Positions 1-35,943 of a DNA stretch of 35,943 nucleotides are shown piece by piece. The stretch is taken from the NCBI GenBank assembly GCA_027064585.1, contig JAMOPI010000025.1, positions 1 through 35,943 on the forward strand. Reading direction: 5' to 3'. This stretch comes from Candidatus Desulfofervidaceae bacterium (GTDB lineage: Bacteria > Desulfobacterota > Desulfofervidia > Desulfofervidales > Desulfofervidaceae). Position numbers and translations under genes: made by a program. The first letter of the stretch is position 1. Each line of letters begins with the position of its first letter. Below the pieces are notes generated by a model. The model was not told the DNA's origin. It saw nothing but the letters and a program-made list of their open reading frames with translations, and did no database searches.

Positions 1-125
1 TCATTTTGATGTCCCAAATTGCAAGGTTTTAAACTGATTTTTAGCATATCTTTGCATTTTTGTCAGCCTTATTTCAAGAAAAATGTGTGATAAAATGGTA
101 GCTTAGAGCGTTTTTCAGGGATGAC
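1..125. repeat. Terminal inverted repeat, left copy (probable IS end)
   Basis: Bases 1-125 are the reverse complement of 35817-35941, with only about four mismatches (two near 31-33, one near 101, one at 122). The similarity stops sharply at 125 on this side, just before the mltD promoter. The window edge cuts the other side, so the element extends outward. No transposase can be seen, so calling it an insertion-sequence end is inference. Another repeat family that breaks assemblies would look the same. Confidence 0.75.
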
Positions 126-146
126 TAGTTTAGCCAAAATTTGCCC

Positions 147-175
147 TTGTCAAAAGACTTTACTTAGTATATTAA
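147..175 (+). promoter_or_regulatory. Putative sigma70-type promoter of mltD
   Basis: A TTGTCA box (147-152) is followed after 17 bases by TATTAA (170-175); an overlapping TATATT lies at 15-base spacing. Either would start transcription about 25 bases before the mltD ATG. The promoter sits just inside the terminal repeat, so it belongs to the host gene rather than the repeat. Confidence 0.4.
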
Positions 176-207
176 AACAAAAATTTTAGGCTAGTAAGGT
201 CTGATTT

Positions 208-1824
208 ATGACGGAAAGGTATTTCATTATACTCCCGCTTCTTTTTTTATGTCTTGGTTGTGTATCTTCTTCACCACAAACAAAAATAAAAAGATTCCCC
301 CTTGTTCTCCTTCAAAAGGAAGTTTCGCAAGAAGAGTCCAAACCAGAAAAAAAGCAGGATATTTTACCTGAAAAAGAGATAAAGGAAGAAAATGTTGTTC
401 CAAAGATAAAGATTCAAAAAGAGCATGCATATAAAGAAAATAAAAAAAACTCTCTTCCATCATCTCCTCCTTCCCCATTACCTAAAATAGGCCCTACTCC
501 CAATTTGCCATCCTCTACCCCTTCTTCCCGTCTCCCTTCTGTGCCTATTACGATAAACCCGCAGGTTCAGGCCTATATTAACTTTTACACCAAAAATCCA
601 AGAGGACGCATTCATTTTCAAAAAACGCTTATGCGGGCAAGGGAATATCAACAGCTTATGGAAGGGATTTTGACCAAAGCTGGCTTACCCAAGGAGCTAT
701 TTTACCTGGCCTTTATAGAAAGTGGATTTAATAATCATGCTTATTCCCGGTCTCATGCTTGCGGTCCCTGGCAATTTATTGCTAGTACGGCCAGAAAATA
801 CGGTTTGAAAATAGACTATTGGGTAGACGAAAGAAGAGATCCCGAATTGGCCACAAAGGCAGCGGCTAAATATCTTTCTGACCTTTATGCCCAGTTTCAC
901 GATTGGTATCTCGCCGCAGCCGCCTATAACGCTGGGGACGGGCTTATCCAACAACTGGTTAAAAAATATAAAATAAAAGACTTTTGGGTCCTGGCGAAAA
1001 AGGCTCACATCAAAAGAGAAACCAAATACTATGTACCCAAGTGGTTAGCTACAATTGTCATTGCCCGTAACCCACAAAAGTATGGTTTTAAAGCCCCACA
1101 ACCCCTTCCCTGGAAATATGAAAAGATAGAGACATCTGCTCTAGTAGATATTTCTTTTTTGGCAAAAAAAACAAAGATAGGCCTAGAAAAACTAAAACAT
1201 TTAAACCCTGCCTTAAAAACCGTGTTTGCCCCCCCTTATGATTATTTTATCCGCGTTCCTAAGGAGAAAAAAGACATTGTCCTTACCTATTTAGAGGAAC
1301 AAGAGAAGATAACGCAAGTTTTTTCCCATTTTTGCACTTACCAAGTACAGCCAGGAGATAGCTTGTGGAAAATCGCCAGAAAGTTTCATAAGGACATAAG
1401 CTTTATTGCCAAGTTAAATAACCTTTCTTTTCCTTACTTACTCCATCCAGGCCAAAAACTGATTATTCCTTACGGCGAACCCAAGCGACAAATCTATACC
1501 GAACGGGATGAAAAGACAGGCAAACTGCGGATTGTATATACAGTTAAATCTGGAGACAGCCTCTGGAAGATTGCCAGGCAGTTTAATACCTCTGTAGCAG
1601 AATTAAAACGGGTGAATAAAACCAATGGTTTGCTTCACCCTGGTGACCAATTGGTTATCCCTTTACCTTCCAAAATTATCATCTATGAAGTGAAAAAAGG
1701 AGATACCCTTTGGGACATTGCCCGCAAGTTTAACACTACTCCCAAAGAAATCATGTCTTCAAATAACCTCTCTTCTCCTATCATCCACCCTGGGGATAAG
1801 CTTAAGATAAAGAGTTCAAGTTAA
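208..1824 (+). CDS. mltD: Membrane-bound lytic murein transglycosylase D (SLT + 3 LysM)
   Basis: This 538-residue lipoprotein should cleave the MurNAc-GlcNAc bond of peptidoglycan in the periplasm. The N terminus has a hydrophobic stretch ending in LGC (Cys18), an approximate lipobox. A Lys/Glu- and Pro-rich linker follows to about residue 125. The SLT domain (about 130-300) carries the family-1 hallmarks: catalytic Glu171 in the context FIESGF, then GPWQFI and AAAYNAG. Three LysM peptidoglycan-binding repeats end the protein (about 380-425, 445-490 and 492-536), each with GDxLWxIAR and HPGxxLxI. Architecture and length fit the MltD family. The ATG at 208 has only a weak ribosome-binding site, but the signal peptide begins there. 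The gene stands alone; the next genes are tRNAs on the other strand. Confidence 0.93.
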   Translation: MTERYFIILPLLFLCLGCVSSSPQTKIKRFPLVLLQKEVSQEESKPEKKQDILPEKEIKEENVVPKIKIQKEHAYKENKKNSLPSSPPSPLPKIGPTPNLPSSTPSSRLPSVPITINPQVQAYINFYTKNPRGRIHFQKTLMRAREYQQLMEGILTKAGLPKELFYLAFIESGFNNHAYSRSHACGPWQFIASTARKYGLKIDYWVDERRDPELATKAAAKYLSDLYAQFHDWYLAAAAYNAGDGLIQQLVKKYKIKDFWVLAKKAHIKRETKYYVPKWLATIVIARNPQKYGFKAPQPLPWKYEKIETSALVDISFLAKKTKIGLEKLKHLNPALKTVFAPPYDYFIRVPKEKKDIVLTYLEEQEKITQVFSHFCTYQVQPGDSLWKIARKFHKDISFIAKLNNLSFPYLLHPGQKLIIPYGEPKRQIYTERDEKTGKLRIVYTVKSGDSLWKIARQFNTSVAELKRVNKTNGLLHPGDQLVIPLPSKIIIYEVKKGDTLWDIARKFNTTPKEIMSSNNLSSPIIHPGDKLKIKSSS

Positions 1825-1852
1825 AACAAACCACAACAATTAGCATTAATAA

Positions 1853-1928
1853 TGGTGGTCCCAACGGGATTTGAACCCGTGTCTCTGGCGTGAGAGGCCA
1901 GTATCCTAGGCCGCTAGACGATGGGACC
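1853..1928 (-). tRNA. tRNA-Glu (CTC)
   Basis: The minus strand folds as a complete 76-base cloverleaf. The acceptor arm is GGTCCCA/TGGGACC, with an encoded CCA. The anticodon stem CTGGC/GCCAG closes a loop whose positions 34-36 read CTC, and the T-arm is GGGTTCAAATCCC. CTC decodes GAG, glutamate. It lies 14 bases downstream of tRNA-Gln and is probably co-transcribed with it. Confidence 0.95.
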
Positions 1929-1942
1929 ACCTTATATAAAAC

Positions 1943-2016
1943 TGGCTGGCGGACCAGGATTCGAACCTGGGCTAGGAGATCCAGAGTCTCCCGTCCTGCC
2001 GCTAGACGATCCGCCA
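1943..2016 (-). tRNA. tRNA-Gln (CTG)
   Basis: A 74-base cloverleaf on the minus strand. The acceptor is TGGCGGA/TCCGCCA with encoded CCA. The anticodon stem GGAGA/TCTCC has a loop with CTG at positions 34-36, decoding CAG (Gln). The T-loop TTCGA contains one of only seven TCGA sites in the window. Confidence 0.95.
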
Positions 2017-2025
2017 GCTAGTTTA

Positions 2026-2054
2026 TTTTTAACCTATTATTCGCATAAAGTCAA
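2026..2054 (-). promoter_or_regulatory. Putative promoter of the tRNA-Gln/tRNA-Glu unit
   Basis: On the minus strand, TTGACT (2054-2049) is followed after 17 bases by TAAAAA (2031-2026), about 10 bases before the tRNA-Gln 5' end. The -35 box is strong and the -10 moderate. Confidence 0.45.
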
Positions 2055-2109
2055 GTGAACTTGAAAGAAAGTTTCACAAATTGAGTTATGAAAGACAGTG
2101 AAATCTATT

Positions 2110-2278
2110 CCCAAGATCCACGATTGATTTATAGTATTCCGCAAAAATTTATGAATTTCCTTCCAACCTCAAATAAAAAGTCAGCGCCGAAGCGAACGAG
2201 GCCAAGGCAGTTCGTCAGCCACCCGCAGGGCTTGGCCTTGACCGCATGAGCTAACAAAGGCGCTATAATTATAATTGG
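2110..2278 (-). repeat. Structured non-coding repeat, short inverted copy of the 11468-11826 repeat
   Basis: These 169 bases align, in reverse complement, with 11468-11826 at high identity, except that the other copy has about 190 extra bases after the GGAAGGAAA motif. The core is GC-rich with nested inverted repeats: AGCGCC/GGCGCT outside, and GTCAAGGC pairing with a slightly mismatched partner inside. No credible coding sequence is present. Flanking terminal repeats like those at 11395/11838 are not clear here, so this copy looks older or truncated. It fills most of the 450-base gap between tRNA-Gln and rpsT. The rest (2279-2404) holds two small hairpins (2300-2318 and 2348-2363) and no gene that I can see. 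Confidence 0.8.
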
Positions 2279-2404
2279 ACTTGAGGGGAAAATGAATGTT
2301 TTTACCTTTTAGGTAAAAGGCGTTTTTTAAAAAAATCGCTTTATTACAGCTCACTTATGAGCTCTATTGGAGGGCAATCACGGATTGTGGGCATTCAGAA
2401 AATC

Positions 2405-2432
2405 TTGACATCCTTTATTTTTGTGATATAAG
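2405..2432 (+). promoter_or_regulatory. Strong promoter of rpsT
   Basis: A perfect TTGACA (2405-2410) lies 16 bases before TATAAG (2427-2432). Transcription would start about 25 bases ahead of the rpsT start, leaving room for the Shine-Dalgarno TAAGGAGGG (2451-2459). Confidence 0.75.
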
Positions 2433-2466
2433 CAAGGCGAAAATTAGATTTAAGGAGGGAAAAAGG

Positions 2467-2751
2467 TTGGCAAATCATAGGTCGGCCATTAAGAAGGCAA
2501 GACAGGATGAAAAGAGGCGTATGCGTAATCGTTTTTATAGAACACGTGTAAAGAATGTCATTAAGGCCGTAAGAGTAGCGGTAGAAAATAAGTCGGTAGA
2601 AGAGGCCGAAAAGGCTTTAGCCAAGGCCATTCCAGTTATTGCCAAGGCGGCCAGTAAGGGCGTACTTCACTGGCGTAATGCTTCCCGCAAGATTTCTCGC
2701 TTGACCAAGAAGGTCAATGCCTTAAAGCAATCCCTTGCCCAAGCGGCTTAA
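2467..2751 (+). CDS. rpsT: 30S ribosomal protein S20
   Basis: This 94-residue basic protein binds 16S rRNA in the small subunit. The N terminus ANHRSAIKKARQDEKRR and the helical Lys/Arg/Ala-rich body are typical of S20, as is the length. It starts at TTG rather than ATG. The choice is fixed by an excellent Shine-Dalgarno (TAAGGAGGG) seven bases upstream and by where S20 homology begins. TTG starts are known for S20 in other bacteria. The gene runs convergent to lptE and shares its stop bases: TTAA at 2748-2751 ends both. A strong promoter sits just upstream. Confidence 0.95.
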   Translation: MANHRSAIKKARQDEKRRMRNRFYRTRVKNVIKAVRVAVENKSVEEAEKALAKAIPVIAKAASKGVLHWRNASRKISRLTKKVNALKQSLAQAA

Positions 2752-3272
2752 TGTTGCACTCTTAAAACTTCGTATATCCGCTCGGCCATTCGCTGGAGGA
2801 TACGGCGAACGGCTTGTTTTTTGTTGTCTTCTGTCTGGCTTGGTGTTTGGCCAAAGGTAAAACTTTCTTGATCAAAAAGATAGGGATTCTCCCAGAGAAT
2901 CTGGCCGTTTTTATCTGTAAGGACAACCTTTATAGCTAAGCTTATTTTCCCGCTAAGTGCATATTCTTGGTGAGTATAGGCTATACTTGTTTCTTGATAA
3001 TTGAGAATCTCTCCCTGTAAAAAGGCCTCGGCCTTTTCCTTCTTAACCAACTTGGGCCCTTCACCAGTGCTAAATTCATACACCAAGGCATTTTGCAACA
3101 GGTTCTCAATTCCCCTACGGTGGGTCTTGTTAACAAAAGGATAAATATAAATAGTATTTATACCTAACCTTTTAATTCCCGTTTGCTCTTTCTGTAGTTC
3201 CTGTAGGCTAAAGCGATAGCCACAGGCAAGAATAAGGTTAAAGGCTAAGAGGAGAAAGACCAATTTTTTCAT
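2748..3272 (-). CDS. lptE: LPS-assembly lipoprotein LptE
   Basis: This 174-residue outer-membrane lipoprotein would plug and assemble the LptD lipopolysaccharide translocon. The signal peptide ends in LILAC with Cys17 as the lipidated residue, followed by GYRF, the usual start of mature LptE. Mid-protein features such as FVNKTHRRGIE (an N-x-T after a beta strand) and repeated short beta strands fit the family. The start is one base after the leuS stop, so the two are translationally linked; leuS-lptE is a common order in related bacteria. The holA gene often found next is absent here. Sequence identity in this family is low, so the call leans on context as well. Confidence 0.85.
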   Translation of the reverse strand: MKKLVFLLLAFNLILACGYRFSLQELQKEQTGIKRLGINTIYIYPFVNKTHRRGIENLLQNALVYEFSTGEGPKLVKKEKAEAFLQGEILNYQETSIAYTHQEYALSGKISLAIKVVLTDKNGQILWENPYLFDQESFTFGQTPSQTEDNKKQAVRRILQRMAERIYEVLRVQH

Positions 3273-3273
3273 T

Positions 3274-5865
3274 TTACTTTACTACTATATTTACTAATTT
3301 ATTTGGTACCCAAATAATCTTTTTGATTGTCTTGTCTGCGATAAGTTCTTGAATGCGTGGCTGTTCTAAGGCCATTTTCTCTACCTCTTCTTGAGATAAG
3401 CCTACGTCTATCTCCATTCTAGCCCGCACCTTGCCATTTATTTGGATAACCACGGTTATTCTTTCTTCCTTTATTGCCTCCTCATCCCACTTGGGCCAGG
3501 GCACATCTATCAACCAACCTTCATGTCCCAGGACATGCCAGAGTTCTTCGGTAATGTGGGGCACAAAGGGAGAGGCTAAAATGACAAAGCTTTCTATCGC
3601 CTCTTTGAGGACACTTAAAGAAGTGTCATCTTTATGACCACTTTGCCAGAAGTCCGAAATGGTGTTTAAAAGTTCCATTAAGGCACTAACGGCCGTATTG
3701 AAGTGGAATCTCTCTATGTCTTCGGTAACCTTTTTAATCACCTGATGCGTCTTGCGGTGTAAGGCCCTTTGGGTAGGATTAAGCTGGCCGGTTTTATAGG
3801 CCTCTTTATCCTTGATATAGGGTAGCATTTCCTTTACCAAGCGCCAGAGCCGGTTTAGAAAGCGATATGCTCCTTCTACCCCTTGCGCACTCCATTCTAG
3901 GTCTCTTTCTGGCGGGGCGGCAAATAGAATAAAAAGTCTTACTGTATCGGCTCCATATTGGTTCATTAACTTTTCTGGATCAACGATATTCTTTTTGGAT
4001 TTAGACATCTTCTCCAATCGTCCAATCTCCACTTCCTTACCACAGTACACGCATACCTTTTTGCCGTTTTCTTCTTTAACCTCTTCGTCTGGCACTAAGT
4101 AGCCATGCTCTGAGCAACGGTAAGTTTCCTTACAAACCATACCTTGGGTTAAAAGACGCAAAAAAGGTTCATCTATATCCAGATAACCAAGGTCACGCAA
4201 CACCTTGGTGAAAAACCGGGCATAAAGAAGGTGTAAAACCGCATGTTCTATACCGCCAATGTATTGATCTACTGGAAGCCAGTGCTTTAGCCGTTTTTTA
4301 TCAAAGGGCGCCTTGTCTTCATCTGGGCAGGCATAGCGGGCAAAGTACCAAGAGGATTCAACAAAGGTGTCCATGGTATCGGTTTCACGCCTGGCCTTGC
4401 CTCCACATTTGGGACAAGTTGCTTCATAAAAGGCTGGATACTCGGCCAGCGGAGAACCACCTTTGCCTTTAACTGTTACCTCTAGAGGCAACACTACAGG
4501 TAAGTCTTCTTTAGGCACAGGCACAATGCCGCACTTAGGGCAATGAATGATGGGAATGGGTGCACCCCAATAGCGCTGGCGTGAAATACCCCAGTCTCTA
4601 AGCCGATAACTGACTGTAGGTTTACCCAGTCCCTTTTCTTCCAGATACTTAGGAATGGCCTTTTTGGCCTCTTCTGAAGGCATGCCGTTAAAGGGACCAG
4701 AGTTAACGAGAACACCTGGTTCGGTATAGGCCTCTGTCATTGTTTCTGGGTTGAGCTCTTCTCCTTTTGGCTGGATGACAACGATAATGGGCAGATTATA
4801 CTTTTTGGCAAACGCGTAATCCCGCTGATCATGGGCAGGCACGGCCATCACTGCACCTGTACCGTATTCCATTAAAACAAAGTTGGCGACATAGATAGGA
4901 ATCTTTCTATCCAAAAGGGGATGACGGCAATAGGCACCAGTAAAGACGCCTTCTTTTTCCGTATCTTCGGCACTCCTTTCAATGTGACTTTTTCTCTTCA
5001 TCCGCTCTACAAATTCCCTTACCTGCTTTTCCTGTGGCGTCCCCTTGGAAAGCTCTAGGGCCAAAGGATGTTCAGGGGCAAGGGACATAAAGGTAACGCC
5101 ATAAAGGGTATCTGGCCGGGTGGTAAAAACAGTAATATAGTCATCCCTACCTTCTATAGGGAATTTAACTTCAGCACCTACACTTTTCCCAATCCAGTTA
5201 CGTTGCATGATAAGGACCTTTTCTGGCCAGTTTCCTTTTAATTTTTCAAGATCAGCCAAAAGCTCCTCGGCATAGGCTGTAATCTTAAAAAACCACTGTT
5301 CTAATTCTTTTATCTCCACTTCACTACCACAGCGCCAGCAGCGGCCGTCTTCTACCTGCTCATTGGCAAGCACGGTCTGACAGCCAGGACACCAATTAAC
5401 CGGAGATTTTTTGCGATAGACAAGTCCTTTTTCATACATTTCAAGGAAAAACAGTTGTTCCCACTTGTAATAGTCTGGATCACAGGTAGCAAATTCCCTA
5501 TCCCAGTCATAGCTAAAGCCAAGACGCTTTAGTTGCCGCTTCATATAGGCAATGTTGTCATAGGTCCACTTGGCTGGATGAATACCATGGGCAATGGCCG
5601 CATTTTCAGCCGGCAGGCCAAAGGCATCCCAACCCATGGGATGTAAAACATTAAACCCCTGCATGCGTTTATACCTGGCCAAGACATCGCCAATGGAATA
5701 ATTGCGCACATGTCCCATGTGGATACGGCCAGAAGGATAGGGAAACATTTCAAGGACATAAAATTTGTCCTTTTGTGGCTCTTCGGTAACTTTAAACACC
5801 TTCTTCTCTTCCCATTCCTTTTGCCATTTTTCCTCTATCTCCTGTGGATTATATGTCTCTTGCAT
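3274..5865 (-). CDS. leuS: Leucyl-tRNA synthetase
   Basis: This 863-residue class I synthetase charges tRNA-Leu. The HIGH motif appears as HMGH in [16 protein letters not shown] (about residue 50). The CP1 editing domain follows, with TTRPDTLYG and a [15 protein letters not shown] block. KMSKS is exact in [14 protein letters not shown] (about 625), and the anticodon-binding and C-terminal domains follow. Several CxxC pairs (near 160-180, 435, 480 and 595-620) suggest zinc ribbons. Length is normal for bacterial LeuRS. The ATG is preceded by AAGGAGTC. The stop of the restriction gene lies 12 bases upstream, so leuS is read as part of the long minus-strand operon even though the restriction block interrupts the nusB-leuS link. 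Confidence 0.97.
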
Positions 5866-5877
5866 GGCTGACTCCTT

Positions 5878-6686
5878 TTACCAAGTTAATATTTCATCGT
5901 AGGTAATTTTTGTTTTCGCCACTCCTTCCTCTATTTTCTGTTTAATTTTTCCATAAACATCTATAAGATATTCCCTTTTAAACACTACAAAACCATTGGC
6001 ATATTTTATAAAATTTTCTTGGAATATGGTTAATACTTGCCGATATTTTTCTTTGTTTTCCGCTTTTACGCGTTTACTTTCAAGTTTTTTATTGATTTCT
6101 TCTAATTCTAACACAAGATAGGGAATTTCTACAGCTAAATCAGCATGTTTTTGTTGAGTTTTCGTAAACCTCCTGTCAGATGCCTCTCGGCGATAAGAAA
6201 TCTTTTTAATTTGAAGAGCAACTTTTTTCCTGAAATTTTTACAATAGCATCAATTCCCTTTTTATCCAACTCTGCGGATGAGTTTAACTTTTCTTCAAAA
6301 AGAGCATTCCAAAGGTATTGAAAATGAAATTGGGTAAGAATGGACATCCATATCCTATACAACCTTGCTTTAAAGCCTTCTTCTACAAACTGTAAAGAAC
6401 AACCGTAAAAATATTTTTTAATGAATTCATATACATAAGGGCTAAGTTTTTCCCGCCAGTATATTGCAAAGATTTCATCATAATCTTTAAAATCCATCGT
6501 GTCCCAATAATAGTGATAATACAGTTCTAAAGGAAGCAAGTCTTTTGGTAAATCCTGCTCTACGGTTTTGATCCTTCTAAGTTGAGAATACTTTGCTACA
6601 TTTATGTTCTTTAAAAAATTCTCGTATTTCTCCAAATCATTTTCCCAATTACGTATTATAGCCATTCTTTTTTTATTATCTCCCAT
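5878..6686 (-). CDS. TaqI-family type II restriction endonuclease, split by a -1 frameshift
   Basis: The gene would encode a nuclease cutting TCGA. Frame 1 runs 6686-6135 (183 residues) and shows family features: IKTVEQDLP (about 39-47), ARLYRIWMSILTQFHFQYL (about 107-125) and GID with the predicted catalytic Asp146. Codons 154-155 read AAA AAG within GGA AAA AAG, i.e. an A AAA AAG heptamer at 6228-6222. After it frame 1 turns to junk and stops. Slipping back one base gives VALQIKKISYRREASDRRF, which supplies the expected catalytic Lys, and continues open to the stop at 5878. The joined product is about 269 residues, close to R.TaqI (263). The start overlaps the methyltransferase end by 31 bases (ATG 6686) or 10 bases (ATG 6665). 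Programmed frameshifting, a phase-variable off state or a sequencing error are all possible. Confidence 0.85.
6222..6228 (-). promoter_or_regulatory. A AAA AAG slippery heptamer in the restriction gene
   Basis: On the minus strand the heptamer A AAA AAG sits in the exact zero-frame phase (GGA AAA AAG) used by bacterial -1 frameshift signals such as dnaX. The -1 frame has a TGA about eight codons upstream and the zero frame stops 27 codons downstream, so decoding could switch only in a short window containing this motif. I see no strong spaced Shine-Dalgarno stimulator upstream, and only weak hairpin potential downstream (GCC-GAGA-GGC). A stimulatory context is therefore unproven. Confidence 0.5.
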
Positions 6687-7966
6687 TCTTTTTTACTAGG
6701 CAAAGGCAAAAGTTTTAATTGGGTTATGCTTAAATGGTAAGTCACCTCCCGAAAAATATCTTTTATATATCTTTTTACCACATTCGTACTTAGATACTCT
6801 ACAACTTCTTCGTCATCTAGGTCGTAGTTTAGGGTAAGGATGCTGTTTTTCTTTAACAGATGATACACATCACCCATCCAGGGATAAAGCCTTGCATCAT
6901 AGGCAGCACCCACCCTCCCATCCTCTCTAAACCCTAAACCAACCACGATATGAGGTTTGGTAAAAAAGTTTCTTAAAGTTGTTATCTTTTCTTTCGCAAT
7001 CCAATAACCAGTAAGGGATTCATAAAGGATGTGGTTACATTTTAAGTTACTCCCGTTTAGAATAGGAAGATGACCAGATAATTTTTCTTTTTTTACATGT
7101 GGGTGATGTTTTATTTCTGGAGTTCTGGGAGATATTTTTATGTCATAGACATCTCCCAAACGATAACTACATAAATCATCTAGTTTTTTACTAAAAGTAG
7201 TAGAAAATAAAATAATCTCTCCCTGCCACCTATTTTCTTTTCTAATTTGAATGACTTTCCCTTCTTTGTATTCACTTAAAATGAATCTGTGAGACATGGC
7301 CTTCGTTTTTTTAAAATTTAACACTACCGTAGCCACATCTGCCTCTGGTTTAAAAACATCTGGACCTAAATATATAATCTGCGTTTTGCCGTGTCTGGCA
7401 AGAAAGCTCCTTAATTTTTTAAATTCATCAAGAAACATAAAGGTGGCAGGCACAATAAAAATCAGCTGTCCATTTTCTTTAAGTAAATTAATAGATTTTT
7501 CAATAAAGGCACCATAGAGATTATACTTTCCATACCAGGTAGTATAGATATTCCTATACTTTTGTTTAGTCGCATTGTCCACTTTGAGCGAATAATGGTC
7601 TGATAGACTTGGAATGCCATAAGGCGGATTGCCAATGATAAGGTCAAAACGCAGTTTTGTATCCCAGAGTAAATAATCGGCGTGAACTAAGTCTATATGA
7701 GAGGTAAGATATTCTATGTGCCGGATAATCTCCTTGTTTATTTCTACGCCAACCTTTTTGGCTTTTTTAAAGAGAAAAGGATTTTTTCTTTTTATTCCTA
7801 TTAAAAACTGTGCGCCACCACAGGCAGGCTCTAAAATAGAAATTTCATTTTTTTTAAGTAAACCTCCTGCAATCAGCTCTACCATAAAATCTACTACCCA
7901 GTCAGGTGTGAAGAAAATACCGTAATCTTTCTTTTTTGTCTGAGCAATTGCAGGAAGTGGTTTCAT
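6656..7966 (-). CDS. TaqI-like N6-adenine DNA methyltransferase (predicted TCGA-specific)
   Basis: This 436-residue gamma-class amino-methyltransferase should methylate adenine in TCGA and protect the host from the adjacent nuclease. Motif X is near FFTPDWVVDFMV (about 18-30), motif I (AdoMet) is ILEPACGGAQFL (about 44-55), and motif IV (catalytic) is LIIGNPPYGI (about 109-118). Downstream segments KYNLYGAFIEK and FLARHGKTQIIYLG closely resemble M.TaqI as I remember it, and the C terminus holds the target-recognition region. Length matches M.TaqI (421). The frame is intact, unlike that of the nuclease. An AGGAAA ribosome-binding site precedes the ATG. It starts 31 bases after the pRiA4b-like gene and overlaps the nuclease start. 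Both are probably expressed by read-through from the riboflavin operon. Confidence 0.9.
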   Translation of the reverse strand: MKPLPAIAQTKKKDYGIFFTPDWVVDFMVELIAGGLLKKNEISILEPACGGAQFLIGIKRKNPFLFKKAKKVGVEINKEIIRHIEYLTSHIDLVHADYLLWDTKLRFDLIIGNPPYGIPSLSDHYSLKVDNATKQKYRNIYTTWYGKYNLYGAFIEKSINLLKENGQLIFIVPATFMFLDEFKKLRSFLARHGKTQIIYLGPDVFKPEADVATVVLNFKKTKAMSHRFILSEYKEGKVIQIRKENRWQGEIILFSTTFSKKLDDLCSYRLGDVYDIKISPRTPEIKHHPHVKKEKLSGHLPILNGSNLKCNHILYESLTGYWIAKEKITTLRNFFTKPHIVVGLGFREDGRVGAAYDARLYPWMGDVYHLLKKNSILTLNYDLDDEEVVEYLSTNVVKRYIKDIFREVTYHLSITQLKLLPLPSKKEWEIIKKEWL

Positions 7967-7997
7967 ATTTTTCCTAATTATTTTTTATCTTTGCCTT

Positions 7998-8618
7998 TCA
8001 AATATCTCCATATTTCTCTGACCCTTCATAGCCACAAACGCCACATCTGGGTGAATTCACTATGGGTAACATAAAATCAATATCATTTTCACCTTCTTCG
8101 GCGGCATGTTGTTCTGCACATTTATCGCAAAATGTTTCATAACAATAAGGACAAACCAAGTTTGCTTTTTTTCCACAAATCTTACATTCAAATTCTATAG
8201 GCAAATTTCGCATCAGTATTCTAAAACCAGGTCCTTTTCTTTGCTCAATTACCTTTAAAGTAATCTCTGTTGAATCTCCAAAATCATAAATATAGAAAAA
8301 CTCATCTCCTACTTTTAAAGCATTTTTTAATTTGGTCCTCATCTCCATAGAACACTGCATATCTTTGTGAGTATAAAATTCACTTAAATGACCACAGCAT
8401 TCAACCCAAATGTCCCTGATAAATTGGTCTAAATCTCTTAAGGTATAATCCACTGGCACTTCAATATGTAACCAGTAATCTCTATAAGCAAACAGACCAA
8501 TATGAAACACATCTACTTTTTTCTCAATTGTTTCCTCTTTAAGGCATTTTTTAAGATGTCTTATCGCACCCCTCTTTTTTATTATTCTTCCACATAAGTA
8601 ACATTTTCCTTCAGACAT
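7998..8618 (-). CDS. Plasmid pRiA4b ORF-3-like domain protein with zinc fingers
   Basis: A 206-residue protein of unknown biochemical role. Residues 5-25 form a CxxC-x(n)-HxxxC zinc knuckle. Residues about 37-140 match the pRiA4b ORF-3 / IS1096 TnpR-like fold, shown by DFIYIYDFGDS-like features (here FFYIYDFGDSTEITLKV) and WLHIEVP near the start. The tail has several Cys pairs (CKICG, CPYCYETFCDKC followed by H) like a small treble-clef or B-box finger, then CGVCG. The family is common on plasmids and mobile elements and next to defence genes. The gene starts eight bases after nusB with a strong AAGGGGG ribosome-binding site and lies just upstream of the methyltransferase. It probably entered with the restriction block; a regulatory role there is a guess. 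Confidence 0.7.
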   Translation of the reverse strand: MSEGKCYLCGRIIKKRGAIRHLKKCLKEETIEKKVDVFHIGLFAYRDYWLHIEVPVDYTLRDLDQFIRDIWVECCGHLSEFYTHKDMQCSMEMRTKLKNALKVGDEFFYIYDFGDSTEITLKVIEQRKGPGFRILMRNLPIEFECKICGKKANLVCPYCYETFCDKCAEQHAAEEGENDIDFMLPIVNSPRCGVCGYEGSEKYGDI

Positions 8619-8625
8619 TGCCCCC

Positions 8626-9072
8626 TTATTTCCTTTCTTTTACTTCTTTATGATAAATCGCATCCAAGATACCATTAACAAAGGCAGGAGAAGTCTTTGC
8701 GCCATATAGTTTGGCCAATTCAATGGCCTCGTTGATGCTCACCTTTGGCGGCACATCGTCTACATAGAGCATTTCATACACGGCTAGCCGTAGGATATTG
8801 CGATCTATAAAAGACATGCGTTCTATACGCCAGCCAGAGGCATAACGCTCAATTAAAAGATCAATCGTTATTTGATGTTCAGTTACCCCTTTAACTAGCT
8901 CCCAGGCATATTCCAAAGAGATTTGTGGAGGACGGTAATGTTCTCCAAAATGTCTCCATATCACCTCAAGAGACTCTTGGGTAACCTCCCGTTGATACAA
9001 TACCTGTAAGGCAATTTCTCTTGCCTTCCTACGTACCTGTTTTAAAGGTAAAGACGCTGGCTCTCCCTCCAT
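8626..9072 (-). CDS. nusB: Transcription antitermination protein NusB
   Basis: This 148-residue all-helical RNA-binding protein works with NusE/S10 at boxA in rRNA antitermination. RRKAREIALQVLYQ at the N terminus, MSFIDRNILRLAVYEML and PPKVSINEAIELAKLYGAKTSPAFVNGILDAI at the C terminus are diagnostic. The start chosen is the ATG at 9072, two bases after the stop of the duplicated ribH tail. A longer frame from 9129 exists, but its first 19 residues are the ribH tail read out of frame, so that start is rejected. ribH-nusB adjacency is ancestral in many bacteria; here a hicBA cassette separates them. Confidence 0.93.
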   Translation of the reverse strand: MEGEPASLPLKQVRRKAREIALQVLYQREVTQESLEVIWRHFGEHYRPPQISLEYAWELVKGVTEHQITIDLLIERYASGWRIERMSFIDRNILRLAVYEMLYVDDVPPKVSINEAIELAKLYGAKTSPAFVNGILDAIYHKEVKERK

Positions 9073-9073
9073 C

Positions 9074-9158
9074 GTTAAAACTGCCTTAAGACATTGGCCA
9101 TTTCTATCGCGGCCATCGCCGCCTGCCATCCTTTATTACCTGCCTTAATGTTAGCTCT
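9074..9158 (-). repeat. Duplicated 3' end of ribH, nusB-proximal copy
   Basis: This stretch aligns with 9585-9669 at an offset of 511 bases. The central 67 bases (9081-9147) are identical, and there are six mismatches overall. In the ribH frame it still reads [12 protein letters not shown] to VLRQF and ends in TAA two bases before the nusB start. It is therefore an orphaned ribH tail, separated from the rest of ribH by hicBA. Confidence 0.9.
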
Positions 9159-9180
9159 TGGTAGGCTAAAAGGCTCATTC

Positions 9181-9360
9181 TTACTTTAACCCCAGTTGTT
9201 TTTTAATTAATTCACAAAGAGTATTTTTTATCTCCGCATGTCTTGGAATTGGAGCTTTCTTCCCATTTTTAGGATTTACATAAATATCATGTTTGGCTCC
9301 ATGTCGTTTCAAGTAGCACCCCGCCTGTTCTAATTCTTTAATTAACTCCCTCCTTTTCAT
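9181..9360 (-). CDS. hicA: HicA-like mRNA interferase toxin
   Basis: A 59-residue basic protein with a double-stranded-RNA-binding-like fold, expected to cleave mRNA when its antitoxin is depleted. It begins MKRRELIKELEQAG, followed by GCYLKRHGAKHDIYVNP, where the His (about 24) matches the conserved HicA catalytic position, then KAPIPRHAEIKNTLCELIKKQLGL, typical of the family C terminus. Its ATG overlaps the hicB TGA (ATGA), so translation is coupled. Antitoxin-first order (hicB-hicA) is a known variant. It lies between the two copies of the ribH tail. Confidence 0.88.
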   Translation of the reverse strand: MKRRELIKELEQAGCYLKRHGAKHDIYVNPKNGKKAPIPRHAEIKNTLCELIKKQLGLK

Positions 9361-9563
9361 AATTGAATTTCAAGCTCTTTCTTAAATACCTTTTCTACAG
9401 GTAATTTTTCCTCTTCTGCCATCATAAGTTGATATACCTCTTTTATATTTTCTTCTAACTCTGCAAGAGTTTTGCCTTGACTAAATACACCTGGGACTTC
9501 TTTTAATCTACCTACATACCATCCTTCATCAATCCAGTATTCAAGCGTAAACAGCCTAGCCAT
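9357..9563 (-). CDS. hicB: HicB-like antitoxin
   Basis: A 68-residue protein with the partial RNase H-like fold of HicB antitoxins: EYWIDEGWYVGRLKEVPGVFSQGKTLAELEENIKEVYQLM spans nearly all of it (quoted here as family-defining features: W-x-VGR-x3-PG-V-SQGKT-x-EELxxNI). It should bind and block HicA. There is no added DNA-binding helix-turn-helix or ribbon-helix-helix, so autoregulation is not obvious. AAGGAGATG lies 8 bases before the ATG. Its stop overlaps the hicA start. Confidence 0.88.
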   Translation of the reverse strand: MARLFTLEYWIDEGWYVGRLKEVPGVFSQGKTLAELEENIKEVYQLMMAEEEKLPVEKVFKKELEIQL

Positions 9564-9584
9564 AGCCGCATCTCCTTAATTTTT

Positions 9585-9669
9585 GTTAAAGCTGCCTTAA
9601 GACATTGGCCATTTCTATCGCGGCCATCGCCGCCTGCCATCCTTTATTACCTGCCTTAGAACCAGCTCT
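9585..9669 (-). repeat. 3' end of ribH, copy within intact ribH
   Basis: Partner of 9074-9158. It forms the functional C terminus of ribH ([12 protein letters not shown] to VLRQL, TAA). Together the two copies bracket the hicBA cassette as direct repeats. Confidence 0.9.
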
Positions 9670-10050
9670 CTCTATGGCCTGCTCAATTGTATCGGCCGTA
9701 ATGACACCAAAACCAATAGGCACGCCTGTTTCAAGCTGTACCTGGGCAATTCCCTTTGTCGCCTCGGCGGCCACATAGTCAAAATGCGGCGTTGCTCCCC
9801 TGATGATAACGGCCAGGGCAATTAGGGCATCATAACGACCTGATTGAGCCATTTTTTTTACGGTAATTGGAAGCTCAAAGGCCCCTGGCACCCGCACTAT
9901 CTCTATATTCTCATCTAAGGCCCCGTGACGTTTTAGGGCATCAAGAGCTCCCTCTAGTAATTTTTGTCCCATAAAGTCATTAAACCGACTAAGCACAATC
10001 CCAAATTTTAACCCTTGCGCCAATAATTTCCCTTCTATTACCTTTGGCAT
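9586..10050 (-). CDS. ribH: 6,7-dimethyl-8-ribityllumazine synthase
   Basis: This 154-residue protein condenses the pyrimidine intermediate with 3,4-dihydroxy-2-butanone 4-phosphate in riboflavin synthesis, forming oligomeric shells. Visible family blocks are [45 protein letters not shown] (with the catalytic His) and [18 protein letters not shown]. The start at 10050 (MPKVIEGKL) follows a good AAGGAG; a longer frame to 10110 overlaps ribBA and adds non-family residues. It starts 19 bases after ribBA. Its 3' end is duplicated beside nusB. Confidence 0.96.
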
Positions 10051-10069
10051 TGTCTGCTCCTTGTATATA

Positions 10070-11317
10070 TCAATTACCTTTACTACTTGCTGTCTTCTTT
10101 TCTTCTCCAACGATACTTAACAAATGTCCCATCTTTACCTTTTTGGTAAGTAAATAACGGTAATTTTCTTTTGTGGGAGGAATTTCAATGGGCACCCTTT
10201 CTACTACTTCTAGACCATAACCTTGGAGACCAACAATCTTTTTCGGGTTATTAGTCATAAGCCGCATCTTGCGCACCCCTAAATCTCTTAAAATTTGGGC
10301 ACCTATACCATAATTACGCAAATCCGGCTTAAAGCCAAGCATAATGTTTGCTTCTACCGTATCATATCCATGATCCTGTAGGGCATAGGCCTTTATTTTG
10401 TTGGCAAAACCAATACCTCTGCCTTCTTGCCGCATGTAAAGCAGAACCCCTTTACCTTCCTTTTCTATCATCTTCATGGCTGTGTGAAGCTGGGGACCAC
10501 AATCACAGCGTAAAGAACCAAAGACATCACCTGTTAGACACTGAGAATGCACCCGTACTAAAATGGGTTGGTCTGGTTTTATCTCACCTTTGACCAGGGC
10601 CAAATGATGATTAGGGTCTACATCACTTTCATATACAATTGCCTTAAATTCTCCAGCAATGGCCGTGGGCAATACAGTTTCAGCCACCCGCCTGACCAAA
10701 GAATCATGCTTTATGCGATAGGAAATTAAATCAGCAATCGTAACAATTTTTAATCCATGTTTTTCGGCAAATTTTTCTAAATCAGGCAGTCTGGCCATGT
10801 TACCATCGTCTTTCATAATTTCACAAATTACGGCCGCTGGCTTAAGTCCGGCCAGTCTCGCCAGATCCACTGAACCTTCTGTATGACCTGCCCGCACTAA
10901 CACCCCACCTGGCTGTGCCCTTAAAGGGAAAACATGGCCAGGCGTAACCAAGTCTTCTGGCTTAGCATCATCAGCAATGGCCGTAAGGATAGTTACCGCA
11001 CGGTCATGGGCAGAAATACCGGTGGTTACTCCCCTTCTGGCTTCAATAGACACAGTAAAGGCTGTTCCCTGAGGAGGACGGGGATGAAATTCGCTCCCCT
11101 GCAGAGGTAGTTTTAGCTGTTCTACCTTTTCTGCCGTCAGGGCCAAACAAATTAAGCCCCGGCCATATTTGGCCATAAAATTAATCGCCTCTGGTGTAAC
11201 CTTTTCGGCAGCAATACAAAGATCACCTTCATTTTCTCTATCTTCATCATCTACTAAAATAACCATCTTTCCTTGGCGAATGTCTTCAATGGCTTCTTCA
11301 ATCGTAGCAATGGGCAT
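10070..11317 (-). CDS. ribBA: Bifunctional DHBP synthase / GTP cyclohydrolase II
   Basis: This 415-residue fusion supplies both precursors of riboflavin. The N-terminal RibB half (about 1-200) has [12 protein letters not shown] (metal and substrate acidic residues) and [14 protein letters not shown]. The C-terminal RibA half has the zinc-binding Cys set in [19 protein letters not shown], then [16 protein letters not shown] and the DTVEAN block. The start at 11317 is set by GGGAGGGGAG just upstream and by RibB homology; the frame is open ten codons further. It heads the long minus-strand operon. The leader is only about 25 bases, too short for an FMN riboswitch. Confidence 0.96.
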
Positions 11318-11346
11318 TTCTCCCCTCCCTGTAAAGATTGTTTTCA

Positions 11347-11375
11347 ATAATAATTTGGATTAATAGGAAATGCAA
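11347..11375 (-). promoter_or_regulatory. Putative promoter of the ribBA operon
   Basis: On the minus strand TTGCAT (11375-11370) lies 17 bases before TATTAT (11352-11347), placing the start about 25 bases ahead of ribBA. The mobile element at 11395-11853 inserted about 20 bases further upstream, so the core promoter survives but any upstream control region has been displaced. Confidence 0.5.
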
Positions 11376-11394
11376 GGGGCATAGTAAAAGGACC

Positions 11395-11853
11395 TGAGGC
11401 TGTTTGAAAAATATAGTTAACCGCATAATTCTATGTAATTTGTGGAGACCTTTTTCCCTTCCAAGGCCCAATCATAATTATAGCGCCTTTGTTAGCTCAT
11501 GCGGTCAAGGCCAAGCCCTGCGGGTGGCTGACGAACTGCCTTGACCTCGCTCGCTTCGGCGCTGACTTTTTATTTGAGGTTGGAAGGAAAAAGGAAATTT
11601 TCTTTTTCCCCTTCCTCCTTTCACAACTTCTTTTTGGCCAAGGCCGAGTGTGGTCAAGGGCAAGCCCGAAGGGCGCAGCCTGCGCAAGGGCGCAGGTCGG
11701 AGCGAGCGAAGCGAGCGTAGACCCTTGACCACTTAACGAGGCCTTGGCGTATAATTTTTGTAAGTAAGGAGGAAAGGAAATTCATCAATTTTTGCGGAAT
11801 ACTATAAATCAATCGCGGATTTTGGGTCAATGTTCAATTTTCAAACAGCCTCA
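11395..11853. mobile_element. 459-bp non-autonomous transposable element (MITE-like) with nested insert
   Basis: Perfect 16-bp terminal inverted repeats (TGAGGCTGTTTGAAAA at 11395-11410 and its complement at 11838-11853) are bracketed by the 7-bp duplication AAGGACC. Inside is the structured core shared with 2110-2278 (here 11468-11826), which itself holds about 190 bases of another hairpin element. There is no transposase and no credible gene; two ORFs of 75-79 codons overlap antiparallel across the palindromes and look spurious. A related full-length element elsewhere in the genome would have to supply transposase. I cannot name the family from the ends alone. It accounts for the gene-free stretch between ribBA and the metal transporter. 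Confidence 0.85.
11590..11780. repeat. Nested GC-rich multi-hairpin insert
   Basis: About 190 bases absent from the 2110-2278 copy, bounded by similar GGAAGGAAA / GGAAAGGAAA motifs. Outer arms CCAAGGCC (11638-11645)/GGCCTTGG (11740-11747) and GTGGTCAAGGG (11650-11660)/CCCTTGACCAC (11722-11732) pair perfectly. Inside are hairpins GCCC-GAA-GGGC (11664-11674) and CCTGCGC-AAGG-GCGCAGG (11679-11696), giving a branched fold. It shares GTCAAGG and CGAAGCGAGCG sub-motifs with the host core, so the two are related families. Confidence 0.75.
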
Positions 11854-11860
11854 AAGGACC

Positions 11861-11888
11861 TTGTTAATCGTTATGTGTGTGGTAAAAT
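11861..11888 (+). promoter_or_regulatory. Putative promoter of the CDF transporter, possibly leaderless
   Basis: TTGTTA (11861-11866) is followed after 16 bases by TAAAAT (11883-11888). Transcription would begin near 11895, at the ATG at 11896, where no Shine-Dalgarno is seen. It starts immediately after the mobile element's target duplication. Confidence 0.45.
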
Positions 11889-11895
11889 CTTTTTT

Positions 11896-13089
11896 ATGGA
11901 AACCAGCGAAAAGATTGCCCTTTATGCGGTTGTTTTTAATCTAGGCCTGGTGGCCTTTAAAACACTTCTTTCCTGGTACTCAGGCAGTCTGGCCTTAACG
12001 GCCGAAGTGATTCACTCTTTAACCGATGTTATTACCTCTGCTGCCATTTTAGTAGGTATTAAATTGTCTAAACGGCGTTCTGCTTCCTTCCCTTATGGTC
12101 TTTATAAAATAGAAAATCTTGTCTCCCTGATCGTGTCTTTATTAATCGTAGGGGCTGGAATTGAGGTTGTAAAAACGGCCTTCGGCGAATCAAGGGGTCT
12201 ACATGTCTCACGCTTACCTTTGACGGCAGCCGGGGTTGGGTTAGCCATGATGGGAGCTTATCTTTTCTCCTGTTATGAACACAAAAAGGGTAAGGAGCTT
12301 AACTCGCCTAGCCTTATCAGCGATGCTCAGCATCTCCGCTCAGATGTCCTTTCGGCCATAGCCATTATGGCCGGACTTATGGGAGAATATTTGGGTCTAC
12401 GTTTGGACAAGGCCGTCGCCATTGTTGTAGCCATCTTCATCATCAGGGCCGGAGCACAGATTTTCATTGATAGTATAAGGGTACTTTTAGATGCCTCGGT
12501 AGACTTTGCCACCTTGGATAAGGTAAAAAACATTGTCCTTTCTCATCCCGCGGTAGAGGAAATTAAGGCTATTTGGGGACGTAATTCAGGGCGATATAAG
12601 TTTATTGAGCTTATCATTACTTTAAAGGTCAACAGTCTAAAAAAGGCTCATATCGTTTCTCATGAGATTGAACAGCGCATAAAGGCAGAAATCCCTCATG
12701 TAGATCATATCCTTATCCAGTATGAACCTAGAGAAAAAGATTTTTTAGTTTATGCGGTTCCTCTTGCCGAGGACAAACATACCCTTTCCGATCACTTTGG
12801 TGACGCCCCTTATTTTTACTTTTGTAAAGTAGGGCTAAAGGATAAGAAGATCCACACAGAAAAAATAGAAATAAATCCTTATACTTTATTGGAAAGAGGA
12901 AGAGGAATAGAAGTAAGTAAATGGCTTTTAAATAAAGGAATAGATATTGTTCTAACCCGTAAAGAGCTAACGGGGAAAGGTCCATTTTTTGTCTTGTCAG
13001 AGGCAGGAGTAGAAATTAAAACAACTCAATGTCGTAACTTAGATGAAGTAAAACAAATGATATTTCAGAAAAAAGAGGAAAATAATTAG
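11896..13089 (+). CDS. Cation diffusion facilitator with C-terminal NifX/NifB-like domain
   Basis: This 397-residue inner-membrane protein probably exports Fe2+, Zn2+ or Mn2+ in exchange for protons. The first 200 residues hold the CDF transmembrane domain, with metal-site motifs HSLTD (His40, Asp44) and DAQHLRSD in later helices. A cytoplasmic CDF C-terminal domain follows (about 205-290). Unusually, residues about 300-395 match the dinitrogenase iron-molybdenum cofactor binding fold (VYAVPLAEDKHTLSDHFGDAPYF, then the GIDIVLTRK region), which may sense or bind a metal cluster. The ATG at 11896 is preferred to the frame start at 11830, because the extra 22 residues would be encoded by the mobile element's right end. 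glnD follows after 27 bases. Confidence 0.88.
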   Translation: METSEKIALYAVVFNLGLVAFKTLLSWYSGSLALTAEVIHSLTDVITSAAILVGIKLSKRRSASFPYGLYKIENLVSLIVSLLIVGAGIEVVKTAFGESRGLHVSRLPLTAAGVGLAMMGAYLFSCYEHKKGKELNSPSLISDAQHLRSDVLSAIAIMAGLMGEYLGLRLDKAVAIVVAIFIIRAGAQIFIDSIRVLLDASVDFATLDKVKNIVLSHPAVEEIKAIWGRNSGRYKFIELIITLKVNSLKKAHIVSHEIEQRIKAEIPHVDHILIQYEPREKDFLVYAVPLAEDKHTLSDHFGDAPYFYFCKVGLKDKKIHTEKIEINPYTLLERGRGIEVSKWLLNKGIDIVLTRKELTGKGPFFVLSEAGVEIKTTQCRNLDEVKQMIFQKKEENN

Positions 13090-13116
13090 TTAATATACAT
13101 CTAAAGAACGCAGACG

Positions 13117-15672
13117 ATGCTGGATTTAAATAAAGAGAGACAAGTTTTAATCCAAGCACACTTAAATGGGGCAAGTGGTAAGGAAATTGTGAGGCGGTAT
13201 ACGCAGTTAATAGATGATTTTGTCCAAGAACAATGGACAAAGATTGCTTCTGCCCAGGCCAACGAAGAAGTGGCCCTCATTGCCATTGGCGGATACGGAC
13301 GCCAAGAGATGAGCTTTCACTCAGATGTAGATTTGCTCATTCTACATAAAGAAAGGCCTTCACCTGCGATTTCAGAGATCCTTGTGGACTTCGTTCAGTC
13401 TTTTTGGGATTATAAGTTGAGATTAGATCACAGTTTTCGAACGGTAAAGGAATGTCTTCAGATGGCCCAAAAACATTTTTTGACTTTTATGTCCATGCTT
13501 ACACCTAGATTCTTGGTCGGTAATTATCAGCTCTATGAGGAATTCAAGCTCTCTCTCCAGCAATATACAACCTCTTCCCGTAAACAGGTTTTAGAAACGC
13601 TTTTACGTAAGTATCAGCAGAGACATAAACGATACAGTGATCACATTTATCTCCTTGAACCCCACCTTAAAGAAGGCGTAGGGGGATTGCGCGATGCTCA
13701 TACCATTTTATGGGCAGGTATTATTCAGTTTGATATTGCTAATTTTGATGGTCTTTATCAAAAAGGCCTTCTTTTAAAAAAAGAAAAACGGGATTTAGAA
13801 AAGGCAATAGATTTTCTCTGGAAGGTCAGAAATCATCTGCATTATCTAAGTAATAGAGAAAACGATGAGCTCTCTTTTGGTTGTCAGGAAGAATTTGCAC
13901 GTTTTTGGAACTTAAAGGATACAGGCAATCTTAAGGCCGTAGAAAGATTTATGCGTCTTTTCTTTACTCACTCCTTTCATATCAAGCATATTACTCACCT
14001 CTTTCTTGACCGCATCTTAGAAGAAGATAGATCCACCTCTATCAAGTCCTTAGCTCCAGGCATATTCTTAAGTAAGGGAAAGATAAAGATCACCACAAAA
14101 GAAGTCTTTTCAAAAGATCCATCTCTTTTGGTAAAAATATATACTTGGGCAGCCCAATATCAGGCCAAATTTGATATCTCTGTCCATACCCACCTTCATC
14201 AGATCGTTCACTCCTTTAATCCCGCCTTTTCCCAAGATCTAAAGGCAAGAGACGCCTTCTTAGATTTTTTAACCACAAACGCCAACTTACTTCCTTTATT
14301 AGAAGACATGACTTATCAGGGGCTCCTCTGTGCCCTTATCCCAGAATGGCAATATATTCTGCACCTGCCACAGCATAATATTTATCACATTTATACCGTG
14401 GATTTACATTCTTTTCATGTGTTGCAAGAGATTAAACGCCTACAAGCTGGGGAATATAAAGATAAATTTCCCACCTTTACAACTATTGCCCAACAGATAA
14501 GGAATGTAGAGGTATTACTTCTCGCTGCCCTGCTTCATGATTTAGGCAAGGGTGCCGGACATCCCCACCAGGAAACCGGGGCTAAAAAAACAAGAGAAAT
14601 TCTTAGCAGGTGGCAGATTCCTGAAGAACCAGCAGAAACTATTGTATGGCTTATCAAAAATCACCTTCTTTTATCCCATACGGCCCAGAGACGAGACTTA
14701 GAGGAAGAAAAGGTAATTATTGATACAGCCGAAAAAATAGGAGATCTTAATCGTTTAGAGATGCTTTATGTCCTTTCTTTTGCCGATGCCAAGGCCACTG
14801 GACCCAGAGCCTTTTCTGACTGGAAGATGGCCCTGATTACAGAACTCTTTTTAAAGATCAAGCAGGTCATGGAAACAACCGAGTTTAGCCGCCACGGCAC
14901 CTGGCAGAGCTTGGAAAGGATAAAGATAGTCCTAGCAGGGAAATTAAAGGATAAAATGTCCCCAAAGGCTTTGTACCATTTTTTAGAAATCCTTCCTCCC
15001 CGCTACCTCCTCCACACACCCGTAGAAGAAATCCTCTTTCATCGGCAACTGGCTGAAAGATTGAAATACATGCCTGTAGTGCTTCATTGGGAAAACTATC
15101 TGCCTCCTACCCATTTTAAGGTCACGGTGGCTACTTGGGATTTCTTAGGCCTTTTTGCCAAAATTGCTGGGGCCTTTGCCTTACATGACTTTGATATCCT
15201 TAACGCCCAAGTGCATACTTGGGGAAATAAGATTGCTTTAGACACCTTCTGGGTAAAGACAAAAGAGACATACGAAATAGAAGAAAAGCAAAAGGCAGTA
15301 GAAGAAACTCTATGCGCAGCGATCGAGGGTGAAATAGATTTAGAAAAATATCTCCAAAGCAAATGCCAGCCACGGCCCTTTGAACGCCAGGATTTACCTC
15401 CCGTACAGGTCAAGATCAAGATAGACAACAAAAGTTCCTATTTTCATACAATTGTTGAAGTCCATGCACCAAACAAACCATGTCTGCTTTTTAAACTGGC
15501 CCATTGCCTCTCTAAGTTAAAATTGAACATCTATCTAGCCAAAATTTCTACCAGTTTGGATCATGTAGTAGACGTCTTTTATATCCAAGAAAAGGAAGGA
15601 GGGAAAATAGAAGAACCGGCAAGGATTGCCCAGGTAAAGGAAGCCTTAAGAACCCTTTTGTTTCACGCCTGA
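13117..15672 (+). CDS. glnD: [Protein-PII] uridylyltransferase / uridylyl-removing enzyme
   Basis: An 851-residue nitrogen sensor that uridylylates PII when glutamine is low and removes UMP when it is high. The nucleotidyltransferase motif GGYGRQEMSFHSDVDLL (58-74) comes first. A PII-uridylyltransferase helical region follows (LLEPHLKEGVGGLRDAHT, about 182-199), then the HD phosphohydrolase site LLAALLHDLGKG (about 467-480), and two ACT domains for glutamine sensing (about 665-735 and 780-845). Length and order match GlnD. No PII gene is in the window. It probably shares a transcript with the transporter upstream. A hairpin (15664-15689, CACGCCTG/CAGGTGTG with one wobble) overlaps the stop but lacks a T-run. 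Confidence 0.95.
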   Translation: MLDLNKERQVLIQAHLNGASGKEIVRRYTQLIDDFVQEQWTKIASAQANEEVALIAIGGYGRQEMSFHSDVDLLILHKERPSPAISEILVDFVQSFWDYKLRLDHSFRTVKECLQMAQKHFLTFMSMLTPRFLVGNYQLYEEFKLSLQQYTTSSRKQVLETLLRKYQQRHKRYSDHIYLLEPHLKEGVGGLRDAHTILWAGIIQFDIANFDGLYQKGLLLKKEKRDLEKAIDFLWKVRNHLHYLSNRENDELSFGCQEEFARFWNLKDTGNLKAVERFMRLFFTHSFHIKHITHLFLDRILEEDRSTSIKSLAPGIFLSKGKIKITTKEVFSKDPSLLVKIYTWAAQYQAKFDISVHTHLHQIVHSFNPAFSQDLKARDAFLDFLTTNANLLPLLEDMTYQGLLCALIPEWQYILHLPQHNIYHIYTVDLHSFHVLQEIKRLQAGEYKDKFPTFTTIAQQIRNVEVLLLAALLHDLGKGAGHPHQETGAKKTREILSRWQIPEEPAETIVWLIKNHLLLSHTAQRRDLEEEKVIIDTAEKIGDLNRLEMLYVLSFADAKATGPRAFSDWKMALITELFLKIKQVMETTEFSRHGTWQSLERIKIVLAGKLKDKMSPKALYHFLEILPPRYLLHTPVEEILFHRQLAERLKYMPVVLHWENYLPPTHFKVTVATWDFLGLFAKIAGAFALHDFDILNAQVHTWGNKIALDTFWVKTKETYEIEEKQKAVEETLCAAIEGEIDLEKYLQSKCQPRPFERQDLPPVQVKIKIDNKSSYFHTIVEVHAPNKPCLLFKLAHCLSKLKLNIYLAKISTSLDHVVDVFYIQEKEGGKIEEPARIAQVKEALRTLLFHA

Positions 15673-15734
15673 ATCTAACAACAGGTGTGTGGGTATAAAC
15701 ATAGCTGATATAGGTTGAAAATCTCACTCATGCA

Positions 15735-15763
15735 TTGACATCCTTTTTTCTTCTTGCTACTAG
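15735..15763 (+). promoter_or_regulatory. Putative promoter of the Obg-like GTPase, possibly leaderless
   Basis: TTGACA (15735-15740) lies 17 bases before TACTAG (15758-15763). The likely start point coincides with the ATG at 15771. No Shine-Dalgarno is visible, which would fit a leaderless transcript. Confidence 0.4.
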
Positions 15764-15770
15764 CTTTAAT

Positions 15771-16748
15771 ATGCCTGCCAATTTGCCGCCACAGTATTTT
15801 GTTGCCGAAAAGAAATACCGTGAAGCCAAGTCGGTGCCAGAGAAGATTGCCGCCTTAGAAGAAATGCTTATGCTCATGCCCAAACACAAAGGTACGGATA
15901 AACTGCGGGCGGCCCTAAGACGCAAGCTGGCGCGGCTAAAGGACGCGCAGGAGGCGGCTAGGAAAAAGGGGAAGCAGGGAAGGAGTTTTGTGATTGAAAA
16001 AGAGGGGGCTGGACAGGTAGTGCTTGTCGGCCTGCCTAATGTGGGCAAGTCTACTTTGGTGGCCCAAACGACCAAGGCCGAGCCCGAGGTAGCTGAATAT
16101 CCCTTTACTACCCGTATTCCCACACCAGGCATGCTGCCCTATGAAGACGTCCAGATTCAACTTATAGACCTGCCACCTTTAAGCCAGGAATACACCGAAC
16201 CTTGGCTGATAGATATGCTTAAACGGGCCGATCTGCTCTTGATCATGCTTGACCTAACGGCCGATCCCCTTTCTCAATGGGAGGAAACTGTCCTTTTGTT
16301 AGAACGGTTTAAAATTGTTCTTAAAGAATTAAAAAAAGAAGTACCTTCTGGTTGGATGGTGAAAAAGGCAATGGTAGTGGCCAATAAGATAGATGTACCT
16401 GGAAGTGAAGAGACGCTAGAAATTTTTAAAGAGTTATGGGGAGTAGACTTGCCTTTTCAGGCCATTTCGGCCAAGAAAAAGGTAAATATAGAGGAAATGA
16501 CACGCGGTATTTATTCCTTTTTAGATGTCATTCGCATTTACAGCAAGGCCCCTGGAAAAAAGCCAGACCTTGATACCCCTTTTATCATCAAAAGGGGCAG
16601 TACCGTCTTGGACTTTGCCGAAAAGGTGCATAAAGAAATTGCCGCCAAGCTAAAATTTGCCCGGGTGTGGAATAAGGAATTAAAAGGTCTACGGGTAGAA
16701 AGGGATTATGTTTTGCAGGATAAGGATATCGTAGAACTCCGCACCTAA
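15771..16748 (+). CDS. Obg/DRG-family GTPase with TGS domain
   Basis: A 325-residue TRAFAC GTPase of the developmentally regulated GTP-binding (DRG) branch. An N-terminal Lys/Arg-rich helical region (1-75) precedes the G domain. G1 is GLPNVGKST (about 89-97), the switch region has [16 protein letters not shown]3 is DLPP (normally DxPG, so slightly deviant), and G4 is NKID. A TGS domain closes the protein (about 265-325, ending KDIVELRT) and may bind RNA or nucleotide ligands. Ribosome association is typical of relatives. The start is the ATG at 15771; an in-frame TTG at 15735 lies inside the -35 box. It overlaps the dCMP deaminase stop by four bases (CTAA), tail to tail. Confidence 0.88.
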
Positions 16749-17185
16749 ACTTGGACAAGTTCAATGTTTGCCTCTTTTAGCATCTGTCTAGAAAGCTCAT
16801 CTGGATAACCCTCAGCATAACAAATCTTCTTAATCCCCGCATTGATGAGCATCTTGGTGCAGATGATACAGGGATGATGCGTGCAATAAATGGTTGCTCC
16901 TTCTACAGAAATGCCATAACGGGCCGCTTGAATAAGACAGTTTTGCTCTGCATGTAAGCCTCGACAAAGCTCATGTCTCTCCCCAGAAGGGATATTCATC
17001 TTTTCCCGCAAACAGCCAATGTCTAAACAATGGGCCAATCCCGAGGGAGCACCGTTATAACCTGTGGCCAGGATGCGCTTATCCTTTACCAAAACTGCCC
17101 CTACCTTACGGCGCAAACAGGTAGAACGCTGGGCTACTAGCTTCGCAATGCTCATAAAATATTCATCCCAACTAGGTCTAGACAT
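16745..17185 (-). CDS. dCMP/cytidine deaminase family protein
   Basis: A 146-residue zinc deaminase, most like dCMP deaminase, which makes dUMP for thymidylate synthesis. Zinc and catalytic residues are in HAEQN (His78, Glu80) and PCIIC (Cys106, Cys109). The N-terminal block [25 protein letters not shown] and the insert [17 protein letters not shown], with additional Cys residues, are typical of the dCMP/ComEB group. AGGAGAGG precedes the ATG. It is a single gene convergent with the upstream GTPase. The 244-base gap to selB holds a 16-codon ORF (17291-17341) that I do not consider a gene. Confidence 0.9.
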
Positions 17186-17429
17186 CTTACCCTCTCCTTA
17201 GGAATAATAGCAATTTTAAAGAAAAAGGCAAGGGAAGAGGCTTTGAAAAATCCTAATTTTTAGTGCATAATTGATGAAGCGGAAGACAAAATGGGTTTAG
17301 CCGCCAAGCTTATTCCAAAATATGAAGGTTATCTGCCTTAGGAAGGTGAGAAAAGGAGGGAAATTATTGACGGTCAAGTTTATGATATAAGTCCAACCAA
17401 AAAGAAAATTTTTAAAATAAGGAGAAGCA

Positions 17430-19334
17430 ATGAAACCAATCATCTTGGGTACAGCGGGACATATTGACCACGGGAAAACAGCCTTGATTAAGGCCTTAAC
17501 CGGCATAGATACCGACCGCCTTAAGGAGGAAAAGGAGAGGGGCATTACGATAGAACTTGGCTTTGCCTTTTTGACCCTGCCTGGAGGACAGTTAGTTGGC
17601 ATTGTGGATGTACCGGGACACGAGCGTTTCGTCCATCACATGGTGGCTGGGGCAGCCGGCATTGACCTTGTCGCCCTGGTCATTGCCGCCGATGAAGGGG
17701 TAATGCCCCAGACAAAAGAACACTTAGAAATTTGTTCCCTTCTTAAGGTAAAAAAAGGACTAGTTGTTATCACTAAAATTGATCTAGTAGAACCAGACTG
17801 GCTAGAGCTGGTGGAAGAGGACCTCAAAGAGTTTTTAAAGGGTACTTTTTTGGAAAATGCACCCATTGTTAAGGTTTCTTCTGTTACCAAAGAGGGGATT
17901 GAAGAACTAATCGCCACGCTAGAAAAATTAGTGGCTGAGATCCCGCCTAAACCAGTTGATACTCTGTTTCGGCTGCCAATTGATAGGGTATTTACGGTCA
18001 AGGGGTTTGGTACGGTGGTAACAGGAACGACCATTGGAGGGAAAGTGGCCGTTGGGGATGCCCTTATGCTTTATCCTAAGGGCAAACTGACAAAGGCCCG
18101 CAACCTTCAGGTGCACGGCAAGAATGTCAAAGAGGCCGTGGCTGGCCAAAGAACGGCCATAAATCTGCAAGGGATAGAAAAAGAAGAAATAGAAAGAGGA
18201 GATGTCCTCGCTCCACCAGGAGATCTCATTCCTTCCTATATGCTTGATGCCACCTTGGAAGTTCTGCCTAGCTTTCCCAAATCCCTTAAAAACAGAACCT
18301 TGGTACGGCTGCACCTTTATACAAGTGAGGTTTTGGCCTATGTCATTTTGTTGGATAAAGAAGAGCTAAAACCGGGAGAGACCGGTTTTGTCCAACTACG
18401 CCTCCAGGAGCAGATCGTGGCCCTGCCAAGGGATCGGTTTGTGATTCGGTCTTATTCGCCTATTGTTACTATTGGTGGCGGCATGATTCTGCATCCAGCG
18501 CCACCTAAGCACAAACGGTTTAGAGAAGAAGTAGTTGCCGATTTAAAAATCTTAGAAACAGGCAGCTTAGAAGAAAAGATCTTGGCCCATCTACATGAGG
18601 CTAAGTATAAAGGCCTCTCTAAAAAGACCCTAAGGATTTTTACCAATACCTCAGAAGAAAAACTCACCGCCGCCTTACATACTCTCGTTCAGACAGAAAA
18701 GATATATTGCGTTGATATGGAGAACAAGCACTATCTCCATGCCAAATTTGTGCGTAATCTTGCCATTAAAATTATTTCATTTTTACAAGGCTTTCATAAA
18801 ACACATCCTCTTTTGCCTGGTATTGTTAAAGAGGAATTAAAAACCAAACTTTTACCCTTTATTGAGGATATCCTTTTTGCCTTTATGCTTAAACACCTTG
18901 AAGAAAAGGGAGAAATTGTTGTTGAACAACACTTGATAAGACTAAGGTCTTACCAAATTAAGCTAAGTACAAAAGAAGAGCAGCTAAAAGAAAAATTACA
19001 TCAGCGTTTAAAAGAAGCCGCTTATACCCCACCTTCTCTATCTGAACTGGCTAAAGAATTAAACACCGATGAAAAAAAGCTTATATCTCTGTTACGGCTT
19101 TTAATAGACGAAGGAAAGGTCATCAAAGTAAAAGAAGGCCTTTATTTTGATGCCAATTTAATAGGGACGTTAAAACAAAAGTTAAGTGAATACATAAAGA
19201 AACACGGCGGCATTACCCCCTCAGAATTTAAAACCTTGACCAGTGCCTCACGCAAGTACAATATTCCGCTTTTGGAATACTTTGATCGCATCAAATTAAC
19301 GGTCAGAAAAGGCGATAAGCGGGTGTTACTTTAA
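17430..19334 (+). CDS. selB: Selenocysteine-specific elongation factor SelB
   Basis: This 634-residue GTPase delivers Sec-tRNA to UGA codons marked by a SECIS hairpin. The G domain has GHIDHGKT (10-17), DVPGHERF (about 58-65) and TKID. EF-Tu-like domains 2-3 follow, with [14 protein letters not shown]. Four winged-helix domains occupy about 385-634 and would bind the SECIS element. The ATG follows AAGGAGA. Its presence implies that the organism makes selenoproteins; I see none in the window and no selA, selC or selD nearby. A TATAAG (17386-17391) may be the -10 box, but its -35 partner is unclear. Confidence 0.95.
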
Positions 19335-19345
19335 GTTAAAAGGGC

Positions 19346-19374
19346 TTGCATTTTTTAGAATAAATTTCTACAGT
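19346..19374 (+). promoter_or_regulatory. Putative promoter of the first acyl-CoA ligase
   Basis: TTGCAT (19346-19351) lies 17 bases before TACAGT (19369-19374), just after the selB stop. The same TTGCAT box with 17-base spacing is used in the ribBA promoter call. The downstream gene could also be read from selB. Confidence 0.4.
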
Positions 19375-19411
19375 TGAAGCTTAATTGAAAAGGGCAAGGG
19401 AGGAAGAGGAG

Positions 19412-21088
19412 ATGCCGTATGAAAAGCGAGAGACATTTAGAGAATTGCTTGGACGAATAACAGGAAGGTTCCCAGATAACCCGGCCATTTTCTATGAAGG
19501 GAATACCCTCTCCTATAAAGAACTCTTTGACAAGGCCAATTGGGTAGCTTATGGTTTATATAAACTGGGCGTGCGTAAGGAGGATAAGGTCTGTGTGTGG
19601 ATGCCCAATGTCCCTGAATGGGTCATTTCTTGGTGGGGCATTCCAATGTTGGGGGCAACATTTGTGCCCATTGATCACTGGTATAAAATCGTTGAGGCCG
19701 AACACATCGCCAACCATTCAGATGCTGTTGCCCTGCTTGTTTACCATAACTTTAAGACTTGGAACTTTTTAGACATACTCAAGGAAGTCAAGGCTGAAAA
19801 GCTGAAACATATTATCGTTGTGGGCAATGAGGATGAGGCTAAAGAAGTAGGGGGAATGACCTTTGACCAATTGTTAGAAATGGGAAAAGGCTGGGCGGAT
19901 AATCAGGACTATCTTAATGAGATAAAAAAGGTCAATCCTGACGATGTGGCTGCCATTTTATATACTTCTGGCACTACTGGCAACCCTAAAGGAGTAATGC
20001 TTTCGCATCATCAGATTATCAAAAATGCCTACGATCAAGGAGAGCGAATGGAGATAAGCGAAAAGGACAGACTGGTAGTGCCAGTACCCTTTAGCCACTG
20101 TTTTGGTTGTGTAATGTCCATTACCATGCTGGGCAGTGTTGGTGGAGCCATTGCCCCTTTAATTGCCTTTGATGAAAGGGATGCTTTAGACGCCGTTCAA
20201 AGGTATAAGTGCACCATGATTCATGGCACTCCGACGATGTTTTTACGTGAATTAAAACTTTTTAGAAGCGAAAAATTTGATACCTCTTCTTTAAGAACGG
20301 GCATTATGGCCGGTGCCCATTGTCCTGAGGATTTAATGCGGGCCGTAACCGAAGAAATGGGACCAAATATGTGTATCACTTATGGTTTGACCGAGGCATC
20401 TCCTGGGATCACAACTACAAGTTTGGATGACAGTATAGAAGACAAGGTGAATACCGTTGGTAAGGTATTGCCTGGAGTTGAAGCTAAGATTGTGGATGAC
20501 AATGGTAAAGAGGTACCACCCGGTACAGTAGGGGAGATTATCTGTAGGGGCTACAATGTCATGAAAGGCTATTACAAGGCCCCAGAGCTTACGGCTGAAG
20601 TTATTAAAGATGGCTGGCTTTATAGTGGTGACCTTGGATTTATGGACGAACGGGGGTATATTACCTTTAAGGGGCGGAAAAAAGAACTTGTCATCACAGG
20701 TGGTTTTAATGTCTATCCGCCAGATGTAGAACGCTTTATCAGGGAATTTGATAAGGTACTGGATGTGGCCATCATCGGTGCCCCAGACGAAGATTTAGGT
20801 GAGGTTGTGGCCGCGGCCGTTATTCCAGCTGAAGGGGTAAAATTAGATCCGCAAGAGATCGTTGACTTTTGTTATGGCAAAATTGCCAGTCCAAAGGTGC
20901 CCAGATATGTTTACATTACCGATCACTTCCCCTTAAGTGGACGAGGGAAGGTACAGAAGTATAAGTTGGTAGAAGAAGTAAAGCAGTTGATTAAAGAGAG
21001 TAAGCTTAAAAAGATTATCCCTACGGCCGTAAAGATGCGTAAGGAAAGGGCCAAGAATCTCTTGGGTAATGGTAGCTGGAAGGAATAA
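19412..21088 (+). CDS. Acyl-CoA synthetase (AMP-forming), FadD-like
   Basis: A 558-residue adenylating ligase that activates a carboxylic acid to its CoA thioester. The P-loop-like motif YTSGTTGNPKGVMLSHHQ (about 193-210), YGLTEASPG (about 325), the YSGDLGFMDERGY hinge and GRKKELVITGGFNVYPPDVE (about 430) are all present, and a Lys in SGRGKVQKYKL serves adenylation. The substrate is not determinable; long- or medium-chain fatty acids are likely. The start is the ATG at 19412 behind GGGAGGAAGAGGAG; an upstream in-frame TTG (19385) is rejected. A 10-bp GC-rich hairpin follows the gene. Confidence 0.9.
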   Translation: MPYEKRETFRELLGRITGRFPDNPAIFYEGNTLSYKELFDKANWVAYGLYKLGVRKEDKVCVWMPNVPEWVISWWGIPMLGATFVPIDHWYKIVEAEHIANHSDAVALLVYHNFKTWNFLDILKEVKAEKLKHIIVVGNEDEAKEVGGMTFDQLLEMGKGWADNQDYLNEIKKVNPDDVAAILYTSGTTGNPKGVMLSHHQIIKNAYDQGERMEISEKDRLVVPVPFSHCFGCVMSITMLGSVGGAIAPLIAFDERDALDAVQRYKCTMIHGTPTMFLRELKLFRSEKFDTSSLRTGIMAGAHCPEDLMRAVTEEMGPNMCITYGLTEASPGITTTSLDDSIEDKVNTVGKVLPGVEAKIVDDNGKEVPPGTVGEIICRGYNVMKGYYKAPELTAEVIKDGWLYSGDLGFMDERGYITFKGRKKELVITGGFNVYPPDVERFIREFDKVLDVAIIGAPDEDLGEVVAAAVIPAEGVKLDPQEIVDFCYGKIASPKVPRYVYITDHFPLSGRGKVQKYKLVEEVKQLIKESKLKKIIPTAVKMRKERAKNLLGNGSWKE

Positions 21089-21096
21089 AACCTTTT

Positions 21097-21120
21097 GGCC
21101 TGTGGGGCATCCCACAGGCC
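21097..21120. terminator. Perfect 10-bp hairpin after the acyl-CoA ligase
   Basis: GGCCTGTGGG (21097-21106), loop GCAT, CCCACAGGCC (21111-21120). The stem is strong and sits 8 bases past the stop codon, where a terminator belongs. There is no T-run on either side, so it may act as an mRNA 3' stabiliser or need Rho rather than being a classical intrinsic terminator. Confidence 0.5.
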
Positions 21121-21166
21121 GGTATCTTAACTATCTCTAAGGTTCCCACCTTTTTACCTTCCTTAC

Positions 21167-21194
21167 TTGACACATCGTCTAAGCGTGATAACAA
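21167..21194 (+). promoter_or_regulatory. Putative promoter of valS
   Basis: A perfect TTGACA (21167-21172) is followed after 16 bases by TAACAA (21189-21194), about 30 bases before the valS start. No T-box leader or other riboswitch is apparent in the short leader. Confidence 0.5.
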
Positions 21195-21224
21195 TGGCTG
21201 CATCAAATCAAAAGGGGTGGAAGA

Positions 21225-23897
21225 ATGATAGAAACAAAGGTGCTTCCTAAGGGTTACGAGCCAGAAAAGGTAGAAGAAAAGTGGTATCAGTATTGGCTAG
21301 AAAAAGACCTTTTTAAGGCCAATTTAGAGGAAAAAGGAAAGGTCTTTTCTATGGTGGCCCCACCACCCAATGTGACCGGTTCTTTGCACATGGGGCACGC
21401 CCTAAACAGCACCCTCCAGGATATTCTTGTGCGTTATAAAAAGATGCTCGGTTATAATGTCCTTTGGGTACCTGGCACTGATCACGCCGGTATCGCCACC
21501 CAAAATGTGGTAGAAAGGCAGTTGGCCAAAGAAGGTCTCTCCCGTCAGAAGTTAGGAAGGGAAGAGTTTATCAAACGCGTGTGGCAGTGGAAGGAGGAAT
21601 ATGGGAATCGGATTATCAATCAACTTAAACGTTTGGGTTGTGCCTGTGACTGGAGCCGGCAGCGTTTTACCATGGACGAGGGCTTTAGTCGGGCGGTCAA
21701 GGAAGTTTTTGTCCGTCTTTATGAAGAAGGTCTAATTTACCGGGGGGACTACATTATTAACTGGTGTCCTCGCTGTCAAACTGCCTTAGCCGATCTGGAA
21801 GTAGAACATGAAGAAGTAGACGGGACCCTTTATTATATTCGTTATCCACGTGTAGACGGACAAGGATACATTACCGTAGCTACGACCAGACCTGAGACCT
21901 TGCTGGGCGATACGGCCGTAGCCGTACATCCAGAAGACGAACGCTACCAAGGGCTAAAAGGCATAAAGGTTTATGTGCCGGTGGTTAACCGGGAAGTGCC
22001 GATTATATTTGATGCCTACGTAGATAGAGAATTTGGCACGGGGGCCTTAAAAGTAACTCCGGCCCATGATCCCAATGACTTTGAGCTGGGTAAAAAACAT
22101 AACCTACCGTGGGTAAAGGTCATTGATGAAACCGGACACATGACGGCTGAGGCCGGTCCCTTTGCCGGGTTGGATCGGTTTGAGTGTCGGCAGAAGATCG
22201 TGGCCTATTTAGAAAACCAAGGGCTTTTGGAAAAGATAGAGCCCATCAAACACAGTGTTGGGCATTGCTATCGCTGTAAGACCGTCGTAGAACCAATGGT
22301 CTCTAAACAGTGGTTTGTACGCACAAAACCACTCGCAGAACCAGCCATAAAGGCCGTAAGAGAGGGCAAAACCAAGCTTATTCCTCCAAATTGGGATAAG
22401 ACCTATTATGAATGGATGGAAAACATAAGGGATTGGTGCATTTCTAGGCAGATCTGGTGGGGACATCGCATTCCAGCCTGGTATTGCCAGGCCTGCGGTG
22501 AAGTCATCGTGAGCAAAGAAACACCTAAAAGCTGTCCCCATTGTGGGGCAACAGAATTAAAGGAAGAAACTGATGTCCTTGATACCTGGTTTAGCTCGGC
22601 CCTTTGGCCCTTTGGCACTCTTGGCTGGCCTGATGAGACGGAAGAACTCAAAATATTTTATCCCACTTCTGTCTTAGTTACGGGCTTTGATATCCTGTTT
22701 TTCTGGGTGGCCCGGATGATGATGATGGGACTGCACTTTATGGGCGAGGTACCCTTTTATGATGTTTATATTCACGCCTTGGTGAGAGACGAAAAAGGTG
22801 AGAAGATGAGCAAGACCAAGGGGAACGTAATAGACCCCTTGGACATGATTGCCAAATATGGCACCGATGCCCTGCGCTTTACCCTTGTAGCCCTAGCGGC
22901 GCAGGGACGAGACATCCGTCTTTCGGAGAAGCGGATAGAGGGCTATCGGCACTTTATTAACAAAATTTGGAACGCCGCTCGGTTTGTCTTGATGAACTTG
23001 AAAGAAGATACTAAGCCCGAGGTGGAGCCTGAAAAGAGCACTGTGGCCGATCGGTGGATCCTAAGCCGTCTGCAGAGTGTAATTGCCGAGGTAAGGAAAA
23101 ATCTGGATCTCTATGAATTTGATAAGGCCGCTTATGTACTTTATCACTTTGTTTGGCATGAATTCTGTGATTGGTATCTAGAGTTGATTAAACCGGTGCT
23201 CTATGGCACTAATGAAATACTCAAGAAGACTACCCAGGCCGTCTTACTTTATACCCTTTCAGAGCTTCTTAAGCTCCTACATCCCTTTATTCCGTTTGTT
23301 ACCGAAGAAATCTGGCACCATCTGCCTCATACTGAAGGCAGTATTTTGGAAACACCTTATCCAGAGGCAAAAGAAGAATTTAAAGACGAAACTGCCGTGA
23401 CCGAAATGGAAAATGTGATTGGACTGGTAAAGACCATTCGGAATATGCGAGGTGAAATAGGCATTTCGCCAGGTGTAAAAGTAGACATCATTGTTTCTAC
23501 CCAAAGACAAGATATCTTGACCCAGATAGAAAGGCATAAAGAAGCTATTTGCCGTTTGGCTGGCATCAAGACCCTTCAACTTAGCGTGCGGGCCGAAAAA
23601 CCATCTTATGCCTCGGCCGCTGTCTGGCATGGAATGGACATCTACATGCCACTCAAGGATGTCTTTGACCTAGAAGTAGAAGAAAAACGCCTTAAGAAAG
23701 AAATAGAAAGGCATATCAGTGAACTTGAATTAACTAAAACTAAGCTTTCTAATCAGGACTTTCTTACCAAGGCTCCAAAGGCAGTAGTGGAGAAGGAAAA
23801 GCAAAAAAGGGCCATGCTGGAAGAAAAGCTGGAAAAGCTCCGTTTTAACCTAGAACGTATTCAGGACTTAAAAAAACAGGCTAAATCCAAGAGTTAA
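21225..23897 (+). CDS. valS: Valyl-tRNA synthetase
   Basis: This 890-residue class I enzyme charges tRNA-Val. PPPNVTGSLHMGHALN carries the HIGH-type motif (about 46-61). The editing domain has TTRPETLLGDTAVAVHPEDERY. The connective peptide holds CYRCKT and CQACGEV/CPHCGA Cys pairs that may bind zinc. KMSKS appears as EKMSKTKGNVIDP (about 525). The anticodon domain follows, and the last 70 residues form the coiled-coil arm typical of ValRS (EVEEKRLKKEIERHI onward). GTGGAAGA precedes the ATG. The M48 peptidase gene starts two bases after the stop. Confidence 0.97.
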   Translation: MIETKVLPKGYEPEKVEEKWYQYWLEKDLFKANLEEKGKVFSMVAPPPNVTGSLHMGHALNSTLQDILVRYKKMLGYNVLWVPGTDHAGIATQNVVERQLAKEGLSRQKLGREEFIKRVWQWKEEYGNRIINQLKRLGCACDWSRQRFTMDEGFSRAVKEVFVRLYEEGLIYRGDYIINWCPRCQTALADLEVEHEEVDGTLYYIRYPRVDGQGYITVATTRPETLLGDTAVAVHPEDERYQGLKGIKVYVPVVNREVPIIFDAYVDREFGTGALKVTPAHDPNDFELGKKHNLPWVKVIDETGHMTAEAGPFAGLDRFECRQKIVAYLENQGLLEKIEPIKHSVGHCYRCKTVVEPMVSKQWFVRTKPLAEPAIKAVREGKTKLIPPNWDKTYYEWMENIRDWCISRQIWWGHRIPAWYCQACGEVIVSKETPKSCPHCGATELKEETDVLDTWFSSALWPFGTLGWPDETEELKIFYPTSVLVTGFDILFFWVARMMMMGLHFMGEVPFYDVYIHALVRDEKGEKMSKTKGNVIDPLDMIAKYGTDALRFTLVALAAQGRDIRLSEKRIEGYRHFINKIWNAARFVLMNLKEDTKPEVEPEKSTVADRWILSRLQSVIAEVRKNLDLYEFDKAAYVLYHFVWHEFCDWYLELIKPVLYGTNEILKKTTQAVLLYTLSELLKLLHPFIPFVTEEIWHHLPHTEGSILETPYPEAKEEFKDETAVTEMENVIGLVKTIRNMRGEIGISPGVKVDIIVSTQRQDILTQIERHKEAICRLAGIKTLQLSVRAEKPSYASAAVWHGMDIYMPLKDVFDLEVEEKRLKKEIERHISELELTKTKLSNQDFLTKAPKAVVEKEKQKRAMLEEKLEKLRFNLERIQDLKKQAKSKS

Positions 23898-23899
23898 CT

Positions 23900-24697
23900 A
23901 TGATGTCTTTTTGGCCAAAAAAGGGGCGGTGGTTACTACCGCTCCTTCTGGTCTTCTTTTTTATCAGTTGCACGACCGCCCCCATTACTGAACGCAAGCA
24001 GCTTATCCTTATCCCAAAGTCAGAAGAGATTACCCTTGGTCTTCAGGCCTATAAGCAAATCTTGAAGAAGGCCAAGCTCTGCCATGACCCTAAGGTTGTC
24101 CATCTGGTCAATAAGGTCGGCTGGCGCATTGCTAAGGCTGCTGACAGGCCTGACTTTGCTTGGGAGTTTAAGGTTATCAAAGACGATAAAACGGCTAATG
24201 CCTTTTGTCTGCCTGGAGGAAAGGTCTTTGTCTATACCGGTATTTTACCTTACACCAAGGACGAGGCAGGGTTGGCCACGGTAATTAGCCACGAAGTAGG
24301 ACATGTTATTGCTCGACATGGGGCCGAACGCATGAGTACCCTCCTTCTGATAGAGTTGGGGGAAGCTGGTTTGGCTGCGGCCTTAAAAAAACATTCTCCG
24401 ACCGTGGCCAAGGCCTTTTTAATTGCCTATGGTCTGGGGGCAGAACTTGGTATTCTTCTTCCCTACAGTCGCCTGCAAGAATACGAGGCCGATCACATTG
24501 GCCTCATCCTTATGGCCAAGGCTGGATACGATCCTAAAGCGGCCATTGCCTTTTGGGAAAGAATGCTTAAACGAAAAAAGAAAGGTCATATACCCGAATT
24601 TCTTTCCACCCATCCGGCCGATGAAAAGAGAATTGCAGCCCTAAAACAGTTATTGCCAGAGGCGATGCAGTATTACCACCCTAAAATCGGGCAATAA
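23900..24697 (+). CDS. M48-family metallopeptidase lipoprotein (LoiP/BepA-like)
   Basis: A 265-residue periplasmic zinc protease, probably in outer-membrane protein quality control. A signal peptide with a hydrophobic core ends in FFISC (Cys24), giving a lipoprotein. HEVGH (131-135) is the zinc-binding HExxH, and the third ligand Glu is in the YEADHIGL segment (about 195). NAFCLPGGKVFVYTGIL is the conserved upstream strand of the family. It sits two bases behind valS, so it is co-transcribed. Its tail overlaps the convergent minus-strand gene by 17 bases. Confidence 0.9.
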   Translation: MMSFWPKKGRWLLPLLLVFFFISCTTAPITERKQLILIPKSEEITLGLQAYKQILKKAKLCHDPKVVHLVNKVGWRIAKAADRPDFAWEFKVIKDDKTANAFCLPGGKVFVYTGILPYTKDEAGLATVISHEVGHVIARHGAERMSTLLLIELGEAGLAAALKKHSPTVAKAFLIAYGLGAELGILLPYSRLQEYEADHIGLILMAKAGYDPKAAIAFWERMLKRKKKGHIPEFLSTHPADEKRIAALKQLLPEAMQYYHPKIGQ

Positions 24698-25325
24698 GGC
24701 TCATCTTTTCACTACAGGGTAAACGATGGAACTGACGGATTTCCTGAAAGAGGCTATCTAAACGAGAGCGTTTTAAGAATTGCCTTTCTAAGTGGGAACA
24801 ATATTTGGCGGCCAGACGATAAGAGTGATAATAGCGTTGCCACTGTTGGGAGCTAAGCCCCTCTATAGGAGCAAACTGACCAAACAACTTGTGACGCAAG
24901 AGCCGTATCTTCTCTTCATTTATAGCGGGGGCTAAAAGTAAGAAGGACAGTAAAAACTTATCAATTTCTCCCAACAACTCTAATTCCAATTGCGTCGTCT
25001 GACGTTGTCTTTCCCAGAAATAGATGAGGTGAAAAAAATGACTAACCTCTTCAAAGACAGTGCAGAGGTCTTCTAGCTTTACCCACTTGGCACTCTTTCT
25101 TTCCAAAAGGGCATGTAGCTGCTCTTGAAGGTAGAGGGAAATATTGATTGTATCGTCTTCGGTGTAAACCAAGAGGGCACCGCGTCTCCGGGCAAAGGAA
25201 GCATCTACGAGTTTTCTCTCAATAAGGATGCCTAAGGTCTGCTCGTTGATGATAAAATCTTTTGCCCTAACCGGTAAAGAAACTCCATAAATACCTTCTA
25301 AAACAGATTGAATCTGCTGAACCAT
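24681..25325 (-). CDS. Conserved-looking protein of unknown function, second gene of a pair
   Basis: A 214-residue protein, predominantly helical and rich in Leu, Arg and Gln, with no signal peptide or membrane segment. I recognise no motif. The N-terminal third (about 15-75) has alternating strand-like segments (FIINEQTLGILIERKLVDASF, then LLVYTEDDTINISLYLQEQL), and the rest is helical with aromatic residues. It starts three bases after its partner's stop (25329), so the two are translationally linked and probably form a complex. It overlaps the M48 gene tail to tail. No function is claimed. Confidence 0.75.
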   Translation of the reverse strand: MVQQIQSVLEGIYGVSLPVRAKDFIINEQTLGILIERKLVDASFARRRGALLVYTEDDTINISLYLQEQLHALLERKSAKWVKLEDLCTVFEEVSHFFHLIYFWERQRQTTQLELELLGEIDKFLLSFLLLAPAINEEKIRLLRHKLFGQFAPIEGLSSQQWQRYYHSYRLAAKYCSHLERQFLKRSRLDSLFQEIRQFHRLPCSEKMSLIARF

Positions 25326-25328
25326 TAC

Positions 25329-25925
25329 TTATTGTAACTTATCTAGATCAATTTCTAAAGGTAATATACCCCTGCGGTGTAACTTCCTCTGAGCCCATCG
25401 GCTACCGGTGCGTAACCAGCGCTCGTATAGCCGCAAAAGATCCTGCCGCGTAGAAATAGATTTTTCGCTGATCTCACTCAGCACATCTACAAGAGAAGGA
25501 AACTTCTCGCTTAGTTCCCTATACACGGGTACAAATCGTTTGTCTTTTTTATAGGTCTTAAGGATCTCGGCCAGATCTAAATAGGCCCGACTGCCCAAGG
25601 TAATGAAATAATCTATATCTACCAACTTACGCCTGAAGCTTTCAGCAAAGAAGCCAGCGATAAAGAGGCTATAATCGGCAATGTGTTTTAGGGCCCGGAT
25701 GCGTCGTAATAAATCGTAAAAACGACTTTCCAAAAACACCTGGGCCAATGCCTTTTTGTCTAGATCTTCAGCGGCATGATATACATACTCGGTGCGGAAA
25801 AAGTAAGTAAGAAGATTGACCACATAAAAGGCAGTTAATTCATCTATCTCTATTTGGAGATCGGCCAATGCATCCTCAACGGCCTTTTTAAAATACTCCA
25901 TTAAACTTGTTCTTACCAGAGGCAT
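25329..25925 (-). CDS. Helical protein of unknown function, first gene of a pair
   Basis: A 198-residue, nearly all-helical soluble protein, MPLVRTSLMEYFKKAVEDAL at its start. Notable segments are YVVNLLTYFFRTEYVY (about 33-48), SLFIAGFFAESFRRK (about 83-97) and RFVPVYRELSEKFPSLVDVLSEIS (about 127-150). I do not recognise the family. AAGGAGG sits before the ATG at 25925, which decides the start; the frame extends 23 codons upstream through the promoter. It is transcribed divergently from rpe. Confidence 0.78.
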   Translation of the reverse strand: MPLVRTSLMEYFKKAVEDALADLQIEIDELTAFYVVNLLTYFFRTEYVYHAAEDLDKKALAQVFLESRFYDLLRRIRALKHIADYSLFIAGFFAESFRRKLVDIDYFITLGSRAYLDLAEILKTYKKDKRFVPVYRELSEKFPSLVDVLSEISEKSISTRQDLLRLYERWLRTGSRWAQRKLHRRGILPLEIDLDKLQ

Positions 25926-25948
25926 GGCCTTTACCTCCTTATATTTAT

Positions 25949-25976
25949 ATTCTAGCCACATATGAAAAAAAGGCAA
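25949..25976 (-). promoter_or_regulatory. Promoter of the unknown two-gene operon
   Basis: On the minus strand TTGCCT (25976-25971), a 16-base spacer, then TAGAAT (25954-25949) about 24 bases before the ATG at 25925. It is a good sigma70 match. Confidence 0.55.
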
Positions 25977-25997
25977 GAAGGGAACCAATTGCATGTC

Positions 25998-26024
25998 TTG
26001 ACGATTACCTTAATCCCTTATAAA
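25998..26024 (+). promoter_or_regulatory. Putative rpe promoter
   Basis: TTGACG (25998-26003), a short 15-base spacer, then TATAAA (26019-26024), about 30 bases before the rpe ATG. It is divergent from the promoter at 25949-25976. Spacing is below the usual 16-18, so confidence is modest. Confidence 0.35.
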
Positions 26025-26054
26025 AATGAGAAGCTCATTAATGAGGAGTTTACA

Positions 26055-26732
26055 ATGTTTAAGATTGCACCCTCAATCCTTTCGGCTGATTTCTCTCGCT
26101 TAGCCGAAGAAGTAAAGGCAGTAGAGGAGGCTGGAGCTGATTGGATTCACATCGATGTTATGGACGGACATTTTGTTCCTAACTTGACCATTGGGCCCTC
26201 AGTAGTGGCTAGCCTGCGTAAGGTAACCAAGCTACCCTTTGATGTCCATCTTATGATTGAACGACCGGAGAATTTTCTGGAGGTCTTTGCTAAGGCCGGG
26301 GCTGATATTATCACCGTCCACGCCGAGGCTTGTGTGCATCTCCATCGTACACTACAGATAATCAAGCAATTAGGGAAAAAGGCAGGGCTAGCCTTAAATC
26401 CAGCAACTCCTTTATGTTTTTTAGAACCGATTTTAGAGGATGTGGATTTGATTCTGATTATGAGTGTCAATCCCGGTTTTGGAGGGCAAAAGCTTATTCC
26501 TAGTGCCTTAGACCGTATTCGGCAGGTGCGTAAGTGGATTGAGGAACGAGGGTTAACCATTGACTTAGAAGTAGACGGAGGGATAAATGCCGATACCATT
26601 GCCAAAGTAGCAGCCGCTGGGGCCAATGTATTTGTTGCTGGTTCAGCCGTTTTTGGGCAAAAAAATTACGCCCAAGTAATAAGGACGTTTAGGGAAAAAA
26701 TTGTAGGAGGAAAAGATGTTAGAAACACTTAA
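26055..26732 (+). CDS. rpe: Ribulose-phosphate 3-epimerase
   Basis: A 225-residue TIM-barrel enzyme interconverting ribulose 5-phosphate and xylulose 5-phosphate. [10 protein letters not shown] opens the barrel. [17 protein letters not shown] carries metal and catalytic residues, [13 protein letters not shown] has the second metal His, and VNPGFGGQ and DGGIN bind phosphate and the metal. The start is the ATG at 26055 behind TGAGGAG; 31 extra codons of open frame upstream lie in the promoter region. The stop overlaps the next gene by 17 bases. Confidence 0.96.
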
Positions 26733-28368
26733 ACCTTATGTTAATCTTGATCCTGAAAATTTTAAGCTAGAAGTGCCAGAATATTTTAATTATGCCATTG
26801 ATGTGGTTGATGAATGGGCCAAGCGGGATAGAAATAAGCTAGCCCTGGTATGGACAAACGAGGAGGGAGAGGAAAGGAAACTTTCTTTTTGGGACCTAAT
26901 GATCCGTTCCAATCAAGTAGCCAATATCCTAAAGGGGCTGGAAATCAGCAAGGGCGACCGGGTTATGCTTATGCTCCCCCGTATTCCTGAATGGTGGGAA
27001 ATTGTGTTAGGCTTAACTAAAATTGGGGCTATCATTGTACCCTCTACGACAATGTTGCGTTCAAGGGACATTCTTTACCGTGTCAAGGCAGCGGAAATTA
27101 AGGCGGCCATTACGACAAATGAACATATAGAAAAGGTAGAAAAGATCTTACCTGAATGTCCTTCTCTTCAGGTCCTAATTAATATCGGTGAACCCCAGCC
27201 CAATTGGGTAAACTATGACGAAGAAATGAAGACGGCCTCACGGCGGCGGGTAGACTTGGGAGAAAACGGTAAGACTATGTCTACTGATCCCTATATCATC
27301 TTTTTTACCTCTGGTACCACGGGTTATCCTAAGATGGTACTCCATGATCATTCTTATCCCTTGGGTCATGTGCTTACGGCTGGTCTCTGGCATGACCTTA
27401 CCCCCAATGACTTGCACTGGACCCTATCTGATACGGGCTGGGCCAAGGCGGCTTGGGGAAAGATTTATGGACAGTGGATTATGGGAGCAGCCGTGTTTGT
27501 CTATGACCAACGAGGGAGGTTTAATCCAGCCAAGGTACTTGAGTTGATGGATAAATATGGAGTAACTACCTTCTGTGCCCCGCCAACGGCCTACCGCATG
27601 ATGATCTTGGAAGATCTAAAAAAATACAACTTAAGCGAATTACGCCATTGCACCAGTGCTGGTGAACCACTTAATCCAGAAGTAATTAAAATTTGGGAGC
27701 AGGGTACAGGGTTAAAAATTCATGAAGGGTATGGACAAACTGAAACGGTTATTTTGATTGGAACTTTGAAAAATATGAAAGTCAAACCTGGCTCCATGGG
27801 TAAACCGATGCCAGGGATAAAGGTAGAAGTTGTAGACGATGATGGCAATATTTTAGACCCCACTGAAGAAGGTAATATTGCTGTTTATATAGGAGACAAA
27901 TATCCCATTGGTCTATTTAAAGGTTATTGGAGGGATCCTGATAAAAACAAGAGCGTATTTCGGAACAAGTGGTACTTCACTGGCGACCGGGCTTATAAGG
28001 ATGAAGACGGTTACTTCTGGTTTGTTGGTCGCGCCGACGATGTAATCAAGAGTTCTGGATACCGGATTGGGCCTTTTGAGGTAGAGAGTGCCCTTATTGA
28101 GCATCCGGCCGTGGCGGAGGCAGCCGTAATAGGTGTGCCTGATCCTATCCGAGGACAGATTGTCAAGGCCTTCGTCGTCCTCGCCCCTGGTTATTCGCCT
28201 TCGGATACCCTCATTAAGGAATTACAAGAGCATGTGAAGAATACGACTGCTCCTTACAAGTATCCGCGCAAGATTGAATTTGTCTCTGATTTACCAAAGA
28301 CCATCAGTGGTAAAATTAGGCGCGTGGAGTTAAGAGAAAGGGAAATACAGAAACTAAAAAAGAAATAG
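26716..28368 (+). CDS. Acyl-CoA synthetase (medium-chain / aryl type)
   Basis: A 550-residue AMP-forming ligase, a different subfamily from the one at 19412-21088. [17 protein letters not shown] (about 195-211) is the nucleotide-binding loop. [20 protein letters not shown] is typical of medium-chain acyl-CoA synthetases, and [44 protein letters not shown] and the terminal catalytic Lys in KTISGKIRR are all intact. It starts inside the rpe end (17-base overlap) with AGGAGG ahead. feoA follows after 12 bases. Substrate unknown. Confidence 0.9.
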
Positions 28369-28380
28369 GAGCGTGAAAGG

Positions 28381-28614
28381 ATGCGGATAAGGTTAGATGT
28401 TGTTTCTCCTGGCAAAAAAGTGAAAATTATTATGGTGGAAGGCGGGGTGCGCTGTCGACAATGTCTGGCTGAAATGGGGGTCTATCCCGGCGAGATGCTT
28501 AAAGTTATCCGCAGCGCTCCCTTTGCTGGACCTATTTTGGTAGAGGCCAATGGGTATCGGTTCATCTTAGGAAGGGGAATGGCGGCCAAGGTAATTGTGG
28601 AGGAAATGGATTGA
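28381..28614 (+). CDS. feoA: Ferrous iron transport protein A
   Basis: A 77-residue SH3-like cytoplasmic partner of FeoB. The core fits the family: a small beta-barrel with GGVRCRQCLAEMGVYPGEMLKVI and a C-terminal GRGMAAKVIVEE. The typical FeoA LGL-xPG motif appears as MGVYPG. It has a two-Cys insert (RCRQC). A weak AAAGG lies before the ATG. Its stop TGA overlaps the feoB TTG start, a coupled arrangement. Confidence 0.9.
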   Translation: MRIRLDVVSPGKKVKIIMVEGGVRCRQCLAEMGVYPGEMLKVIRSAPFAGPILVEANGYRFILGRGMAAKVIVEEMD

Positions 28615-30530
28615 GGATTGTTCTTGTAGGTCAACCCAACTGTGGGAAAAGCACCATTTTCAATTATCTGAGTGGTTATAAAGCCGTTGCTTCCAATTTC
28701 CCAGGCACAACTGTAAAATATACCGCCAGTAAACTTTACATCAACAGTCATCTTTGTGAGTGTATTGATTTACCCGGTACTTATTCCCTTATCGCCTCGG
28801 ATGCAGCCGAGGCTGAAACAAGAAAGTTTCTCTTAAATGAGTCTTTTGATACCATTATTAATGTCTTGGATGCCTCCCTGTTGAGCCGAAGCTTAGAGTT
28901 AACTTTAGAATTATTGGAACTGCGCAAGCCTATGATGGTCGTCTTAAACATGATTGATGAAGCCGAGCGCAAGGGTATTCATATTGATGCCGAACATCTT
29001 TCATCTATCCTAGGAGTGCCAGTAGTAAAAACTATTGGCTATAAGGGACAGGGACTTACAGAGATGGTGCGCACGGCCCTACAGGTAGCCAAAAAACAGA
29101 TGCCAAGTAACCCTATTGCCTTAAGTAAAGATATTGAAACCGTTGTGAAAAAACTCACTGAGGACGTAGCCAAAGTGGCAAGTCAACTAAGGCTTCCGGC
29201 CCGTTTTTTGGCCCTAAAGCTTTTACAAAAAGATAAAATCTTTGAAGAACGCGTAGCAGAGATTGCACCAGAATTATCTTCTAAGATAAAGGCAGCCCAG
29301 AGACAGCTTGAAATTACGCATGGACGTCCTTCGGATGTTGTTATCTCTTCTGAAAGACATGCCCTGGCGATGAATATCTATGAAGAAGTAGTGCAGATCG
29401 TACGTACACCTCATCCTGATATTCGGGATAAAATAGATAACATCCTCATGCACAAGTTTTGGGGATATATCTTCTTGGCCCTTATTTTCTATGGCTTTTT
29501 CACCTTAGTTTTTAAAGTAGGCAGTCATATTGAAGAACCGCTTATGGCCATTTTTGACCAATTACTTGCTAAGCTCAAGACTTGTTTACCACCATCTAGT
29601 CTAACTTACGTCATAGTGGAAGGAACTATTCAGGGTATTGCCGGTGGTATCGGCATTGTCTTACCTTATCTTGTGCCCTTCCTCTTTGGCCTGGCCATTT
29701 TAGAAGACTCTGGTTATCTCCCCCGGGTAGCCTTTTTAGTGGACTCCTTTATGCATCACATTGGCCTACACGGAAAATCCATTATTCCCTTTCTGCTAGG
29801 CTATGGTTGTAGTGTGCCTGCAGTAATGGCCACGCGGATATTGGAATCAGAAAGAGATCGTTTTATCACGGCCATCTTAGCAACTTTAATTCCTTGTTCA
29901 GCCCGAACGGTCATTATCTTAGGGTTAGTTTCATACTATTTAGGCCCTGTGTATGCCATTGGCGTGTATTTACTTAATCTTCTGGTCGTGGCCATCGCAG
30001 GAAAGATTTTAAGCACTATTTATTCAGAGGTTACCCCAGGACTCCTGTTAGAAGTCCCTACCTACCGTATCCCTGCCTTTAAGACTATCTGGGTTAAGAC
30101 TTGGTATAGACTCAAGGAATTTGTCCTCATTGCCTGGCCCATCTTGATTATTGGCAGTATTGTTTTGGGTATTCTACAATATTTTCATTTGGACAAAGCT
30201 ATTAATCAGCTTCTGTCTCCTCTCACTCTCCTTCTAGGATTGCCTATAGCGGTAGGAACAACTCTTATCTTTGGCATCTTGCGCAAGGAGTTATCTTTAA
30301 TTATGCTTCTGCAGGCTTTGGGAACAAAGAAAGTCTTAACTGTCATGAGCAAGACACAGGTAATGACCTTTACCATCTTTGTTGTCTTTTATATCCCCTG
30401 TATGGCCACCATTGCTGCCTTATGGCGAGAAATTGGTCTAAAAAAGACCCTTTTGGCTGTCTCTTTCAGCTTCCTTATTGCTTGTTTGTTGGGAATGGTA
30501 AGCAGATTTTTAGGCCCTCTATTTCTTTAA
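28611..30530 (+). CDS. feoB: Ferrous iron transporter B
   Basis: A 639-residue Fe2+ permease with an N-terminal G domain. G1 is GQPNCGKST (about 7-15), the G2 region has NFPGTTVKY, G3 is DLPG (about 50), and G4 is NMIDEA (N-x-x-D). The membrane part (from about residue 285) has the two Gate regions, with GYGCSVPAVMATR and LIPCSARTVIILGL, including the conserved Cys. At 639 it is shorter than E. coli FeoB (773) but within the bacterial range. It starts at TTG overlapping the feoA stop, with GGAGG 9 bases ahead. Ferrous-iron uptake suits an anaerobe. Confidence 0.94.
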   Translation: MRIVLVGQPNCGKSTIFNYLSGYKAVASNFPGTTVKYTASKLYINSHLCECIDLPGTYSLIASDAAEAETRKFLLNESFDTIINVLDASLLSRSLELTLELLELRKPMMVVLNMIDEAERKGIHIDAEHLSSILGVPVVKTIGYKGQGLTEMVRTALQVAKKQMPSNPIALSKDIETVVKKLTEDVAKVASQLRLPARFLALKLLQKDKIFEERVAEIAPELSSKIKAAQRQLEITHGRPSDVVISSERHALAMNIYEEVVQIVRTPHPDIRDKIDNILMHKFWGYIFLALIFYGFFTLVFKVGSHIEEPLMAIFDQLLAKLKTCLPPSSLTYVIVEGTIQGIAGGIGIVLPYLVPFLFGLAILEDSGYLPRVAFLVDSFMHHIGLHGKSIIPFLLGYGCSVPAVMATRILESERDRFITAILATLIPCSARTVIILGLVSYYLGPVYAIGVYLLNLLVVAIAGKILSTIYSEVTPGLLLEVPTYRIPAFKTIWVKTWYRLKEFVLIAWPILIIGSIVLGILQYFHLDKAINQLLSPLTLLLGLPIAVGTTLIFGILRKELSLIMLLQALGTKKVLTVMSKTQVMTFTIFVVFYIPCMATIAALWREIGLKKTLLAVSFSFLIACLLGMVSRFLGPLFL

Positions 30531-30556
30531 AAAGTTTTTCTTTAAGGAGGTAAGTC

Positions 30557-31975
30557 ATGGTCTATCCCCTTTATGTTGGAAACAAACCGGTTAAGACGGA
30601 TAATTTGTTTACTGTAACCTCTCCTTATGATGGTCAAACGGTGGGAGAAATTTGTCTGGCTGGGGAAAAAGAAATAGAAGAGGCCATTAAGAAGACCCAG
30701 AAGGCCTTTGCGGTGTTAAAAACAACACCGGCCTATAAACGCAGCCAGATTCTTCTTCAGATTAAACAGGGAGTAGAGAAAAGGGCTGAGGAGCTGGCCC
30801 GCATTATAGCGCAAGAGGCAGGCAAACCTATTACCTTTGCCCGGATAGAGGTTGCCCGCTGCATTGAGCTCTTTCAATATGCAGCCGAAGAGATAAAGCG
30901 CTTTGAAGGAAAGGTCCTTCCCCTTGACTTGGATAAGCTAAGTGAAAATCGTCTGGGGATTTATAAACGTTTTCCCATTGGCCCCATCTTGTGTATTACT
31001 CCCTTCAACTTTCCTCTAAATCTCGCTGCCCATAAAGTAGCCCCAGCCCTGGCGGTAGGCAATCCGGTAATTCTTCGCCCGTCTTCTGCTACTCCCATTA
31101 CGGCGTTAATCTTAGGTGAAATTATGGCAAAAACTGATTTACCTGAAGGTAGCTTTAGCATCCTGCCTTGCCCTACAAACCTGGCCGAAAAGATGGTCAA
31201 AGACGAGCGGCTGGCTATGTTGACCTTTACCGGCAGTCCAAAGGTAGGGTGGTATTTAAAGAGTATTGCCGGACACAAACGAGTAACCTTAGAGCTTGGA
31301 GGTAATGCAGGGCTTATCATTGATTCCCTACGCCTTAAAGATTTCCTTCTACCAAGGGCCATCCTCGGTGCCTTTTATCAGGCTGGACAGGTATGTATTT
31401 CTGTGCAAAGAATCTTTGTCAGGGAAGACTTATACAAAGAATTTTTAGAGGCATTTGTAGAAAGGGCAAGACAAACACCGGCTGGTGATCCTATGGATGA
31501 AAAAACAGTTGTTGGCCCCCTTATCAATGAAGCAGCAGCCGACAGGGTAGAAACATGGATAAAAGAGGCATTAGATGGCGGAGCAAAACTTTTGTGTGGC
31601 GGGAAAAGAAAAGGTAATGTGATTTTACCGACCGTGTTGACCAATACCAAGCCAGAGATGAAGGTCAATGCCTTAGAGATATTCGGCCCTGTGGTAACCG
31701 TAGAGCCATATAAGGAATTTAAAGAGGCCGTGGCTGCGGTAAATAATTCAATCTATGGTCTGCAGGCGGGTGTCTTCACTGACAATCTAAGCAATGCCTT
31801 TTATGCCTATCACACGCTAGATGTAGGCGGAGTAATTATCAACGATGTGCCCACCTATCGTAGCGATCCTATGCCTTATGGTGGTGTAAAACAGTCTGGT
31901 TTGGGTAAAGAAGGGATTAGATACGCAATGGAAGAAATGAGTGAAGGAAAGATTATGGTGGTGAAGTGGGATTAG
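30557..31975 (+). CDS. NAD(P)-dependent aldehyde dehydrogenase
   Basis: A 472-residue ALDH-superfamily enzyme. The cofactor region FNFPLNLAAHKVAPALAVGN is followed by the catalytic Glu in LELGGN (about 244-249) and the nucleophilic Cys in GQVCIS (about 279). C-terminal EIFGPV and GGVKQSGLGKEG are standard. It resembles lactaldehyde / glyceraldehyde-type dehydrogenases, but the substrate cannot be read from sequence. AAGGAGG precedes the ATG. It lies 26 bases after feoB, and two acyl-CoA ligases are nearby, which might suit aldehyde-to-acid metabolism, but this is only context. Confidence 0.92.
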   Translation: MVYPLYVGNKPVKTDNLFTVTSPYDGQTVGEICLAGEKEIEEAIKKTQKAFAVLKTTPAYKRSQILLQIKQGVEKRAEELARIIAQEAGKPITFARIEVARCIELFQYAAEEIKRFEGKVLPLDLDKLSENRLGIYKRFPIGPILCITPFNFPLNLAAHKVAPALAVGNPVILRPSSATPITALILGEIMAKTDLPEGSFSILPCPTNLAEKMVKDERLAMLTFTGSPKVGWYLKSIAGHKRVTLELGGNAGLIIDSLRLKDFLLPRAILGAFYQAGQVCISVQRIFVREDLYKEFLEAFVERARQTPAGDPMDEKTVVGPLINEAAADRVETWIKEALDGGAKLLCGGKRKGNVILPTVLTNTKPEMKVNALEIFGPVVTVEPYKEFKEAVAAVNNSIYGLQAGVFTDNLSNAFYAYHTLDVGGVIINDVPTYRSDPMPYGGVKQSGLGKEGIRYAMEEMSEGKIMVVKWD

Positions 31976-32016
31976 GAAATGGTAATTATCGGAGTAGAGG
32001 ACAAGGAGGATAAGGC

Positions 32017-33618
32017 ATGAAAAAAATAATTTCGCTGTTCATTTGTTTAATAAGTCTTATTTGGACTGGCCTTGCACATACCCAAGAAGCCACACCTAAG
32101 AGGATTGCCCTTGTACCCTTAGCCCTTTATGCCCCTGAAAATTATCAATATCTTAAAAACGGCATCTATTCTATGTTTGTCACGCGTCTTTTTTGGGAAA
32201 ATAAGGTAGAGGTGATAGAAAGATCGGTAATAGAAGAAGCGTTAAAAAGGCTTAAAATTAAAGGTATTCCTACGCAAGTTCAAGCTGAACGTCTGGGAAA
32301 AATGCTCCAAGCTGACTACGTCTTGTATGGCAGTGTAACCATTTTGGGCAAGGAGGCCAGTATAGATGTCAAGTTATTGGACATAGAAAAAAAGAAGGTA
32401 TATCCCTTCTTTCACCAATGCCATGACCCAGGGGATATTATTAATGGCGTGAACATCATTGCCATGTCTATCAATGATCAAATCTTTGGTCGTAAAATGC
32501 CAGTATTAGAGGCAAAACCCAAAACTCCACCTCCTCCTTCAGCTCCAAATGCCTCCTTTGCCCCACAGGGTACATATTTTCCTGAACAAAAGGGATTGCG
32601 CAAGTGGTATAGTTATCCTCTCTCCTTTGCTGCCAGGGGATTGGCCATTGGTGATGTGAATGGAGACGGTAAAAATGAACTGGTTTTGATAGATAACAAT
32701 ACAATTTGGATTTATCAATATATAAAAGGTCATTTAAACCTTCTGAAAAAAGTTGAGACTATTCCAAGCAATCTCTTTGTCAATGTAGGCCTATATGACC
32801 TCAACCATGATGGCAAGCAAGAAATCATTATTACCAATTATCCTCGGCGGAGGGTGGCTACGGTTGTCTATAGTTGGCAAGAAAATAAGTTGGTTAAGAT
32901 AGCAAAGGATATTCCCTGGTATGTAAAGGTACAGATTGGCCCGAATGGGAAGAAAACGATTTTAGGCCAAAGGGAAGGGATAAATGGTCCTTTTAGACCA
33001 GGAATATATCGTTTACGTTGGACAGGGAAGAAATTTGAGGCAACTGAGCGCATTTGTTCTATTAATAAGGCCATGATTTTTAACTGCCTATTTGCCGACG
33101 TAACCGGAGATGAGCTAAAAGATGTGATCCTTTTAGACGAAGAAGATTATCTGACTCTCCTTACCACAACTGGTAGTAAAGAATGGAAAAGTAGTGAACA
33201 TTACTATGGGTCGGTTTTTTATATAGAAGGAAAATTCATTGACCCTGATGCCTTTAATCCACGGTTAGAAAGGATCTATATTCCTGGACGTATTTTGGTT
33301 GCTGAGTTAAATCATAAACCACCTTTAGAGCTAATTGTGTATCAAAATCATTCTCGTTTCGGAAGAATCTTGAGGGATTTTAAAAATTTCTCAAACGGGG
33401 AGTTTAAGATTCTTGGATGGGACGGTTTAGGTATGAAGCTAATGTGGCAGTCGCCTAAGATTCATGGTTGCATTAGTGATTGTTATTTGGGTGATTTTGA
33501 CAATGATGGACACAAGGAATTAGTTTTTACGATGATAAGAAATTATAGAAGTGTTCTCTTCAGCAAGAGCCGGACAATTATTGTTGCCTATGACTTAGGG
33601 GTCATTCATTTAAAATGA
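32017..33618 (+). CDS. Exported FG-GAP/VCBS-repeat protein with CsgG-like N-terminal domain
   Basis: A 533-residue secreted protein. A signal peptide (1-23, ending AHT/Q) lacks a lipobox Cys. Residues about 25-165 resemble the CsgG/LpoB nucleotide-like fold (RIALVPL, then VEVIERSVIEEALKRL, LQADYVLYGSVTI, LLDIEKKKV). After a Pro-rich linker (about 168-180), calcium-loop FG-GAP-like repeats follow: DVNGDGKNELVL, DLNHDGKQEIII, DVTGDELKDVILL and DFDNDGHKELVF. Such proteins form beta-propellers at the envelope; its role is not known. AAGGAGG precedes the ATG. The next gene overlaps its stop. Confidence 0.8.
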   Translation: MKKIISLFICLISLIWTGLAHTQEATPKRIALVPLALYAPENYQYLKNGIYSMFVTRLFWENKVEVIERSVIEEALKRLKIKGIPTQVQAERLGKMLQADYVLYGSVTILGKEASIDVKLLDIEKKKVYPFFHQCHDPGDIINGVNIIAMSINDQIFGRKMPVLEAKPKTPPPPSAPNASFAPQGTYFPEQKGLRKWYSYPLSFAARGLAIGDVNGDGKNELVLIDNNTIWIYQYIKGHLNLLKKVETIPSNLFVNVGLYDLNHDGKQEIIITNYPRRRVATVVYSWQENKLVKIAKDIPWYVKVQIGPNGKKTILGQREGINGPFRPGIYRLRWTGKKFEATERICSINKAMIFNCLFADVTGDELKDVILLDEEDYLTLLTTTGSKEWKSSEHYYGSVFYIEGKFIDPDAFNPRLERIYIPGRILVAELNHKPPLELIVYQNHSRFGRILRDFKNFSNGEFKILGWDGLGMKLMWQSPKIHGCISDCYLGDFDNDGHKELVFTMIRNYRSVLFSKSRTIIVAYDLGVIHLK

Positions 33619-33974
33619 TTATGTTTTGGCGGCGGAAAAAGAAAAAAACTGAGGATATACAGGAGATAAAAGAGAAAAAGCTGCCTTTGCCCTTTAAGCG
33701 TATCAATGTCTGGCAAAAGGAGCAGTTTTTAAAGGAATTTAACGATAAGGAAAGAAAATACTTTTTAGAGTTGGCCCAAAAAGAGCTTTTACAAGGTGTT
33801 CCTCCTTGTCAGGATTTATACTTCTATTGCTTTTTTAGTACCCTTAAATTTCGTTTTCTTTCTCAAGCAGGTCATGACGCCCGTTTTAGCTATGTCTATG
33901 CCTGGGGGTTAAAAGATCTAAACGACCAAATTGCCTTGTATGAAAAGAGAATAAGCCGCTTTAAAAGGCAATGA
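33615..33974 (+). CDS. Small basic protein of unknown function
   Basis: 119 residues; the start may be at ATG 33615 (overlapping the upstream TGA) or 33621. The first 25 residues are strongly basic (WRRKKKK), followed by a helical region (KRINVWQKEQFLKEFNDKERKYF) and YFYCFFSTLKFRFL. No known motif is recognised and there is no signal peptide. It overlaps the DUF2250-like gene by four bases (ATGA), so the genes are translationally coupled. Confidence 0.75.
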   Translation: MIMFWRRKKKKTEDIQEIKEKKLPLPFKRINVWQKEQFLKEFNDKERKYFLELAQKELLQGVPPCQDLYFYCFFSTLKFRFLSQAGHDARFSYVYAWGLKDLNDQIALYEKRISRFKRQ

Positions 33975-34246
33975 GACTTGACTCCCTTACGCAACCAGAA
34001 AGAGATATTCTTTTTCGCATTTATAAACATGGTCCGGATTGCGCCAAATTTATTTCTAGGCAATTGAAGTTAGAACTTGCTGAGGCTATGCAGATTCTGC
34101 GGTTATTACAACAAAAAGGATGGCTTGAGCGGGTGGAAGGACGTTTTTTAAAACCCAAAGGCTGGCGTCACGCCAAACACATGAATCATACCTATTATGA
34201 TCTTACCCGCAAGGCGAAGCTTGCTTTGCGGAAGTATAAGGAATAG
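33971..34246 (+). CDS. DUF2250-like winged-helix protein
   Basis: A 91-residue winged-helix domain: LTQPERDILFRIYKHGPDCAKFISRQLKL (helix-turn-helix), LLQQKGWLERVEGRF (wing), and a basic tail with NHTYYDLTRKAKLALRKY. It matches my memory of DUF2250, found in archaea and anaerobic bacteria, and probably binds DNA. It lies between an unknown gene and an endonuclease Q-like gene in one run, so a regulatory or DNA-repair accessory role is possible but unproven. Confidence 0.7.
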   Translation: MRLDSLTQPERDILFRIYKHGPDCAKFISRQLKLELAEAMQILRLLQQKGWLERVEGRFLKPKGWRHAKHMNHTYYDLTRKAKLALRKYKE

Positions 34247-34286
34247 ACGCCTTGTTATTAGCATAGGAGTAGGTTATATTACGGCC

Positions 34287-35540
34287 ATGTTTATTGCTGA
34301 TTTTCACATTCACTCCAAATACAGCCGGGCGACAAGTAAGGATATGGACATCCCTACCCTTTATCAATGGGCCAAATGGAAAGGAATAAAGGTTTTGGGC
34401 ACAGGCGATTTTACCCATCCTCATTATTTGAGGGAATTAAAACAACAGCTTGAACCCTTGGGCAATGGTCTTTTTCGGTATAAAGAGGGTACAGAGGATG
34501 TACTTTTTATCCTTACAGCGGAGGTAAGTAATATCTTTTCGGCCAGGGGCAAAGGTAGACGTATCCATACCCTTATATTTGCACCTTCTTTTGAAGTAGT
34601 AGAAAAAATCAATGCCAAGCTAGAAAGAAGGGGAGACTTACTCGCTGATGGTCGGCCAACATTTGGTTTCCATATTAAGGAATTGGTGAAGATTGCCCTA
34701 GATGCTTCTTCTGACTGCCTTGTCGTGCCTGCCCATATCTGGACACCTTGGTATGGCCTTTTAGGGGCTAACGGTGGTTTTGATTCTATTGAAGAGGCCT
34801 TTGAAGAAGAGGCTAAGCACATCTATGCGATAGAGACAGGACTTTCTTCAGATGCAGCTATGAACTGGCGGCTTTCGGCCTTGGACAGGATTACCCTTAT
34901 CTCCAACTCTGACGCCCACTCCCCACACAAGCTTGGCCGGGAGGCCAATGTCTTTACCTGTGCCTGTGATTATTATGAAATTATAGATACAATCAAAAAG
35001 AAAGACGCTAGCCGTCTTTTGTGTACCATAGAATTTTATCCCCAAGAAGGCAAGTATCACTACGATGGTCACCGCAAATGTGGTATTTTGTTTTCTCCTA
35101 AGGAAACAAAAAAACATAATTATATTTGCCCTGTTTGCAGGCAAAGACTTACCGTTGGCGTAATGCATCGGGTAGAAACCCTAGCCGATCGGGAAGAGGG
35201 ATTTCGCCCGCCTAAGGTTATTCCTGAGATACATCTTATTCCGTTAGAAGAAATCATTGCTGAGGCTACAAGCAAGGGTGTAGGAACAAAGACCGTCCAA
35301 GATGAATATCAACGCTTGGTGTCTAGAGTGCCAGAGTTTGAGATCATGCTTAAATTACCTTTAGAAGAATTAGCCTCTTTTGTGCCTGGGCCGATCTTAG
35401 AAGGAATTAAGCGGGTAAGAGAAGGTGATGTCTATATTCGGCCCGGTTATGACGGGGTGTATGGAGAGATCAAGATATTTCCAGAAAAGGAGCACAAGGA
35501 GGAGGCCAAAGAAGAGAAGAAGCAAACGAGTTTGTTCTGA
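34287..35540 (+). CDS. Endonuclease Q-like PHP-domain protein with C-terminal clamp-binding motif
   Basis: A 417-residue protein like archaeal EndoQ, which cuts DNA 5' of deaminated bases (uracil, hypoxanthine). The PHP metal site begins at FIADFHIHSKYSRATSKDM (HxH at residues 6-8), with GTGDFTHPH, then AEVS, VVPAHIWTPW, and NSDAHSPHKLGREAN. A zinc module follows (KCGILF at about 271-276, CPVC about 25 residues on) and then a helical C-terminal domain. The last residues are KKQTSLF, matching the bacterial sliding-clamp motif QxxLF. Start at the ATG at 34287, where EndoQ homology begins; the open frame extends 30 codons upstream into the previous gene. The ribosome-binding site is weak. Confidence 0.8.
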   Translation: MFIADFHIHSKYSRATSKDMDIPTLYQWAKWKGIKVLGTGDFTHPHYLRELKQQLEPLGNGLFRYKEGTEDVLFILTAEVSNIFSARGKGRRIHTLIFAPSFEVVEKINAKLERRGDLLADGRPTFGFHIKELVKIALDASSDCLVVPAHIWTPWYGLLGANGGFDSIEEAFEEEAKHIYAIETGLSSDAAMNWRLSALDRITLISNSDAHSPHKLGREANVFTCACDYYEIIDTIKKKDASRLLCTIEFYPQEGKYHYDGHRKCGILFSPKETKKHNYICPVCRQRLTVGVMHRVETLADREEGFRPPKVIPEIHLIPLEEIIAEATSKGVGTKTVQDEYQRLVSRVPEFEIMLKLPLEELASFVPGPILEGIKRVREGDVYIRPGYDGVYGEIKIFPEKEHKEEAKEEKKQTSLF

Positions 35541-35609
35541 ACTGAAGACAAATTTGATCTTAAATTACAAAAAATGTTAAGATGTGTTTAAATTAAGGTA
35601 GGTGATAAA

Positions 35610-35693
35610 ATGCTTAACGCTGGAAAAGTTAGGACTAATGTTCATTTAAACAAGAGATACAGGAAATGTAGAGAAACAGAAATTGTATTTTGA
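35610..35693 (+). other. 27-codon ORF upstream of the disrupted gene, uncertain
   Basis: An ATG at 35610 with a good AAGGTAGGTG ahead opens 27 basic codons ending in TGA at 35693, overlapping the start of the next frame. It could be a small leader peptide or the frameshifted front end of the gene at 35650-35816. Low confidence as a protein gene. Confidence 0.3.
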
Positions 35694-35816
35694 AATATTA
35701 AGCAAAATTACAAATATAGAAACAATAGCTGTTGGAAGTTCTATCCGAGAATTAAAACGGTTAGAAAAGATTTATGGAAAAGGACGATGGCGAAAATTAA
35801 AAGGAATTGCTAAAAT
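35650..35816 (+). pseudogene. 5' fragment of a small conserved gene cut by the terminal repeat
   Basis: Open from 35650 (probable TTG start at 35683), the frame reads EILSKITNIETIAVGSSIRELK and then RLEKIYGKGRWRKLKGIA. This resembles the front part of a short protein family of about 80-100 residues that I have seen in anaerobes and cyanobacteria, of unknown function. Homology stops at GIAK, just where the 125-base repeat begins. The remaining codons are repeat sequence ending in a stop at 35866-35868. This looks like gene disruption by insertion. Confidence 0.6.
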
Positions 35817-35941
35817 GTCGTCCCTGAAAAACGCTCTAACCTACCATTTTATCACACATTTTTCTTGAAATAAGGCTGACAAAAATGCAAAGATATGCTA
35901 AAAATCAGCTCAAAACCTTGCAATTTGGGACATCAAAATGA
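35817..35941. repeat. Terminal inverted repeat, right copy (probable IS end)
   Basis: Reverse complement of 1-125 with about four mismatches. Its inner edge at 35817 coincides with the loss of coding similarity in the gene at 35650-35816, which supports insertion of an element end here. The element continues past the window. Confidence 0.75.
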
Positions 35942-35943
35942 AA

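Follow-up and report, generated by a model that had tools for sequence, protein, structure and literature searches.

What kind of element separates the gene for a RibBA fusion (vitamin B2) from that for a cation-efflux transporter in Candidatus Desulfofervidaceae bacterium, what moved it, and what did its arrival do to the promoters on either side? The window analyzed is the whole of contig C25 (35,943 nucleotides), part of a 1.92-Mb draft genome in 38 contigs that is rated 100% complete. As the original prediction held, it contains an intact MITE-like element: 459 bp between repeats of AAGGACC, bounded by perfect 16-bp TIRs of type B, TGAGGCTGTTTGAAAA. By a rough estimate, 16 + 7 bp arranged in this way within 500 bp would arise by chance somewhere in the window with a probability of 3e-7, and no further TGAGGCTGTTTGAAAA site with up to 3 mismatches occurs elsewhere in the window. 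The features are:

11347-11375, − strand: ribBA promoter-like boxes TTGCAT, 17 bases, TATTAT (by eye; conserved in relatives ahead of their ribBA genes; intact)
11388-11394: left target duplication AAGGACC (from the sequence; 8 bp, AAAGGACC, from 11387 with one end base shared)
11395-11410, + strand: left TIR, type B, TGAGGCTGTTTGAAAA (exact repeat; TIR sites of the same genome)
11412-11426, + strand: inner C-type terminus TATAGTTAACCGCAT, the start point of bare copies (comparison with bare copies)
11449-11596: first long core hairpin (folds; conserved in 29 copies)
11606-11780: second long core hairpin (folds; conserved in 29 copies)
11794-11809, + strand: inner C-type right terminus GCGGAATACTATAAAT (comparison with bare copies)
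11806-11826, − strand: embedded IS1380-type (A) end CCCAAAATCCGCGATTGAT (match to IS1380 element ends)
11838-11853, − strand: right TIR, type B (exact inverted match to the left TIR)
11854-11860: right target duplication AAGGACC (from the sequence)
11861-11888, + strand: transporter promoter-like boxes TTGTTA, 16 bases, TAAAAT (consensus scan; intact)

The predicted 7-bp duplication is present as the AAGGACC repeat, but its length is less certain. If the final A of the right TIR is taken as part of the repeat, the duplication becomes 8 bp (AAAGGACC, 11387-11394 / 11853-11860), and this may be the true value, since sister copies have 8-bp duplications. The interior proved non-coding and highly structured, as proposed. 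It holds no open reading frame of at least 80 aa except the transporter frame, extended mechanically upstream to 11830, a start that is probably an artefact because the ATG at 11896 sits 8 bases past the -10-like box. Folding is far more stable than that of shuffled sequences (z of -7.5 as DNA; as RNA, -5.9 for one strand and -9.1 for the other), and the predicted DNA and RNA folds consist of two long hairpins with a TIR stem closing both.

The location between divergent promoters was also borne out. Nineteen bases separate the ribBA -35-like hexamer TTGCAT (11375-11370, − strand) from the start of the left TIR; the ribBA hexamers were identified by eye and are absent from the listing of the consensus promoter scan. 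At the other end, the right duplication directly abuts the transporter -35-like TTGTTA (11861-11866), which is followed by TAAAAT at 11883-11888. Both promoter-like sites were left intact by the insertion, and the element may affect expression of its neighbors. The transporter (11896-13089) carries a C-terminal Nitro_FeMo-Co (NifX/NifB-like) domain; elsewhere in the window (6135-7966, − strand), a TaqI-like restriction endonuclease adjoins an Eco57I/TaqI-type DNA methylase, forming a restriction-modification pair.

In the congener G001 the same gene pair stands without the element, the genes facing each other across 39 bp as compared with 514 in the window. Flanks and promoter-like boxes are recognizable at this junction, and the target 7-mer has diverged. 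The search for an empty AAGGACC site in relatives therefore succeeded in part: the G001 junction is homologous and element-free, but it is not a perfect pre-insertion site, because the exact AAGGACC is not conserved there.

Copies elsewhere in the genome were inventoried from the matches listed and from fetched stretches. Fifty-six stretches similar to the element appear among the matches listed, and the best of these, C31:48960-49418, is 94% identical over the full length. The genome-wide search for the 16-bp TIR, proposed as a check, returned 40 sites with ≤2 mismatches, as against 2 for the reversed control, and 26 with ≤1 mismatch. About nine copies, of 189-460 bp, have two B ends; three of them (L045, L037 and L032) are flanked by perfect 8-bp duplications (CAAGGGGT, GGGCTGGG and GAAAATTT), and in several B copies a duplication is not clearly visible. 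An IS5-family element has inserted into another B element, and from the outer flanks GTAATTCCC / GTAATCCCC we infer that the B pieces on contigs C24 and C6 are the two halves of one element. When 395 genomes of the phylum were scanned, each of the other 394 had 0-3 B TIR sites with ≤1 mismatch, G001 having one exact solo B end. The B family is thus lineage-specific and virtually private to this genome. Nothing resembling the window element was found in plasmids, phages or viral contigs, and a literature search for the string TGAGGCTGTTTGAAAA gave no relevant match, only an unrelated human-genetics paper. The prediction was to be abandoned if there were neither further copies nor an empty site; there are many copies, together with the element-free G001 junction.

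Bacterial MITEs are defined here as TIR-bounded sequences of about 50-600 bp that lack a transposase gene, generate a target duplication and occur in several genomic copies. The window element has the size, the TIRs, the duplication and the copy number, contains no gene, and is missing from the G001 gene pair with its diverged target 7-mer. It is a true non-autonomous transposon of MITE-like type, a kind already known. Like MITEAba12 (PMC6382973), it is short, non-coding, TIR-bounded, multi-copy and intergenic, with target duplications; MITEAba12 moved in trans, and we propose that the window element did likewise. It differs from bacterial MITEs such as MITEAba12 in that no parent with the same TIRs was found, and in that its body is a mosaic with another family's ends.

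The mosaic is apparent from the order of the termini. On the left, a C-type terminus lies directly inside the B TIR; on the right, the C-type terminus is followed by the IS1380 end, 11 bp, and the B TIR. This embedded A end, which lies 27 bp inward from the element's right end and has no counterpart on the left, matches the ends of elements with a decayed IS1380 transposase over 19-21 bp at 95-100%. Because a C terminus, an IS1380 end and B TIRs sit in one element, it is a mosaic to which at least two transposon families have contributed. The type A end (CCCAAAATCCGYGATTG) is much commoner in this genome, with 131 sites (control, 0), and there are 67 A sites in G002, the complete 2.54-Mb genome of another member of the family, and 48 in G004. 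Decayed IS1380-family transposases lie between A ends in G002 (L233, 1169 bp) and in the genome studied (C9:24269-25272). They match PF13701 with E values of 6.7e-22 and 9.5e-23, respectively, and the NCBIfam IS1380 model with 4e-41 and 9e-39, both under the whole-protein cut-off because the genes are truncated. A-type MITEs of 137-496 bp have ends similar to those of the transposase-bearing A elements, and some copies show 4-5 bp duplications; two IS1380 elements have duplications of 4 and 5 bp (PMC4133298). On these sequence grounds (decayed transposases, 4-5 bp duplications and similarity of ends), the A ends belong to IS1380. A-type ends were also seen near ribBA in two other genera, at about 1501-1517 of L224 (G003:C1:159790) and, in degenerate form, in L095 (G002). 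Their distance upstream from the ribBA -35-like box ranges from a few bases to about 25, which means that this promoter flank has been struck more than once.

The embedded A end and the IS1380 remnants in the genome would fit a history in which the IS1380 transposase moved the element through A ends, the B TIRs being mere neighboring repeats. We regard this as extremely improbable: no A end is present on the left, the duplication falls exactly outside the B TIRs, which contradicts use of A ends, and other B copies show 8-bp duplications outside B, unlike the 4-5 bp of A copies. Nor is the element an IS1380-derived MITE, as its termini are of type B, its duplication is 7-8 bp and its A end is single and internal. 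The IS1380-derived A-type MITEs of this genome and its relatives do share with it the two-hairpin core, as well as one end sequence of 19-21 bp; they differ in their CCCAAAATCCGYGATTG ends and 4-5 bp duplications, as opposed to B ends and 7-8 bp. TIMEs of Pseudomonas are likewise non-autonomous mosaics, arising by exchange or capture between transposons, but unlike the window element they have Tn3-type ends of about 38 bp and 5-6 bp duplications (PMC4133298). A second MITE in the window (2110-2391) combines A-type (IS1380) ends, which carry 3 and 1 mismatches, with a core that is shortened and holds the first hairpin.

The two-hairpin core spans ~290 bp and has at least 28 further copies, many of them under IS1380 A ends; one core is found under A, B and bare (C) ends. 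Bare C-type copies (TATAGTTAACCGCAT ... GCGGAATACTATAAAT) are present in the same genome and, as L192 of G004, in another genus; one of the bare copies, L014, has a 9-bp flanking repeat, GATGTTTTT. C-type copies could be B copies with eroded ends. It is also imaginable, if rather unlikely, that the core is a mobile module that switches ends repeatedly (IS1380, B, and bare C with a possible 9-bp duplication), exploiting several unrelated transposases.

Whether the core itself is maintained by selection was considered with an alignment of 29 copies from two genera, in which 97% of the consensus pairs form; with partners slid by 1-3 columns, only 34-52% do so. This conservation, the fold far stronger than that of shuffled sequences, and the position between promoters might suggest a regulatory or RNA element to which transposon ends are incidental. 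Pairs with changes on both sides, however, number 5 and are not in surplus over shuffles (mean 6.2); changes are few and mostly subfamily switches, Rfam gives no match for the element, and its region holds no terminator-like site. The pairing data, as sequence comparison, neither support nor exclude a function of the hairpins, and a selected core with incidental ends appears very improbable to us.

The expected transposase-bearing parent did not emerge. Neither this genome nor five relatives nor the rest of the phylum sample yielded a transposase-bearing element with B ends, and there were no inverted TIR pairs 0.7-2.5 kb apart among the sites listed for this genome. Some described MITEs also have no known parent, so the MITE class is retained; mobilization would then be in trans. 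Several candidates were eliminated. The IS5-family element at contig ends (C24:1-326 and the end of C15) turned out to be inserted into B elements; its ends are GTCRTCCCTGAAAAAC and not the B TIR, which speaks against an IS5-derived MITE, although other IS5 groups may differ, and it accounts for all DDE_Tnp_1 matches in the genome. For IS256 (C29, C8), the TIR-like stretch is a chance match within the transposase gene, and the flanks do not match, those at C29 containing nothing nearer than 6 mismatches to the TIR, which for the intact C29 copy counts against an IS256-derived MITE. No PF12762 match over the cut-off was found in this genome or five relatives, which removes an IS1595-derived MITE, and IS1380 is not the source of the B ends, as its own ends differ (type A). 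Duplications of 8 bp occur in several insertion-sequence families, and the B transposase may belong to one of several classes. ISL3 is a family with an 8-bp duplication in a published table (PMC4133298).

Other features of these insertion sequences were recorded. An intact IS256-family transposase with a 412-codon frame is present at L337 1289-2524 (G000:C29), with a fragment near the contig end at C8. The multi-copy IS5-family element, whose GTCRTCCCTGAAAAAC ends nearly always follow TA, breaks the assembly (L267, L279, L291, L294 and L297). Five of 14 IS5-family ends, fetched regardless of MITEs, lie inside MITE copies, although such copies are estimated to cover only ~2% of the genome (p of about 5e-6 by a binomial test).

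The missing parent bears on whether the family is still mobile. A dead family, moved once by a transposase since lost, is a serious possibility, falling just short of an even chance. No B-ended parent appears in a draft rated 100% complete, and IS1380 is present merely as remnants; against this, the still perfect TIRs, and duplications that are perfect at four copies, point to movement in the fairly recent past. Absence of the parent is, moreover, unproven, as many of the 38 draft contigs break at repeats and a multi-copy parent could have gone unassembled.

Taken together, we consider it highly probable that the element is a MITE of about 459 bp, mosaic in structure, that was moved in trans and landed between divergent promoters. 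A transposase supplied in trans would act on the 16-bp B ends of the gene-free element, and transposition would duplicate 8 bp of target (7 or 8 bp here). The two-hairpin core, in circulation between IS1380-derived ends as well, would have been wrapped in a second, unrelated pair of ends (type B), leaving a fossil IS1380 end 27 bp inside the right end; such an exchange probably occurred by nested insertion or by recombination between copies. Insertion would then have taken place between two divergent promoters, damaging neither.

The locus shows a miniature transposon that has settled between two divergent promoters and broken neither. The lineage-specific B ends could serve as strain markers. 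The case illustrates clearly how miniature transposons within a 1.9-Mb genome exchange ends, and the duplications reveal the ends that were used.
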